Of a stretch of 54,811 nt of DNA, positions 1-54,811 are shown one piece after another. How positions within the stretch are numbered: position 1 is the first letter of the stretch; each line of letters begins with the position of its first letter. The notes beneath the pieces are model-generated. The model was not told the DNA's origin. It searched no databases and saw nothing but the letters and a program-made list of their open reading frames with translations. The position numbers and the translations under genes are program-made. Origin of the DNA: a virus; IMG/VR virus record IMGVR_UViG_3300036806_000054, positions 1 to 54,811 of that record; one strand, written 5' to 3'.

Positions 1-127
1 CATCCATTGAAATAAATATTTCCGGTCTGGTTTCCATGCAGATCAACGCCCCACGCTTTACCTGAAAGATTGCAGTTATTGAAATGTTGCTCCGATGTTG
101 TATGCGCGCCGCTTGAGGCTGATCTAA
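1..127. repeat. Direct terminal repeat, left copy (assembly overlap)
   Basis: These 127 bases are identical to 54685-54811. An exact overlap of this length, lying inside one continuous reading frame (tail fibre), is the usual sign of a circular contig closed by assembly overlap. It is unlikely to be a biological direct terminal repeat because the cut falls inside a gene rather than near the terminase. Removing one copy leaves a 54,684-bp circle. Confidence 0.95.
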
Positions 128-1706
128 CAGAAATCTGATAGCCTATCCCTCCTGCGGCCTCACCTTCAAAAGTCGATGAATGCCAATTGTTAGTAAACCC
201 TCCACTTCCAAAGAAGTCGCACGCGGCAAGGCCAACAGACAATCTAGAATTCGGGTCTTTAACGTCCAGCCCTTTCCATTCGATTGAAGTTGTGCAGGCC
301 AACACTCCGACAACTTTAGTGCTCTGTGTTCCAGTATAAGAAAAGCGTCCCGACGCCGTTCCAAATACGCCAGCGTGTCCGCCGTACCCATCGATCTGCA
401 TCCCCGGCACAGAAGCTCCCGATGAATTCTTGAGTCGCAAAATGAGCGGTGCTTTTGAGGAAGTACCACCGAGAGTTAAAACTTTTCCCGCGCTCCCAGA
501 GTTGATCACCGCATCATAAGCTTGCTGTAGATTACAAATCGCGGTTTGAGCTGCACCCGCTGACGGAGCCGCACCGCTTGAGTTGTAGTCGTGTATTTCC
601 CCCGTCACGTAATGAAGCGGCTGTGTAAACTGTAAATGAAGGTTCGCGGGAGTCGATGAAGTTCCGAGATAAACCCTGACCGCGACCGCTCCCGAAGGTG
701 GTTCTTCGTTGATTTGGAGAAAGACTCCCCGTCCGGCGCTCAAACTCAAACTAGACGATACAGGGGAAAGGGCCGTTTCCGTTCCATCATCACACAGATA
801 AGCAAACGCCCCGTAGACCGTTGCTGCGGCGTTGGCCCTGAGATTAGTGATTGTTGGCGCTGAGGTTGGCACAGGAACGGTTAGACCGCCCTTAGTCGTC
901 GTTGTCGTCCCGGCAGTAGGAGGGGCAGCGCCTGAGGCGTTGTATTGAACTATTGCCCCACCCCAGTTCGCATGATCGTCGCCAAAACTCACCAGAGCAG
1001 GAACAAGCGTACCACCTAATGCGTTCGCTCTTTTCCATGTAGTACCACCATCAGCCGAGATATAGATATATGCTCCCACAGCATATTTTGAATTATTTGC
1101 GAGACTGGCAATCGGGAGAACAACTAAGCCTTGACCGTTCTTCGCTGTGAAAGAACTAACCGGAGAAATGCCCGTCTCTCCGCCCCATGCAACATAGGAA
1201 TAGGCTACTTGATAGGTTGTCGTATCGGTAAACGACCCGGCAGAACTTCCACTGTCTTGCGTGAGTGTTGGTGCGGACGCTGGGCCTGAAACCGTAACTG
1301 TTTTCTCGCCCCACCACGCGGCAAACACGTTGCCGGTTTTGACTGAATTGAAAATGATTGATCCGGTTCCAATAAAGACCTGCCGAGGCGCGGCGATAAC
1401 CGATCCATTAATTGTTACTGTATGAGTTTGATTGAGAGTTCCCGCTCCGATAAATCGCAAGGCTAGAGTCGAAGGAGCGGTACAGTTTGCTCCATCTGGG
1501 AAACTCGCGGTTGAAACGATAAGGGTCGCTACGGATGATCCGATGGCCGTGATCGCGGTATTCAGATCGGCATAGCTTGAAGAATAGAAGACTGAGCCGC
1601 CGCCGCCGATATCCGCGTCAATCTCATCTAAATATCGTCGCGCCTCAAGAGGATTGTCCTTTTGAAGTGGATAATGATAACCACGGTTTGCTGTGGTGTC
1701 GGCCAT
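1..1706 (-). CDS. Tail fibre protein, N-terminal part (split by the contig ends)
   Basis: Read on the minus strand from the ATG at 1706, the frame stays open to base 1 and continues, after closing the circle, at 54684 down to the stop at 53529. The joined gene has 2862 nt and 953 residues. The start is fixed because a TAA lies directly before the ATG; no strong Shine-Dalgarno is seen. The first 30 or so residues are charged and probably attach the fibre to the tail. Then comes a Gly/Ser/Thr/Asn-rich beta-type sequence with two similar segments (the motif NASGAAPPTAG and the later NSSGAAPSAGA), typical of repeated fibre modules. As the distal adsorption protein it should decide host recognition. 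Confidence 0.85.
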   Translation of the reverse strand, partial: MADTTANRGYHYPLQKDNPLEARRYLDEIDADIGGGGSVFYSSSYADLNTAITAIGSSVATLIVSTASFPDGANCTAPSTLALRFIGAGTLNQTHTVTINGSVIAAPRQVFIGTGSIIFNSVKTGNVFAAWWGEKTVTVSGPASAPTLTQDSGSSAGSFTDTTTYQVAYSYVAWGGETGISPVSSFTAKNGQGLVVLPIASLANNSKYAVGAYIYISADGGTTWKRANALGGTLVPALVSFGDDHANWGGAIVQYNASGAAPPTAGTTTTTKGGLTVPVPTSAPTITNLRANAAATVYGAFAYLCDDGTETALSPVSSSLSLSAGRGVFLQINEEPPSGAVAVRVYLGTSSTPANLHLQFTQPLHYVTGEIHDYNSSGAAPSAGAAQTAICNLQQAYDAVINSGSAGKVLTLGGTSSKAPLILRLKNSSGASVPGMQIDGYGGHAGVFGTASGRFSYTGTQSTKVVGVLACTTSIEWKGLDVKDPNSRLSVGLAACDFFGSGGFTNNWHSSTFEGEAAGGIGYQISVRSASSGAHTTSEQHFNNCNLSGKAWGVDLHGNQTGNIYFNG

Positions 1707-1738
1707 TTATTCAGGGCAATATAATCGGCGTTTTTTTG

Positions 1739-1778
1739 CATCAGCCGGACACGGCACGCCGACGACTGCTGGCTGATG
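1739..1778. other. Stem-loop in the gap before the fibre gene
   Basis: The 146-bp gap between the 250-residue tail gene and the fibre start holds an exact 8-bp inverted repeat, CATCAGCC (1739-1746) and GGCTGATG (1771-1778), with a 24-nt loop. No U-run follows on either strand, so a simple terminator is unlikely. It could affect message stability or fibre translation. Confidence 0.4.
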
Positions 1779-1852
1779 GAAAGTATATGCTTCGCTCATC
1801 CATTCGGCCTCATGTTTCCAAGAAAGAATTACGAATAGTAAGTAAAAGATGA

Positions 1853-2605
1853 TCATGTTATATCCACGTCTGTTGCGATTCCGTCAACAGTCAACGGCGG
1901 AGTCGCGTTCTGATAAATTCGCGCGTGAAGACCTGAAGATATTCCATCGGCGGTTCGATCACGCAAAGAATAAATCGTCGAGAATTCATTCGGTCGCGCT
2001 CTGGCAATGCGAATATCGGGAACATTAAATCCTGAACTTGAGGTTCCTACGACCCAAGCACCCAGACTTAGCGGATAGCCCACGCCTTGCCACGGACTTG
2101 CAAGTATGATAACAGGTGAAGACTCGCGAGCATTATAAATTCTAAACTCCGTACCTGTAACCATAAAGCTATACTGCTGGCCTTTGCGTCCCGATCCAAT
2201 GGCCGCATAGCCCGGATCGATGTTATCCCGCGTTGCCAGCAAATTGCGGGTTGTGACCACTCCGCTGCCATCAAAGAAACAGCCATAATAATTTTCCTTA
2301 ATCGTATGCGCTAAAGTTCCCGCAGCCCAATCTACGCTTAGAACCGCAGCGCCAGAATCCCATCCCGATCCGTTTTTATATGCTTGTGCGCCGAAATCGG
2401 GACTCATCGGAAAGATACCCCTGACTAATCCGACGCTGGGCTGGCTAGGTGACGAGTCAACGGAAGCCGCAGCGTCGCCGCCCGCCCATTTGATCCCAAA
2501 GTCATAACGAGAGTTTGGCTCTCGAATAGCCTCTAGCGTTCCCGCCGTACCGGAAATCAGATTATTCCGATCGGTGTAATTTGAACTTGTATGGTCTACT
2601 GCCAT
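1853..2605 (-). CDS. Tail structural protein, 250 residues, unknown function
   Basis: Complete frame starting one base after the stop of the tail hub gene, so translation is coupled. The protein is rich in Gly, Ser, Asn and aromatic residues, with beta-strand-like alternation and no cysteine cluster, signal peptide or membrane segment. Motifs such as YRDRTADGISSGLHARIY near the end resemble beta-sandwich tail-associated proteins. Its position between hub and fibre suggests a fibre-attachment or tail-tip component. I do not recognise a named family. Confidence 0.7.
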   Translation of the reverse strand: MAVDHTSSNYTDRNNLISGTAGTLEAIREPNSRYDFGIKWAGGDAAASVDSSPSQPSVGLVRGIFPMSPDFGAQAYKNGSGWDSGAAVLSVDWAAGTLAHTIKENYYGCFFDGSGVVTTRNLLATRDNIDPGYAAIGSGRKGQQYSFMVTGTEFRIYNARESSPVIILASPWQGVGYPLSLGAWVVGTSSSGFNVPDIRIARARPNEFSTIYSLRDRTADGISSGLHARIYQNATPPLTVDGIATDVDIT

Positions 2606-2606
2606 A

Positions 2607-5474
2607 TCAGTGAACCGTGAAGCCTGAGTTTGATACTAACAAACAAGCCCTTCCTGAATTTGGAACAACGGGCAGATCGCGCTTATGTTCTGACGATGTC
2701 ACGCGGCCCGATCCAGTCCAGATTTCGACAGTATAAGTCTCAGATTCTTCCAAGTTGCGGGGATGCCCTACAAACGTAATCAGCCAATCACCATACCCAT
2801 CATCAACCACCTCAACATTCGACACTGCTAACGGCCTTAGGCTATTGCCGTAAAGTATCTGTTCGGTGACAGGAACGCTCTCTAGTTGTTGCCCTGAAGT
2901 CTCAGCCTTGAATTTCAATGTTTGCCCGATGTCTTCTTTTCTTTGTCTTCGAGGTTTGATTGTCGAGTCGATAAACATCACTTCATCCGCTGAAGTATGC
3001 GAGCCAACATTGTTCTGACTTTCAAATCTACCTCGCAGGAAAGTGTCAACTGTGTATTGAGCAACGTAAGGTGATGCCGCTGTGCCCGGAGTCGCATTCT
3101 TAAACTGTACGCACTCAACGTCACCCGTAGATGGGTTCTTGATAGCTAAGAGATTAAGGTTCGGGTTGTCCTCGATTAGTCCAGTGGTCGAGCTTGATAG
3201 TTGTGGATCGTGATAGAAGTTAATTGTTAGACTTGAGACTGTGTCCCAAACAGTAGTGTCAGAAACAGAGGCTAAGGTCGTCCCATCTGTAACGCCAATG
3301 GACGAAGGAATGTTTTGCAGTGTAACGAGCTCATAGACGCCCGAAGTCAACGGCATCTCTTGATACAAGAAACCACCCGGCCACGCGCCTCCACCAATTC
3401 CACAAAGTCCAGTATAGAGAACCGCATCAGTACCATCCCCGGCATCCTCAGGTCTAAACAATGGGCCATCTAAGATAATGCTCTTACTGTTACTTGGAAA
3501 TCCTGCTATCGGCGTCTCTGCTCCTGAGATTGATCCAAATCCAGTAGGACTATAGATACTCGCAGCTTGTCTCACGGCTTGAAACTGACACAACCCTACA
3601 GGTAAGCCATACTTCCCATCCCCGATCCTGACGGTATGAGTAGCATTCGGTAAAGTTACCCGACCAACGCATCCGGGTACTACAGGGAAGAACTCCGGCC
3701 CCGCCTCAAAAGTGAATGATCTCGATTCCATTTCTGCCTTATGCAAAAGAGTCGAACAGAGTTTCTTAATGTTGTGCTCGTTATCGACTAGTGCGAGAGA
3801 GAAACTTTGCACGTCATAGCGATACGAATCCAATGCTCGATCAAACTGTACTCCGTTGTGATAGTCCTGCCCTTTATCGAGATAGTTAATATCAACTTCC
3901 ACAGGTAAGAGAATAGGATCGATATCTGTTATCACCGCATCTTGCGCGGGCATTTCCGATCCGTCTAAGTGTGCGCGAAGTTTTGCAAATGGAATTGTAA
4001 AATCTATCGTTGTGCGGTTTCTGAGAACCGCATTCACAAGACCATCAAACTCAACCATATCGAACTGGTGTAGAGTCTGTAAGTCTTTAATCGTATCGCC
4101 AAGAGGTTTCTGATTGGTTCTAATGACTCCCGCGACTTCCAAACCACTCAACGCAGACAATTCCAAGTCAGAACTTGCCCTGCCGCCAAGAGCATAAATG
4201 TCGGTGACGATCTGATCGACTGCCGTGATTCCATCATCTGATTCGATAGTGACATTAGGCAGCGCTCCGTTAGGTAACTGAATGTCTTGAATGAATATCG
4301 TAGCCAGTCCGCGATAAGCCGGAGCATTGTCTACCCCTTTATCTGCGATCAGTGCAGGATCGGCTGGCTGATCTAATGTCCCTCGATAAATTCTTATCTG
4401 AGGCGATCCCCACTTCGCTAAGTTCGCCGTAATCGTGGAAGTTCCCGCAAGTGGCTGCCCATCTTCGCCAATTTCCAGCGGTCGAACATTGTAAATAGGC
4501 CACGGCTTTGTTTCGTCTGTTGGCGGGAGGATTGTCGGATCGGTTAGATCGGTAAACACCCTGCTATCACTTAAAACCCCATCCGCAAAAGAAACCGTCT
4601 CTACTACATCAATACAGTCGAGATTCGGGGAATGTCCTGACATGTTTCCTAGTCGAATCGTATGCGCCCCGGCAGTCATTTCAAATCCGATTGTTTGAAT
4701 GCCGATCAGCCCCGCTCCTGATGCTTCGCATGATACTGATCCCTGCGAGACAGAATCGAGCAAGACCTCAAAGCTCTGCGTTCCAGTATCTAGCTGATAA
4801 GAAATAGCGATGTCATAATCACCGTCATCGGGAACCGTGATCGCAAAGTCAACATAACCATTATCTCCGCTGCCTGTGCCCAGATGAGTAACCCCTGCCC
4901 CGTTGGAAGCATAGGAAGCCGGGGTAATCGCTGCCGTACCGCCAAGAGTTGCCGATTCAGCTTCATATCGAATAGAAGATAATTGCGGGCCAGTATTCCA
5001 AACGAGATCAGTTCCAAACCATATTCGAGTGACGTTACTTATTGGCCCTTCACGAAACACTCCGGCAACTGAAGTGAAATACTGATGGTCAACCGTGGCT
5101 GGTGTGGGCGGCTTTGGCGGGCCTTTGCCTCCTGAGTGGCCGGGAGTCGTAACAGGCCGGTCTACAATAGGCGTATGCCAGAACCAAACAGGAGCGCAGC
5201 GTACTTGCCCTCTAGCCCAAACAATAGGCTCTCCATATCCCGGTAACGAAATTCTAATGTCATCTTGCTTTCCTCGATCAACCGGACTGACTTTAGTTTT
5301 CTTGGCAATGAGATACTCAAGTCCGATTGACCCGGCAGTCACAGCAGCGGAGATAAGTAGCGGAATAATAATCGCGGCAGGAATGCGGAACGTAGATGTG
5401 CCAAGATATATAGGACGCTCTCGCGCCCACCATTCGGCCATCCGAGTCTTGAAAAATGGTAGAAACTCACGCAT
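2607..5474 (-). CDS. Tail hub / host-specificity protein with carbohydrate-binding module
   Basis: About 955 residues. The N-terminus has a hydrophobic stretch (AAIIIPLLISAAVTAGSIG), then the hub-like body, as in the largest tail-tip proteins of GTA-like siphoviruses (lambda gpJ role). A block from YEAESATLGGTA to PNLDCIDVVE has the CBM6/CBM35 pattern (start YEAE, then GYVDF, middle DYDIAISY, end IDVVE), so a sugar-binding module is inserted in the hub. A longer start at 5498 exists. The ATG at 5474 is preferred because it overlaps the previous stop by 8 nt. Together with the peptidase and DUF2163 neighbours it should form the adsorption/penetration tip. Confidence 0.8.
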   Translation of the reverse strand: MREFLPFFKTRMAEWWARERPIYLGTSTFRIPAAIIIPLLISAAVTAGSIGLEYLIAKKTKVSPVDRGKQDDIRISLPGYGEPIVWARGQVRCAPVWFWHTPIVDRPVTTPGHSGGKGPPKPPTPATVDHQYFTSVAGVFREGPISNVTRIWFGTDLVWNTGPQLSSIRYEAESATLGGTAAITPASYASNGAGVTHLGTGSGDNGYVDFAITVPDDGDYDIAISYQLDTGTQSFEVLLDSVSQGSVSCEASGAGLIGIQTIGFEMTAGAHTIRLGNMSGHSPNLDCIDVVETVSFADGVLSDSRVFTDLTDPTILPPTDETKPWPIYNVRPLEIGEDGQPLAGTSTITANLAKWGSPQIRIYRGTLDQPADPALIADKGVDNAPAYRGLATIFIQDIQLPNGALPNVTIESDDGITAVDQIVTDIYALGGRASSDLELSALSGLEVAGVIRTNQKPLGDTIKDLQTLHQFDMVEFDGLVNAVLRNRTTIDFTIPFAKLRAHLDGSEMPAQDAVITDIDPILLPVEVDINYLDKGQDYHNGVQFDRALDSYRYDVQSFSLALVDNEHNIKKLCSTLLHKAEMESRSFTFEAGPEFFPVVPGCVGRVTLPNATHTVRIGDGKYGLPVGLCQFQAVRQAASIYSPTGFGSISGAETPIAGFPSNSKSIILDGPLFRPEDAGDGTDAVLYTGLCGIGGGAWPGGFLYQEMPLTSGVYELVTLQNIPSSIGVTDGTTLASVSDTTVWDTVSSLTINFYHDPQLSSSTTGLIEDNPNLNLLAIKNPSTGDVECVQFKNATPGTAASPYVAQYTVDTFLRGRFESQNNVGSHTSADEVMFIDSTIKPRRQRKEDIGQTLKFKAETSGQQLESVPVTEQILYGNSLRPLAVSNVEVVDDGYGDWLITFVGHPRNLEESETYTVEIWTGSGRVTSSEHKRDLPVVPNSGRACLLVSNSGFTVH

Positions 5475-5928
5475 CGGGAATCCGAAAACAATTCGCAATT
5501 CGTTGCCTGAAATCCACGGCCTGCTCTCTTAACTTGCCGATTTTTCCATCTAGCGATCTCCATGCTTCAACAATCGTAAGCGGTTGTAGTTCGGTGACAA
5601 TGCCTACATGCTTCGGGTTGCGATGCACGTAAAGAACGATTAAATCGCTAATCTTGGCGTCGGGCACGGAGTTATTGATCACCGGAATTTCAATGAAGTG
5701 TTTCTTCATCAGCGCGACCATTGCATAACCGTCTGGCTGTTCCGAATAGGCTTGCATTGCCTGCGTAAGTTCGTCCGGCAAGTGTAAGCCTTGTTTCCGG
5801 TATCCCCATGCCGGGGCATGAACACAATCTAAGCCCGTCTCGGGTTCGCGTCCTAAATGCCGATAGGCCGTGCCCCGCAACACTAGTCCGCGCAAATCCG
5901 ACACGAATTGTTGGCGATCAAATTTCAT
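5467..5928 (-). CDS. NlpC/P60-type tail peptidase
   Basis: 153 residues. The motif GLDCVHAPAWG holds the candidate catalytic cysteine and PKHVGIVTEL holds the histidine, in the order and spacing of phage-tail NlpC/P60 endopeptidases. Family members cleave peptidoglycan stem peptides and let the tail tip cross the wall during infection. The start overlaps the DUF2163 stop (ATGA). The order DUF2460, DUF2163, peptidase, hub is the conserved tail-tip order of gene transfer agents and related siphoviruses. Confidence 0.8.
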   Translation of the reverse strand: MKFDRQQFVSDLRGLVLRGTAYRHLGREPETGLDCVHAPAWGYRKQGLHLPDELTQAMQAYSEQPDGYAMVALMKKHFIEIPVINNSVPDAKISDLIVLYVHRNPKHVGIVTELQPLTIVEAWRSLDGKIGKLREQAVDFRQRIANCFRIPDA

Positions 5929-6839
5929 TGCAACGGTAAGCGGGTGAGACTTTCCAACGTTGGCATGTCCGGAAAAAAGTCCGCGTTCAGAATGTTATTA
6001 ACAACAGTCGTGTCGATCTGCGTTCGCGTCTTACAATCACTTGGCCTCTTACGACAACCAATCACCGCTGAATAGGTGTCTCCAACTTCCGGCAAGAAAG
6101 GTGTTGGCGTTCTCAGTCCGAAAATACCGCCCGTTCCCGTGTAGGCATCAACCTTAAATCGATATCCTGAGTTATCACCGGACGTAAATAAAAACTCCCC
6201 ATTTCCAAACGTATCATCTAATTCGGTTCGCGATGAATCGGCAAAGATGTTTTGATCCGTGACTGACGTTAGAGTTCCAGTCACCGTAAAATCAGCAACA
6301 TCTAAAGTACAAAGAGCATCACAAAAAGTTCGGGAACATTCTGCACGTGTGACCTTTCCATAAATCTGGGACAAACAAGCATTGAATCCCATGATCTCTA
6401 CGGAAAGCATCTTGCCCTTTTGTACGAATTGGCCGAGATGTCCCTCGTGGGTTATGTATTGGCCCATTCCTAGAGCTAGATAATTCGTGACGAAGATTGT
6501 TGTTTCCGCATGAGTCCATTTCCCCGCTAACGCATCAGCTTCAGTTATCCCCGCTGCAACAAGAAATAAGTCGGCTTCCATGTTCCCCGCTGCTTGGCCT
6601 TGCTGAACCTCAACATTAGAAGCAGACATTCCTGTAGTCGTTTTGAACGTCACGCCAACGTAACCGGGGACGCTTGTTAAGTCTCGCGACCATGTAGTAA
6701 ATGCCACAACCGATCCATCAATAGGTGAAATGACTTTGGCACACGCGCAGATTGTTAGCGTCGTTCCAGCATAGTGCGCGGGCAAAGATGCCGACGTGTA
6801 AGGCGACTGAACATTCTGTGGGGTTCTAAGTAGTGTCAT
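5925..6839 (-). CDS. DUF2163 / BR0599-type tail-tip protein
   Basis: 304 residues. The N-terminal half matches the DUF2163 pattern (LTICACAKVISPIDGSVVAFT, then ADLFLVAAGITEADALAGKW). The C-terminal half has the BR0599-type cysteines (TRAECSRTFCDALC and GCRKRPSDCKTR), which in the GTA homologue are thought to bind metal or an iron-sulfur cluster. The protein forms the hub of the distal tail. Starts and stops overlap by ATGA on both sides. Confidence 0.85.
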   Translation of the reverse strand: MTLLRTPQNVQSPYTSASLPAHYAGTTLTICACAKVISPIDGSVVAFTTWSRDLTSVPGYVGVTFKTTTGMSASNVEVQQGQAAGNMEADLFLVAAGITEADALAGKWTHAETTIFVTNYLALGMGQYITHEGHLGQFVQKGKMLSVEIMGFNACLSQIYGKVTRAECSRTFCDALCTLDVADFTVTGTLTSVTDQNIFADSSRTELDDTFGNGEFLFTSGDNSGYRFKVDAYTGTGGIFGLRTPTPFLPEVGDTYSAVIGCRKRPSDCKTRTQIDTTVVNNILNADFFPDMPTLESLTRLPLQ

Positions 6840-7489
6840 GCGTACTCAGCCGGATAACGGACTTCCTGCATTGGAAGCTCCGGGCCCTTTACTAATCCTG
6901 TGCCGTTAGCATTCCAGATAAAAAGCTTTGCGCTAGGGAAAGACTTAACTTGGTAACGAACCGGAATGTAAAACGTAAAGGTTCCCGTTAGAATATGTCC
7001 CGAGACGGGCGCGGTTCCGAACGTCACTAAGCCAGCGGTTGAGCCTGTATAAGGAACGGTGAATTTCCCCGCGCCCGCACCTTCTGTGACAGGTGTGGCG
7101 TTATCGAAGATAGACGGGCCATTATCGATCAGGTAAATCTCTCTGTTGTAAGCGTTGCTGGAATTACCGTCGTTAATCGAAAGCTGGAAGGTTGTGGTTG
7201 ATCCATCACCTACACCGAACGCTTCAGTGGTTGCCTTATAGAAACTGCGATCCCTGACTTTGAACGCATACCCTCGCCCTCTCACTGCGTTGAAGTGTTG
7301 GCGAATTGAATTGAGATTAGGGATCGTGATGTTCTCGGCAGTGTTTGCGTTATACATCCTTTTGGAGTCTGACCAAAGGATTGCCCGCTGTTCTGAGCCG
7401 CCGCCGAGTTCTACAACGATGTCCTCCCAAGTGTCCTGAGAGTCCACCGCCGCTAATTCGAGAGGAAATGCTGTGTCCAAATAGGCCAT
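6836..7489 (-). CDS. DUF2460 distal tail protein
   Basis: 217 residues. The N-terminus (FPLELAAVDSQDTWEDIVVELGGGSEQR) and the middle (FKVRDRSFYKATTEAFGVGDGSTTTFQL) fit DUF2460/TIGR02217, the GTA-type distal tail protein that joins tail tube and tip. It starts 2 nt after the tape-measure stop and overlaps DUF2163 by 4 nt. Confidence 0.85.
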   Translation of the reverse strand: MAYLDTAFPLELAAVDSQDTWEDIVVELGGGSEQRAILWSDSKRMYNANTAENITIPNLNSIRQHFNAVRGRGYAFKVRDRSFYKATTEAFGVGDGSTTTFQLSINDGNSSNAYNREIYLIDNGPSIFDNATPVTEGAGAGKFTVPYTGSTAGLVTFGTAPVSGHILTGTFTFYIPVRYQVKSFPSAKLFIWNANGTGLVKGPELPMQEVRYPAEYA

Positions 7490-7491
7490 AA

Positions 7492-10038
7492 TTATCCTTG
7501 TAATGCGGCGTAAAGCTGAAGCCGTCGCACCTTTTCAGCAACTTGCCTCTGCGTCTCCCGCGATCCCGCGCCAGCTACGCTGTCAACGTGAAAATGAACA
7601 TGCAGATCGCCGCCTACTGTTCGCTTATTCTCTTGTGCGGTCATTACTCGTTCGCCTTTGTGCAGCATCGCGGGAAAGTTGTCATAAGGAACATAATCTA
7701 ATCCGCTCGCGTAACCACCGATATGGCCTATCTCGTGAATAGGCCCATGCGCAGCCGCGCCGCCTCCGCCTGCACTACCAAGCCCCGCGCCAAATACCGA
7801 ACCAATGAAAGGGAGTGCGACTTGTAGCGCCTTCAGAAACCAATTTCCTCCGCTCGTTACTTGTCCACCCGTTGTAGTGCCACCGCTTGGGCTAAATGCA
7901 CCCTGTAGCATCTTGAAAATGGACGAGGCCAACCACTGCTCGGCCATCTGCTCAAGCATATGAAGGAAGCCCAGAGCCATCGATCTGAATCCTTCTTTTA
8001 TTCCCTTGTCAAACCCGTCCCGAATTGCCTGATCGAGCGTGTTAGTAATATCCCCCGCTAGTTGGTGCAATTTCTCATCAACATCCCCACCCGGCAGAAT
8101 CTTATAGAGCCAATCCGGTAATTGAGTTGCTCTTCGTTGTCGGGTCGCATTCGTTTCGTCTAGCTCTATTCCAACGCTGTGAGCAAGATTCTTGTCCTCA
8201 GCAAATCGCGGACGTTCTGCAATGGCTCTACGTTCGCGTGTTAGCATCTTAACCAGATCAATCGCTCTCTGTGTCTGGGCATTGGTTCGAGCTATTGAGA
8301 GAGCATAGTCAATTTCGGTGACGCCTGCTTTTCGTAGTTGAACCTCTAATTCAGCCACGGCGCGATCATATTGATCGGTATTCGACCGCGCATAACCAAT
8401 GTCACGAATCTGCTGATCCATGAAATCATGGAGTTGATCTAATAGCTTCGCGCGATCGTCTAAGACCTTATTCGAATTCTTAGTATGGGTGTTTTCTTCC
8501 TCAGCCTGCTTGTTCTTAATCTGTTGAATTGCGATCAGTCGCTCTTGAGGCTTGCGAATCTTTTCAGCCGCATCCATTTCTTCTTTCAAGCCTTCAATGA
8601 CAGCCGAATGCCTGCGTAATTCCGTGGCGTTATATCTTCCCGCGTATTGATCGAAAGTTTCCCAGCGACGATCCAGCGATCTCTTGTTTGCTTCGTCCTC
8701 TGCCTTTAGTCCATCTAAAACAGCCTTGAGACGTAGATCGGCTAGCCGTTTCTCGGCTACGGCAGGATCGCCCCCGCGCCCACCTCCGCCGCCTTTTGGA
8801 AATGTCGGCATTGATCCCTTGGAAGCATCGCCGACGCCGCTAGTTACCATAGACTTGAGAAATTCAAAGCGCGCAGCGCGGCCTGCGTTAACCATTGCGT
8901 CTAATTCGACTTGGAATCCAGTACCAACGCTGCCCGTCGCATAGCCTGCCGCTATCGCCCCCGGCAAGGTGCGAACCGATGCGGCCACGATCGAGGCTTG
9001 CACGCGCACTTCATTTACAACGCGCGCCATGATCTCGCCAATGAAATCTGCCCATGAGGCCCATGCGCCTTGATTGCCTGTAAGAGCGTAATTAATATCG
9101 TTCAACGCCCCCGTCACTTGCGGAACCAGCCAGCCCCCAACCTTAAGGCCAAACCCTTCCACAATAAGCATGCTGTCCGTCATGGCAACTTGAAATTCAC
9201 GGGCACGCTCAACAGCGTCCTGACCAAGCGTTAATCCGAAAGCGTCGGCTTTCTTTCTGGCCTCTTCGCTGCGCTCTGCGATATCCTTAAGTGCGTCGGC
9301 GCTCTGAATCCATCCTCGGCTTACTAAAGCTTGCGCAGATCGATTCTTATCCGCTTGGTTTGTTACGCCCTCTAAAGCCTTCGCGGTTCGAACTAATTGC
9401 TCATCAGGCGAGGATTTCTTGAATTCTTCATTGTTAAGCCCAAGAAACCTCAATGCCCGCCCTGCTTCCCCTGCTGGCTCAGTAATGCCCTTGCTAATAT
9501 TCACCTGAAGACGGGCGGCGGTAGTCGTAAGCCCTTCAAAACTGGTTTCTGTTTCCACAGAAATAACTTTAAGACTGGAAAGCATTTCGGCGGTTAGCCC
9601 GGTCTTGGCTTGTGCCTTATAGATTTCCTCTCCATAGGCCGCTGATGTTTTTGCCAATTCAAATAACGCGGTACCTAGACCAACGGCCGCGACTGTCGTT
9701 CCAATCATTCCAGCCGCGATTAGAATTAGAGGGTTTTCGAGGAGTCCCGCGCTAGAAATCAGGTCAACAAATTGAATATGTAGTCCTTCGCCTGAGAGCG
9801 ACGTTCTAACAAATTCTCTATGTAGCTCGCTGGCAGCATGAGACGTGCCGCCAAGATGAGAAGTTAGCCGTTGCGCGGCTTGACCGACATTCTTAAATGC
9901 CGCTGTAGATTTTCTGTCTAGAGCTTGGTGTTCGGCGGCAAGAGCGAGAACTTTCTTTTGGCTTTCTGTGAGTGCACGATCATGAGCGGACGTATCCGCC
10001 GTGATCTTCGAGGCCAAATCAAAGAGATTATCAGCCAT
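7492..10038 (-). CDS. Tail tape measure protein
   Basis: 848 residues from the ATG at 10038, which overlaps the TAA of the chaperone extension (TAATG). A longer frame reaches 10110 but would overlap the chaperone. Coiled-coil N-terminus, a hydrophobic segment near residue 110 (LILIAAGMIGTTVAAVGLG), long helical middle and the usual glycine-rich C-terminus with GHIGGYASGLDYVPYDNFP and LHKGERVM. Using the known rule of about 0.15 nm of tail per residue, the tail would be roughly 125 nm, which suits a siphovirus. Confidence 0.92.
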   Translation of the reverse strand: MADNLFDLASKITADTSAHDRALTESQKKVLALAAEHQALDRKSTAAFKNVGQAAQRLTSHLGGTSHAASELHREFVRTSLSGEGLHIQFVDLISSAGLLENPLILIAAGMIGTTVAAVGLGTALFELAKTSAAYGEEIYKAQAKTGLTAEMLSSLKVISVETETSFEGLTTTAARLQVNISKGITEPAGEAGRALRFLGLNNEEFKKSSPDEQLVRTAKALEGVTNQADKNRSAQALVSRGWIQSADALKDIAERSEEARKKADAFGLTLGQDAVERAREFQVAMTDSMLIVEGFGLKVGGWLVPQVTGALNDINYALTGNQGAWASWADFIGEIMARVVNEVRVQASIVAASVRTLPGAIAAGYATGSVGTGFQVELDAMVNAGRAARFEFLKSMVTSGVGDASKGSMPTFPKGGGGGRGGDPAVAEKRLADLRLKAVLDGLKAEDEANKRSLDRRWETFDQYAGRYNATELRRHSAVIEGLKEEMDAAEKIRKPQERLIAIQQIKNKQAEEENTHTKNSNKVLDDRAKLLDQLHDFMDQQIRDIGYARSNTDQYDRAVAELEVQLRKAGVTEIDYALSIARTNAQTQRAIDLVKMLTRERRAIAERPRFAEDKNLAHSVGIELDETNATRQRRATQLPDWLYKILPGGDVDEKLHQLAGDITNTLDQAIRDGFDKGIKEGFRSMALGFLHMLEQMAEQWLASSIFKMLQGAFSPSGGTTTGGQVTSGGNWFLKALQVALPFIGSVFGAGLGSAGGGGAAAHGPIHEIGHIGGYASGLDYVPYDNFPAMLHKGERVMTAQENKRTVGGDLHVHFHVDSVAGAGSRETQRQVAEKVRRLQLYAALQG

Positions 10039-10290
10039 TACATATTCCGCAGGATTCGATGAAGTAAGTGCATGGTTAACTGCTCGGTAGTTATCTTGCT
10101 TTCCTTGCAAGCCAAATTGAACGCATATCTATCACCAATCTTTTCAGCTTGAGCATATCCCGCACACTTGGCGATGAAGTCAGGCGACTCTTTTGCTAGT
10201 AACAGCGCATCACAATGAAGCCATTTGGCTGCTAGTCTGAGACTGTTGAGTTGGTGATAGTCTCTGTCTGGTTCTTCTCCAAGCTCTCCG
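10038..10290 (-). CDS. -1 frame extension of the tail assembly chaperone (gpGT-like)
   Basis: Downstream of 10232 the frame one base back on the minus strand (-1) encodes LAAKWLHCDALLLAKESPDF to MHLLHRILRN, a helical segment ending in TAA that overlaps the tape-measure ATG. It has no convincing own start or Shine-Dalgarno. I found no canonical X-XXY-YYZ slip heptamer in the last 40 codons; weak candidates are around GAG-AAG-AAC (near 10270) and CTT-TTA (near 10360). The 5' limit given is therefore only approximate. Confidence 0.6.
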
Positions 10291-10792
10291 TTTGTGCCGA
10301 GCCAGATTCCGACCCGGCTATAGTAGGGTTGCGCCACACTTCCTCTGCGGCATTTCCGACAGCTAGTAAAAGATTGTCCGGCACTGTCACAAGGTTCTCT
10401 TTCGTCGGCGGAAAATCCTCGCCGTTGCGCTTCATTGGCTCGCCGTTCAAACTCCAACTCTTGAGCATGAAGGGAACAATCACACGCATGATCTCCACCG
10501 ATCCCGTGTCGAGATCGCTAAGCTCTCCGCGAAGCGTTTCTAGTTGTACCGCTTGCTCGTCTCCCAGCGGACAGAGAAGCTCAGCAGCTTCCAATGGCTG
10601 AATCTGCTTCTGAAGCGCCACGGCTTTAACGTGAGACTCACGATACCTTGCTGTAACATCGCGAAGTTCTTCGCCTTCCTCATGAGTAAGGCGAGAGATG
10701 CCCGCCGTATAAACTTCGAGGTTGATTGTCTTACCTAGAAATTCGCAAGTAGTCGCCTGAGTCGCATCAAGCAACATTGAAAGGTCATTCAT
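10232..10792 (-). CDS. Tail assembly chaperone, short product (gpG-like)
   Basis: 186 residues, acidic and mostly helical, between the tail-tube genes and the tape measure, the fixed place of tail assembly chaperones. Such genes usually make a longer product by -1 frameshifting near the end, and here the -1 frame is open past the stop at 10232 and encodes a helical 65-residue tail (separate entry). The family binds the tape measure and loads tail tube protein. I see no sequence motif of its own; the call rests on position, size and the overlapping frame. Confidence 0.7.
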   Translation of the reverse strand: MNDLSMLLDATQATTCEFLGKTINLEVYTAGISRLTHEEGEELRDVTARYRESHVKAVALQKQIQPLEAAELLCPLGDEQAVQLETLRGELSDLDTGSVEIMRVIVPFMLKSWSLNGEPMKRNGEDFPPTKENLVTVPDNLLLAVGNAAEEVWRNPTIAGSESGSAQTESLEKNQTETITNSTVSD

Positions 10793-10810
10793 TTGTCGGC
10801 TCTCCTAAAG

Positions 10811-11233
10811 TTATGCCCAAGTCGTGTGTGTTACCGCTCCGGTTTTCTGAAAGGTCGCAACGATCTCATCAATAGATTCCGGCGCAGCACTTAGCTTATA
10901 GTCCTTCAAGAACGCCTCTACTACCTTTTTAGCATTGCCTGTAGTTGTCCCCTCCGGCGAGACTTGCACCGTAACGCTTGAACTGTAGTTCGATGGTCGA
11001 ATTGAAGCTAAATGTGCTTCTGGCGTTGGATCGTAACGGAAATTAATAACCACATCATCTCCTCCGTCAAATCCCGGTATGAACGATTTGGAGGACGAGC
11101 CGAATACGGTTGTGTCCAGCATGTCTGTTGGGAAACCTAGATCGACCTTGTTTGCGTAGCCGGTTAAATCAACGAGAGTCCCGCCAGTCCCGTCGATCTG
11201 GATGTTCATTTTCTTGCCCGTGATTACAGCCAT
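10811..11233 (-). CDS. Tail tube protein, second copy
   Basis: 140 residues from the ATG at 11233, chosen for the strong AAAGGAGAAAC Shine-Dalgarno; an upstream start at 11278 would read through that site. The segment DTTVFGSSSKSFIPG matches DSTVFGSTSKTSIPG in the preceding gene at the same position, so the two are tandem paralogues of the tail-tube family (lambda gpV / HK97 type fold). It may be the main tube subunit or a tube terminator-like variant. Confidence 0.75.
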   Translation of the reverse strand: MAVITGKKMNIQIDGTGGTLVDLTGYANKVDLGFPTDMLDTTVFGSSSKSFIPGFDGGDDVVINFRYDPTPEAHLASIRPSNYSSSVTVQVSPEGTTTGNAKKVVEAFLKDYKLSAAPESIDEIVATFQKTGAVTHTTWA

Positions 11234-11255
11234 GATTGTTTCTCCTTTAGTCTTC

Positions 11256-11990
11256 TTACCTTCTTGCCAGCGAGACACTTGGAGTTATGCTCGAAGTTGT
11301 CCCATTTTCCGTGATTGTAATTCTCGTGTTTCGGTTTATGGTAGTTCCCGGCGCAATGACCACCCTCTGAAACCCATTCGTTAACGCCGTTACTGCCGCG
11401 AACGTAACCAGATCAGCATACGTCGATACGGCAGCATGTTGGATTTTAATAATCGCGCTAGGAGCCGCTCCTGTAATCGCTGAGACGTGAAGAAACGCAA
11501 CCCCTCCATTTGTTGTGGCCGCGCCGTTGTCTGAAGCCGATCCGGTATAAGGGAGCGAAGTTTCAGCGGTCAGAGCGTGGAGCGAGACGCCGAAATCGTA
11601 TCCATCGTTATCGGTAAACTCCGCTTTGTTCATTATTAGAGCGTCAATCTGCGCCCCGATGTCATGCTTATTCTGATGGGCTTGCAACAGATAAACCCGC
11701 TTGCCCAATGCCCATCCTTCTGGAAATGCGCTAACGATTGGAACTACAGACGCGGATTCAAGTGAAGCAAAGACACTATCAGGGTTTCCGGTGGTAGGGG
11801 TAGCTTCAAACAACCCCTCAAACCCGACCGTGCCAGATTGAATCCCCGGAATAGAAGTCTTAGACGTGCTTCCGAAAACGGTCGAATCATACATGCTCGT
11901 TTGACAATCAATATCCATCTTCCGAAAATACCCCGTAAGATCATATTGGTTAACTAAAATCTTAAGTGTGGTTCCTGTTACGATTGCCAT
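11256..11990 (-). CDS. Tail tube protein, first copy with C-terminal extension
   Basis: 244 residues. The first 140 or so align with the smaller neighbour (shared TVFGS, SK and IPG motif). The remainder, from YTGSASDNGA to SITPSVSLARR, adds an extra Gly/Ala/Thr-rich beta domain, as in tail tubes that carry surface Ig-like or decoration domains. It could be the decorated major tube protein. Start at 11990 overlaps the end of the glycosyltransferase by 13 nt. Confidence 0.7.
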   Translation of the reverse strand: MAIVTGTTLKILVNQYDLTGYFRKMDIDCQTSMYDSTVFGSTSKTSIPGIQSGTVGFEGLFEATPTTGNPDSVFASLESASVVPIVSAFPEGWALGKRVYLLQAHQNKHDIGAQIDALIMNKAEFTDNDGYDFGVSLHALTAETSLPYTGSASDNGAATTNGGVAFLHVSAITGAAPSAIIKIQHAAVSTYADLVTFAAVTALTNGFQRVVIAPGTTINRNTRITITENGTTSSITPSVSLARR

Positions 11991-12778
11991 ACGCCCTCCT
12001 CAATTTCCGGTTGCCCCTTTTCTTGCCATCCACTGATATATTGAAACATTGGAGTAAAGTCAGGCTTCGGCCAAGTGATAATCCTTTGCAAGTGCCCGAT
12101 CCTTACCTCATTTGCAAGACAGACATTCCAGCCAACAGACATCGCATTAAGCCAGAAATAAATATCTTCATCAATATGTCCGGCTTCCCACTCGCCATTC
12201 AGATCGGGAATAGCTTTCATCCACGGCTTATGGAGTTTAGCTAGAGATGAAGTCCTGATAATCGTTAACCCAAAATGCCCCGTGGCGATCTTCGTCAATG
12301 GCCTCATAAACTCATCGGCCTTAACACTGAGAACCCCAAACTTATCGCTGTCAGTCCACATCGTAAACATCGAAGCATTCGCTTCACGCTTAACTTGCAC
12401 GGGCACAATCGCATCGACATCGGGATTCTCAGTCATCAGTTGATAAAGTCTTGCAACGTGTTCCTTGTTGAAAATCGAGTCGTAGTCAAGAGTTATGACA
12501 TATTCAATTTCCCGTTCTGCGCAGAGCTTCAGAAGCCTCGACAACCCCTGCCCCCAGAACACACCTGAATCAACCAGCATCCCGATCCCTAGCGACATAA
12601 AGACGGTTTGGGCGCATTTGAAGTTATCCGTCCATCCGAGACGCGGACAAGACATGATCGCCACAATCTTAGGCACTTCACCATCAGGCAATCGCTTAAT
12701 GTCTTGAGGCATAGAGATAGCTTGAGCGCGGCGCCAGTCGTCAATTAAGGTTTCGGGAATGTGGCCGTTACCGTTCAT
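11978..12778 (-). CDS. Glycosyltransferase (GT-A fold) in the structural operon
   Basis: 266 residues from the ATG at 12778 (another in-frame ATG is at 12799; neither has a clear Shine-Dalgarno). Near residue 105 the VITLDYDS segment is a DxD-type metal/nucleotide-sugar motif after hydrophobic strands, and HIDEDIYFW fits the acceptor/base region of GT-A enzymes. It probably transfers a sugar to virion protein or host glycan. It lies between neck and tail-tube genes and overlaps both neighbours, so it is made with the virion. Confidence 0.75.
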   Translation of the reverse strand: MNGNGHIPETLIDDWRRAQAISMPQDIKRLPDGEVPKIVAIMSCPRLGWTDNFKCAQTVFMSLGIGMLVDSGVFWGQGLSRLLKLCAEREIEYVITLDYDSIFNKEHVARLYQLMTENPDVDAIVPVQVKREANASMFTMWTDSDKFGVLSVKADEFMRPLTKIATGHFGLTIIRTSSLAKLHKPWMKAIPDLNGEWEAGHIDEDIYFWLNAMSVGWNVCLANEVRIGHLQRIITWPKPDFTPMFQYISGWQEKGQPEIEEGVWQS

Positions 12779-13073
12779 GTGTGATCTGTTTGAAATCATA
12801 ATAGAGAATCTTGTTAAGCCAGTGAGTTATCCGCAACCGCCGAGGAAGTACAATTTTCACCCGCCCGCATAACACTTCCTTAGCTACTCTTGCGCTAGTA
12901 TGCCCAATGGAAATAGCTTCGATATAAAACTTGCCCATCTTATCAACACAATAGCAATACGCTTCACCTCGCCGCCCATCAGCACCGTAGCAGCGAGAAG
13001 AAATATCTAGCCCGTCAAGCAATACCTTAGCGTGTGTCGCGATACGAGGATCATCTTGAATAAAGACTCTCAT
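12768..13073 (-). CDS. Small conserved phage protein of the neck region
   Basis: 101 residues. The pattern VLLDGLDISSRCYGADGRRG followed by DKMGKFYIE and GRVKIVL is one seen in short proteins of phage structural operons that place a ligand-like name on a residue range; function is unknown. The ATG overlaps the previous stop (ATGA). It could be an accessory of the glycosyltransferase or a neck component. Confidence 0.6.
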   Translation of the reverse strand: MRVFIQDDPRIATHAKVLLDGLDISSRCYGADGRRGEAYCYCVDKMGKFYIEAISIGHTSARVAKEVLCGRVKIVLPRRLRITHWLNKILYYDFKQITHER

Positions 13074-13231
13074 GCTTCCTTAATATCCCCGCTTGCCAGC
13101 AATGCTTTGATGTCCTCAGGATCGATGCCAACAGGAACAGGCTCCCCCGGCTTAACCTCTGGCTTGCCTTTTAATCCATCGCAATAAACCGCATTCACCG
13201 CGACATACTTTTTCGCCTTCACGCTATCCAT
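13070..13231 (-). CDS. Small neck-region protein, 53 residues
   Basis: Short frame beginning MDSVKAKKYVAV and ending LLASGDIKEA. Its start overlaps the previous gene by 13 nt and its stop overlaps the next ATG (ATGA), so it is tightly embedded in the operon. The pattern with KPGEPVPVG and DPEDIKALLASG resembles the short proteins with a Rho-like or FI-type tail found in head-tail regions. No function assigned. Confidence 0.6.
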   Translation of the reverse strand: MDSVKAKKYVAVNAVYCDGLKGKPEVKPGEPVPVGIDPEDIKALLASGDIKEA

Positions 13232-13653
13232 ATCTCTACCAACACTCCTCTTCCGTAGATATATCTTTGCCCCGTTACGTCTCTTTCCTTTGTGGGCGGA
13301 TAAGAGCGATCAAACCGACACCCTAAAAACGTATGACCCGAAACGCTCATGTTCGGATTAGTCAAAATAGTTTTCAACCTGTCTGCGATTTTCGCTACTC
13401 TCAAAACTCCCGAATCACCGTTAGGGTTATCAACCGCAAACCCTCGAAACATGTAATAGAAGTGATCGGCCTGAAGCGTATTCCCAAACGCATAAAAGGC
13501 TAGATCATTCGCTTCCTGAAATATCAGATAAGGCGGCGTCAGTCCTTCAGCATCTAACTGTGCAATCCCTCCTGATGCCAACGATGCAACGCCTACGTTT
13601 GCCGTGCTGTCGGCGTCTAGGATTGCTTTAATTGCTACGTCCAAAGCATTCAT
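13219..13653 (-). CDS. Tail terminator-like protein (DUF3168 type)
   Basis: 144 residues. The N-terminal helix (ALDVAIKAILDADS), the PPYLIFQEAND strand and the C-terminal YIYGRGVLVEIWIA strand fit the tail-completion/tail-terminator family that caps the tail tube and joins it to the head (lambda gpU, DUF3168). It sits directly after the gp10-like gene, its usual place. Confidence 0.65.
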   Translation of the reverse strand: MNALDVAIKAILDADSTANVGVASLASGGIAQLDAEGLTPPYLIFQEANDLAFYAFGNTLQADHFYYMFRGFAVDNPNGDSGVLRVAKIADRLKTILTNPNMSVSGHTFLGCRFDRSYPPTKERDVTGQRYIYGRGVLVEIWIA

Positions 13654-14048
13654 CAGAACCCTCGACCTTTGCGTCCTGTAACGCCGTGATATTCGGTCAA
13701 TGCTGCTTTAATAACTCCCGGCCCCGCCGTCCCTGACGATCTCGTATAAATGAATTGCTTGAACTTTTCTTTAGTCACCAAAAATGCCCGCGTGAACCAG
13801 AGGTTGCCATGTTGCCCTACATCCTGAAATCCCGAGTAGGGAGCCAGCGCTCTCAGTTCAGCGAAAAGACTATTAGGCGTGGCCGCTACTGTAACGCCTG
13901 TCGAGTCGCGCATGAATCCAGTATCTACCGCTGCGTTTTTTTGTGCTTCAGTAACAAAGAAGCTCGCGGCATTATTCAACCCATTCGCCACTTGCTCTTT
14001 CAACGCGGCTACCACCTTGTCTTTATTATCAATTAAACGGTAGCCCAT
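13653..14048 (-). CDS. HK97 gp10-like head-tail joining protein
   Basis: 131 residues from the ATG at 14048 (a GTG at 14054 is also possible). The AAVDTGFMRDS motif after a long N-terminal helix is the hallmark of the HK97 gp10-like family, minor proteins at the head-tail interface. The stop overlaps the start of the DUF3168-like gene. Confidence 0.75.
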   Translation of the reverse strand: MGYRLIDNKDKVVAALKEQVANGLNNAASFFVTEAQKNAAVDTGFMRDSTGVTVAATPNSLFAELRALAPYSGFQDVGQHGNLWFTRAFLVTKEKFKQFIYTRSSGTAGPGVIKAALTEYHGVTGRKGRGF

Positions 14049-14128
14049 AATCACACGAAAGCCTTTAGCGAAGAGCCGACTTTCGCCTGTGGCCTTCGCG
14101 TTCTTCTCGCAGGAAACAGCGAGAATCT

Positions 14129-14521
14129 CTATTCAGTTGACGACGCCAGAATCTTAATCACTCCCGGCGCTCGTTGGATTGCTTCGATCGTAAAAGTCTT
14201 GGCTGAGAATCCATCTCTCGCGGCTACAACGGCTAAACATGATGCGTCAACATCAATGAAGTCGGAGCCAGTCTGAGAAGGAACAAACAACGCATAGAGA
14301 GTGCCTTTGATCGGCTTCTCCCCTGCTAATTTCTCTCGCTCATTCGGACGTGCCGGGCGATAACTACAAGGAACGCTTGCTGGGCTTGTACTGGTTATCG
14401 TTCTCCCGTGCCCGCCAGATGAATCAATCGTTATCGCGGGACGAGAAAAGGTCACGCTATCCTGCATGAACTGCGTCGCCACGCCTACCGCTCGATTGAT
14501 CTGTGTTTGTAGTCCACTCAT
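14129..14521 (-). CDS. Head-tail adaptor / head closure protein
   Basis: 130 residues. After an N-terminal helix come beta strands DSVTFSRPAITID, PCSYRPARPNEREKLAGEKP and LYALFVPSQTG, the usual pattern of SPP1 gp16/lambda FII-type head completion proteins. It starts within the stop of the connector gene (ATGA-like overlap). The following 80-nt gap has no gene. Confidence 0.7.
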   Translation of the reverse strand: MSGLQTQINRAVGVATQFMQDSVTFSRPAITIDSSGGHGRTITSTSPASVPCSYRPARPNEREKLAGEKPIKGTLYALFVPSQTGSDFIDVDASCLAVVAARDGFSAKTFTIEAIQRAPGVIKILASSTE

Positions 14522-15036
14522 CCGCGCACCATAGGAACACCCGAAACATTCAATCTAAACCCTCGCAGCAAGGCGGCGATCCGAGAGGGAATCACTCCCG
14601 CCGATGACTCCTTGAAACTCACCGTTAGAATGTCGCCCACCTTGACTTCGCTTAAATCGCCGACGTTCCCCGTCTCAATATCCATTGAACTCAGCATGTC
14701 TTGTGCTAACTCACAGGTTGCATCCTTAATGAGTTGTGGGATTTCTGTAGTCGTGTAGTACGAAGCAAACGAGCCATAAGAAACATTCGAGTCCGGCTTT
14801 GGAACCATGAAGCGCGGAAATCTAAGCCTCTGGGTTGTGCTCGCTCGTCCGCCAACATAATCATACTCATCAAGTTTCGCTGTCGCGGTAATCAGCGCCT
14901 TTTCTTTATCTGCATCTTCAGCGGCGTCCCAAACAGAGGTATTCAATCGAGTCTCAAAATAGGTATTGCCTTCTGCGAGCGTGGCATAACTATTAGAACT
15001 TGCGCCTCCAACCGTGCTGTCGATAACCGTACTCAT
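14518..15036 (-). CDS. Head-tail connector (DnaT-like / gp6 family)
   Basis: 172 residues. The start STVIDSTVGGASSNSYATL, then EKALITATAKLDEYDYVGG and RLRFPRF, is the pattern annotated as putative DnaT-like protein, a helical adaptor attached to the portal in many siphoviruses. It follows the decoration gene and precedes the adaptor. Confidence 0.75.
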   Translation of the reverse strand: MSTVIDSTVGGASSNSYATLAEGNTYFETRLNTSVWDAAEDADKEKALITATAKLDEYDYVGGRASTTQRLRFPRFMVPKPDSNVSYGSFASYYTTTEIPQLIKDATCELAQDMLSSMDIETGNVGDLSEVKVGDILTVSFKESSAGVIPSRIAALLRGFRLNVSGVPMVRG

Positions 15037-15039
15037 TGA

Positions 15040-15093
15040 CTATTCAACTTTGGCCTTTTCTCTCTCTGCAATCTCTGCTTGTCGGCGTGCCTT
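15040..15093 (-). other. Candidate +1 frameshift extension of the decoration protein
   Basis: The decoration gene ends TCG-CCC-TAA. A +1 slip on the proline codon CCC would avoid the stop and enter a frame reading KARRQAEIAEREKAKVE, then TAG at 15042-15040, 3 nt before the connector ATG. The tail is highly charged and helical, the segment has no own start, and it fills a gap that is otherwise unused in a tightly packed operon. Shifting at CCC before a stop has been described in structural genes of Listeria phage PSA. Confidence 0.4.
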
Positions 15094-16699
15094 AGGGCGA
15101 GGTTGGAGTAGCAACCGTAAGGTAAATTTCCACGATGCCAGTAGTATTTCCAGAGCCGCCCGCTGCTTGAATGCCCGCATAAATACTAGTAGCGTGTAGA
15201 CATTTTCTTGGTAAACTTCCGGTATAAGGTAGCGGCGCATCAACGATCATAGCCGATGACGCTTGCTCTTGCCCTGCATTATTTGCCGCCCCGCCCCAAT
15301 TGGTTTGCGTAGTGGCATCGTCAAGGTGCTGGTAAACCTCTATAGGATCAAGAAACTCATCTCCCATTGAGTCGTAATAGCCGAGACGGGCACTTGAATC
15401 TTGAAATGCTTCAATCCGATCAATCACCACATCCATCCACCAATCACCCGGTTGAAAGCCGGTGAAATTAGGGCCAATGAGTACCTTTTCAATATCGGCA
15501 TTTGTAATGAAGATATCCACTGCTGCCGGAGTATTCGCTGCTGTAATATCAAACGTTGCTCCAGTTCCAGTCACGCTCCCGCTGGATGCAACACCGTTCG
15601 CGGTCGTGTAACCCGTGCCCGGAGCGGTAATAGAGACTCCAGTGATTATGCCGCCCGGATCAACCGAGTCTACATTCAGCGTAGCATCGCCATTCCCGCC
15701 TGCCACTGTGAGCGCGTCATTAACCTGATAGAGCACGCCGCCAGCGTTGGTGGCTGCGGCAGTTAGATGGCCATCACCTAGCGTGAGATTGTTTGTTCCC
15801 GTGGTAATGAGCGTCGGAATAATTGAATCATCAATCACACAGTCAAGAGCGCCCGGATTGCCACTAAACGGCATGTTACCTGCGCCAACGGAAGGCAGCG
15901 CCTCGAACGCAGCCGTGTAATCATCTGCCACCGCATCAAAGGCAATCGCGGTTGTTTCTTCCCCATTGAAAATATAAGCACAATCGCCACCATCGGCAGT
16001 GAATACGATTGTCTGTTGCTGCACTCCATAGATAGTCCACGGGCCGATCAAGCGAACCGCGCCCGCGGCCGAACCTCCGCCATCCGCTCCCTTATAATTC
16101 TTCCACAGTCCCGCAAAGTCACTTGCCTGTGGAGCTTCTATTTCAGTGTCCGTTGGAAGAACCGCGATGAAGTTCAGATCGGGATCGAAGGTGAGCGTGA
16201 AGTCAGCGCCTTGATCGTCGCTCGCGTAGGCGATATAGACGAAGGCAGAAGCACCCGGAGGCACATAAAGTTTATCGTCTTCTCCTGTGACTAGAGCGTT
16301 GTCTGGGCCAGAGGAAATGAGATCGGTTGACAGTTGTGCAGGAGTGCGATTTGTCCAAACACCTGACTTCCGTTGAATGACATCATCATCAGAAGCCGAA
16401 GCGTCGGCAATCTCTTGAAGGTCAAGATCATAGGCTTGAATGTTTGTTCCTACCGCAGATAGCCCTTGCGTAACAGTCAGAAATCCAGCAGAGGGAATAA
16501 CATCAAACCGTGTGATCGTCGGAAATGGCCCGACCGTCTTGGTTTCGCTTGCAGCTACAGAGGTAGGGGATTGAGGCGCACTCCCAGCACTATCACCCAA
16601 ACGCCAAATAGTTCCAGCAGAGACGCTATCAGCCACAACCGATAACGTCTCGCCGGGGTTTAAGTAGAACGTCCGATGTTCAGGAGCGGTAATGATCAT
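15092..16699 (-). CDS. Capsid decoration / head fibre protein, 535 residues
   Basis: Large Gly/Ala/Thr/Asp-rich beta protein between the coat and the connector, the usual place for decoration or head-fibre proteins. Internal repeats such as GGNGDATLNVDSVDPGG and TGYTTANGVASSGSVTGTG suggest beta-sandwich or beta-helix modules. It ends ...CCC-TAA at 15097-15092; in the +1 frame 17 more codons follow (separate entry). No catalytic motif. Overlaps the preceding gene by ATGA. Confidence 0.7.
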   Translation of the reverse strand: MIITAPEHRTFYLNPGETLSVVADSVSAGTIWRLGDSAGSAPQSPTSVAASETKTVGPFPTITRFDVIPSAGFLTVTQGLSAVGTNIQAYDLDLQEIADASASDDDVIQRKSGVWTNRTPAQLSTDLISSGPDNALVTGEDDKLYVPPGASAFVYIAYASDDQGADFTLTFDPDLNFIAVLPTDTEIEAPQASDFAGLWKNYKGADGGGSAAGAVRLIGPWTIYGVQQQTIVFTADGGDCAYIFNGEETTAIAFDAVADDYTAAFEALPSVGAGNMPFSGNPGALDCVIDDSIIPTLITTGTNNLTLGDGHLTAAATNAGGVLYQVNDALTVAGGNGDATLNVDSVDPGGIITGVSITAPGTGYTTANGVASSGSVTGTGATFDITAANTPAAVDIFITNADIEKVLIGPNFTGFQPGDWWMDVVIDRIEAFQDSSARLGYYDSMGDEFLDPIEVYQHLDDATTQTNWGGAANNAGQEQASSAMIVDAPLPYTGSLPRKCLHATSIYAGIQAAGGSGNTTGIVEIYLTVATPTSP

Positions 16700-17028
16700 T
16701 CTTGTTCTTCCTCGGCCTCAGATGATTCGTTCATGGCCGCTCGAATCTTTTCAGCCGTAGCTTCACCGATCCCCGATACGGTGGTGAGATCGTCTAGCCG
16801 TTTTCTGACTTTGGCGTAAGTCGTTAAGCCCTCAGCTTCCAAAGCCGACAAGCCCGGAAAATCTTCTGGCAACTTCCCTTTTAGTGCTTTGGCTGGAACG
16901 AGATTAGGCGGGAGTACGCCCTTAACGTATCCCGCCTTCTCAAAAGCCACAACATCAGCATCAGGCACTTCCCTTTGCACAAAGTTCCCGCCCTCGCTAA
17001 ACGCGGGGCCGTACATCGTCACGCTCAT
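16696..17028 (-). CDS. Small head protein with helix-hairpin-helix motif
   Basis: 110 residues. The C-terminal part, LTTVSGIGEATAEKIRAAM, is a helix-hairpin-helix, a motif that binds DNA backbone without sequence specificity, followed by an acidic tail. The N-terminus (EVPDADVVAFEKAGY) resembles the short proteins that follow the coat gene in many phages. It may contact DNA inside the capsid or at the neck. Confidence 0.7.
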   Translation of the reverse strand: MSVTMYGPAFSEGGNFVQREVPDADVVAFEKAGYVKGVLPPNLVPAKALKGKLPEDFPGLSALEAEGLTTYAKVRKRLDDLTTVSGIGEATAEKIRAAMNESSEAEEEQE

Positions 17029-17043
17029 CAGAATCCTCCTCTC

Positions 17044-18216
17044 TTAGCCAATCAAAGTCGCGATGAAATCGGACTTCACGGCCTTGACGCCGTAGAGTAC
17101 GCGAAGTTCAAACGAACTCTGCATGTATTGAGGGTAACGGGCGAACTGGAATACCAAACCCGAGAAAGCGTCTGTCACCGTAACAGTTTCGGCTTGCGCG
17201 GCATCGTCACCCGTGTCTGGCGCTCTCATAATCAAGTGCAGGGCGTTACGATGAAATGCCACGTTCGGAGTATAGGTCGCCGTGGTGGTAAAGGCATGAG
17301 TGGCCGCTGACAGCGTTCCACGTAGGCCCGGAGTATTCAATACTACCGTCCCGCCGTTGGACACGTCAGTATCCCCGGTTTTGACGACGTATTTCACCGC
17401 CGAAGCATCACCAGTAATCGCGATGATGTCGCCCGCGAGAATCGTTCCAGTACCGTTTGAATCGAGCGTCAGCGTGGTTGCGCCGACTGCATAACCCGAC
17501 GCATCAGATCGCCCGCCTGAGTTTGTACCGGCAGTAACCGGAGCAATCGGATAGGAATTATGGACATCCAACCCCATGACCTCACCGATTCGTCCGCGTC
17601 GCAGCGTCTCACTTGTGCCAGCCTCGTTCACCTTAAAGAGAACCGACTGTTTTCCGCGAAGATTGACCATCGCCGCACCGCCAACCACAAGATGCCGATC
17701 CATCTCTGGCGTGCCGTTGTCGTCAAGAATCTTTTGAATGTTCGCGAAATCAGTCAGGTCGTTTGCCGTGCCAAAAGGCGCAACAGTCGCGGAACCATAG
17801 CCACGAGACGATCCTTTGTAGGCCGCGACCCACATCGAGGACTCAATCTCATTCACGAGCGTTCGCATGGCCTGCTCAAGCGTTTGCCCGACAATATCGC
17901 TATAGGGCGCGATGTCGCCGTTGTTCAAAGCTCGCCGCTCTTCACCCGTCCAGTTCCATGAGACTTTCCGAAGATTGTCCATGACGATAGACCCTGCGGC
18001 CTGTGTGATGTCGGTACCAGCCGGAGCAGTCGCAGCCGGAGCTACCGCCGCCGCCGCCAATGCCGGGACGATAGGATAATTAATAACCTGATTGTAGCCC
18101 GCGCGTTGTGCAGAGGCGTTTTTGTAACAAGCCGGAATGAATCCAACTAGCTCACGTCCCACTGTGTTTGCGCGGTCTTGGAGGATCGGAAGGATCGCAG
18201 AAATCGTGTTCGACAT
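17044..18216 (-). CDS. Major capsid protein (P22 coat-like)
   Basis: 390 residues with a strong AGGAG Shine-Dalgarno. N-terminus NTISAILPILQDRANTVGRE, an A-rich loop, VSWNWTGEERRALN, and a central insertion (GYAVGATTLTLDSNGTGTI) that looks like the extra beta-rich I-domain of P22-type coat proteins. The HLIMRAPDTG and SGLVFQFARYPQYMQSSFELRVLYG segments near the end are typical. It follows the scaffold gene. Confidence 0.85.
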   Translation of the reverse strand: MSNTISAILPILQDRANTVGRELVGFIPACYKNASAQRAGYNQVINYPIVPALAAAAVAPAATAPAGTDITQAAGSIVMDNLRKVSWNWTGEERRALNNGDIAPYSDIVGQTLEQAMRTLVNEIESSMWVAAYKGSSRGYGSATVAPFGTANDLTDFANIQKILDDNGTPEMDRHLVVGGAAMVNLRGKQSVLFKVNEAGTSETLRRGRIGEVMGLDVHNSYPIAPVTAGTNSGGRSDASGYAVGATTLTLDSNGTGTILAGDIIAITGDASAVKYVVKTGDTDVSNGGTVVLNTPGLRGTLSAATHAFTTTATYTPNVAFHRNALHLIMRAPDTGDDAAQAETVTVTDAFSGLVFQFARYPQYMQSSFELRVLYGVKAVKSDFIATLIG

Positions 18217-18240
18217 ACTCTTCTCCTAATGAAATGTAAT

Positions 18241-18272
18241 GTTGAGAATTCCCAACACTGACACCATCAGTG
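18241..18272. promoter_or_regulatory. Tandem hairpins between scaffold and coat genes
   Basis: Between the scaffold stop and coat start are a near-palindrome GTTGAGAATTCCCAAC (18241-18256) and a perfect hairpin CACTGA-CACCA-TCAGTG (18256-18272). No U-run follows, so they are more likely to shield, pause or process the message, giving more coat than scaffold, than to terminate. Confidence 0.5.
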
Positions 18273-18299
18273 AAGAGCCGACATTCGCCCGGAATGCCT

Positions 18300-19028
18300 C
18301 TACGCGGCTATCTTGCCGCCATCCTTAAAGAACTGAGTGCTTTCTTGCGCGGTCATCTTTTGCTGCTCGTCAACGGTGATAACCCGACCACCATTCTTGC
18401 CGCCATTTGTTTGAGTCGCGCCGCTACCGCCCGCATTGGTAGCTTGATAAAACTTAGGATGCTCTTGCTTGTAAACTTCCCCGAAATACTTGTCCAATGT
18501 TAGCTCAGTCGGATCGCCGTCTTTATCCAGAACAACTACTTTTCGTTTGTCGTTCAACTTAAAACGAGGACTCGTATGACTTAATACAATGTCGATATCA
18601 TCCGCTAATACCCCGGCTTTTAATGCCGCATCCCTGACGGGATTAATCAATTCAAACCTGTCTAGCCGAGCATTGCGTTCTGTGATTTGCTGTTCGAGCG
18701 TCACCCGCTCGTCTTTCCACTCTTTTTCTTTCTTGGCGAGAACGCGATCATACTCACCCTTATCAACAAGCTCTTTATCGTCCAGTTCCTGCAACTTGAG
18801 AAGGGCTGCGCGCGCCTTTTCAGGATCGAGGTCTTTATACTTCTCGGCCTCGCCAGCCAATCGCTTGCGCTCTTTCTTCTCTTTTTCAAAGGCTGACTTC
18901 AAGCCTGTTACATCTTCAATGCCTTCGCCTTGAAGAATGTAATCCTCGCCAATTGCTTTGTAATGCTCTTTGAGCGCATCGGCCAGAGCATCAAACTCGG
19001 CCTTCGTTAACTTGAATTTCAATGCCAT
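18300..19028 (-). CDS. Capsid scaffolding protein
   Basis: 242 residues, lysine/glutamate-rich coiled coil from about residue 45 to 135 (EKEKKERKRLAGEAEKYKDL), a short beta region with DKRKVVVLDKDGDPTEL and a Gly/Asn-rich linker before a C-terminal helix (MTAQESTQFFKDG). Position directly upstream of the coat gene and this composition fit a phage scaffold or GPO-type assembly protein. Confidence 0.85.
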   Translation of the reverse strand: MALKFKLTKAEFDALADALKEHYKAIGEDYILQGEGIEDVTGLKSAFEKEKKERKRLAGEAEKYKDLDPEKARAALLKLQELDDKELVDKGEYDRVLAKKEKEWKDERVTLEQQITERNARLDRFELINPVRDAALKAGVLADDIDIVLSHTSPRFKLNDKRKVVVLDKDGDPTELTLDKYFGEVYKQEHPKFYQATNAGGSGATQTNGGKNGGRVITVDEQQKMTAQESTQFFKDGGKIAA

Positions 19029-19117
19029 TTACAGGGAACTCGTCCTTTGATGGTTTTGTGGCTCTCGGCCATTTCGCAAGAGTGTACGCCTAAAGATTCT
19101 CGTTTTGCAACAACTTT

Positions 19118-19465
19118 TTATTCGAGCAAGTCAGAATCAAGAATTGAATCGTCAGATCGCATCCTGAGTTCGACGGGAATACCTAAACTCACCTCACCTG
19201 TTTGGATTGCTTCCCGCGCTACCTCGCTCATGCGCTCATAGCACTTCTGAGACATATCTAGTTGGCCGCGCAACGAGGCATTCTCAATCTCGGCTCCCAT
19301 TCTTTCTTGTTCTGATTGTGCCCAAAGAGAAGCATTGTAGTTTGCCGAAGTGGCATTGAGATTCGCCGAGATAATCGCGGCATCTTTTGCGCGACGATCC
19401 CTAGAAAACGCCCGGAGCATTGTTAGCAGAACGCCGAACATGAAACCGATTAACATTTCGCGCAT
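19118..19465 (-). CDS. Single-pass membrane or helical protein, unknown
   Basis: 115 residues. The N-terminus has a hydrophobic segment (MLIGFMFGVLLTMLRAF) followed by a basic cluster FSRDRRAKDA, consistent with an inner-membrane anchor facing the cytoplasm, then a helical stretch and an acidic end DSDLLE. No family recognised. Lies between MuF-like and scaffold genes in the same operon. Confidence 0.6.
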   Translation of the reverse strand: MREMLIGFMFGVLLTMLRAFSRDRRAKDAAIISANLNATSANYNASLWAQSEQERMGAEIENASLRGQLDMSQKCYERMSEVAREAIQTGEVSLGIPVELRMRSDDSILDSDLLE

Positions 19466-19474
19466 TTGAATTAA

Positions 19475-19531
19475 TTATTCGAGCGGCGTTCCAGCAGAGA
19501 TTCCCAGACTGAGCAGAATTGGATTAAACAT
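19475..19531 (-). CDS. Possible 18-residue peptide
   Basis: A frame of 18 codons (starts MFNPILLSLG, ends AGTPLE) with a CGGAGC Shine-Dalgarno-like site. It lies in a short gap between two small genes. Only the placement and the site support it; it may be chance. Confidence 0.25.
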   Translation of the reverse strand: MFNPILLSLGISAGTPLE

Positions 19532-19548
19532 AAATGCTCCGATCTATC

Positions 19549-19737
19549 TCAAGAGGCTTTACAAGCAAACTCATCACTGACAACAGTAATATCAAGACCG
19601 AATACGCGATCCGCAAAGGGCAAATAAATCACGAAGCCTCGTCCAATTTCAAGCATGGACGGGCTACGGCCCTTCTCACGCTCGCAACGTAAGCACTCTG
19701 CAATTAACCGCATAATAGCATTTTGCGTTTCAAGCAT
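19549..19737 (-). CDS. Small protein, 62 residues, unknown
   Basis: Starts inside the stop of the MuF-like gene (overlap of 8 nt), typical of coupled phage genes. Sequence has an N-terminal helix with a CxxCE motif (LRCEREKGRS region) and a beta-type C-terminus. No family recognised. Confidence 0.45.
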   Translation of the reverse strand: MLETQNAIMRLIAECLRCEREKGRSPSMLEIGRGFVIYLPFADRVFGLDITVVSDEFACKAS

Positions 19738-20614
19738 ATACCTCTCGATCTATTTGCAGTGGCTCGACATTCAAGTAGGAAAACTCAAAATCACAGCGAC
19801 AATTAGAAAGGCAAGCACAGCCTTCGCCGATGTCTGTTATTTCGTCCATACTAACATAATCCTCAGTCGCGAGGCCGGGACAATCATCACACGTCGCGGA
19901 ATCGTTGAGACATACCCTGCGAACCCCAACCGCTCCCGCATCCGATTCTCTAGCCTTTTGGCTATTGGCATAAGTTGAATAAATCGAGTCCGCATACACG
20001 CGCCCTCGCGAACTCATTGATCCCCAGATTAAATCTTCCAAGTTCTGAGAGTCTAATAAGTCTTTTGCGACACGAATCGCAACCTCATCAGCAATGTCAG
20101 TCGAAACAGAATCAGCGAGGGCCTCGTTAACCGCCTCTTTGACTGCCGACGTTCGTTCTGCCGCGTTCGACTTAGTTAATGCTCGCCGGACTTCTCTTTC
20201 AACAACCGCCTCAAGCCCAGAAGGTACTGATGAATCTTTAGCAGCAATGTTCGCGGCCTGCGAGGCTAGTTCTCTCGTTCTCGCAAATCCCTTTTCTGCT
20301 TGAACTTGCCATGCGTCTAAAAAACCTAATTCCCTTTGAACCTTATCATTTATGCGATGCCAGCGATCAAGATTCATTTGAGATTGACCACCATAAGCAA
20401 TCACTCCAACAACGGAATGCCATGATTTGATTTTGTCTCTTAGAAGGGCGAAAAACGCGGCGAGTGTAAGAGTTCCGAGTAGAACCTTTTTCGATTGACG
20501 ATCAACCTCGTCTTTCTCCTCGTCTATAAAAACTTCTATTTGATCGCGGATTTCTTGAGGCGGGACGATACGGCCTTTGTCGATGTATTGACGAGTTTTA
20601 GGATCGAATATCAC
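19730..20614 (-). CDS. Phage head morphogenesis protein (MuF / SPP1 gp7-like)
   Basis: 294 residues. Helical N-terminus with a hydrophobic part (LLGTLTLAAFFALL), a Thr/Ala/Lys-rich middle, then the MuF C-terminal signature: GRVYADSIYSTYANSQ, RRVCLNDSATCDDCPGL and GCACLSNCRCDFEF, with conserved cysteines. The family is a minor head protein ejected or placed at the portal vertex. It follows the portal gene with ATGA overlap, as usual. Confidence 0.85.
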   Translation of the reverse strand: MIFDPKTRQYIDKGRIVPPQEIRDQIEVFIDEEKDEVDRQSKKVLLGTLTLAAFFALLRDKIKSWHSVVGVIAYGGQSQMNLDRWHRINDKVQRELGFLDAWQVQAEKGFARTRELASQAANIAAKDSSVPSGLEAVVEREVRRALTKSNAAERTSAVKEAVNEALADSVSTDIADEVAIRVAKDLLDSQNLEDLIWGSMSSRGRVYADSIYSTYANSQKARESDAGAVGVRRVCLNDSATCDDCPGLATEDYVSMDEITDIGEGCACLSNCRCDFEFSYLNVEPLQIDREVYA

Positions 20615-22101
20615 TGAACGCCGCTCGCATTAAACATGCTTCCTAATTGTCCCGGCAGTCCGGTAGGGTTCGCGTTCGCGGCCAAGCCGACCGCTTGAGA
20701 CACTCGCGTCATTTCGTTAATCCGCTTCACTTCATCATCAACCGTAACGTCCTCTGCTAAGACCCCGGCAGTTTCAAGCAAATTCAACACGGCAGCTAAG
20801 AAAGTTTCGAGTGACAATTTGCCAGACATAAGCGCAGTCAGCAGAACTTGGAAATGCTGAGGAGTTAAGACTAACGCTTCTTCTGCGATACCTAGCTCAA
20901 TCGAGCCGCCCTTGCCTACTTCACCCGTCAAGTATTCATTGTGAAAGTCAATCGCGAGTTCAATACAGTCCTTCTCCGATCTTGCCATTGTCGCGAGTTC
21001 GGATAACTTCTCGGTAGTATCCTGTCTCTTCTCCGTAGCTGTGATCTGAGTGTCTTGTCGTTGAGTGAGAGTAGAGAGGCCAAGCATTCCCATTCGCTGC
21101 TCAATGTCGAGCAGGTGAGTTCGGCCTGCGGATGTCGCTCCAGCTTCTTTAATTTCCAGCCAGAAAGCATTTCCACCTTCGGGTAAATCCATCGTGCCCG
21201 AAACACTTACAACTTGTTCGGTACTATCCTGCTTCACTCCAACCCGAACTAAAACAGGCACGCGCGTTATATGGAGAATGTTTTCTTGATCTGAGGCATT
21301 TTGATAATGAGAAACATTCAGATGTGCTTGGCCCAACAAGGGTGGCAATGCTCCTAATTTGCCAGCTATCGCAACGGGAATTCTCTTGATTGTTAATTGT
21401 CCGCCGCCTTCGGGAATGATTTGCTGATCTTCTGGCTTAGAGCTGTCGAGTCGATTCAATTCCCATTCAACTACTCCATCAACTTTACGAAATGTTCTGA
21501 ACCTTGTGACTTCCCGCTCACCGTAAAGACCGTCCGGCTCAGTCGTTATCTCTTGGCGTGTTAATTGGGTGAATTCTTGCCGTCCATTAACCCGCTCTAT
21601 GCGCCAATTGATAATTTCGTCGCCTTTGCAAGATACCCAGTAAGGTCTACGGTTTAAGACTTGCTCATCCGCGAGGGTAGAACCTTGAGGCAGTGGCGCT
21701 TCCATTTCCACGAGAATAAATGCGTACCCTTCAAACTGATCGGTGAAATGCCTCTTTGCGAACACATCAATATGGTTCCCGCAAAGATCAACATCTTCTA
21801 GCTGTGTTTGAATCTCAGGAGGAACGTCATCGCCGATAATAATCTCTTTCTTAAACACCATCCCAGAAAGAGCTTCAACTGTCTTTCGATAGGCATCAAA
21901 GAAAACAGAACGATTAAGTCTTAATCTGTAGTCTTTATCAGGTTCACGAGGTTCTTGGGGAAGATACTTACTGCCAGCCTTACGCATTGCATCCGTGCCT
22001 GCATAAACATCACGGACTAGCTGAACGGATGGTTGACACGCAGACCATTCGGCGGATTTGTAGTCTGGGCGATTCTTTTTATCGACTGAGGGATCAGGCA
22101 T
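20611..22101 (-). CDS. Portal protein (DUF4055 type)
   Basis: 496 residues. Features of portal proteins of the DUF4055 family: start PDPSVDKKNRPDYKSAEWSA, then FFDAYRKTVEALSGMVFKK, and the IERVNGRQEFTQLTRQE and helical crown region. It lies between terminase and MuF gene. Forms the dodecameric DNA gate. Confidence 0.85.
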   Translation of the reverse strand: MPDPSVDKKNRPDYKSAEWSACQPSVQLVRDVYAGTDAMRKAGSKYLPQEPREPDKDYRLRLNRSVFFDAYRKTVEALSGMVFKKEIIIGDDVPPEIQTQLEDVDLCGNHIDVFAKRHFTDQFEGYAFILVEMEAPLPQGSTLADEQVLNRRPYWVSCKGDEIINWRIERVNGRQEFTQLTRQEITTEPDGLYGEREVTRFRTFRKVDGVVEWELNRLDSSKPEDQQIIPEGGGQLTIKRIPVAIAGKLGALPPLLGQAHLNVSHYQNASDQENILHITRVPVLVRVGVKQDSTEQVVSVSGTMDLPEGGNAFWLEIKEAGATSAGRTHLLDIEQRMGMLGLSTLTQRQDTQITATEKRQDTTEKLSELATMARSEKDCIELAIDFHNEYLTGEVGKGGSIELGIAEEALVLTPQHFQVLLTALMSGKLSLETFLAAVLNLLETAGVLAEDVTVDDEVKRINEMTRVSQAVGLAANANPTGLPGQLGSMFNASGVQ

Positions 22102-22145
22102 CGAACGCGAGAATAACCCTATTTAGCTTGTGAGGCAATAGAAAG

Positions 22146-22373
22146 TTACGCACTCAAACTTTCGGCGATCTCCCGGCGGGAGCGTTCCTCGACACGGCTC
22201 ACTAATAGCTGAAGGTCTTCGATCTCGTCAGGTCTTAAGGCAGCCTCGAACGATACTGCGTTCTGTCCTACATAGTGTACGCCCAGCGCTTTGACTTCGC
22301 CGATAATATAATTACGCGACGGGTCGCCCAACCTTGTCACATCACGCCATTCGATATTAATCGCTTGAATCAT
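22146..22373 (-). CDS. Small protein, 75 residues, unknown
   Basis: Beta-rich N-terminus (IQAINIEWRDVTRL) and a helical C-terminus (DEIEDLQLLVSRVEERSRRE). Starts with ATGA overlap on the RHH gene. No family recognised; coexpressed with terminase and portal. Confidence 0.55.
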   Translation of the reverse strand: MIQAINIEWRDVTRLGDPSRNYIIGEVKALGVHYVGQNAVSFEAALRPDEIEDLQLLVSRVEERSRREIAESLSA

Positions 22374-22552
22374 TTTCTCTCCTTTGGCTTCAACAGTGGT
22401 GCAAAGTCTTTCTTGGCTGGCTGAGGTTTCCCAAATCGCACAACTAGACTTGTAATCACGTCAGCTTGGGATTTGTCGCGACGCACAGCTTCATCAACAA
22501 TCCATTTCGCGATGTCTGATTCCAGCCGACAGTTAAACTGAACTTTTGCCAT
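22370..22552 (-). CDS. Ribbon-helix-helix DNA-binding protein (Arc/CopG type)
   Basis: 60 residues. The strand KVQFNCRLESDIAKWIVDEA followed by SQADVITSLVVRFG fits ribbon-helix-helix repressors. It sits between the terminase and portal genes and may regulate the structural operon or terminase synthesis. The promoter region just upstream (22553-22585) contains the terminase end only. Confidence 0.65.
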   Translation of the reverse strand: MAKVQFNCRLESDIAKWIVDEAVRRDKSQADVITSLVVRFGKPQPAKKDFAPLLKPKERK

Positions 22553-22585
22553 ACTGGAATGTATAGCACGATTGTATAGCAGAAG

Positions 22586-23911
22586 TCAAAAGGGACGCCC
22601 CGGAGTAAACCGAACTATTGGTTGATTAATTGCCGCCCACCAAGCCAACGCTCTCGCGATAACCGTGTCATCGTGCATTCCCTCCGGTGCTGAATAACCT
22701 GGTCTACCTGTTGCTAGTGAAATCTTTGATTCGTAGGCTACTAACTCGGCCTTGCCAACCGGATCATTAAGCCACTTCGCTTCGTTGCGCTCAAAACATA
22801 ATGCTAAAGATTGAATCAATGGAGGCTTGGTTGCTGCCGTGGTTGTAAATGGATGAATGTTCAACTTCTCTTTGATCAGTGCTTCAATGTTTGGCGAGCC
22901 GATAGAGTTTTCTTCGGCCAGCCCATAACCTACATTCCATCTCTGATAGCCTGCTTTTAATCTGCCGCGCTGAAAATCCCATTGGATTTTATTAAACCGA
23001 TCCAGTTCTAGTTCGACTTTGCAAGTCACACAAAAGCTACAGATCGCCGTAAAGTCTACCTTTTGCGCCCAATCAATTCCTTGAACAATCTTATGGCCCT
23101 TATGAGCCTCGACATCACCTTTCGGAGCGGTCAGGTTTGGTTCGATATTGCGAAACACGGCACCTTCAGATTGTAGAAATTCTGCTAGATATTCTTGCCT
23201 GAAAGTTAGATCAGGTAACTCTAATCTAGCTTTCTCAACTTCACTTGCTAAAATAAACGGGTTGGAAGTAGTCGGAAATCGCCACGAAGCCCAGTCTTCC
23301 ATTAGCGGGTCTTGCCCATAGTCAAACCCTTGCTTAAAGAAATTCATTCCCCGTGGAGTTGAAAGCCAATAGGCATCGCCTTCATAATCAGTCAGTGTTG
23401 GCCTAATTGCTGCTTGCCATGCTTCTTGAAAGTTTGGCACCATTGCAGCTTCGTCAACAATAACCCTCTTATACTTCCTACCTCGCGAACTATCAGGCGA
23501 GTCCAACGACCACATATCAATAGAGCCTTTATTCAGTTCTAATCTATGCTGCTGGACGTTTACATTTGTAATTGCAGGGTGAAGCATCTGCCGCGCATCT
23601 CTCCAAACCTCGGCCAACATTTTATAAGTAGGGGAAAACCAAGCAACAGGCCAACCTTCATTCGCTAAACTAGCAAGCTCAATTCCGATTAAAGTCTTCC
23701 CAAAACGTCGCCCGCAGGCTAAGACGTTAAACCTCTTGGCTTCGTTGACGATTATTTGCTGTGATGGGTGGGGAGTTGGAAGAGTAAGATTAGTTGACTG
23801 CTTCGCTCTCAGCCGATCCCGAAGTATCAGCTTCGCGTCCGGCGGCAAGGATCGCCAATTCCCGCTCAATATCGGAGTCAAGTTGCTTGACATCGATCTG
23901 AATCTTATCAC
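22586..23911 (-). CDS. terL: Terminase large subunit
   Basis: Up to 441 residues. Walker A is CGRRFGKT near residue 70, the walker-B-like segment is KRVIVDEAAMV, and the coupling motif STPRG follows. The nuclease part carries QGIDWAQKVDFTAI and GMHDDTVIARALAWW acidic residues. It powers DNA packaging with the small subunit. Start is uncertain: ATG at 23911 or 23893; both overlap the small-subunit end. No internal defect seen. Confidence 0.9.
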   Translation of the reverse strand: MIRFRSMSSNLTPILSGNWRSLPPDAKLILRDRLRAKQSTNLTLPTPHPSQQIIVNEAKRFNVLACGRRFGKTLIGIELASLANEGWPVAWFSPTYKMLAEVWRDARQMLHPAITNVNVQQHRLELNKGSIDMWSLDSPDSSRGRKYKRVIVDEAAMVPNFQEAWQAAIRPTLTDYEGDAYWLSTPRGMNFFKQGFDYGQDPLMEDWASWRFPTTSNPFILASEVEKARLELPDLTFRQEYLAEFLQSEGAVFRNIEPNLTAPKGDVEAHKGHKIVQGIDWAQKVDFTAICSFCVTCKVELELDRFNKIQWDFQRGRLKAGYQRWNVGYGLAEENSIGSPNIEALIKEKLNIHPFTTTAATKPPLIQSLALCFERNEAKWLNDPVGKAELVAYESKISLATGRPGYSAPEGMHDDTVIARALAWWAAINQPIVRFTPGRPF

Positions 23912-24239
23912 GATACTCAGACTTGCGGGCTTTTAACGTAAACATTAGAAGCGCGTCAGAGAACTTGCGAATATGGCCGCATACTTCACCTTGATAAAAG
24001 ACTGGTTCTTCAACCCCGTGATATGCGCGGCGGCGAGCTTCGTTCTCTAAATCCTCAGTAGCTAACTCGACTACTCGATCCCACGCAGCAGCAAAAATTG
24101 AATGACGTTTACGCCATGCATAGACCGAAGGCTTAGAGACCTTTACAGTCTCGCAAGCCTTACCAACGAATCCGCCATTGTCTCGCAATTCTCTGAGAAA
24201 TAGGCGAACTTTCCGACCCTTATTGAATCTCGTTAACAT
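23790..24239 (-). CDS. terS: Terminase small subunit
   Basis: 149 residues. The N-terminal helix-turn-helix (GKACETVKVSKPSVYAWRKR) is a DNA-recognition domain as in many small terminases, followed by helices and an acidic end. It lies directly before terL, overlapping it by about 100 nt. On the opposite side lies a TTGAGT-17-TAGGGT promoter-like pair about 34 nt before the start. Confidence 0.8.
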   Translation of the reverse strand: MLTRFNKGRKVRLFLRELRDNGGFVGKACETVKVSKPSVYAWRKRHSIFAAAWDRVVELATEDLENEARRRAYHGVEEPVFYQGEVCGHIRKFSDALLMFTLKARKSEYRDKIQIDVKQLDSDIERELAILAAGREADTSGSAESEAVN

Positions 24240-24340
24240 TGTAAGAAATCAGGTAATTCCATTTCACTTCCAACCCTATCTTAAAAGTAGAAAATACTCA
24301 ACTTCTTTTTGATATTGCGTGTTCAAACTCTCGATTTGTT

Positions 24341-24625
24341 TCAAAATGGCGCGCCATTTATCGGCGCACTTGACCCTTGCTTCGTTCCGCGCTTAATTAC
24401 CCCTTGCTTGAAGTTAGACCGCACAACAGCAACAGTTCGGCGCGTAGCCGATCCTTTGCACTTTGGCAGCTTGTTGATGGTTTTCAGCGGCCATGTCTTA
24501 ACATTAGCGTTGCGAATCCGAATGATTTGAAATCCTTTGCTTTCAAGATATTTCGTGCGCCGAGCGTCATAGGCTAATTGATCGAGCTGATAGTGATGTG
24601 CTCCGTCTAGTTCAATTATCAACAT
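24341..24625 (-). CDS. DUF559-type (Vsr-like) nuclease, start unclear
   Basis: Visible frame begins ATG at 24625 with LIIELDGAHHYQL and YDARRTKYLESKGFQIIRIRN, the core of DUF559/Vsr-fold nucleases (ELDGxHH, then GFQIIRI). Upstream in the same frame, back to a TAG at 24724-24722, the codons read PPYIVDFLIPNR and KNYFALRK, which also fit the family, but there is no ATG, GTG or TTG. So the N-terminal half is present without a normal start: either an unusual start or a gene broken by the TAG. Confidence 0.6.
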   Translation of the reverse strand: MLIIELDGAHHYQLDQLAYDARRTKYLESKGFQIIRIRNANVKTWPLKTINKLPKCKGSATRRTVAVVRSNFKQGVIKRGTKQGSSAPINGAPF

Positions 24626-24770
24626 TCGGTTTGGAATTAAGAAATCAACGATGTACGGCGGTTGGTGACGGTCATTTGTAACTTTCCGTAACGCAAAATA
24701 GTTCTTGACAAGCTTTTCTGGCTAGAGGCTAAAAAGTGCCGCATTTTCCTGACGTTTCCAAAGGTAACAC

Positions 24771-25202
24771 TTAAGTGCGGAAACTGGCGGTCTTTGTGTT
24801 ATGCCTTTCTATCGGGAGTGAGAGCGCATCAATTTCACCTTGCGGATCGTGGCCATTCACAAGCGCTCTGCCAACTGCCGCTCGCGCGTCCCGTTTTGCC
24901 AGCTCATATCCTTCACGAAACAAGTCTGAGCCAGTAAGGACTGACTCAATGATAGCTGCTATTTCTGCTTGTTGCTCTTTGAAATCGCAGACCGGGCTTG
25001 GCGGACAAATCTTCTCAGCCGCTTCTCTGCATAGGTGTTTGATGTCAGGCGGTTCTGTTCGCAGTTGGCGATCGTAATACTCGTTGATGGCAATCGGAAC
25101 GGTGTTCATCCATTCATGCGTTTTAGTGCTCAGGTTGTCGTAATGCTCAAGCGCTGCGCGCCTCAAATCTTCTATCGGTGTTTGTGCTGCGTGGTCACTC
25201 AT
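24771..25202 (-). CDS. Hypothetical protein, 143 residues
   Basis: Helical protein with a small cysteine pair (KICPPSPVCDF) and a C-terminal acidic-basic pattern. It begins in the ATGA overlap of the membrane protein gene (25199) and precedes the DUF559 gene. Function unknown. Confidence 0.6.
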   Translation of the reverse strand: MSDHAAQTPIEDLRRAALEHYDNLSTKTHEWMNTVPIAINEYYDRQLRTEPPDIKHLCREAAEKICPPSPVCDFKEQQAEIAAIIESVLTGSDLFREGYELAKRDARAAVGRALVNGHDPQGEIDALSLPIERHNTKTASFRT

Positions 25203-25438
25203 TGGGTATCGTGCTCCTCAACTCTTTCGCCGAATTGATTTCTTTGGTTCACTTCCTCAAGTTGCCCGAACCAGACATCTTCCCATCCGCGATAGAACTT
25301 GCGATCATTCTCACGCCATTCTTCAGTCATGCGTGACATGCTGCGCTCAAAAGTCAGCTGAAAAATTGCCCACGTCGCTGCGGCAGTTGCAAGTGTTGCC
25401 CAGATAACCAAAACCACTATCGTAAACTTTTCAGCCAT
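25199..25438 (-). CDS. Small membrane protein
   Basis: 79 residues. One N-terminal membrane segment (FTIVVLVIWATLATAAATWAIF) and a charged C-terminus rich in Glu, Arg and Trp. Coupled to both neighbours. Function unknown. Confidence 0.65.
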   Translation of the reverse strand: MAEKFTIVVLVIWATLATAAATWAIFQLTFERSMSRMTEEWRENDRKFYRGWEDVWFGQLEEVNQRNQFGERVEEHDTQ

Positions 25439-25941
25439 TACCCTTCTCCTAACTCAGCTAGAATTTCATTTGCTGCTCGCGCCTTACAGCCACAGCGAGC
25501 CATGTTTTCTTTTGAGCCCAACCTAGATCGATGATGCCACTCATCTCGTTTTCGCTTCACAACTTCTACTGCTCTATTAGCAGCAGAGCGGAGCGTAACA
25601 ACTTGAGTCAGAAGGTTTTCTTTTCTGCGAATCAGCCCAAGAATGCCATTTACGAGTTCAGTTGTTGAATACAGCGGATCATCATCTTCAGTTGGATCGT
25701 TTAATACCGAAGAAGCGAGGGCACGCTGAATCTCAAGACGCTCTGCTTGCAATCCCTCAATCTCTCCTGCTTGTTCAGTGACAAGAGCATCGAAGCGGCG
25801 AAGATCGTTAAGTAAATCATTAACGGTGAGTTCGTATGCGCGCTCAACATCTCCTGCGCCTTCGATCATTGCTTTAATGTCTACCTGCAGGCGATCCACT
25901 TTCGCTCTTACTTCTGCTCGCCACTGTTGCTTCGAGACCAT
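25438..25941 (-). CDS. Coiled-coil protein, about 167 residues
   Basis: From the ATG at 25941 (MVSKQQW), preferred over a longer frame from 26013 that would cross the small gene at 25949-26083. Coiled coil through AGEIEGLQAERLEIQRAL, then a CGCKARA motif near the end. No family recognised. Confidence 0.6.
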   Translation of the reverse strand: MVSKQQWRAEVRAKVDRLQVDIKAMIEGAGDVERAYELTVNDLLNDLRRFDALVTEQAGEIEGLQAERLEIQRALASSVLNDPTEDDDPLYSTTELVNGILGLIRRKENLLTQVVTLRSAANRAVEVVKRKRDEWHHRSRLGSKENMARCGCKARAANEILAELGEG

Positions 25942-25948
25942 TACAGGT

Positions 25949-26083
25949 TCAAGTTCTGAGGCGATGAGCGATGCGACCGTTAAGCCTTTCCGAATTAAGA
26001 CGCACATCAGCATCGAAGCCTACGGCATCTGCAACCTTCTCTGCTATGCGGTATGCGATTGAGTTAGTAGAGTTCTTGGGCAT
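25949..26083 (-). CDS. Small protein, 44 residues
   Basis: Too short for common frame cut-offs, but it has an AAGGA Shine-Dalgarno 5 nt before the ATG and a helical sequence (SIAYRIAEKVADAVGFDADV). It overlaps the ends of both neighbours by 20 and 8 nt. Function unknown. Confidence 0.5.
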   Translation of the reverse strand: MPKNSTNSIAYRIAEKVADAVGFDADVRLNSERLNGRIAHRLRT

Positions 26084-26270
26084 ACATTTCCTTCTTGACT
26101 TCTTCCATCATCACCATGTCGTGGGCATCGTGTGCCGCGTTCCAATCACACACCATTGGTGCAGCCTCCTCTGCTGAAAACTCGCCGCAAAAGCGAAGCG
26201 GTAGACACCAACCACTGAAAACCGCAATGATGCGATATTTCTTGGGCGTTGCCTCATGGATTTCAGCCAT
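26064..26270 (-). CDS. Small protein, 68 residues
   Basis: Starts next to the 26272 gene and ends overlapping the 44-residue gene. Has CLPLRFCGEF and a His/Asp-rich segment DWNAAHDAHDMV. The pattern with two cysteines and histidines could bind metal. No family recognised. Confidence 0.5.
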   Translation of the reverse strand: MAEIHEATPKKYRIIAVFSGWCLPLRFCGEFSAEEAAPMVCDWNAAHDAHDMVMMEEVKKEMYAQELY

Positions 26271-26271
26271 C

Positions 26272-26505
26272 CTACCTCTCTCCTTTCACCGCAGCCGCAC
26301 GAATCGCGGCGGCGATTTCAGCGCCGCCTGTCATTTCCATGTGAATGTCAGCAGCGAACGATTCAACGATCTGCGCGTCCGCTTCTCTCTGCTCATCCCG
26401 TACTGCTTCTCCATAGGCGAGGATGGCGGCAACCAGCGAACGCTTATGATCTTCACTGATTCCATAGTCAGGAAAGTCTGCGACGATCTTCTCTGCTTCA
26501 TTCAT
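26272..26505 (-). CDS. Small protein, 77 residues
   Basis: Helical acidic protein (EDHKRSLVAAILAYGEAVRDEQ) with a C-terminal AAAIRAAAVKGER. Similar short helical proteins are common in early phage operons, and the sequence has no catalytic motif. Confidence 0.55.
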   Translation of the reverse strand: MNEAEKIVADFPDYGISEDHKRSLVAAILAYGEAVRDEQREADAQIVESFAADIHMEMTGGAEIAAAIRAAAVKGER

Positions 26506-26515
26506 GATTTACCTT

Positions 26516-26791
26516 TCACAACATGCTCTCAAAGACGTGCCACACGGGCGGCATATTTGGCCTCTGGGCGGTGGCGATAAACTTTCTGTGAACACCCATA
26601 TCGACCCACATTGGATTGCCTGTGCCAAAGATTTCAATAACGCGCTCTCGGATCGGCCTGTCAGTATCAACGACTGCCCATAGACATAAATCCTCACCTT
26701 GGAATTGTGCGGTAAGGATTTCCGCGTCTTCAGGCATTTTTACTCGTTGCGCGTCCGTGATTTCAAGTCGATACTTGTAAATAGTTTGCAC
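26516..26791 (-). CDS. DUF7352-like small protein, 91 residues
   Basis: The run TIYKYRLEITDAQRVKMP followed by LWAVVDTDRPIRERVIEIFGTG and WVDMGVHRKFIATAQRP fits a widespread short phage protein with a KYxLxIxDxQxVxMPxxAxIL start. Function unknown. Confidence 0.6.
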   Translation of the reverse strand: MQTIYKYRLEITDAQRVKMPEDAEILTAQFQGEDLCLWAVVDTDRPIRERVIEIFGTGNPMWVDMGVHRKFIATAQRPNMPPVWHVFESML

Positions 26792-26795
26792 GGGC

Positions 26796-27113
26796 TTACC
26801 CCTTACCTTTCACTGATGCTAAAGCCTTGCGAGCGATTTCCACGCTTCCCGGCTCATCGAACGACGAATAACTACCTGTCTGCTCAAGATGCTTGCTTGC
26901 GCCCTCATCGTTGAACGCCGCAATCTGCTTCAGTGCTGATACTGCTTCATCAAAGTTGTTTAGTCGTTCCGCGATCAGTCGCGTTAGTTCTGCCTCTTGC
27001 GCGCCTGAAAACGCTGGAATTGGCATCATGCTTGGATCGCGCCATTTCTCAACGTCATGCCAGTCGGCGATAACTTGTTGCGCGATTTCTTGCGGTGTTG
27101 CTTTATCTGTCAT
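26796..27113 (-). CDS. Small protein, 105 residues
   Basis: Acidic helical protein with motif QEAELTRLIAERLNNFDEAV. Overlaps the next gene by 4 nt (27110-27113). Function unknown. Confidence 0.55.
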   Translation of the reverse strand: MTDKATPQEIAQQVIADWHDVEKWRDPSMMPIPAFSGAQEAELTRLIAERLNNFDEAVSALKQIAAFNDEGASKHLEQTGSYSSFDEPGSVEIARKALASVKGKG

Positions 27114-27346
27114 GATGATTGCCTTTCCTCTTTAGCAATCTGAAACTTCTGATTTGTCGGCGAAAACACGCGGACGCGAGCGCCTATCACGGCAACAATA
27201 ATCACCGCCTTCTTGCGTTGAAATCCAACCATCCACCAAGTATCAGTAACCTGCCAGATTTGCTTCCATCCTGCACGGACAAGCCTCTCGGCAAGCTCTT
27301 CTAATCTCTCAAACTCATCTTTTCGTTTCAGGCGGCTCACTTTCAT
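27110..27346 (-). CDS. Small protein, 78 residues
   Basis: Basic protein with an N-terminal helix (KRKDEFERLEELAERLVRAG) and a beta part containing QRKKAVIIVAVIGARVRVF. No family recognised. Its ATG overlaps the stop of a partial frame upstream. Confidence 0.55.
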   Translation of the reverse strand: MKVSRLKRKDEFERLEELAERLVRAGWKQIWQVTDTWWMVGFQRKKAVIIVAVIGARVRVFSPTNQKFQIAKEERQSS

Positions 27347-27441
27347 TTCACCTCCAAAAGTTTCTTAGCCTTCTCAGTCAACACCGCCCGCCCCGGACTC
27401 ACTTCCTCAATTAATCCTGCATCAATTGAAATCAGTAAAGA
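27343..27441 (-). pseudogene. Small frame without a normal start (possible broken gene)
   Basis: The frame ending in TGA at 27345-27343 reads SIDAGLIEEVSPGRAVLTEK, a plausible C-terminus, but a TAG at its 5' end leaves no ATG; only CTG, ATT, GTG and TTG remain. The frame next to it (27422-27517, start IDGEIGSLLFANP) ends just inside it. One frameshift would join the two into a gene of about 60 codons. It may be a decayed or recoded small gene. Confidence 0.35.
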
Positions 27442-27535
27442 CTATTACTCTTGAGGTAGTAGGTGGCGCGGAGTGGGGGTTTGCAAACAACAGAGAGCCG
27501 ATCTCGCCGTCGATCATCAAGTCATTTCGATCACC

Positions 27536-27739
27536 TTACCTCTTCTTGCTGCCTTTGCCGTTCAACTTTGGCCGATTCCGCGTACTGTCAATAAACGCTT
27601 GGAGCTTGTCGTCCTGCTTCACCGCGCGGCGTCCAATCACCTCGGTTTCGGTTAGGCGTTTATCGGTTAAAGCAATAGATACGGCCTGAGATGTTACGCC
27701 CGCCAACTTCGCCGCTTCTGTTACTGACAAGGGTTTCAT
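27536..27739 (-). CDS. HTH regulator (Cox/Xis/Cro size), 67 residues
   Basis: N-terminal helix-turn-helix: VTEAAKLAGVTSQAVSIALTDKRL, then a basic tail (NGKGSKKR). The size and the site next to a divergent promoter region suggest a Cro/Cox-type switch regulator. It starts with ATG 8 nt after a TACAAT -10 box, so the message may be leaderless. It heads the long leftward operon and could repress both promoters through the dyads at 27751-27869. Confidence 0.75.
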   Translation of the reverse strand: MKPLSVTEAAKLAGVTSQAVSIALTDKRLTETEVIGRRAVKQDDKLQAFIDSTRNRPKLNGKGSKKR

Positions 27740-27747
27740 GATTTCGG

Positions 27748-27777
27748 ATTGTAAGCGCGCTGCTTACCTAAAGTCAA
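27748..27777 (-). promoter_or_regulatory. Leftward promoter PL-like (leaderless)
   Basis: On the minus strand TTGACT (27777-27772), 18 bp, TACAAT (27753-27748), followed after 8 nt by ATG at 27739. The expected transcript start is at or within 2 nt of the ATG, and no Shine-Dalgarno lies upstream. The dyad at 27751-27767 falls in the spacer and -10. Confidence 0.65.
27751..27767. promoter_or_regulatory. Operator-like dyad O1
   Basis: Perfect inverted repeat GTAAGC-N5-GCTTAC within the leftward promoter, between the -35 and -10. A protein bound there would block that promoter. Confidence 0.55.
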
Positions 27778-27796
27778 GAACATTCTCAGCTACGCT

Positions 27797-27813
27797 GTTT
27801 TACCTGCGTAAAC
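27797..27813. promoter_or_regulatory. Operator-like dyad O2
   Basis: GTTTTA-CCTGC-GTAAAC, a 6-5-6 inverted repeat with one mismatch between the two divergent promoters, at spacing like the other two dyads. Confidence 0.4.
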
Positions 27814-27843
27814 GCCAAAGGGTCGCTCCTCTAACATTTTTGC

Positions 27844-27872
27844 TTGACTTCCGTAAGCGATAGGTTTACAGT
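27844..27872 (+). promoter_or_regulatory. Rightward promoter PR-like (leaderless) with dyad O3
   Basis: TTGACT (27844-27849), 17 bp, TACAGT (27867-27872), then a GTG start at 27879, only 6 nt on, with no Shine-Dalgarno. The dyad GTAAGC-N5-GTTTAC (27853-27869, one mismatch from the O1 consensus) overlaps it. Confidence 0.65.
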
Positions 27873-27878
27873 TACATC

Positions 27879-28118
27879 GTGTTTGAGATCGATAAAGACA
27901 TTCCGTGTATCCCGCGCAATACTCGAACCTCGTCGTTTACTATCGAGGTACGCGAGACGCTAATGAAGATGGAGATAGGTGATAGCTTTGCTTACCAAGA
28001 TGCGACACCAAGCATGGCGCTTAATAGAACCATCCGTTCCGTTGCGCGATCCATGAATATCGGTATTACGGTGCGCTCAATAAGTGAAAAGAGATTCAGA
28101 GTATGGAAACTCAGTTAA
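27879..28118 (+). CDS. Small conserved phage protein, 79 residues (start of rightward operon)
   Basis: Begins GTG 6 nt after the -10 box. Sequence [10 protein letters not shown], then [12 protein letters not shown] and [14 protein letters not shown], ending RFRVWKL, is the pattern of a common small phage protein of unknown function with the IDKxxP...GDSF...RVW core. It overlaps the next gene by 16 nt. Confidence 0.7.
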
Positions 28119-29197
28119 TCACATTAGAGCGCGGGATTCCGATTCCGCCACGCTACCCGAAGCGCAAAGCTGCGGGACCGTGTCCTTCCTGTGCTCGAAT
28201 GCCGCGCTCCGGTCTGACATATTGCGATCACCATCTTGCGAAGCAGCGAGAATGGGCACGAGCGCGAATACTCAAAGGGCTGTGCGTCGCTGGTAGTTGT
28301 AAGAATAGTCCGGCTAAGGGGCGCACTCAATGCCGAGAGCATCTGCGCTCAATGGTGATATACAGCCAATCTTTACGTCATCGCAGAACATCAAGACGAC
28401 TTTGCATTCAGTGTGGTAAACGTCCAGCATGGTGGACACTCTTTTGTGTTATCTGTCGAACCGGCAATGACCATCATTACAAGTTCATCCTTCCTTCTGG
28501 TGCGCGCAAAGCGCTCCAAAAGCACCGTCACCATGAAAGAATAGATGCCCGTCGCCAACAAGCGGAAATCGCGGTTGAATGGACGGATAATCCTCGCATA
28601 GCCAAGATTTTCTCAATGCGACACGGACTAGAAGACGGCTCGGATCGCACACTTGAGGAAATCGGTGCGGTATTTTCCGTCACTCGCGAACGAATCCGAC
28701 AGATTGAGGATAAGCATTTAACATGGCTCGCTAGCGAGGGGTTCGACCTTCCGCTATTGCGCCCACCTTTTGAAGCCGCCGAACGCCAACCATTAAAGAC
28801 CAGGACATATCTGGTAAGCGACGGGCAGCGAAAGAAGGCTCATTGCCACGTTCTCGTTAAAGAAGCATTAGAGCAAGGGACTCTCATAAAAGGTTTATGC
28901 GGGACTTGTCAGGCTGTGGACGTAGTTGGTCATCATAACGACTACGACAAGCCTTTAGAGGTAGAGTGGCTATGTCGCAAACACCATATGGATGCCCATC
29001 GAGGGTTCTGGCTAGACAAGTTTGACTCGTCATCACTTTTAGTAAGCGCGTTACGGCGTTTGAAGCCGCGCCAAGAGGACGTATTAGCCGCGACTGGCAT
29101 TAGTTCAACGACGCTTCTAAAGATATTACGTGGTGATACAAGCGTAAAACGTCAGTACGTGTTAGCTGTTGAGAGGTATGCTAACCACAAATCCTGA
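28103..29197 (+). CDS. Mosaic zinc-finger / sigma-70 region 4 / HNH-type / HTH protein
   Basis: 364 residues in five parts. Three short zinc modules: C27, C30, C41, H44; C61, C66, C77, H80; C101, C104, C115, C118. Then residues about 166-206 match sigma-70 region 4.2 ([27 protein letters not shown]). Next a metal site: C266, C269, H277/H278, C291, H294/H295 and H299 ([20 protein letters not shown]). At the C-terminus an XRE-like helix-turn-helix ([18 protein letters not shown]). It is the first regulatory gene after the divergent switch. It may be a transcription factor, repressor or phage sigma-like factor; the sigma match is the most reliable part. Confidence 0.8.
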
Positions 29198-29267
29198 TCT
29201 ATTCAGAGTAGGCCACAGACGGAGCGAAACAAAATCTTGTAAGTTTTGAATCGCAGAAGGAGAGAAG

Positions 29268-29600
29268 ATGAACCAAAGAATCAAGAAATTGTGGGTCAAG
29301 GCGTTGCGAAGCGGAAAGTTCAGCCAAGTCACGGGGAAGTTGCGCAAAAGGGACGGGCACGAGGTTGGTTATTGCTGTCTCGGCGTTTTGGAATCGCTTT
29401 GCATTCAGGAAATAGGCGGTAAATTCAAGGGCGGCTTGCATCCCAATCAAAACCTGCTTTCAGCAAAGACAATGGAGTGGGCTGGGCTAAACACGAACGA
29501 TCCCGTGTTAATGCCCAGAAAGCACCTAACAGCGTCCGAATTAAACGATGACGGTAATTCATTCGCCTCCATCGCAGATCGAATCGAGAAATATCTATGA
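29268..29600 (+). CDS. Small conserved phage protein, 110 residues
   Basis: Good Shine-Dalgarno (GAAGGAGAGAAG). The motif RSGKFSQVTGKLRKRDGHEVGYCCLGVL is the pattern of a common phage protein that starts with a basic helix and CCLGVL. Function unknown; a related family is seen near replication genes. Confidence 0.65.
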   Translation: MNQRIKKLWVKALRSGKFSQVTGKLRKRDGHEVGYCCLGVLESLCIQEIGGKFKGGLHPNQNLLSAKTMEWAGLNTNDPVLMPRKHLTASELNDDGNSFASIADRIEKYL

Positions 29601-29695
29601 AGCCTGAATCAATCTCAAGCACTATCAAGGCTGGCATCGCGCTAGTCTGCGTCATCTTGGCTTACATTTTAGCTGTGGCGTTGGCTCAGCAGTAG
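29597..29695 (+). CDS. Tiny membrane peptide, 32 residues
   Basis: Start overlaps the preceding stop (ATGA). It reads MKPESISSTIKAG, then a hydrophobic run IALVCVILAYILAVALA, ending AQQ: one membrane segment. Function unknown. Confidence 0.55.
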   Translation: MKPESISSTIKAGIALVCVILAYILAVALAQQ

Positions 29696-29707
29696 GAGGG
29701 GTGAATT

Positions 29708-29941
29708 ATGGGTGAGCGCACATCGAAAGAGAATGAATTGATTGGAACCATCGCGCAATGTCTTTTGAACGATATGGCGGACGCTTCGAATTTACGTGTT
29801 CAAATTGCCGAGTCTGTCGGATTTAACAAGGGCTATGAGCGCGGCTTTGATGAGGGATACGCATCCGCGCAGCGTGACATGCGGAAGGCAATGGGCGGGG
29901 TGCATGTTGCGGCTGGTTATCAATTCAGGGAATGCCAATAG
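29708..29941 (+). CDS. Small protein, 77 residues
   Basis: Shine-Dalgarno TAGGAGGGG precedes the ATG. Sequence is a helical start, then a Gly/Tyr-rich part (FNKGYERGFDEGYASAQRD). No family recognised. Confidence 0.6.
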   Translation: MGERTSKENELIGTIAQCLLNDMADASNLRVQIAESVGFNKGYERGFDEGYASAQRDMRKAMGGVHVAAGYQFRECQ

Positions 29942-29956
29942 AGAGGATACCTAGTC

Positions 29957-30304
29957 ATGGGTGAACAAGTAGACAAAATCTCCGCGCTGATTGACGAATT
30001 TATGGAGACACAGGAAAAGACAAATCCCGGTTATTACATTCAGATGCGCCGATCACTTTCTCGACACATCGCCAATGGATTGTCCGCCGCCGAATCTGAG
30101 ACTATTGCAGCACAACGTGAAGTGATCGTTGCGCAGACCACTACCCTTGCGGGGATATGTTCCCACTACGCCACGGCACTTAGAATGCTCCACAAGACCC
30201 ACGTTCCCTATGAGGCTGAGCATTGCCCCATAGTCGTCTGCGTAGAAGGCAGAAATAACTTGTCGCTCGTCCTTGAACTCGCTAGAAAGGCTCAAACCAA
30301 ATGA
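29957..30304 (+). CDS. Helical protein, 115 residues
   Basis: Shine-Dalgarno-like GAGAGGA upstream. Acidic helical protein with ETIAAQREVIVAQTTTLAG; no recognised domain. Overlaps the next gene (30301). Confidence 0.55.
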   Translation: MGEQVDKISALIDEFMETQEKTNPGYYIQMRRSLSRHIANGLSAAESETIAAQREVIVAQTTTLAGICSHYATALRMLHKTHVPYEAEHCPIVVCVEGRNNLSLVLELARKAQTK

Positions 30305-30615
30305 CCAAATCAGAACTAGCCAAGCTACGGAGAATCATCTTACGAGTTATTGATGATGGCTGCACTTGTGAAAGCGGCGAAAAGCATCCGTGGGAATTCT
30401 ATGAGGATGGAACTGAGGGCGGTAATGTTGATGCCTACACAGAAGATATGGCAAATGCTAATCGACTACGCTTTTGTGATCGCATTCAAGAGCTACTCAC
30501 CGAAGAATCCCCGGTCGATTACAGCCAGCCGCATAAGTTTCAACTTGAAACACAGCGAACGAACTATCAAGTCTGTAAGTGTGGTCTATCTGATTCTAAT
30601 GCAGTACATGTTTAG
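30301..30615 (+). CDS. Small metal-site protein, 104 residues
   Basis: Cysteines near CTCESGE and CKCGLSD could bind metal; a helical middle (TEDMANANRLRFCDRIQELL). Starts in the ATGA overlap. No family recognised. Confidence 0.55.
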   Translation: MTKSELAKLRRIILRVIDDGCTCESGEKHPWEFYEDGTEGGNVDAYTEDMANANRLRFCDRIQELLTEESPVDYSQPHKFQLETQRTNYQVCKCGLSDSNAVHV

Positions 30616-30631
30616 CCCTAGAAACACTTCG

Positions 30632-30653
30632 GGCCAGCTTTTGACGGCTGGCC
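30632..30653 (+). terminator. Rho-independent terminator-like hairpin
   Basis: GGCCAGC (30632-30638), 8-nt loop, GCTGGCC (30647-30653), followed by TTCTGTGTG. A 7-bp GC-rich stem ends the early operon, but the U-tract is poor. Moderate support. Confidence 0.55.
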
Positions 30654-30721
30654 TTCTGTGTGTTCGATATTGCAGGTTTGCGCTTCCCTACTGAGGCCCA
30701 CAGCATACCACAAAAAAGCTA

Positions 30722-30750
30722 TTGACGCGCAACTCGTTTCGGCGTAGTCT
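30722..30750 (+). promoter_or_regulatory. Promoter with TTGACG-17-TAGTCT
   Basis: TTGACG (30722-30727), 17 bp, TAGTCT (30745-30750). It would start the 390-nt leader before the 31146 gene. The 12-bp sequence TGTTCGATATTG occurs before it (30661-30672) and at its transcript start (30756-30767). Confidence 0.5.
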
Positions 30751-30756
30751 GAAAAT

Positions 30757-31145
30757 GTTCGATATTGACCTGAGATTCCTTCCAAAGAATCCCTTCTCAA
30801 TATCATGACCGCGCCGCAAGAGAAGCACTGGCGGAACATGAAGCTACAAGAGAACAATCGAGACTCGCATACGCCTGACGGCCATCTCAGGGATATTCCC
30901 CTCAGACTGCCTCAATCAGACGACTGATAGAACGAGCGTTTACGGACAAGGGAGAGTAAACCCATTGCCCTCTGTAGCCCTGTGAGAGGTCGGCGCGTTA
31001 GAAAAGCTAAACCAAAGTACCCGCTGCAAAGAAACCTATACGCTGGCTCCATACGAATAGGCAACTATTGCATGACCTTCCAATAAGAGAAGGCCGTGCT
31101 GCGTCCTTCCGCTTCTCCACCGAATAGGTTTTAAGAGGTTCGCTT
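30757..31145 (+). other. Long structured leader upstream of the 31146 gene
   Basis: About 390 nt with no acceptable frame. Opens with a strong double hairpin: GATATTGA (30761-30768) pairs exactly with TCAATATC (30797-30804), enclosing GATTC (30774-30778) and GAATC (30787-30791). Further stems occur (ATCAG-ACGA-CTGAT; CCTAT...ATAGG near 31050). It may be a regulatory RNA leader. A similar leader is at 50936-51316 before a paralogous gene. Confidence 0.5.
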
Positions 31146-31454
31146 ATGACACGTTGTTCAATTTGTCCGAAAGACGCTGATTACTTAGAAAAGAAAGAAG
31201 GGCCGCTTTGCAAAGGTTGTTGGTTAGGCTTAAAGATGTTCAATTTCAGTCCCGAACGTCTCAGCCGAGCTAAAAAGTACATGCTTTGTGGTTTGAATCA
31301 TCGGAAACAAAAGAAACGAAAACATAAGCACGTTTCTTACCTACCAGAGGACGTGAAATTTAACCGAATGGTTAGAGAGGAAATTCAGGCCGCGCCATTA
31401 AAGATTCCTGAAGTGGTCGCTTCTAAGCCGCGCAAGGTTAGGATCGTGAAATGA
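31146..31454 (+). CDS. Endonuclease VII-like zinc protein, 102 residues (lacks DH motif)
   Basis: The start reads CSICPKDADY, then GPLCKGCWLGLKMFNF and ERLSRAKKYM: the last half of the phage recombination endonuclease VII module (CxxC...LCxxC..GL..F...L..A..YL), but the DH.H catalytic part before it is absent. The C-terminus is basic (KQKKRKHKH). It may be a DNA-structure-binding remnant or a regulator. A paralogue lies at 51317. Confidence 0.6.
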   Translation: MTRCSICPKDADYLEKKEGPLCKGCWLGLKMFNFSPERLSRAKKYMLCGLNHRKQKKRKHKHVSYLPEDVKFNRMVREEIQAAPLKIPEVVASKPRKVRIVK

Positions 31455-31475
31455 TATAATCGCTGAATTATTATA

Positions 31476-31504
31476 TTGACTTTCGCCTACAAAAGTTGTA
31501 CAAA
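31476..31504 (+). promoter_or_regulatory. Leaderless-type promoter TTGACT-17-TACAAA
   Basis: TTGACT (31476-31481), 17 bp, TACAAA (31499-31504), then 8 nt to the ATG at 31513. Here an AAAGGA Shine-Dalgarno-like run lies in the -10/start gap, so translation could also use it from a longer message. Confidence 0.55.
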
Positions 31505-31512
31505 AGGATTCC

Positions 31513-31758
31513 ATGAGCGAACACGTAACTATCAAGATTACCAAAGCCGCAAGGGTCGGCCTTAAGCATATCGCCGTCCAGACGGGTGAAAAACAATACG
31601 CATTGGTAGGCCGTCTTGTTATGCAGGAAAAAGATAGGCTTGCCGACTTGGAGCGAGCATCACGTTTACCTCGTGACTTGAACCCGTCAAAGGGCGGTAA
31701 GTGGGTAATGAAATTCAACCGCAAGCCGGGGCCGCGTAAGAATGGGAGCAAGAAATGA
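31513..31758 (+). CDS. Small basic protein, 81 residues
   Basis: Short N-terminal strand-helix (EHVTIKITKAARVGLKHIAVQ) resembling ribbon-helix-helix, then a lysine-rich tail. It overlaps the next gene by 4 nt. Possible DNA-binding protein. Confidence 0.55.
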   Translation: MSEHVTIKITKAARVGLKHIAVQTGEKQYALVGRLVMQEKDRLADLERASRLPRDLNPSKGGKWVMKFNRKPGPRKNGSKK

Positions 31759-31955
31759 GTGCACCAACAAAACGTGAAGCACTAGAATCTGCTTTGTCCG
31801 GCATCAAGGAACGTCTGCGAGTGGTCAACCAAGAAATTAATGAGCGAATCATCCTGCGCGAACAGCTTTACGATTCGCAAGCAACCACAGAAGAAATGAT
31901 TATCGAGGCAATGCGAGAAGAACTAAGGAGAAACTATGAGCAACGAAGAACTTGA
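31755..31955 (+). CDS. Small coiled-coil protein, 66 residues
   Basis: Helical protein throughout (ALSGIKERLRVVNQEINERI). Starts in overlap with the previous gene and overlaps the next by 20 nt. No family recognised. Confidence 0.5.
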   Translation: MSAPTKREALESALSGIKERLRVVNQEINERIILREQLYDSQATTEEMIIEAMREELRRNYEQRRT

Positions 31956-32121
31956 AACCGCTTTTGATGACGCCGCAGAGCGATGGAGCAACGAAAACCC
32001 GATGATTGATCGGCGAATGGCTCGATACTTCTTTTTTGCAGGCTCGACATTCGGAACGCAGGCCGTGGGCAAGCTCTATGGAGAATTCGTAAAAGCCATC
32101 GAGCCAAAAGAGGCGAAATGA
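31936..32121 (+). CDS. Small protein, 61 residues
   Basis: Helical, with aromatic-rich middle ARYFFFAGSTFGTQAVGK. Coupled start and stop. Function unknown. Confidence 0.5.
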   Translation: MSNEELETAFDDAAERWSNENPMIDRRMARYFFFAGSTFGTQAVGKLYGEFVKAIEPKEAK

Positions 32122-32270
32122 TCGACTTTAATAGTAGTGACTACGACGAAGGATACGAAGAATCCTTTAACCATGAATGGCCTCCATCTGACGAAGATAT
32201 TAATCGTTGGACGGATGAGAATGAGAAGTTTCTCGCCCTTAATGAGAATGATGGGAGCATTCGAGCGTGA
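32118..32270 (+). CDS. Small acidic protein, 50 residues
   Basis: Short frame with DYDEGYEESFNHEW; its ATG overlaps the previous stop and its TGA overlaps the GTG of the next gene. Very acidic. Possibly a DNA-mimic or a modulator; no evidence for function. Confidence 0.5.
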   Translation: MIDFNSSDYDEGYEESFNHEWPPSDEDINRWTDENEKFLALNENDGSIRA

Positions 32271-32956
32271 GTAGACCAAAAGGCGGATACAAACTTGCTG
32301 ACGGCACAAAGGTTCCGGGCGTCACAACTATCATCGGGCGATTCAAGGATTCTGGCGGTCTAATTCATTGGGCATGGCAACAAGGCTCTGAGGGGTTGGA
32401 TTTCCGAGAGACGCGCGATGACGCTGCTAATGCCGGACTTCTCGCTCACGATCTCGTGGACTGGCATTTAACCGGGAATGATGACGCTAAAATTCAGGCT
32501 AGTTTCGCCTTCAAAGTTGCTTCTGATATGGTCACGCAAGACGCCGCAGATAAAGCCATGAAAGCCTATGAAAACTTTGGTGCGTGGCAAATTCTGGCAA
32601 ACCTGAAGATTATTTCAACAGAAGAGAGTCTTGTATCAGAAAAGCATCGATTTGGCGGCACTTACGACGGGATTGCGATTGCGGAAATTGACGGCAAGCG
32701 AAGTCTTTGTGATTGGAAAACCAGTAACGCGGTCTATCGAGATTATGCAATTCAACTAGCCGCCTATAAAGGGCTATGGGACGAGAACCATCCGGATGAG
32801 CCGATTACCGGAGGATTTCATTTAGTTAGATTTAGCAAAACGGATGCGGACTTTGAACACCGATATTTTGGGGAACTCGAATTGGCATGGCAACAGTTTC
32901 TTTTACTGCGCCAAGCTTACGAGAACGATAAGCTGTTAAAGGCGCGAATTCGATGA
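32267..32956 (+). CDS. PD-(D/E)XK nuclease (Cas4/RecB-like)
   Basis: 229 residues, GTG start overlapping the prior stop. Motif GGTYDGIAIAEIDGKRSLCDWKTS has the Asp, then Asp-Trp-Lys (DWKTS) of the nuclease core, and QLAAYKGLW matches the QxxxY helix of RecB-type nucleases. N-terminal GVTTIIGRFKDSGGLIHWAW fits a family found beside SSB-like proteins in phages. Probably an exonuclease for recombination. Confidence 0.75.
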   Translation: MSRPKGGYKLADGTKVPGVTTIIGRFKDSGGLIHWAWQQGSEGLDFRETRDDAANAGLLAHDLVDWHLTGNDDAKIQASFAFKVASDMVTQDAADKAMKAYENFGAWQILANLKIISTEESLVSEKHRFGGTYDGIAIAEIDGKRSLCDWKTSNAVYRDYAIQLAAYKGLWDENHPDEPITGGFHLVRFSKTDADFEHRYFGELELAWQQFLLLRQAYENDKLLKARIR

Positions 32957-33294
32957 GCGATATAATCTCAATTCACAAAGAGCTAATCCGGCTCAGTAAG
33001 GCTCTGGCTGGGGCTGTAAACGAGTTTTCCGATGTCGTGGTTGATGCCGCCGAGAAACGCAGCGCCTATGACATATTATGGGCGCAGTCAATGCTCCAGA
33101 CGCCGGACGAGAAAACGCAAAAGATTAAGGAGGCTTTAGCGACCGAAGCATGTGCGGTTCAGATGCTTCAAGCGCGGGTTGCTGAGGCTACGCGAGACGC
33201 GCTCAAAGAAAGAATTCGAGCACTTGAGACGGTACTATCAGTTCAACAGTCACGTCTTCGCTACCTCGAATCAACTGAAAAAGACTTCAACTGA
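32953..33294 (+). CDS. Coiled-coil protein, 113 residues
   Basis: Helical throughout (ALAGAVNEFSDVVVDAAEKR, RVAEATRDALKERIRALETV). It lies between the nuclease and the SSB-like gene and overlaps the first by 4 nt. Likely part of the same recombination operon. Confidence 0.6.
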   Translation: MSDIISIHKELIRLSKALAGAVNEFSDVVVDAAEKRSAYDILWAQSMLQTPDEKTQKIKEALATEACAVQMLQARVAEATRDALKERIRALETVLSVQQSRLRYLESTEKDFN

Positions 33295-33310
33295 AAAGGA
33301 CAACACAACC

Positions 33311-33703
33311 ATGAAATCAACCGATGTTTTTAGCTCAAGATACATCAGCGCTGCCGATTTGAAAGATCGCGACGTAGCCGTAACTATCGAGCGTGTCGAG
33401 ATCGAAAAGATGCCGAGCGGCGAGAAAAAACCAGCCTTGTTTTTTAGAGGCAAAGAGAAAGCCTTTCTGCTCAATAAAACCAATTTCAATACCATCGCTG
33501 ACGTGTTAGGCGCAGACGACACCGACGATTGGGAGGGCAAGCAAATCACCATCTACCCAACTGAAACGGATTATCAAGGGAAGATGGTTGACTGTATCCG
33601 CGTCCGGCGCAACAAAAAGACCGCAAGCGCGTGGCAAGCACCGCCGCCACAAGACGCACCAGCGCCCAGCGACTACGATGACTCAGAAGAAATCCCGTTC
33701 TGA
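33311..33703 (+). CDS. Protein with SSB-like acidic tail (single-strand binding candidate)
   Basis: 130 residues from the ATG at 33311 (a longer frame starts in the coiled-coil gene and is not used). OB-like pattern VAVTIERVEIEKMPSGEKKPA, KQITIYPTETDYQGKMVDCIRVRR, and the end DDSEEIPF. The acidic tip with Phe resembles bacterial SSB tails, which bind recombination partners. Next to a nuclease, it is a good single-strand-binding candidate. Confidence 0.65.
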   Translation: MKSTDVFSSRYISAADLKDRDVAVTIERVEIEKMPSGEKKPALFFRGKEKAFLLNKTNFNTIADVLGADDTDDWEGKQITIYPTETDYQGKMVDCIRVRRNKKTASAWQAPPPQDAPAPSDYDDSEEIPF

Positions 33704-33783
33704 TCCTTCTACCTGTCCGGGCTGTGTAACCTTATTTCTCCGTTGACGGGATAGACGAGGGAGCAGCCCTGGAATCTTTCTTC

Positions 33784-33812
33784 TTGACTATGCTTGCCAC
33801 TTACTATATGCT
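33784..33812 (+). promoter_or_regulatory. Leaderless-type promoter TTGACT-17-TATGCT
   Basis: TTGACT (33784-33789), 17 bp, TATGCT (33807-33812), then 7 nt to ATG at 33820. No Shine-Dalgarno is seen upstream of the ATG. Confidence 0.6.
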
Positions 33813-33819
33813 TAGAACC

Positions 33820-34029
33820 ATGAAACGTGCTGACATTAAAAAGGGGTTGGATCGGTTGCGCAGAGAGGTTGACCCTCGATTCGCTTCTGCGATACGCAAG
33901 ATCGCTGACAACTTGGAGGATATCCTTGATGGGCCTAGTAAGGGCGGCAATGCTCGCGCTAAGAATCTCTCCAAGAAACGCCGGAGTGAAATCGCTCGCA
34001 ACGCGGCAAAGATAAGGTGGAGCAAATGA
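33820..34029 (+). CDS. Basic small protein, 69 residues
   Basis: Begins KRADIKKGLDRLRREVDPR; the C-terminus has KNLSKKRRSEIARNAAK, a helix-hairpin resembling basic phage DNA-binding tails. ATG 33820 preferred because of the promoter; earlier TTG at 33784 lies in the -35. Possible DNA-binding protein. Confidence 0.6.
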   Translation: MKRADIKKGLDRLRREVDPRFASAIRKIADNLEDILDGPSKGGNARAKNLSKKRRSEIARNAAKIRWSK

Positions 34030-34220
34030 GTGAGTGGAAACCAATAGAGAACCCGCCGCGCAGTGGTCGATATATTGTCGGCAATGCCAAAGAGCAACGA
34101 GTGGGCGAGGCTCGCTATATGGCGAACAAAAAGATTTGGAAGTTTCCCAATGCGGGGATGCGATTTGAGGTAACCTACTATATGCCGCTTCCTGCTCCTC
34201 CGGCTGAAGAGAAAGGGTGA
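34026..34220 (+). CDS. DUF551-type small protein, 64 residues
   Basis: ATG at 34026 overlaps the previous stop (a GTG at 34017 is also possible). Start MSEWKPIENPPRSGRYIV fits DUF551 (W.pie.pP..g.Y.v), a common phage family of unknown function. Confidence 0.65.
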   Translation: MSEWKPIENPPRSGRYIVGNAKEQRVGEARYMANKKIWKFPNAGMRFEVTYYMPLPAPPAEEKG

Positions 34221-34240
34221 AATCAATGGGAATTATATAC

Positions 34241-34270
34241 TTGACTGCTCCGTTTAATTCGTGGTAAATT
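34241..34270 (+). promoter_or_regulatory. Leaderless-type promoter before transposase, TTGACT-18-TAAATT
   Basis: TTGACT (34241-34246), 18 bp, TAAATT (34265-34270), then 6 nt to ATG at 34277; no Shine-Dalgarno upstream. Confidence 0.6.
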
Positions 34271-34276
34271 CTCTCT

Positions 34277-35197
34277 ATGAGTCGAAGCACAATAAGCACC
34301 TTTCAGTTGTTCGAGTTGATTCCCGATCAGGAAACGGCTCGCGTCTATTTGGAGTCTCGCCTGTGGCCTAACGGAGTGATTTGCCCTCAGTGTAAGTCCG
34401 GCGAACGCATCACGACCCGCAAGGATGGTTTCTACGCTTGCAACGCCTGTGACAAGCTGAAATTCACTGTCCGCACCGGAACGATTTTTGAGCGCAGTCA
34501 CGTTCCCTTGAATAAATGGATTTACGCTATGTATCTTCTCGTGACCGCGCGGAAGGGTATCAGCTCGCTTCAGTTGGCGAAGGAGATAGGCGTAACCCAA
34601 AAGTCCGCATGGTTCATGCTTCAGCGACTCCGAGAGGCTTGCGGCTCGGATATGGACAAGCTGAGGGGCATTGTCGAAGTTGACGAAACCTTTGTGGGCG
34701 GTCTGGAATACGCGAAGCACGAAAACAAAAAACTGAAAGAAGGACGCGGTTCTGTTGGCAAGACGCCGGTGCTCGGAATGCGTGAGCGCGGCGGGCGCAC
34801 GAAAGCCTTCCCGATTGCCGCAAACGATCTGCCAACGATTCAGGCGGCGATCCATGACAGCGTAGAGGTCGGCTCTACTCTCTACAGCGACCAACACGGC
34901 GCATATTCCGGCATCGGCGGTCTTTTCTTCCATCACGCGAGCGTCAACCACTCTGACGGCGAATGGACGCGGGGTAACATCTCCACTAACTCGATTGAAT
35001 CCGTTTGGGCCGTTCTGAAACGCGGACTTCATGGCGTCTATCACCACGCCAGCAGAAAGCATCTTCATCGTTACGTTGACGAGTTCACTTTCCGGCTGAA
35101 TGCGGGCCGCGTGGCGCGTCATACTCTCTTGCGGCTGGATTCCTTCATCGCCGCCGTCGCCAACAAACGAATCACTTACGCGGAGTTGACTGCATGA
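34277..35197 (+). CDS. IS1595-family (ISXO2-like) transposase
   Basis: 306 residues. Intact N-terminus with zinc site (CPQC, CNAC), then the helix-turn-helix (SLQLAKEIGVTQKSAWFML), the catalytic DDE region starting GIVEVDETFVGG, YSDQHGAYS and STNSIESVW. GC-richer codons than its neighbours. Followed by a small basic gene and a methyltransferase with tight overlaps, so the unit may travel together. I cannot see terminal inverted repeats. Confidence 0.85.
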   Translation: MSRSTISTFQLFELIPDQETARVYLESRLWPNGVICPQCKSGERITTRKDGFYACNACDKLKFTVRTGTIFERSHVPLNKWIYAMYLLVTARKGISSLQLAKEIGVTQKSAWFMLQRLREACGSDMDKLRGIVEVDETFVGGLEYAKHENKKLKEGRGSVGKTPVLGMRERGGRTKAFPIAANDLPTIQAAIHDSVEVGSTLYSDQHGAYSGIGGLFFHHASVNHSDGEWTRGNISTNSIESVWAVLKRGLHGVYHHASRKHLHRYVDEFTFRLNAGRVARHTLLRLDSFIAAVANKRITYAELTA

Positions 35198-35307
35198 AGA
35201 AGCCAAGGGTTCCTGCGGTCTTAGATCGCATAACAGACGTGGTTGTGAACTTTCGCCCGAAGGTGAAGCGGAAGAAAACCAAGAAGCGAAAGCGAGCAAA
35301 GCGGTAG
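35194..35307 (+). CDS. Small basic protein of the transposase unit, 37 residues
   Basis: ATGA overlap with the transposase stop. Reads MKKPRVPAVLDRITDVVV, then a basic end (VKRKKTKKRKRAKR). Similar short frames follow other IS1595-type transposases, so this is probably its accessory. Confidence 0.55.
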   Translation: MKKPRVPAVLDRITDVVVNFRPKVKRKKTKKRKRAKR

Positions 35308-35308
35308 G

Positions 35309-35962
35309 ATGCAGCCATATCACGAGGAAAATGGAATCACGATCTACCACGGCGATTGTCGGGACGTTCTCAACTCGCTTCCGTATGCCGCCGCCGTCGT
35401 TACCGATCCGCCTTACAACGTCGGAAAAGACTACGGAACTCACAATGACAGCATGAGCGATCTTGATTATGCAAAGTGGGTTGAAACCGTGACGAGCAAG
35501 TGTATCGTGTCGGCCGGTAAACAGTTCTGGGTTGCGCCGCGCTATAAACTGGAACTCTGGCTTCACCACTTGCCGGGTGCGCATCTGATTGTCATTCCGC
35601 GCGGCGCAACGGGCCCGTTTCGGCAAGGATGGAGTGACCAATTCGAGATCGCGCTTTCGATTGGCAAGCCTGCCGAATGCGTTCCCGATCTGTGGTCCGG
35701 AATTCGATTGAAAGGCGAAGGCTACTTTTTCCGCGAAGAAACTTTCGGGCATCCGGGCTATACGCCCTATCCGATCATGCGCAGAGCGGTTGAATTGCTG
35801 TCTGAGCCGGGAGAGTTGATTGTAGAGCCGTTCTGCGGCACTGGAACCACTCTGAGAGCCGCGAAGGACACAGGACGCAAGGCCATCGGCATCGAAATCG
35901 AAGAGCGATACTGCGAGATCGCCGCCAAGCGTTTGAGTCAAGAGGTTTTTCAATTTGCCTAA
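35309..35962 (+). CDS. DNA methyltransferase (DPPY class, beta order)
   Basis: 217 residues. DPPYNVGKDYG near residue 35 is the catalytic motif, and FCGTGTTLRAA near residue 180 is the AdoMet motif, so the order is catalytic first, AdoMet last (beta class, N6-adenine or N4-cytosine). It directly follows the transposase unit. Probably shields the phage DNA from host restriction or marks an epigenetic switch. Confidence 0.8.
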   Translation: MQPYHEENGITIYHGDCRDVLNSLPYAAAVVTDPPYNVGKDYGTHNDSMSDLDYAKWVETVTSKCIVSAGKQFWVAPRYKLELWLHHLPGAHLIVIPRGATGPFRQGWSDQFEIALSIGKPAECVPDLWSGIRLKGEGYFFREETFGHPGYTPYPIMRRAVELLSEPGELIVEPFCGTGTTLRAAKDTGRKAIGIEIEERYCEIAAKRLSQEVFQFA

Positions 35963-35988
35963 CATTTATGAATCAGAGCACTAAAGTG

Positions 35989-35994
35989 TATAAT
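35989..35994 (+). promoter_or_regulatory. -10 box TATAAT near the 36005 start
   Basis: A perfect TATAAT ends 10 nt before the ATG at 36005; a weak -35 (TTATGA) is at the right distance. If used, the leader is 2-4 nt. Confidence 0.4.
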
Positions 35995-36004
35995 TCCCAA
36001 ATCA

Positions 36005-36226
36005 ATGGCTAAGCGGATTCACATATTTAAAATCTCTCTTAACTATACTCGCTGCGAAATCTGGTGGGGATCGCGCACTTTTCATAACAAGCTTGGCTCA
36101 ACGATCATCACGCCAGATAAAGGATTGACCCGCAGGCAACGACACGACGTGATTGCAGAAGCGCTATTCGAGCGCGCGGGCATACCTGCCCCAAGCTATC
36201 GGCCAGCGAAAAGAGAAAAAGCATGA
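36005..36226 (+). CDS. Small protein, 73 residues
   Basis: Basic, begins AKRIHIFKISLNYTRCEIWWG; no family recognised. Starts near a TATAAT box and overlaps the next gene by 4 nt. Confidence 0.5.
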   Translation: MAKRIHIFKISLNYTRCEIWWGSRTFHNKLGSTIITPDKGLTRRQRHDVIAEALFERAGIPAPSYRPAKREKA

Positions 36227-36459
36227 GCGTGCTTTTGTCAGACCACGAAACCTACACAGCGCATTGCAATGGCTGCCGGGACACGCTGACCATCATAATT
36301 ACAGATGATGAACCGTGGGACGATCAGGAATATGCAGCTTTAACTGATGCTGGCTGGGAACAAAGAGACTTAGGATATTTTTGCCCTGATTGTTTACCGG
36401 ACGCTCCCGAAAGTTTTCTCGAAAATGTTGATAGACGTGTTGATGAGGTAATGGCGTGA
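36223..36459 (+). CDS. Small zinc-site protein, 78 residues
   Basis: HCNGCRDTL and YFCPDCLPD give a two-by-two cysteine/histidine site separated by an acidic linker. Function unknown. Confidence 0.55.
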   Translation: MSVLLSDHETYTAHCNGCRDTLTIIITDDEPWDDQEYAALTDAGWEQRDLGYFCPDCLPDAPESFLENVDRRVDEVMA

Positions 36460-36647
36460 GCGAAAAGCGTTACTTAGGCGATTCGGTTTATGCAGAGTTT
36501 GATGGTTATTACGTTTGGCTGACCACTGAAAACGGCTTTCCCGGCGATCCTCGGAACAAGATCGCGCTAGAGCCTGCCGTGCTTGATGCGCTTAACGAAT
36601 ACGTGAAGGGACTTCTATTGCGAACGGAAAGAAATGAGGGCTTATGA
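36456..36647 (+). CDS. Small conserved phage protein, 63 residues
   Basis: GTG start. Pattern YLGDSVYAEFDGYYVWLTTENG then IALEPAVLDALNEYV occurs in many short phage proteins that precede or follow replication genes. Function unknown. Confidence 0.6.
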   Translation: MSEKRYLGDSVYAEFDGYYVWLTTENGFPGDPRNKIALEPAVLDALNEYVKGLLLRTERNEGL

Positions 36648-37030
36648 GTCTTAATAATATGAAGGTTGGCGACTGTGTGCTGATTCACTTAAACGGTGTT
36701 CTAACCACCGAACGAGTCAAGTATGTAGGCGCAAAGACTTTCAGAACGGACACAGCTCGCTCTTATTATAAGTCTACAGGTTGCGAGTCGAATGGCGGCA
36801 TATGGCAAGAGCATTACCGAACTGTTTGGCGTATTGCGACCGTCAAGGACGTAGCCGCCACCGCTCAGCGCCAACAAGAACAGGAAGAACGACGAGAACG
36901 GGCGATAAACCTATGCCAGACGTTCGGAGTCATGTTTGATTCAAAGTCATGCGAAGGTGATCTTATAACAATCGAGCATCGCGGCCACCGATACGAAATA
37001 AGGGAGATCGAGGGAAGGTTGTGGAGCTAA
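36644..37030 (+). CDS. Hypothetical protein, 128 residues
   Basis: Beta-like N-terminus (NMKVGDCVLIHLNGVL) and a coiled middle (TAQRQQEQEERRERAINL). Its TAA overlaps the ATG of the next gene. No family recognised. Confidence 0.55.
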   Translation: MSLNNMKVGDCVLIHLNGVLTTERVKYVGAKTFRTDTARSYYKSTGCESNGGIWQEHYRTVWRIATVKDVAATAQRQQEQEERRERAINLCQTFGVMFDSKSCEGDLITIEHRGHRYEIREIEGRLWS

Positions 37031-37392
37031 TGAATTCAGTTTGCTATATCTGCCATCGCCCAGAAAACTATGATGGATGGGTTGGTCTTGGTCGTATCGT
37101 TCGTGACTGCGATCATTGCGGGAATCCGGTTTGCTCCGAATGCTCAGAATGCGATTACGATATGGTTGGCGATCCGCCGCGCTACGTCAATACTCAGTGG
37201 ACTTGTAATGTTTGCATTAACCCGGCGGCGCATATCGGCAAGGACGAAGCAGACTATGCGGCTGCTTGTATGCTGCAATGCCTCTCAGACCAAGCCGCGA
37301 CTCCGTTTGCAACGGCAGTGCTTTTTAATGCGGCTCGTCACTTAGTAGAAAAGGAATTAGCTTCCGGGTCGGCTGCGCAGTTGGAGACGTAA
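37030..37392 (+). CDS. Cysteine-rich zinc protein, 120 residues
   Basis: ATG at 37030 in TAATG overlap (GTG at 37021 is the alternative). Motifs CYICHRPE, CDHCGNPVCSECSECDYD and CNVCINPA give eight or more cysteines, a probable multi-zinc fold. C-terminal helix is acidic. Function unknown. Confidence 0.6.
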   Translation: MNSVCYICHRPENYDGWVGLGRIVRDCDHCGNPVCSECSECDYDMVGDPPRYVNTQWTCNVCINPAAHIGKDEADYAAACMLQCLSDQAATPFATAVLFNAARHLVEKELASGSAAQLET

Positions 37393-37513
37393 CCTCGATA
37401 TAAAGTTCTACCATTGAGGTACGTCATGAGACACAATCGCGATGAAACCAGTCCGGCCCGGATTTTATGAATTGGTGGTTAAATCTTAGGTTGTTGTTGA
37501 GGAGGTTTTTATA
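37393..37513. other. Gap before the broken gene
   Basis: 121 bp between the zinc protein and the left fragment of the split gene. No frame with a usable start of any length; no promoter I can name. Confidence 0.5.
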
Positions 37514-37657
37514 ATGTTTCCCGTTTCAACCATTGACGACGCGACGTTGGCGTTTCCTGCAAACGTGCGCGACATAATGCCAGCACAATCTGACATTCCT
37601 GACGAGTTTAGGCGCTCGTCAAACAAATGGAACAAGCTTTTTAGGGTAATAATATAG
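37514..37657 (+). pseudogene. Left fragment of a split small phage gene
   Basis: Strong Shine-Dalgarno GAGGAGG, then ATG at 37514 reading FPVSTIDDATLAFPANVRDI, MPAQSDIPDEFRRSSNKWNKLF. This is the start of a family of about 110 residues in which the next part is SDWFF-like, then GID...KALRHI...KHEHKEA. Here the frame breaks after KLF into four foreign codons and TAG. The rest of the gene is at 42694-42864. The cause is the cassette between them. Confidence 0.75.
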
Positions 37658-37693
37658 TTGACGCAGCAGGCGGGCAAGAGTAATCTGTCCTCG

Positions 37694-37846
37694 ATGCGCT
37701 GGCTAGAAATCATAGCCTTGATCGTGTCCATCCTCAGTGGGCTAGTCGCGATCAGTCAGTTTTTGGGCCTTAGTTTGGTGGGCCTTTTCAAAAAAAATTT
37801 CTTCTATTTACAACAAGTTCGACTAAGTGTAGACCAAGGCGTCTAG
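37694..37846 (+). CDS. Small membrane protein at the cassette edge
   Basis: ATG at 37694, or TTG at 37658 right after the pseudogene stop. One hydrophobic segment (LEIIALIVSILSGLVAISQF, then GLSLVGLF) and a polar end. Only plus-strand frame in the cassette. Might be a toxin-like or accessory membrane protein; weak evidence. Confidence 0.4.
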   Translation: MRWLEIIALIVSILSGLVAISQFLGLSLVGLFKKNFFYLQQVRLSVDQGV

Positions 37847-37862
37847 AACCTCGCGAGTCAAT

Positions 37863-38948
37863 CTATTTTCCGGCCTTCCTTCGGTTGTCGTCTTTACAAA
37901 GCATCTGACAATTCTGTTCTACTGTCTTGCCGCCTTCTCGCCACGGCTTGATGTGGTCGCCTTCCATTTCAGACACCTCGTAGTGTTTTCGACACTTCGG
38001 ACAAATGCCCTTTTGCTTCTCGTAAACCTTCTGCTTCATTGAATCCGTGAACTGTCGGATTCCCAGATATTTTTCATCACGAGTAAGAATGTATGGATAG
38101 ATACCATTCTTCTTTTGGACATCATCGTCCGCGATGAGCTTGGCAGTCTCATCTTCAATCCTCTTCGTGTTAACGGGCTTGTCGTGAAACTGGTTATACA
38201 GCTTCCCCCAATCGACGGTCTTCATGAACTTTCTTTTCTTTGTAAAGGTAGCGTTGATCCAGTCGATGACACGTTTGTAATAGAGCCATAACTCATTGGC
38301 GTTTTGGTCGTGCTGGTGCTTCGCCATGTATTGCTCGATCTTTCCATCAGATTTCCAATCGATAGCAGTCTCAAGGAATTCTTGCCGGATAGGGCTTCCG
38401 GTAACGTAATCGCCTCCTATGACGTAGGCGGGACAGCCAGTCTTACTAAAATACCGTTTTGCGTCCGTCACCCAAGACCCGGAGTAAACGGCATTTCGCA
38501 ATTCCTGATCGGAGAGTTTTTCGCCTGCAATGTTGATTGTGCGAAACCAATCAAGCCTTTCACTGTCGCTTCCCGAACAGAGATAGACCATTAACTTGTA
38601 ATTAAGAATCTGCTCCTTCTTGTCCTTCGGTAAATTATGGAAGTAAATATTCTTGTAGGAAAAATCCCCGTTAACGTACTGGCATACGGAGATTGTCCGC
38701 TGTTGCCCGTCGATGACTTCAAAGTTCCCATCGTCACGAACTGCCCAATACATCACGTTCAACGGAAAGTTATTTTGAATCGTATTTATGACCGCGTCGC
38801 GCTGTTTGTCTTTGTAGATGAACTCGCGTTGATAAGGCGGACGAATATCGAGCTTGCCGCCATACCCAACAACTCCACCTTCGGCAGGCTTTTCTTCAAA
38901 TTCTTTTGCTAACTCGCGTACCGTAATCTCTTTAAGTTCGATCTTCAT
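37863..38948 (-). CDS. DUF262-HNH nuclease
   Basis: 361 residues. N-terminal DUF262 (ParB/Srx-like) with RPPYQREFIYKDKQRDAVI and the signature VIDGQQRTISVCQY. C-terminal HNH with CPKCRKHYEVSEMEGDHIKPWREGG. The GmrSD-type and related systems use DUF262 for nucleotide-dependent cutting of modified DNA. It overlaps the methyltransferase start by 4 nt, so they are coupled. Candidate nuclease of the cassette. Confidence 0.8.
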   Translation of the reverse strand: MKIELKEITVRELAKEFEEKPAEGGVVGYGGKLDIRPPYQREFIYKDKQRDAVINTIQNNFPLNVMYWAVRDDGNFEVIDGQQRTISVCQYVNGDFSYKNIYFHNLPKDKKEQILNYKLMVYLCSGSDSERLDWFRTINIAGEKLSDQELRNAVYSGSWVTDAKRYFSKTGCPAYVIGGDYVTGSPIRQEFLETAIDWKSDGKIEQYMAKHQHDQNANELWLYYKRVIDWINATFTKKRKFMKTVDWGKLYNQFHDKPVNTKRIEDETAKLIADDDVQKKNGIYPYILTRDEKYLGIRQFTDSMKQKVYEKQKGICPKCRKHYEVSEMEGDHIKPWREGGKTVEQNCQMLCKDDNRRKAGK

Positions 38949-39979
38949 TTGGTTTTTCTTTTGATGACAATGCGCTTATACAACGGTCTCTTATTCACCA
39001 CCGGGCCGTTCCAAAGAATTGTTCGACCATTTGAAATCGTTTCAGTCTTAATAGCACCAAGTTCCTCGCCATGTTCACCAGCATTGAAACTTCCAATAAT
39101 CTGGAACTGCTTCGGGTTGTATTTTTCCAAAAAAGTGATCGGAACACCCATCAAACCTTGAAAATCCATCGGGATGTCTTTTGTTTTTGAAACTTCAATG
39201 GCATCAAAGTTATCGTATGTTGGAAATTCGATTTCGTTATAAGTTTTATAAAGAATCAATTCTTCGTGTCTCTTGCTTATATCAAGATTTGTAAACCAAC
39301 AAGTATTATTGCTTGAGACAATTCGGTTCCCGTCTTCATCAATGCGGGCTTCAGTACCGTGCAAAGGATAATGTTTAGGAACGATAAAACCTGAAAAGTT
39401 ACGATTACTATTTATCCCTATCCAGAGCTTATCTTCCTTTATCAACGTGAACGTTTCCTTGTAAGTGACTGCATTCCAAGTTCCGACGACAAGAAACTTT
39501 TTATGGTACTTAGCTAACTGCGTGACGTATTCTCTAAACAGCGAGAATGGTGGGTTTGTGACAACGATATCAGATTGTTCCAGGAGTTCGATGCACTCTT
39601 TGCTGCGAAAATCCCCATCGCCGTCGAGGTGTTTGATGCCAATCTCATCGGGGCTGGGAACTCGATCACCGTCCTTGTCGCCTGTGTATTCAAGCCAAAC
39701 TGCTTTATCGGATTTGTGTTCGCTGAAGATGTTCGGTTGGCTATTCTTGTAACAGGTGGTGATGAGCTTTTTCAGCCCTAGCTTTTCGAAATTCTGCGAA
39801 AAATAAACGAAGAAATTGCTAACCCACGGATCGTCGCAGTTACAAAAAACAACCTTGCCTTTGAAGTGCTTTTTGTAGTGTTTGAGTTCCCTTTCGACAT
39901 CGGGAAGCCGAGTATAAAACTCATCATTTTTTGCTACTCTTGCGGCGTGTAAATCTTTATTCGTTGCTTTTCTCGCCAT
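38945..39979 (-). CDS. EcoRI-type adenine methyltransferase
   Basis: 344 residues. TNPPFSLFREY is the catalytic NPPF motif of the EcoRI-family (PF13651), with KVVFCNCDDPWVSNFFVYF at the N-terminus, unlike DPPY enzymes. It could protect the phage against the DUF262-HNH partner. Direct overlap with the nuclease gene argues for a functional pair. Confidence 0.8.
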   Translation of the reverse strand: MARKATNKDLHAARVAKNDEFYTRLPDVERELKHYKKHFKGKVVFCNCDDPWVSNFFVYFSQNFEKLGLKKLITTCYKNSQPNIFSEHKSDKAVWLEYTGDKDGDRVPSPDEIGIKHLDGDGDFRSKECIELLEQSDIVVTNPPFSLFREYVTQLAKYHKKFLVVGTWNAVTYKETFTLIKEDKLWIGINSNRNFSGFIVPKHYPLHGTEARIDEDGNRIVSSNNTCWFTNLDISKRHEELILYKTYNEIEFPTYDNFDAIEVSKTKDIPMDFQGLMGVPITFLEKYNPKQFQIIGSFNAGEHGEELGAIKTETISNGRTILWNGPVVNKRPLYKRIVIKRKTK

Positions 39980-39982
39980 CTG

Positions 39983-40138
39983 TTACGCGGCTCTCTTTTT
40001 CCTTGCGGCCTTCTGCTTGTCGTACTTCGCTTTCTGTTGGTCGATCTCTTTCTTAGGAACGGCCATTAGTCGCCGCGTGAAGTCCTCGAAGCGTTTGAAT
40101 TCTTCGGATGGCGGTTTAGCTATCTTAGGTTTTTTCAT
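39983..40138 (-). CDS. Small basic protein, 51 residues
   Basis: Starts in the ATGA overlap of the AlbA-type gene and ends 3 nt before the methyltransferase. Sequence EEFKRFEDFTRRLMAVPKKE, then a Lys-rich end (KAARKKRAA). Could be an accessory or antitoxin-like peptide. Confidence 0.55.
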   Translation of the reverse strand: MKKPKIAKPPSEEFKRFEDFTRRLMAVPKKEIDQQKAKYDKQKAARKKRAA

Positions 40139-41709
40139 TCGTCCTCCGAACTCTCTGCGGTATTTAGCAAATATCTAGCCTGCGGATCAACCTTTAGACT
40201 CGTGCGCCTTTTATCTTTGAGTATTCCCTTTTTCTTCAAGCCTTCAAGTAATCGCTTTGAGGCGGGCCAAGTTTTTTGAGTGAGCCGCTGAAGATCACTT
40301 ACGCTTATCGCGCCATGTTCGGCAGCGAAGTTTATCGCCCGTCGTTCATCTTGAGCAAGGGTCTTAAATATAGCTTCGCCCACGACGGCCATTGCATCCG
40401 CGTCCAGTAAGGCTTTCCTTTGCTTATAGGCGTTGCGTAATATTACCTGAACCTGAACATCGCCTTTTTGTCGTTGGCGGAATTCTGGCTTCGGTAATTC
40501 CATTGCGGCCATTGAATCGCGTATACGCCGCGCACCTTCACGAGCAGCGCGCGCATATCCCAGATATATCATTACGTCCATCAAATGTGGATTGCGCGCG
40601 TGTTGTGTGAAATAGATATTGTCGGGATTAACGAGCGGAGGGAAAGCGCCCGGACTGGTGATTTCTAGTCGATCTTCGAACATCCTTATTGCGACATACA
40701 TGTTGCGAATATTGTATGAGCGATGGGCGCACGCATTGACTAACGCTTCGAACCAAGCAGTTTTTGGATATTCCGGCTCAGTGTGGAACTTGTTGTCAGA
40801 GCCTAAGCGAGTAAACGTACGAATTTGAGAGTCAATAATTCGTACTGCTTCCTCAATTTGAAGCGGGATCGGGCCACTGTCAATCCAGTTATCTCTAATA
40901 GGATTCCATCGCTCGCCTGTTCCTTCCGTTTCCCCTTCGAAGCGAAGGAAGCGAATCTTACAACCTGGAAAAGCGCGTTGCGGATCTTTTGCAAACAATA
41001 GAGCGCAAGCATTATTTGGGATAAAGCCGTTTGGGGTTACTTTACCCAAGTGGCGCATCGCCAATAGTTCCTCGACGGAAATCTCTTCGCGTAGCTCTCT
41101 TGCTTTGTAAAAACTCGACGCATACGCTTGAATTAAATCGGTGAGAAAGTCTTGTGGATATTCGTAATCCGTAGGCTCTTGCTCGAAATCAATTTGTCCT
41201 CGATCTATTTCTAGTTCGCGAATTTCATATTCGTTAAGCTCTTTCTTTTCGTCACCTAATCGGACAAACGCCTTGTTCTTATTAGTGCGAACGAGCCTAC
41301 CCGCAGGCTTATAATGAACGTACATGAGAAGCACGTAATCGTGTTGGCCCTTCTCGTGTCGGAACGGAATACGTTTGGTTTCGCATCGCGCCTCCGAGCA
41401 ATAGGTACGTGCGGCCTTCTCAAGGTCATTTATATGTGACTGCTCTGCTTTTAGACATCCGCTGATTACTCCGTCATCCTCTATCCCGATGGCTATAAGG
41501 CCGCCATCTGGCGGTGAGTTGGCCCACATTGAGAGGTAGACGCCTAAGTAATCCGCTTGAATGCCAACTGGCTTCCGTTCAATTCGACGATCTTCGGCCA
41601 ATAGACGGAGCAACGAAGCATCGGCCTGTTCATAGATTTCAGACGCGGTGAGCAGCGCGGGCGATGGAATAGGCGGCTCAAAGGGTAGAAAAGTTTGGTC
41701 AGTCGCCAT
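40135..41709 (-). CDS. Schlafen/AlbA_2 domain regulator with ATPase-like region
   Basis: 524 residues. AlbA_2/Schlafen N-terminus (KPVGIQADYLGVYLSMWANSPPDGG), a HATPase-like middle (WFEALVNACAHRSYNIRN, VNPDNIYFTQ) and a C-terminal winged-helix (TWPASKRLLEGLKKKGIL). Family members are transcription or helicase-like regulators found in defence loci. First gene of the leftward cassette operon. Its start region carries an inverted repeat (41718-41754). Confidence 0.75.
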   Translation of the reverse strand: MATDQTFLPFEPPIPSPALLTASEIYEQADASLLRLLAEDRRIERKPVGIQADYLGVYLSMWANSPPDGGLIAIGIEDDGVISGCLKAEQSHINDLEKAARTYCSEARCETKRIPFRHEKGQHDYVLLMYVHYKPAGRLVRTNKNKAFVRLGDEKKELNEYEIRELEIDRGQIDFEQEPTDYEYPQDFLTDLIQAYASSFYKARELREEISVEELLAMRHLGKVTPNGFIPNNACALLFAKDPQRAFPGCKIRFLRFEGETEGTGERWNPIRDNWIDSGPIPLQIEEAVRIIDSQIRTFTRLGSDNKFHTEPEYPKTAWFEALVNACAHRSYNIRNMYVAIRMFEDRLEITSPGAFPPLVNPDNIYFTQHARNPHLMDVMIYLGYARAAREGARRIRDSMAAMELPKPEFRQRQKGDVQVQVILRNAYKQRKALLDADAMAVVGEAIFKTLAQDERRAINFAAEHGAISVSDLQRLTQKTWPASKRLLEGLKKKGILKDKRRTSLKVDPQARYLLNTAESSEDE

Positions 41710-41717
41710 GTGTTCAT

Positions 41718-41754
41718 TTCAAAGGGCTTAGGTTACCCTTCGAAGCCCTTCGAA
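41718..41754. promoter_or_regulatory. Inverted and direct repeats upstream of the cassette operon
   Basis: TTCAAAGGG (41718-41726), 9 nt, CCCTTCGAA (41736-41744; one mismatch), then a second CCCTTCGAA at 41746-41754. Lies just 5' of the AlbA-type gene, likely an operator for autoregulation. Confidence 0.55.
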
Positions 41755-41800
41755 ATTACATTGTCATCGTTTCCCGCGCCTTTGTCGAGTTAAGTGTTTT

Positions 41801-42712
41801 TCAGGCTTCGGAGGAACACTCGCCCGTCAATTCCTCGAACGTGAGGCGACGGCCAGTGAGACACTTGGCAACCTCCAAAAACCGATAGAGATCGTTTCCC
41901 ATGCGCTTGTTGAAGCGAAAACTTTGTTCATCGAGATAGCGGAAAAGGTGGAACGGCTCGACAGATACATACGTCCCTTTCAACGCTCGCTTTAAGAGAC
42001 TCCAAAAGTTTTCAATCGAGTTAGTGTGCACGTTTCCATCAACGTACTTTTCAGCATGGTCAATCACTTGGTGAATATATTGATCGGCCAATTCGTTGTA
42101 AGACTTGAGCGCGTCAGAGTAAACATGCGCTCCGGCTTCGACGTGTTCGCGGACAGAACCATCAAGCGATTTGCGGCGACGATCTCCGACTACATGGACT
42201 CTCACTTCGCCGTGTCGTTCGAGCAATCCCATGACAGCGACCTTGCCATAACCGCCCGTGCCTTTGATCTTCCGCTCACGATCATGCTTGTGCATGAATC
42301 TCGCTTTTCCACCGATGAAAGTCTCATCAACTTCGACGTGGCCGCTCAGCTTCTCAAACGACTTCGCTTGCATCGCTAATCGGATTCTGTGAAGCAAGAA
42401 CCAAGCAGATTTTTGCGTAATGCCTAACGCTCTGTGAATCTCATAACTCGACACGCCGTTCTTCGCATTTACGATCATCCAAATCGCTGGCAACCATTTA
42501 TCTAAACCTATCGGACTATCTTCCATGACCGATCCGGTTTTGATGGTAAACTGCTTGCGACAGTCTTTGCTCTTGCATTGCCAGAGACGACGCTTGCCGA
42601 CCTTCATGAATTTGCAGTCGTTGTGATTACAGTGCGGACAGGTAACGCCTTCAGGCCAGCGGATCATTGCCATGAATTCAGTGCAGCGATAGCAGTTTAG
42701 AGTTAACACCAA
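41801..42712 (-). CDS. IS1595-family transposase, N-terminus trimmed
   Basis: 303 residues from a TTG at 42712. Zinc site CPHCNHNDC, then HTH (SSYEIHRALGITQKSAWFLL), VDETFIGGKA, VYSDALKSYN and NSIENFWSLL. The first codons (VLTLNCY) lie on the opposite strand of the right pseudogene fragment, so the usual leading segment before CTEFMAMIRWPEG is absent. Probably inactive or dependent on a neighbour start. Quite diverged from the transposase at 34277. Confidence 0.75.
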   Translation of the reverse strand: MVLTLNCYRCTEFMAMIRWPEGVTCPHCNHNDCKFMKVGKRRLWQCKSKDCRKQFTIKTGSVMEDSPIGLDKWLPAIWMIVNAKNGVSSYEIHRALGITQKSAWFLLHRIRLAMQAKSFEKLSGHVEVDETFIGGKARFMHKHDRERKIKGTGGYGKVAVMGLLERHGEVRVHVVGDRRRKSLDGSVREHVEAGAHVYSDALKSYNELADQYIHQVIDHAEKYVDGNVHTNSIENFWSLLKRALKGTYVSVEPFHLFRYLDEQSFRFNKRMGNDLYRFLEVAKCLTGRRLTFEELTGECSSEA

Positions 42713-42864
42713 AAGAAGGAATCGATAAGGATAAAGCCCTTCGACATATTAAGGCCATTATGGGTTCGTATCAGCCAAAGCATGAGCATAAAGAGGCTGC
42801 CGTGGCGTTTCTTTTTAATGAGTGGTTCGATGATGAGACGCACCAACGAACGGAACGTAAATGA
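42694..42864 (+). pseudogene. Right fragment of the split small phage gene
   Basis: Reading in one plus frame to TGA at 42862-42864: LELTPKEGIDKDKALRHIKA, IMGSYQPKHEHKEAAVAFLF, then NEWFDDETHQ. This is the expected continuation of the 37514 fragment (the family ends GID...KALRHI...KHEHKEA...F). No start codon at its 5' end. About 8 residues (SDWFFKGL-like) are missing between the fragments. Confidence 0.75.
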
Positions 42865-43058
42865 AACCACAAAGCCTACAAACACGAGACAGGCTCCAAG
42901 AGCGGCAAGAGAAAGCCTTGCGGAGCATTATCGAGGAGCGCGACCGGGAAAGCCGTAACGAGTGCGTATTCATGAGCTTTGGAGCTACGTCGCTAAACGA
43001 GACTGATACGTTACAGCGATACGATCGGATGCTTGAGGGGATGATTGGAAAGCAATGA
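42861..43058 (+). CDS. Small helical protein, 65 residues
   Basis: ATG overlaps the TGA of the right fragment (ATGA), so it belonged to the old operon. Helical, charged (RDRLQERQEKALRSIIEERD). No family recognised. Confidence 0.55.
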   Translation: MKPQSLQTRDRLQERQEKALRSIIEERDRESRNECVFMSFGATSLNETDTLQRYDRMLEGMIGKQ

Positions 43059-43225
43059 AACGAATCACTATAGGCGCAGCATCCTTCGTTTGCGGGTTTC
43101 TTATAGCAGCCGCCACATTCGGCCCCAATATCGATCTGGCAGGCAGGCTTTTTCTGGGCATGGTCGCGATTATACCAGCCGCCGTAGCATTTCTCACGAT
43201 GAGGGAGCTTCATGAGCGAAACTAA
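43055..43225 (+). CDS. Small two-segment membrane protein, 56 residues
   Basis: Start overlaps previous stop. Two hydrophobic segments (ASFVCGFLIAAATFG and FLGMVAIIPAAVAFL) and a charged end. Function unknown; may be an accessory membrane protein. Confidence 0.55.
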   Translation: MKRITIGAASFVCGFLIAAATFGPNIDLAGRLFLGMVAIIPAAVAFLTMRELHERN

Positions 43226-43451
43226 ATCTCAATCCCAACTTATTCTGGCGCATCTCCAGTCAGGTGGTACGCTGACAGTCTTTGAAGCGATGTTTGAACC
43301 ATTTCGCTGTATGGCGTTGTCGCAAAGGTGTGGAAATCTCAAGCAGGATGGTTGGAACATCAAAAGTGAAATGGTGAAACTACCTTCGGGAAAACGAGTC
43401 GCGAGATATTCGATCCCGGCAGATAAGCAACGGCTTGATGCGGTACAATAG
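43212..43451 (+). CDS. Winged-helix small protein, 79 residues
   Basis: SQSQLILAHLQSGGTLTVFEAM then a strand pair (WNIKSEMVKLPSGKRVARY) gives the typical small wHTH of phage (Helix_turn_helix_8-like) proteins. Probably a DNA-binding regulator. Confidence 0.65.
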   Translation: MSETKSQSQLILAHLQSGGTLTVFEAMFEPFRCMALSQRCGNLKQDGWNIKSEMVKLPSGKRVARYSIPADKQRLDAVQ

Positions 43452-43471
43452 TTCTTTGAAACGAATTCATT

Positions 43472-43654
43472 TTGTCTATGTTGGCGGCGTGGAGAATTGC
43501 AGACACGCAACACAGGGCGAAGCCGGGGTAACTGCCGGGGAAGGTAAAGCAATTTGTTAGCGCGGAAAGCCCGGATCGAAAGATCGCATTCTGCCTCTGG
43601 GGATCAACCAGCATCAAGGTCGCGCCGGGGTAGCGTCCGGCCCAGCATAGACAA
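43472..43654 (+). ncRNA. Structured RNA element 1
   Basis: About 183 nt closed by TTGTCTATG (43472-43480) and CATAGACAA (43646-43654), an exact 9-bp pair. Inside are two like hairpins, CCGG-GGTAACTG-CCGG (43523-43538) and CCGG-GGTAGCGT-CCGG (43625-43640), and a stem GCGTG...CACGC near 43487-43508. No reading frame is convincing. Looks like a folded RNA, class unknown. Confidence 0.45.
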
Positions 43655-43698
43655 TTCATTTTCAGCCTCAGATCGGATTTCCGAGAAGAGGTTGAGAA

Positions 43699-43800
43699 GT
43701 TGCGCGGCGTAACTCAGGGGAATTGACGTGCAATCCTGAGTGATACGCAACGGGTCGCGCTCGTTGCGATGCCGGAAACGATGGGATGCGTCGCGCAACA
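43699..43800 (+). ncRNA. Structured RNA element 2
   Basis: 102 nt closed by GTTGCGC (43699-43705) and GCGCAAC (43793-43799). An internal 7-bp stem ACTCAGG (43712-43718) with CCTGAGT (43735-43741). The GTTGCG can instead pair with CGCAAC at 43746-43751, so two alternative folds exist. The end carries an A as a tRNA discriminator would, but no T-arm is present. Confidence 0.4.
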
Positions 43801-43842
43801 TTAATTTCTTTGAAGCTGTGTGAGCAGCATCTTAAAGTTGTT

Positions 43843-43938
43843 TGGCAAGTGGCGGAAATGGCAGACGCGCTGACGAACAGTGTTAGGCGGATTCGCGATG
43901 ATGCCTGACGATTGTAGGTTCGAGTCCTACCTTGCCAA
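43843..43938 (+). tRNA. tRNA-Leu-like, anticodon loop abnormal
   Basis: 96 nt. Acceptor TGGCAAG (43843-43849) with CTTGCCA (43931-43937) and discriminator A; D-arm GCG/CGC with GCGGAAATGGCAGACGC, the tRNA-Leu pattern; canonical T-arm GTAGG-TTCGAGT-CCTAC. Anticodon stem CTGAC/GTTAG, loop GAACAGT: position 33 is A, not U, and the anticodon would be ACA. A 27-nt variable region makes it class II. It may be a nonfunctional or specialised tRNA. No CCA is encoded after the discriminator. Confidence 0.6.
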
Positions 43939-43974
43939 TTCAATCTTGTATCTTGCTGAGGAGGGAATTGACCA

Positions 43975-44133
43975 ATGAGCTTAGGCCGTCAAGGCACGCC
44001 GCCGCACATCTTTCAGCCTAGTGGATTGAAGGATAACAGAAATCGTGAAGTCTGCCGCCTATGTAAGCGACACAAGAGGGATCGCCGTAAACACACTTGT
44101 GCTGCCCTAGTGAGGGAGCGACCAAACGCATGA
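43975..44133 (+). CDS. Small zinc-site protein, 52 residues
   Basis: Strong Shine-Dalgarno GAGGAGGG. Has CRLCKRHKRDRRKHTCAAL, a Cys-Cys-His-Cys candidate metal site, and a basic region. It precedes the HNH gene and follows the structured RNA region. Confidence 0.55.
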   Translation: MSLGRQGTPPHIFQPSGLKDNRNREVCRLCKRHKRDRRKHTCAALVRERPNA

Positions 44134-44176
44134 GGCGTCCGGCCCACCTTCAGCAAGACGGGGCTAGGTTTTTACG

Positions 44177-44416
44177 ATGGGCAGATCACAAAGAGCATTT
44201 CGGCGGAGCCTTTGGCGAGAGAATTCGCGCTGTCATTGGTGCAACACAATAACATCGTTACGCGTGAAGCAGGGAACGCCCAACGAGGCGACTATTGACC
44301 ATCTTTACCCGCGTGGGGATTCGAGACGCAGGGATAGTGGACGAAGCATAACCCGCGAAAGCGTCGTTCTGGCGTGCTACAAATGTAACAACAATCGAGG
44401 CAATACGCGAATCTGA
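44177..44416 (+). CDS. HNH endonuclease, 79 residues
   Basis: CHWCNTIT, then ATIDHLYPRGDSRR and CYKCNNNRGN: the CxxC, DH and CxxCN set of HNH nucleases. The DH.hP arrangement is intact. Small free-standing phage HNH, possibly a packaging or homing nuclease. It stands next to the structured RNA region. Confidence 0.75.
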   Translation: MGRSQRAFRRSLWRENSRCHWCNTITSLRVKQGTPNEATIDHLYPRGDSRRRDSGRSITRESVVLACYKCNNNRGNTRI

Positions 44417-44497
44417 ACCCTTTCATAAAAATGTGTTGCGGTAGCAGATGAAATGATGTAGAGTTCGACTGTTATTTTTGATCTTTTAGAGTTGCGC

Positions 44498-44526
44498 TTG
44501 ACAGCGCCCGTGGCAGCGGACATACT
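44498..44526 (+). promoter_or_regulatory. Promoter for the replication genes
   Basis: TTGACA (44498-44503), 17 bp, CATACT (44521-44526). About 110 nt of leader with a hairpin CTCAG/CTGAG near 44613-44624 and a T-rich run before the TTG start. The transcript could be controlled by that hairpin. Confidence 0.5.
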
Positions 44527-44636
44527 TTAGATGATAAAAGCCTTCAGTTATGAGGGCGTTTTGGACGCTATCTCGTCTATCATCCGAGAGAAACTGCCAA
44601 TGCGCCAAGCGTTCTCAGAACTGAGGGCTTTTCTTT

Positions 44637-45554
44637 TTGCCACGTTCCCCAAAACTCACTATCGTCGATGACGGCGATCCCAAAAAGTACTGGGCACAAG
44701 TTCCTAATATCGTTTGTGATCTGGGATTGCCCTCGCAAGCGTTGGCACTCTACTTACAAATCAAGCGCGTAGCGGGCGAAGGCGGAACTTGCTACAAGTC
44801 CACAAGAACACTCGCACTGGCATTAAAGGTCAGCACGGGCACGGTGGTTCGCGCGAAAGCTCTGCTTGAGCGAGACTGGCCACAACTCGGGAATAAGCCA
44901 TTAATACGCACCATAGAGAAGCCGAACCCGAGAGGAGGCAAACCCTACCATGAAATCAGAGTTACAGATATTTGGCACGCCAACATGAAAGCCTTTACAA
45001 GTGCCACTATTGAACTTGATAACCAAGTGCCAGAATTCGCAAGGCAAGTGCCAAGATCGAGAAAGCAAGTGCCAGAACCAAGTGCCACTATTGAACATAA
45101 GAATAACCCTCCTGAAGAAGAACCCAATAAGAAAACCCCACAAGAAGAAGTCTTTGAATTTTGGGTACTACACCTTAACCATCCGCGAGCAGTTTTTGAT
45201 GAAAAACGGCGTAAGGCCGTCGCCGCTCGCCTTCGTGACGGGTACTCCGTTGCTGATCTGATTCTCGCGGTGCGCGGCTGTAAACTTACGCCGCACAATA
45301 TGGGCGAAAACGATCGGCAGGAAATCTTTGATGACTTGGAATTAATTTGCAGAGACACGCCTCACGTTGAAAGATTTATTGCGCGCGTAGAAGTAGGAGT
45401 TAACGGAAATGGACACAAACCCAAAACAGCCTCAGAGCGAAACATTGCAAACCTTCGAGACGGGCTGGCACTCTTTTCGGGACGCGGTAGGCCGGATAAT
45501 CTTGAAGAGCCGCCTAGCTTCCTCGCTTCCAATTCCAACGGCAATGGAAAGTAA
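44637..45554 (+). CDS. Replication initiator-like protein (winged helix), 305 residues
   Basis: TTG start is the first usable codon after an in-frame TGA. N-terminal PNIVCDLGLPSQALALYLQI, then TLALALKVSTGTVVRAKALL is the winged-helix pattern of phage initiators (DnaD/Helix_turn_helix_36 type). C-terminal half contains NHPRAVFDEKRRKAVAARL as in DnaD-like regions. Downstream loader overlaps, as in phage replication pairs. Likely opens the origin. Confidence 0.7.
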   Translation: MPRSPKLTIVDDGDPKKYWAQVPNIVCDLGLPSQALALYLQIKRVAGEGGTCYKSTRTLALALKVSTGTVVRAKALLERDWPQLGNKPLIRTIEKPNPRGGKPYHEIRVTDIWHANMKAFTSATIELDNQVPEFARQVPRSRKQVPEPSATIEHKNNPPEEEPNKKTPQEEVFEFWVLHLNHPRAVFDEKRRKAVAARLRDGYSVADLILAVRGCKLTPHNMGENDRQEIFDDLELICRDTPHVERFIARVEVGVNGNGHKPKTASERNIANLRDGLALFSGRGRPDNLEEPPSFLASNSNGNGK

Positions 45555-45873
45555 TCTCATGGCGGAAGCGTGGGTAGAAGTGCTAGAACCTGTTATTCCC
45601 GAGTCGAGCCTAGAGGCGGCATATCTTCGCGCCGCGCAAGACAAGGGAAGCGGCTATCCACTGGCGGCAAGCGATTTAGTGCAAGGCTACCGCGCTAACT
45701 GTGATTCAGAACGTGCCGCGCCGCAAATCCCACAAACCGCAAACTTGCTTACGGGTGATGTTTGCAAGCGATGTTTCGGAACGGGATGGGAGCAGTATCG
45801 CGAGGGTGGATATGCCAACATGCGCAAGTGCGATCACGTCATTGACGACGAAGATATGTCAATGTTCGAGTAA
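45409..45873 (+). CDS. Helicase loader-like protein, 154 residues
   Basis: Strong AGGAG Shine-Dalgarno 8 nt before ATG, within the last 146 nt of the initiator gene in another frame. Central GWHSFRDAVGRIILKSRLAS, later CKRCFGTGWEQYREGGYAN (a CxxC with a glycine-tryptophan turn) and an acidic end. The pairing suggests a loader of host DnaB. Confidence 0.6.
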   Translation: MDTNPKQPQSETLQTFETGWHSFRDAVGRIILKSRLASSLPIPTAMESNLMAEAWVEVLEPVIPESSLEAAYLRAAQDKGSGYPLAASDLVQGYRANCDSERAAPQIPQTANLLTGDVCKRCFGTGWEQYREGGYANMRKCDHVIDDEDMSMFE

Positions 45874-45906
45874 GGAATGCAACTCAAGAATTGAGGTAGA
45901 AGCCAA

Positions 45907-46272
45907 GTGATTGAATATCGTTGCCCTCGTTGCGAATCTCATTTACCCGAATCTGAATTCGGCGTTTGTCGAAGTAGAGCAACAGGCAGAAACTTATATG
46001 ACAAGAAGTGCGTTCGAGAGCAGATGGCCGCACGTCGCGCCAAACAGCAGCGCGCGAAACGCAAACCAAACAGGACAGCGCGGCCTATCTGGATGATGCC
46101 AAAAGCTGATCGAGTATGCACAGCGTTTCAGCGAGGCATCACAGATCGAGTCGAACTTCGCCGAGTGACTAGATTGACATGGGACGAGCTAACGGACGCT
46201 ATCGCCGTGCTGAATGATCAAAAAACAATTCGCTGGAATCGCAAACTAAGAGAATTTGAATACGCAGCATGA
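45907..46272 (+). CDS. Zinc-ribbon/helical protein, 121 residues
   Basis: GTG start. CPRCESHLPESEFGVCRS gives a short zinc site; then a basic helix and a C-terminal DELTDAIAVLNDQKTIRW. No named family. Lies in the same rightward operon after the loader. Confidence 0.55.
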   Translation: MIEYRCPRCESHLPESEFGVCRSRATGRNLYDKKCVREQMAARRAKQQRAKRKPNRTARPIWMMPKADRVCTAFQRGITDRVELRRVTRLTWDELTDAIAVLNDQKTIRWNRKLREFEYAA

Positions 46273-46349
46273 AGCACTTTAACTCACACAAAGTAACGAA
46301 ACGATCTGCTCCCTCTACGCTGGGAGTTGTCAGGACGGTAAATAGATAG
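46269..46349 (+). CDS. Possible 26-residue peptide
   Basis: ATG overlaps the previous TGA. Basic peptide starting MKHFNSHKVTKRSAP. Only the overlap supports it. Confidence 0.25.
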   Translation: MKHFNSHKVTKRSAPSTLGVVRTVNR

Positions 46350-46386
46350 CTGAGCGCGCAGTGATGATGATCAGAGAGGGGATGAA

Positions 46387-46596
46387 GTGAGCGAAATAAA
46401 ATACCGCGTATGGCTGGATAACGGAGATGCCTATACCGTGCCGCGCTCTCAAGCGGAAGTCATGGAAGATGTTGAATCGGAAATGCACTTGACCTCGGGA
46501 GCGATTCTAGTTACTAGCGAATACCGGAATAAAGCTGAGACATTGGCCGCAATAGAACACTTGAAATTTCTTGTTGAGCATTCGGATATTCCATGA
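46387..46596 (+). CDS. Small protein, 69 residues
   Basis: GTG start with a GAGAGGGG Shine-Dalgarno. Reads SEIKYRVWLDNGDAYTV; probable beta-alpha fold. Overlaps the NinG-like gene by 4 nt. Function unknown. Confidence 0.55.
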   Translation: MSEIKYRVWLDNGDAYTVPRSQAEVMEDVESEMHLTSGAILVTSEYRNKAETLAAIEHLKFLVEHSDIP

Positions 46597-47075
46597 AGCG
46601 ATCACAATCTCGAATTAAGCCATACGCACAACTCAAGTCTCATAAACCACTCAAGCGGAGCCGATTCAAGGTGCGCAAGTTTAGCAAAGTATCTGCCGAT
46701 GAAGGTGCAAGTGAGAGAGAGTTGCGAGATGAAAATGATCAGCTTGTTCGCGAGATTATTAAGCTACGCGATCATGAATGCGTGAATTCCTTTGCCTCTC
46801 TCTGTCGGAATCGCGATCTAAATGTAGGACACTATGTTCCGCGCGGTGTCTTAGCGGCTCGTTGGGATTTAGAAAATTGCAATCTTCAGTGTAACCAAGA
46901 CAACGCAGCGCATGAGTATAATACTAACGGATACCGCATCGCGCTTGCGGTAAAGTATGGCGGTGACACAGTACGTCGTCTTGAACGAATCAAGCGTGAA
47001 AATCCGCACGTCACCTATGTTGACCTGCTCACCGTCCGAGACGAGTTAAGAGAAGAACTAAAGAAGCTGAAATGA
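46593..47075 (+). CDS. NinG-like (Rap) recombination protein
   Basis: 160 residues. VGHYVPRGVLAARWDLENCN with NLQCNQDNAAHEYNTNGYRI is the pattern of lambda NinG/Rap, a Holliday-junction-type nuclease with a zinc site (GHY...NCNLQC). The C-terminal helix is charged. Overlaps both neighbours by 4 nt. Confidence 0.8.
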   Translation: MKRSQSRIKPYAQLKSHKPLKRSRFKVRKFSKVSADEGASERELRDENDQLVREIIKLRDHECVNSFASLCRNRDLNVGHYVPRGVLAARWDLENCNLQCNQDNAAHEYNTNGYRIALAVKYGGDTVRRLERIKRENPHVTYVDLLTVRDELREELKKLK

Positions 47076-47593
47076 ACGAAACCCATCTCGCCAACATACT
47101 CAAAAAGGACGGCTACCGCCTCTCGCCAGAGAATCGCGTGAAATCGCTCTCTAAGCCTCTTGGTGGTCAGAGTAGGCAGGAACAGGAAAAACACGCTCAG
47201 CCTCAAGTCTTGCTTAACGCGACCGCTCACAGTCCGCGCCGGGACTATAAATCAGAGCTAATTCAGCAATGCGAGCTAATTGGCCTGAGACTGGAGCCTG
47301 AGTTTAAGTTTCATCCTGAGCGAAGGTTCAGAGCGGATTGGCTGATAGTTGGCTACAAAGGATGCGACGTTCGCGGGCGTAAGGTGCTGGTCGAGTTTGA
47401 AGGTGGGCTGTTTTCATCGGGCAAGCGCGGACATTCTAGCGTGGCTGGAATCCTCAGAGATATGAGCAAGGCAAACGAAGCTCAGATACTTGGCTTTATC
47501 GTAATCAGGATCGCACCGTCGCATGTAGTATCCGGCGAGGCTTTGACGTGGATTGAAAACGCCATACTGTCGAGAGTGGAAAGTCTAGTCTAG
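47072..47593 (+). CDS. Phage endonuclease (PD-(D/E)XK type)
   Basis: 173 residues. RRFRADWLIVGYKG then KVLVEFEGGLFSSGKRGHSS and VAGILRDMSKANEAQ, IVIRIAP: Asp, Glu-x-Glu and a downstream Lys fit the PD-(D/E)XK phage endonuclease family (VRR-NUC-like). Works with NinG in recombination or in concatemer resolution. Confidence 0.7.
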   Translation: MNETHLANILKKDGYRLSPENRVKSLSKPLGGQSRQEQEKHAQPQVLLNATAHSPRRDYKSELIQQCELIGLRLEPEFKFHPERRFRADWLIVGYKGCDVRGRKVLVEFEGGLFSSGKRGHSSVAGILRDMSKANEAQILGFIVIRIAPSHVVSGEALTWIENAILSRVESLV

Positions 47594-47606
47594 GGGAATA
47601 CAATCC

Positions 47607-47801
47607 ATGAAACGCTGCATCGAATGTCGCAACCTCTACCCTCTGGATTTCTTCGGGCGCTTCCAAGATAGGTGCATAGCTTGTGATGATAAACCAGTAG
47701 CAATTAAGGTTCAGCCTCGTGATTCCGGGGAAGAGTGGAAGCCCTTAAATACGATTATGAAGTGTCACCAGATGTTTATGAGGATGCCAAAGAGGAGTTG
47801 A
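47607..47801 (+). CDS. Zinc-ribbon small protein, 64 residues
   Basis: CIECRNLYPLDFFGRFQDRCIAC gives two CxxC pairs. Good start, no named family. The end of the frame overlaps a second frame (47735 on) that looks partly coding (YEVSPDVYEDAKEEL), so a frameshift near 47735 is possible. Confidence 0.5.
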   Translation: MKRCIECRNLYPLDFFGRFQDRCIACDDKPVAIKVQPRDSGEEWKPLNTIMKCHQMFMRMPKRS

Positions 47802-47807
47802 GAGAAA

Positions 47808-47942
47808 ATGAACGACCATCAAAAGACCGCCCTCCATCATCATTGTCGGCTTGCGAGCGAGACGGCGCATCCGCGATTTGGTTATATTGCGCCGGGAGCT
47901 ATCGCGAGCATCGTACTTTCGGTGAACAGCGGCTACGAATGA
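47808..47942 (+). CDS. Small protein, 44 residues
   Basis: GAGGAG Shine-Dalgarno and ATG at 47808. Sequence ALHHHCRLASETAHPRFGYI then GAIASIVLSVNSGYE. Its stop TGA lies in the same frame as the next gene, without a normal start between, so the two may have been one gene. Confidence 0.5.
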   Translation: MNDHQKTALHHHCRLASETAHPRFGYIAPGAIASIVLSVNSGYE

Positions 47943-48275
47943 ATTGAGGCGGGATTTGGCGGGCCGGTCTGGCACGCATCAGCCGCGCCAATGCGCGGAA
48001 ACATTCTCGGAAGCAAGACTCTTCGCGCTATTGCTTTGAAAGCATTAGAGGGTGTTGGTGATGAGATTACTGGACAGTGGGAAGAATATACGGGTAAAGC
48101 CTTTCACGTTCGACGTAGGCTGACCAACGAAGAACAGAAACCCATCGGAGTTGCCGTTGACGTGAGAGGTACGCCCGAAGCGATTCATCGTATCAACGCG
48201 ATCAGAATCGTAATGCCGTTCTTGCCTAGAGAAATGTTAGAAGCGGAAATTTATGGAGAACGGCTACCAAACTAA
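47943..48275 (+). CDS. WHAS-motif small phage protein, start codon unclear
   Basis: First ATG is at 47991, but the frame upstream (from ATT at 47943) reads IEAGFGGPVWHASAAP, the conserved N-terminus of a common phage protein (GxGGPxWHAS...), followed by LKALEGVGDE, FHVRRRLTNEEQ and DVRGTPEAIHRI. A TGA precedes it in frame. So either ATT is the start (coupled), or the TGA is a mutation. Function unknown. Confidence 0.6.
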   Translation: MEAGFGGPVWHASAAPMRGNILGSKTLRAIALKALEGVGDEITGQWEEYTGKAFHVRRRLTNEEQKPIGVAVDVRGTPEAIHRINAIRIVMPFLPREMLEAEIYGERLPN

Positions 48276-48309
48276 CTCGTCAACAACACTCCAATAGCAC
48301 AGAAGATGA
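48276..48309. other. Convergent gene junction
   Basis: A 34-nt gap between rightward and leftward blocks. No hairpin with a U-run is seen. Confidence 0.4.
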
Positions 48310-48510
48310 TCACGCCTGACACCTCGCCTGATGTTGTTCCCAAAGCGTTGCATCAATAACAGCACCGCATATCTCGCAAACTTCTACAGGGAATCCGGGA
48401 TCAACCGACTCAGCAAAGTAACTCTTGGGCTTTAAGCCTAACCCGACAGTTCGCAGCCAGTCCAGTATGCGGTCGCGCCTCTCTTTGGGAGTAAGTTCAG
48501 CTTGGCTCAT
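48310..48510 (-). CDS. Zinc-site small protein, 66 residues
   Basis: VCEICGAVIDATLWEQHQARCQA gives a CxxC...H...C site like small zinc hairpins. Starts just after a gap and is the last of the lysis block. No family recognised. Confidence 0.55.
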   Translation of the reverse strand: MSQAELTPKERRDRILDWLRTVGLGLKPKSYFAESVDPGFPVEVCEICGAVIDATLWEQHQARCQA

Positions 48511-48527
48511 TGATTCTCGAATTCCTT

Positions 48528-48782
48528 CTAGGCTACTCCTGCGGCCATGATCGCGATCTCTTTTTGGGCGAATTCAATCAAATCAGTTTTGGCTTGCTCG
48601 ACTTCATTGAAGGCATAAGAATGATCAGTATGTACGCTTCGTTTTCCGTCAATCCGCGCATGGTAGCGTGAATTAGTCCCGTCACCGTCAAGCTCGATCC
48701 ATAGCCAAATCAATTCGAGATCGGTAGCCATGAAGCCGTGGCCGAGCTTTCCCGGTGTTCCGAATTCTTCCCATTTCATCAT
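48528..48782 (-). CDS. Small protein, 84 residues
   Basis: Beta-type start EEFGTPGKLGHGFMATDLEL then TDHSYAFNEVEQAKTDLI. ATG overlaps the stop of the upstream gene (ATGA). Function unknown. Confidence 0.5.
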   Translation of the reverse strand: MMKWEEFGTPGKLGHGFMATDLELIWLWIELDGDGTNSRYHARIDGKRSVHTDHSYAFNEVEQAKTDLIEFAQKEIAIMAAGVA

Positions 48783-49306
48783 TTCTTAATCATTAACACT
48801 GCCCCAGCACCTAACACAAGTCCCAGAGCCGCGGCGTACTTAGTCAGATTCTTCCATTTTGCTGCTCGCTTCGTTTGCCTTGCAGCCTCAGTTACCGCGT
48901 CTGTCTTAGCTTTCTCGGATAATGCCAGAGCTTGATTCAACGCGATAATCTGAGTATCTAATGCCTTGATTGTGTCGAGTCTGATCTGGTCACGGTCTTT
49001 AAGGGACTGGATTAGCTCGTCATCTTTCTTTGACTGAGACTCAAGAGTTGTTATGTATGCCTGAGCAGCCCTTGATTCGGTTTCTAGCTGGTCGAGCTTG
49101 TCACTCGCCTGAGCCAACAAATCTCTAACTTGACTATCGGATAATGAGGTTGTGCTTTGCGGCGATTGCCCGAATGTCCGCATCGGAAACAGGATTATTA
49201 GAACGCAAGACAACAGGACTGCGACTAGCGACGTATACAACTCTCTTTTGCTCTGTTTGAGTTTTGAGGTCAGCGACTTCAGATTGTAGTTGCTCAATTT
49301 GTGCAT
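48779..49306 (-). CDS. Lysis-block membrane coiled-coil protein (spanin-like)
   Basis: About 175 residues from the ATG at 49306; a longer frame to 49378 is mostly a shadow of the upstream gene. Hydrophobic segment LVAVLLSCVLIILF (the LLSC could be a lipobox), then coiled coil through DQLETESRAAQAYITTLES and a C-terminal membrane segment AAALGLVLGAGAVLMIKK. It overlaps the 49523 gene out of frame, resembling nested Rz/Rz1 pairs. Confidence 0.55.
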   Translation of the reverse strand: MHKLSNYNLKSLTSKLKQSKRELYTSLVAVLLSCVLIILFPMRTFGQSPQSTTSLSDSQVRDLLAQASDKLDQLETESRAAQAYITTLESQSKKDDELIQSLKDRDQIRLDTIKALDTQIIALNQALALSEKAKTDAVTEAARQTKRAAKWKNLTKYAAALGLVLGAGAVLMIKK

Positions 49307-49523
49307 CCTTAGCCTTCGCTTGATCCTTCGCCGCGTTCGCTTGCGATTCGGCAACAGCCGCTTGAGTTTTCGCAGCATCTATCTGCTTTTGATATTCAGC
49401 TTGTCGCTGTTGAAATGCAGACTCTTTGTAGTTGTTTATCCCGGCACCGACTGCGATGACTACAACTACCAGCAGTCCGAAGCCGATCAGAATAGGAATT
49501 AAATGAGCCTTGAACCATGCCAT
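49134..49523 (-). CDS. Inner-membrane spanin-like protein
   Basis: 129 residues with an AGGAA Shine-Dalgarno. N-terminal membrane segment (LIPILIGFGLLVVVVIAVGAG) then a long coiled coil (AAKTQAAVAESQANAAKDQA), the i-spanin pattern. Lies directly after the endolysin gene (8 nt). Confidence 0.65.
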   Translation of the reverse strand: MAWFKAHLIPILIGFGLLVVVVIAVGAGINNYKESAFQQRQAEYQKQIDAAKTQAAVAESQANAAKDQAKAKDAQIEQLQSEVADLKTQTEQKRVVYVASRSPVVLRSNNPVSDADIRAIAAKHNLIIR

Positions 49524-49531
49524 GCGTTTCC

Positions 49532-50407
49532 TCAGCCAAACCAGATATTATTCTTATTTGGATCGGCAGCAACATCAGCCGCCTTCAGAGTCTTGGCTAA
49601 TGCCCGCTTGTGACGTTCGTTAATCAGATAAACCGCGCTCAGGATAATCGCGATGATGATTAGCGCCCACGCCCACGGCGGAATCGACATAAAGACTTTC
49701 CCGATAGTCGCCAACACACCGCCAAGTCCGGCAGGTATTGAAATGTCCTTTGCCTGATCCAGTAAACTCGGCTTGCTTGGAGTAACTACGGTCGCGGTGT
49801 CCGGGGTAATTTCGGCAGGCGCGTCCGGCTTCTTATCCGTGGCCGTCTCAACATCAACTCCACCTTGAGGGGTAACGCTGACCTTAGTTGTCACCGCGTC
49901 GGCATCTGGAACCCCTAGCAAGTCAGAAAAGACCTTCTGCCGCGCCAGAACGTCCGCAGAATAGTCTTTCCCGGTTGTTCCCCTGTCAGGGTCGTCGTGG
50001 TTAATAAAGTTGCGGTACGCTGGCCCAGAACCGCAGTTGTATCCGGCTACTGCGCATCTCAGTAATGTTCCGTTAAGAAGAACATGTCTACCAGCTAACT
50101 CTCTTACTTCGTTCTGTTTCTCAGCCAGAACTTCACAGCACTTGTTTACTGCTTTGCCAACATCTTTCCAGTCACCTGACTTAACAAATTCAGGATAGGA
50201 TCGTATGTCGATCTGCCACCAGCTAAATCCATGATTATTGTCGCCGCCAACTCGTTGATACTTTGGATCGAATTCAGTCTCTCGCGATCCTATGGCGATA
50301 ATGAGTGACGGCTCGAATCCGTGAGTTTGCGCCGCTGACTCAATCACAGGAAGATGAGACTTAATCGAATTGAACTGCTTGGTTAGCTGTGCACGAGTTG
50401 CGTTCAT
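49532..50407 (-). CDS. Endolysin, goose-type lysozyme-like, C-terminal membrane anchor
   Basis: 291 residues. HGFEPSLIIAIGSRETEFDP then NNHGFSWWQIDIRSYPEFV and AGYNCGSGPAYRNF fit G-type lysozyme/SLT fold with catalytic Glu in SRETE. A Pro/Thr/Asp-rich linker leads to a C-terminal membrane segment (WAWALIIIAIILSAVYL). The tail anchor is unusual for endolysins and could hold it inactive at the membrane until holin opens. Confidence 0.8.
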   Translation of the reverse strand: MNATRAQLTKQFNSIKSHLPVIESAAQTHGFEPSLIIAIGSRETEFDPKYQRVGGDNNHGFSWWQIDIRSYPEFVKSGDWKDVGKAVNKCCEVLAEKQNEVRELAGRHVLLNGTLLRCAVAGYNCGSGPAYRNFINHDDPDRGTTGKDYSADVLARQKVFSDLLGVPDADAVTTKVSVTPQGGVDVETATDKKPDAPAEITPDTATVVTPSKPSLLDQAKDISIPAGLGGVLATIGKVFMSIPPWAWALIIIAIILSAVYLINERHKRALAKTLKAADVAADPNKNNIWFG

Positions 50408-50471
50408 AAGAGAAAGTTAGATCGCTTGCTCCCTAAGAAGCGTAGACAGTCAATGATGAGATGGAGAAGTT

Positions 50472-50699
50472 TCAACATACCCAAGCAAGTCCAAATTGGT
50501 AAATCTGAATCAGAATGATGAGTAGCAGAATCAACAAAACAATTACTATCGTCCAGTTAACGTAAGGCTGATAAGGTGGCGGTAGAACGTGCGAGCAGAT
50601 CAACCAAAGAATAAGAAGGAACAATGCAACGATTAACGCGCCCAAAAGAAGATGGGGTAGGCATCCCAAACCCAAACCAGCAAGTAGAAGTGTTGTCAT
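50472..50699 (-). CDS. Holin candidate, 75 residues
   Basis: ATG at 50699 with GGAGG Shine-Dalgarno (the ATG at 50723 has none). Two or three hydrophobic segments (LLLAGLGLGCLPHLLLGALI, VALFLLILWLICS, WTIVIVLLILLLIILIQIY). Placed before the endolysin. Size and topology fit a class II holin. Confidence 0.65.
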   Translation of the reverse strand: MTTLLLAGLGLGCLPHLLLGALIVALFLLILWLICSHVLPPPYQPYVNWTIVIVLLILLLIILIQIYQFGLAWVC

Positions 50700-50723
50700 A
50701 GAACCTCCAATGGTCGAATCCAA

Positions 50724-50906
50724 CCAAATTCAGAGGGGTCAAACATCGCCGCCCATTCTACTACATAATCCTAAATATCAAGCAAGAAAATCGTCTCTAC
50801 TCACACGAAGCCCGCCAACGGTTGCTCGCTGACGGGCGACGTGACGTTTGTTGAGAACGAGTTGCTAGAGAGTGTACCCTCGATTTGCACTCTATCAAAA
50901 AAAGTG
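50724..50906. other. Gap between holin gene and the plus-strand promoter
   Basis: 183 bp, no gene. Contains a hairpin GCCCG...CGGGC (50810-50837) that could separate the leftward and rightward transcripts. No further structure identified. Confidence 0.4.
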
Positions 50907-50935
50907 TTGCATCGCAAGTTAAATCAGTTCATAAT
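50907..50935 (+). promoter_or_regulatory. Promoter for the 51317 gene leader, TTGCAT-17-CATAAT
   Basis: TTGCAT (50907-50912), 17 bp, CATAAT (50930-50935). Would give a leader of about 375 nt before the ATG at 51317, on the plus strand inside the leftward lysis block. Confidence 0.5.
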
Positions 50936-51316
50936 GCCCTCGTTGAGCATGAGTTGTGAACTGAAGTCTTTCCGATTCCTCGCAACCCTAAAAACAACAC
51001 TTTGTCGGATGATTTACCTATGACGCTTTTGAGTAATAGCGTAGAACCCTATTGGTCGGCTGCTTGGCTGATGGGACACCGTACTGTTTGGCAGACCGTC
51101 TAATCTTTCGGTAATTCCGAATCCTCGGTAAAGGCAGACCATAGCGAGGCTGCAAGGATACGACGAAGCAGAGCGCGAGAACCATAAGGACACCTCAGCG
51201 GGCTCAGCCAAAAAATCCGGCAATGCGCAATCGCAATTAAATCTTCGTGCCGTTTAATAAGCGCCATGAAGTAGGGCAAACCGCGTTCAAGTTTCCTAGC
51301 GTCTCAGCCTTCAAAA
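50936..51316 (+). other. Long leader upstream of the 51317 gene
   Basis: 381 nt without a usable frame (the short frames on either strand overlap only by chance). Contains TTCGG-TAATT-CCGAA (51104-51118) and a direct repeat GGCAGACC twice, about 50 nt apart. Similar length and position to the 30757 leader before the paralogous gene, but I see no plain sequence identity. Confidence 0.45.
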
Positions 51317-51547
51317 ATGCATTGTTTGATTTGTGGTAACGAAGCAAGTTACGGTGATATCTGCAAAGATTGTTCCGTTGGTCTTGAGAGATTCAAGCGC
51401 AACACCAAATATCTAGGCAGAGCGATAAGCTATCTAACAAAGAAAGCAAAACTGACAACGAAGCATCAGCGTCGCGTCATACGAAAGCGCAAGGCAGACT
51501 TGAGACGATTAATTGACGAGCAACGGAAAGACTCCCCTCTCCACTAA
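51317..51547 (+). CDS. Endonuclease VII-like zinc protein, second copy, 76 residues
   Basis: CLICGNEASYGDICKDCSVG, ERFKRNTKYLGRAISYL follows the same pattern as the 31146 gene, lacking the DH.H part. The C-terminus is basic (RKRKADLRRLIDEQR). The only plus-strand gene in the lysis block, with its own promoter and leader. Confidence 0.6.
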   Translation: MHCLICGNEASYGDICKDCSVGLERFKRNTKYLGRAISYLTKKAKLTTKHQRRVIRKRKADLRRLIDEQRKDSPLH

Positions 51548-51559
51548 AGACAGGTGAGA

Positions 51560-51892
51560 CTATGAGAGCATCTTCCCGACTGCGCCGTCGTAACCGATAG
51601 CCTTTAGGAATAGTGAATGCGCTCGCAGCACTTCATCCTCGGCATGGTTCAAGTCTGCAATGGCTCCTATCTTGTCTTCGGCTGATAATAGGTGAGCTTT
51701 GCCGTTCAGAGCTTTCACGCATCCTTCGGCGTAATCGCAAATGGCGTTGATTTCGTCTTGCACGTCTTTTGGTAGCTCATCATGATCGGACGAACCAAGA
51801 CGTTTACGAATAACACCAGTCAAGGCCGTGATGCTGTCGCCATTTAGCAACAGTTTTTGACAGATCGGATCGCAGATAGGTGGTCGGGACAT
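51560..51892 (-). CDS. Hypothetical protein, 110 residues
   Basis: Helical protein with a CDPICQ pair and LLSAEDKIGAIADLNHAEDE; no family recognised. It follows a membrane coiled-coil gene. Confidence 0.5.
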   Translation of the reverse strand: MSRPPICDPICQKLLLNGDSITALTGVIRKRLGSSDHDELPKDVQDEINAICDYAEGCVKALNGKAHLLSAEDKIGAIADLNHAEDEVLRAHSLFLKAIGYDGAVGKMLS

Positions 51893-51893
51893 T

Positions 51894-52310
51894 TCATTTA
51901 TCCTTTCGCTGTTGGTTCTGCAACTGCATCGCCGTCAGCATTCCTTCGAGCTTCGACATCTTGTTACTATCAGATTGAGCTAACGCCCAGACTGAACCAA
52001 AAGAATTTGTAAGTGAATTGATTTGCTGAGTGAGCAGAGTTGTTTGTTGCTGGATCGCATCGATGCGCTTGTCCTGGTTCGCCCTCTCAGTGCCCTGCTT
52101 CTCAATTAGAGCCTTGATTTCTTTTAGCTGCGCCGTGGTGCTGTCTACGTTCGCCTGAAGCTGGGGAAGCTCTTTGACTTGATTTAACGCGGCCTCAGTC
52201 CTCCCGGCAGAGCGGCCATAAGAAATCAATCCAACAACGATAGTGAGAATTAGCGCTCCATGAGTAGCAATCGCCAGCCAACGCGGCGTGGTCGTTGGTT
52301 GTTTTGCCAT
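51894..52310 (-). CDS. Membrane coiled-coil protein, about 138 residues
   Basis: From ATG at 52310 (MAKQPTTTPR); a longer frame to 52424 exists with less support. One membrane segment (LAIATHGALILTIVVGLISY) then coiled coil (VKELPQLQANVDSTTAQLKE, IDAIQQQTTLLTQQINSL). May be part of the lysis or tail-associated block. Confidence 0.6.
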   Translation of the reverse strand: MAKQPTTTPRWLAIATHGALILTIVVGLISYGRSAGRTEAALNQVKELPQLQANVDSTTAQLKEIKALIEKQGTERANQDKRIDAIQQQTTLLTQQINSLTNSFGSVWALAQSDSNKMSKLEGMLTAMQLQNQQRKDK

Positions 52311-52522
52311 TCTTAGAATCCGTTCTCCAAGCGAGAGATGCAAAGAATCACGCAAGCGATCATCTGCACGTCTGCCGTTCTGTGAGGTATACGGTGCTTC
52401 ATAAACATTTGCTGCTGCTCTCATGCGAACATCATTTTCTAATTCAGCCTATTGGCGGGTTGCGAACAAGTTGAGATTTCATGCCGATGGATCATTTCAA
52501 TTTGTTTCTGTTTTGACCGTTT

Positions 52523-53056
52523 TCAAAGCGGATACTTCAATCGCAGGCTCCAATAAATCAGACTGGCCGCGTCGCGTTCATCTCTCGTTAGCGCCTCATC
52601 CTCTTTTCGTTCTGCCATGACTCGTAGAAGTTGCCGGATTTCTCGATCATCTCTCAACCGATCATTCTTGAACTTGTCTAAGAGTGCGTCGGCTACTCGA
52701 TATTCTGGTTCGGGGTGATGAACATCGTCTACTCTGAGCTTCGCTCGCTCGTGCGTCATCTCGATAAACATATTGACACGACCAACAAGACGAAACAATT
52801 CTTCAGCTAATGCGGCTCTTGCCTCTGTTGCCCTCTGCTCTACATTGGCGATTCTTTCATTGAGTTGGCCTAATAAAACTCGCAGACTCTCGCGCAAACT
52901 CTCCGACGATTCGCTACACTGTTTCTTGACTGCGGCAACCTGTGACTCGGTTGCTCCCGCCTCCCCGGCTATCCGGGTTTTCCGCGCATCGCGGACTACC
53001 ATGTACCCGGCCAGCAATAGGTTTAACCCCAGCGAGATATACGCGATCCATGTCAT
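52523..53056 (-). CDS. Membrane-anchored coiled-coil protein, 177 residues
   Basis: N-terminal membrane segment (TWIAYISLGLNLLLAGYMVV), then a long helix (SESLRESLRVLLGQLNERIA, TEARAALAEELFRL). The start overlaps the PAS gene (53053) so the pair is coupled. Could be a membrane partner of the PAS protein. Confidence 0.6.
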   Translation of the reverse strand: MTWIAYISLGLNLLLAGYMVVRDARKTRIAGEAGATESQVAAVKKQCSESSESLRESLRVLLGQLNERIANVEQRATEARAALAEELFRLVGRVNMFIEMTHERAKLRVDDVHHPEPEYRVADALLDKFKNDRLRDDREIRQLLRVMAERKEDEALTRDERDAASLIYWSLRLKYPL

Positions 53057-53466
53057 TCACTGTCCACAAACGGCCATGCCAACACGGCAACAAAAAATCC
53101 TTCATCAGAAGACAGGGGAAGCAATTCAATTTGTACTCGAAAGAGCGACCCGTTTTTGCGCTGAAACATTAATTGAGGATTTGCCCCGCCCATCGCACGC
53201 GCACGAGGGAAGTCTAAAAATCTCTGTCGATGTTCCAAGTGTTTTTCTTTTAGATTATTCGGCACAAGAATCTCGGGCATCTGGCCGTATAGGTCACTCG
53301 CGTTATATCCCGAAACATCGATCAACTTTTGGTTTACAAGACAAATCTTACTTTCTTCTGCCTTGCGCTGATCGGATTCATGGGTCAATAAACATAGAAC
53401 GCCCATGCCGTTAACCAGCTTCGTTAGAATTTCTAAACTTGGGGGATCAGGTGCCATCTCAGACAT
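53053..53466 (-). CDS. Free-standing PAS domain protein, 137 residues
   Basis: Residues 40-130 follow the PAS pattern: CLVNQKLIDVSGYNASDLYG, QMPEILVPNNLKEKHLEHR, MGGANPQLMFQRKNGSLFRV and ELLPLSSDEGFFVAVLAWPF. PAS domains sense small ligands, redox, light or voltage in bacterial signal proteins and are rare in phages. No output domain. A -10 box (TATAAC) lies 7 nt before the ATG, so this too may be leaderless. Next gene is a membrane coiled-coil protein. Confidence 0.75.
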   Translation of the reverse strand: MSEMAPDPPSLEILTKLVNGMGVLCLLTHESDQRKAEESKICLVNQKLIDVSGYNASDLYGQMPEILVPNNLKEKHLEHRQRFLDFPRARAMGGANPQLMFQRKNGSLFRVQIELLPLSSDEGFFVAVLAWPFVDSE

Positions 53467-53528
53467 TGTACCTGTTATATCGTTTCTGGGTATGACTAAT
53501 TTTCTAGGCTACTGCTTCTAGTCTTTCT

Positions 53529-54811
53529 TTAAGGCTGTGGCCCGATTCTAACCATCCAGAATTCAGGGCTATAATTCCCTGCCGCATTTACATTCAACGC
53601 ACCACCAGAGTCTTGGTACACTACCAATTCAACATAATCATTAGCAGCCAAACTATAGAGAGCACCTATGGAGAGTGCTGTTACGTTGCCGCCTCCCGCT
53701 AATGGAGGGCTTTCAATCAGATCAATGAAAATTGTTCCGTTTAATCTAATTCCAATCAGGCGAATATTTCCACCACCTGCCGCAAAAGTGGCCGAGCCGC
53801 CGATTTCATATAGACCTGCCGTGGTTGCGGTCAATCGAGAGGTATTCGATGAAGTTGAATGAATTGTGTCGTTATCCCAGCGCTCAGAATCCAGCGTAAG
53901 AGCCGTATATGTAACATCAGCTATTGAAAGGTTGCCGCTATTGTAAGCCCTCGCTGAATTGCCGCTAGCGCCCAGACTCTCAATCTTATCTCTGACTGCG
54001 TTTTTAGTTGGAAGACCTAGATTTCCATTCCACGTCGTTGCGTCATAAGCATCATCAGTTGCCAGAGCAGCCTTACCTGAATATGGCGCGAGGATCAGAT
54101 CACCACTCGCGTTAGTTTCGATTAGTGATGAGTGTCCCGCCTCGTCTCGTATCTCTAACGCGGAAGTAAAGAGTTGAAGATGAGGCAAGGCGTAACTGAT
54201 GTTATTTGTAGACTTGAATCCATAGGTCGCGCCTAACCCAAAGAACTTATCTTGACCAAGTTGAATGATTGAAGGATATTCCCCGGCTGACGGGCTTGTA
54301 TTGATCCAGTTGATCCAACTATTACCTCCGGCGCTCGTATTCGTGATCACAACGGAAACTGGGCCAGCAAGATAGAGGGCGATGCGATCACTAAGATTAG
54401 AGTTAAAACTAGAATGGCTAATTCCGACCGTGCCCGTGTTGACGTGATAGGCCGAGACATGAACGAACGAAGCCAAAGCGCTTCCTGCGTCGGTGAAGCA
54501 ATGCTCCAAAGTCATCGAAGTGTAGACAGCGTTATAGCGATGTGAAAGATCGGCAGTCAGGAAAAACGCATAGCCTGCCGCGCTTGTTGGCCCTTCCAGA
54601 TCGTAGCAATGAACGAGGAAGGCTGATGCGTTGCGTATCAATCCGCTGTTTGCGGAGTTGGAATCACCGCCTGAATAGAACTGGCATCCATTGAAATAAA
54701 TATTTCCGGTCTGGTTTCCATGCAGATCAACGCCCCACGCTTTACCTGAAAGATTGCAGTTATTGAAATGTTGCTCCGATGTTGTATGCGCGCCGCTTGA
54801 GGCTGATCTAA
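53529..54811 (-). CDS. Tail fibre protein, C-terminal part with C1q-like head domain
   Basis: C-terminal half of the fibre gene that begins at 1706; the frame is open at the window's right edge. The middle has beta-helix-like sequence rich in Asn and Ser. The last 140 or so residues, from the RAYNSGN motif through DSERWDNDTIHS, GLYEIGG and NDYVELVVYQ to the end, match the pattern of C1q/TNF-like jelly-roll domains that cap many phage fibres and bind receptors as trimers. It is the last gene of the leftward structural block and ends in TAA 62 nt before the PAS gene at 53466. Confidence 0.85.
   Translation of the reverse strand, partial: RSASSGAHTTSEQHFNNCNLSGKAWGVDLHGNQTGNIYFNGCQFYSGGDSNSANSGLIRNASAFLVHCYDLEGPTSAAGYAFFLTADLSHRYNAVYTSMTLEHCFTDAGSALASFVHVSAYHVNTGTVGISHSSFNSNLSDRIALYLAGPVSVVITNTSAGGNSWINWINTSPSAGEYPSIIQLGQDKFFGLGATYGFKSTNNISYALPHLQLFTSALEIRDEAGHSSLIETNASGDLILAPYSGKAALATDDAYDATTWNGNLGLPTKNAVRDKIESLGASGNSARAYNSGNLSIADVTYTALTLDSERWDNDTIHSTSSNTSRLTATTAGLYEIGGSATFAAGGGNIRLIGIRLNGTIFIDLIESPPLAGGGNVTALSIGALYSLAANDYVELVVYQDSGGALNVNAAGNYSPEFWMVRIGPQP
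54685..54811. repeat. Direct terminal repeat, right copy (assembly overlap)
   Basis: Second copy of the 127-base sequence found at 1-127. The tail-fibre frame runs through it without interruption, so joining the ends restores one gene. Confidence 0.95.

Follow-up and report, generated by a model that had tools for sequence, protein, structure and literature searches.

A stand-alone heme-type PAS gene next to a small membrane gene in seven viral lineages, a possible accessory of phage lysis

The timing of lysis is a central decision for a phage, and superinfection (T4 lysis inhibition) is a known input to it, together with holin dose, membrane potential and quorum signals. The locus described here raises the question of whether a sensor protein of the PAS type, encoded next to a membrane protein, might provide another. 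The window, i.e., the whole stretch of DNA that was analysed (54,811 nucleotides, IMG/VR record IMGVR_UViG_3300036806_000054), has a 127-base direct terminal repeat (positions 1-127 and 54685-54811) and is therefore a closed and probably complete genome with 54,684 unique bases. PHROG matches to terminase, portal, major head, tape measure and tail proteins are those of a tailed phage of the siphovirus type, and replication and nuclease genes were found in other parts of the genome. A preliminary description of this DNA had pointed to a PAS domain, to an overlapping next gene encoding a membrane coiled coil, and to the possibility that the pair senses the energy or redox state of the host and controls lysis. 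The PAS gene, which starts 62 bases past the stop of a tail-spike-like gene, and its surroundings on that side are as follows:

53529 to 54811, minus strand: C-terminal part of the tail-spike-like gene, directly upstream of the PAS gene; it runs across the joined genome ends into 1-1706
53053 to 53466, minus strand: stand-alone PAS protein P0001 (137 aa, ATG start), assigned by TIGR00229, phmmer, profile, model and Foldseek
53239 to 53241, minus strand: codon of His76, the position at which FixL, DosP and FG214 have their heme-ligating His in the alignment
53191 to 53193, minus strand: codon of Met92, placed at +16 like Met172 of FG214, which can be the sixth heme ligand in place of His175

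The open reading frame 53466..53053 (minus strand) contains both motifs quoted in the preliminary description. Its product passes the NCBIfam family TIGR00229 (sensory_box; 34 bits, cut-off 22.9, E 2.8e-8) and stays below the cut-off for Pfam PAS_9 (22.8 vs. 27, E 1e-4). By phmmer it matched the heme-PAS domain of FG214 (10JX, E 1.7e-6) and also FixL and DosP, and a profile of seven phage copies found the same three (10JX E 3e-27, FixL 3.5e-21, DosP 1.7e-20) with other PAS proteins far behind. An AlphaFold model based on a 19-row alignment (pLDDT 81.6, pTM 0.74), which superseded a poor one made without alignment (pLDDT 45), has the full order of a PAS domain, i.e., N-cap helix, strands A and B, helices C to F and strands G to I, with an insertion between strands A and B. 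Foldseek placed 10JX at the top of the PDB matches of this model, and DosP and FixL were among the heme-PAS entries that came next; LOV proteins match by fold too, as they do for any PAS. Pfam and NCBIfam revealed no output domain in P0001, as had been claimed (137 aa, PAS only), and no structural-protein match was found in Pfam, PHROG or NCBIfam. Family matches and predicted model together show P0001 to be a complete, soluble, stand-alone PAS protein of the heme-PAS subfamily, and the term “near-complete” used before was too cautious. Structure prediction, which had been proposed as a check, returned a PAS and not a different fold, and the homologues turned out to be signal sensors rather than the tail or capsid proteins that had been considered as the alternative.

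The best PDB match of P0001, both by sequence and by fold, is FG214, a heme-PAS one-component regulator of Fimbriimonas ginsengisoli (10JX/10JY, PMC13060918) in which His156 is a heme ligand and the sixth ligand is His175 or Met172. We compared His and Met residues of P0001 with the heme ligands described in PMC10468136 and PMC13060918. His76 lies inside the predicted helix 70-85, and the position of the heme-ligating His is helix F; at +3, +16 and +19 from His76 P0001 has His79, Met92 and Ala95. The proximal His, the His at +3 and the alternative ligand Met at +16 are thus common to both proteins, and the distal His175 of FG214 is missing. Unlike P0001, FG214 also carries a DNA-binding output domain, whereas the candidate output of P0001 is a separate membrane protein. 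FixL and DosP belong to the same PAS subfamily and have the same heme-ligating His on helix F. They differ in having a kinase or phosphodiesterase domain, where P0001 stands alone, and in their distal residues: Met95 and Arg97 of DosP (+18 and +20) correspond to Gly94 and Asn96, and the O2-associated distal Arg of FixL and DosP is missing, with Asn96 or Pro97 aligned there. With these distal residues missing, P0001 is unlikely to be an O2 sensor of the FixL kind. On the aligned residues, its ligand could be a His/Met heme or possibly another molecule. The heme-type His is found in all eight phage copies described below and the Met at +16 in seven, and the other copies are just 24-35% identical to the window protein. 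The earlier idea of redox or energy sensing gains support from the membership in the heme-PAS subfamily and from these residues, with heme binding as the inferred step. Short LOV proteins (e.g., PpSB1-LOV), a bacterial flavin-binding family, are likewise stand-alone PAS folds without an output domain and match P0001 by fold; its sequence, however, is much closer to the heme-PAS group.

The gene that follows is the second member of the pair:

53053 to 53056, minus strand: ATGA overlap between the PAS gene stop and the membrane gene start, read from the sequence
52523 to 53056, minus strand: membrane partner P0002 (177 aa), with an N-terminal TM segment (residues 3-21) and a helical, probably coiled-coil, cytoplasmic part
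52529 to 52810, minus strand: C-terminal domain of P0002, common to the L020 partner and, via L020, to the L022 partner

The overlap of the next gene (53056..52523, ATGA) is as first described. About the “membrane coiled coil”, the membrane segment stands (residues 3-21 are hydrophobic and have positive charge on the C-side, from which the helical tail is predicted to face the cytoplasm), and the coiled coil is moderately supported, since the heptad periodicity at residues 62-103 was equalled by 16 of 300 shuffled sequences. P0002 is a small protein with a TM segment, as holins and antiholins are, and gave no significant match to holin or antiholin families in Pfam, PHROG or NCBIfam.

With P0001 or P0002 alone as the query, IMG/VR yielded no relatives; these were reached only by alignment-based scans (a 12-row alignment was too diverse for scanning, and so was alignment A9). 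Seven further stand-alone PAS genes of 128-177 aa were identified in IMG/VR. They were chosen by ORF length only, the next gene being read afterwards, and multidomain or partial sensors (L023, L025, L031-L035) were left out of the count. L026 is the same phage as L027 and L039 the same as L038, and the related L021 and L024 were counted once, so that with the window there are seven lineages. In all eight copies a small TM gene comes directly next, at distances from a 4-base overlap to a 9-base gap. The seven further copies, with the cell-wall hydrolase genes found within 3 kb, are:

L020: TM gene 9 bases on, with a C-terminal domain homologous to that of P0002
L021: ATGA overlap; partner with a short helix and C-terminal TM; Amidase_2 hydrolase
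L024: ATGA overlap; partner with a short helix and C-terminal TM; M15 endolysin
L022: PAS with its own N-terminal TM; the TM gene directly after it is a relative of the L020 partner
L026: ATGA overlap; partner with TM and long helix; glycoside-hydrolase endolysin
L030: ATGA overlap; TM gene; SLT hydrolase, which may be a virion enzyme
L039: 7-base gap; partner with TM and helix

Seven of the partners pass the hydropathy threshold and that of L039 lies just under it (1.56 vs. 1.6). TM segments occur in 47 of 333 ORFs (14%) of 70-200 aa from these eight genomes, and by our arithmetic, with mechanical gene calling, the chance of a TM partner in at least six of the seven lineages would be ca. 5e-5, a figure to be read with the caveat that small membrane genes abound in lysis regions. 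For this same reason the mere fact that the two genes adjoin says little about whether their products touch. The partners fall into at least three sequence classes. That of L020 is related to P0002 (BLASTP E 2e-9 in a single comparison, shuffle z ca. 12) and that of L022 to L020 (shuffle z ca. 10; BLASTP gave no alignment), and the direct comparison of P0002 with the L022 partner was not significant, so that the link runs via L020. The L026 and L039 partners gave a z of 4.8, which may reflect coiled-coil composition. By their charges, most partners would have their large soluble part on the cytoplasmic side (ambiguous for L022 and L039). The L022 PAS gene (5770-6288), with its own TM segment, is a natural membrane-anchored version of the pair.

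L021 and L024, the only copies close enough for the test, gave dN 0.28 and dS 1.10 for the PAS gene and dN 0.21 and dS 0.97 for the partner; these values point to purifying selection on both. In a tree of PAS domains the viral rows cluster (3 changes, against a mean of 6.9 for shuffled labels), with the window protein as the longest branch, and the tree is compatible with one or several origins.

In bacteria the situation is different. When 84,980 species genomes were scanned once with the alignment of phage copies, eight relatives were confirmed, all of them multidomain proteins of 381-1607 aa; these bacterial relatives include sensor kinases and cyclic-di-GMP enzymes, and annotated plasmid matches were large sensors as well. 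The statement that PAS proteins are uncommon in phages is right for this type: tblastn of P0001 against 50,697 deposited phage records gave no match, and with P0001, L020, L021, L024, L026 and a canonical bacterial member as queries no stand-alone FixL-type PAS appeared in these records, the matches being partial or very weak and located in giant phages. Short phage PAS proteins in BFVD (from uncultured Caudovirales and Cellulophaga phages) showed 7-18% identity. Larger PAS proteins also occur on viral contigs, e.g., a PAS-GGDEF (diguanylate cyclase-like) protein on a 169-kb contig (L031, 5926-6843) and two proteins with response regulator and PAS, without a kinase domain (L032, 5536-6286; L033, 5575-6522). 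Sensing by a phage PAS protein has a precedent in VqmA of vibriophage VP882, a PAS-domain DNA-binding transcription factor of quorum sensing (PMC8284805), which senses the state around the host; unlike VqmA, P0001 has no DNA-binding domain and its neighbour is a membrane protein.

The coupling of PAS and membrane gene that had been claimed for this genome is thus a repeated feature, present in seven viral lineages and often with genes for cell-wall hydrolases nearby; such genes lie within 3 kb in five of the eight copies (L021, L024, L026, L030 and the window). Downstream of the pair the window contains:

51894 to 52307, minus strand: another small membrane gene, with marked heptad periodicity, its start put at an internal ATG; a neighbour in the lysis region
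50472 to 50699, minus strand: small hydrophobic protein with two TM segments, holin-like by shape only
49532 to 50407, minus strand: SLT lysozyme-like protein with a C-terminal TM, an endolysin candidate (Pfam SLT E 0.0025, below cut-off)
49134 to 49523, minus strand: Rz-like spanin candidate (phrog_1152, E 2.6e-6, with a possible coiled-coil bias)

The two-TM protein has a weak likeness to one in L020 (z 3.2). No recognised endolysin was found near the PAS gene in L020 and L039, and the L022 PAS gene is at the contig end and, like that of the window, follows tail-like genes. None of the partners matched known holin, antiholin or spanin families significantly, and a consensus promoter scan of the PAS-gene region of the window gave no match. 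All copies have a terminase in their records except L020, whose contig has a 123-base terminal repeat. Some of the terminase matches cross in-frame stops, at 27065-28429 of G007 and 1338-2702 of G008 (TGA and TAG, L026/L027 phage) and at 24697-25890 of G004 (TGA, L021 phage), which may represent insertion, frameshift or recoding.

Two relatives of the window by portal (56% and 37% identity) have parts of its head and tail genes. Neither contains a PAS match in the comparison with the window, and the gene is therefore not essential to this type of phage. With one of them, G001, the window is 72% identical in the head and 56% in the portal protein, and the terminase (22586-23911) and the head-closure-like protein (15092-16699) match over their first 36 and 72 residues only, a pattern that suggests mosaic exchange within genes. 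A 580-aa ORF of the window (34223-35965) has no PHROG match, and the opposite strand has long ORFs of 306 and 217 aa there.

The explanation that we consider best, with a probability of ca. 0.42, is a heme- or ligand-binding PAS sensor that acts on its membrane partner as a lysis accessory. Adjacency and the ATGA overlap suggest that both proteins would be expressed together. P0001 would bind heme via His76, perhaps with Met92 as the second ligand, or some other small ligand, and, by analogy with FixL, DosP and FG214, the redox or gas state of the ligand would alter its surface or oligomeric state. It might then bind or release the cytoplasmic part of the partner, and the pair, as an accessory of the lysis machinery, would advance or delay membrane permeabilisation as host respiration or redox changes. 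The proposed logic is that of T4, where the small cytoplasmic antiholin RIII targets the cytoplasmic portion of a lysis membrane protein, holin T (PMC8385771). We found no sequence relation to the T4 proteins, and the partner is not a recognised holin. Control of lysis by the pair is plausible; like the binding of heme and the contact with the partner, it is inferred.

It is also conceivable, if somewhat unlikely, that the PAS domain is a ligand-free scaffold, a mere dimerisation clamp, and that the membrane protein does the work as a holin, antiholin or spanin accessory. The partial retention of the distal heme residues of FixL, DosP and FG214 would suit such a role, as would the strand A-B insertion and the long branch of P0001; a scaffold does not, however, explain why the heme-type His is kept in every phage copy at such low identities. 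The kinship with bacterial sensor kinases and cyclic-di-GMP enzymes argues for another possibility, in which P0001 would pair with PAS histidine kinases or diguanylate cyclases of the host in mixed dimers and rewire host signalling, the partner only localising it to the membrane. PAS domains commonly dimerise and one without output fits a dominant-negative role, but this predicts neither a constant membrane partner of varying sequence class nor the closeness to hydrolases, and we regard it as unlikely.

Small membrane proteins also serve superinfection exclusion, and an accessory PAS gene missing in relatives would agree with an exclusion or other membrane-acting pair (a moron) unrelated to lysis. 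Exclusion, however, is not known to require a sensor, and the late-gene position, near hydrolases in several phages, makes this quite improbable. The tail-spike gene 62 bases upstream might suggest that P0001 belongs to the virion or tail, or else that it is a functionless piece of a captured host gene. We consider this very improbable, given the lack of a structural-protein match, the complete domain with clean boundaries in seven lineages and the dN and dS of the sole testable pair.

Phage-borne PAS sensing and small lysis accessory proteins are already known kinds, and in the open-licence full-text literature we found no description of a PAS protein within a lysis cassette. Tentatively, and with some doubt, the heme-PAS and membrane pair could represent a recurrent kind of phage module that has not been described before: a stand-alone heme-PAS protein would sense redox or gas state and directly control a membrane protein of lysis, so that the moment of host bursting follows respiratory or redox state. 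As the same gene pair also occurs in six further virus lineages, it seems possible that some viruses monitor the chemistry of their host when they burst it. If true, a heme-type sensor with a membrane protein would be a new input to lysis that links phage release to oxygen, nitric oxide or redox state. The module is compact, recurs and could be tested in a laboratory host.
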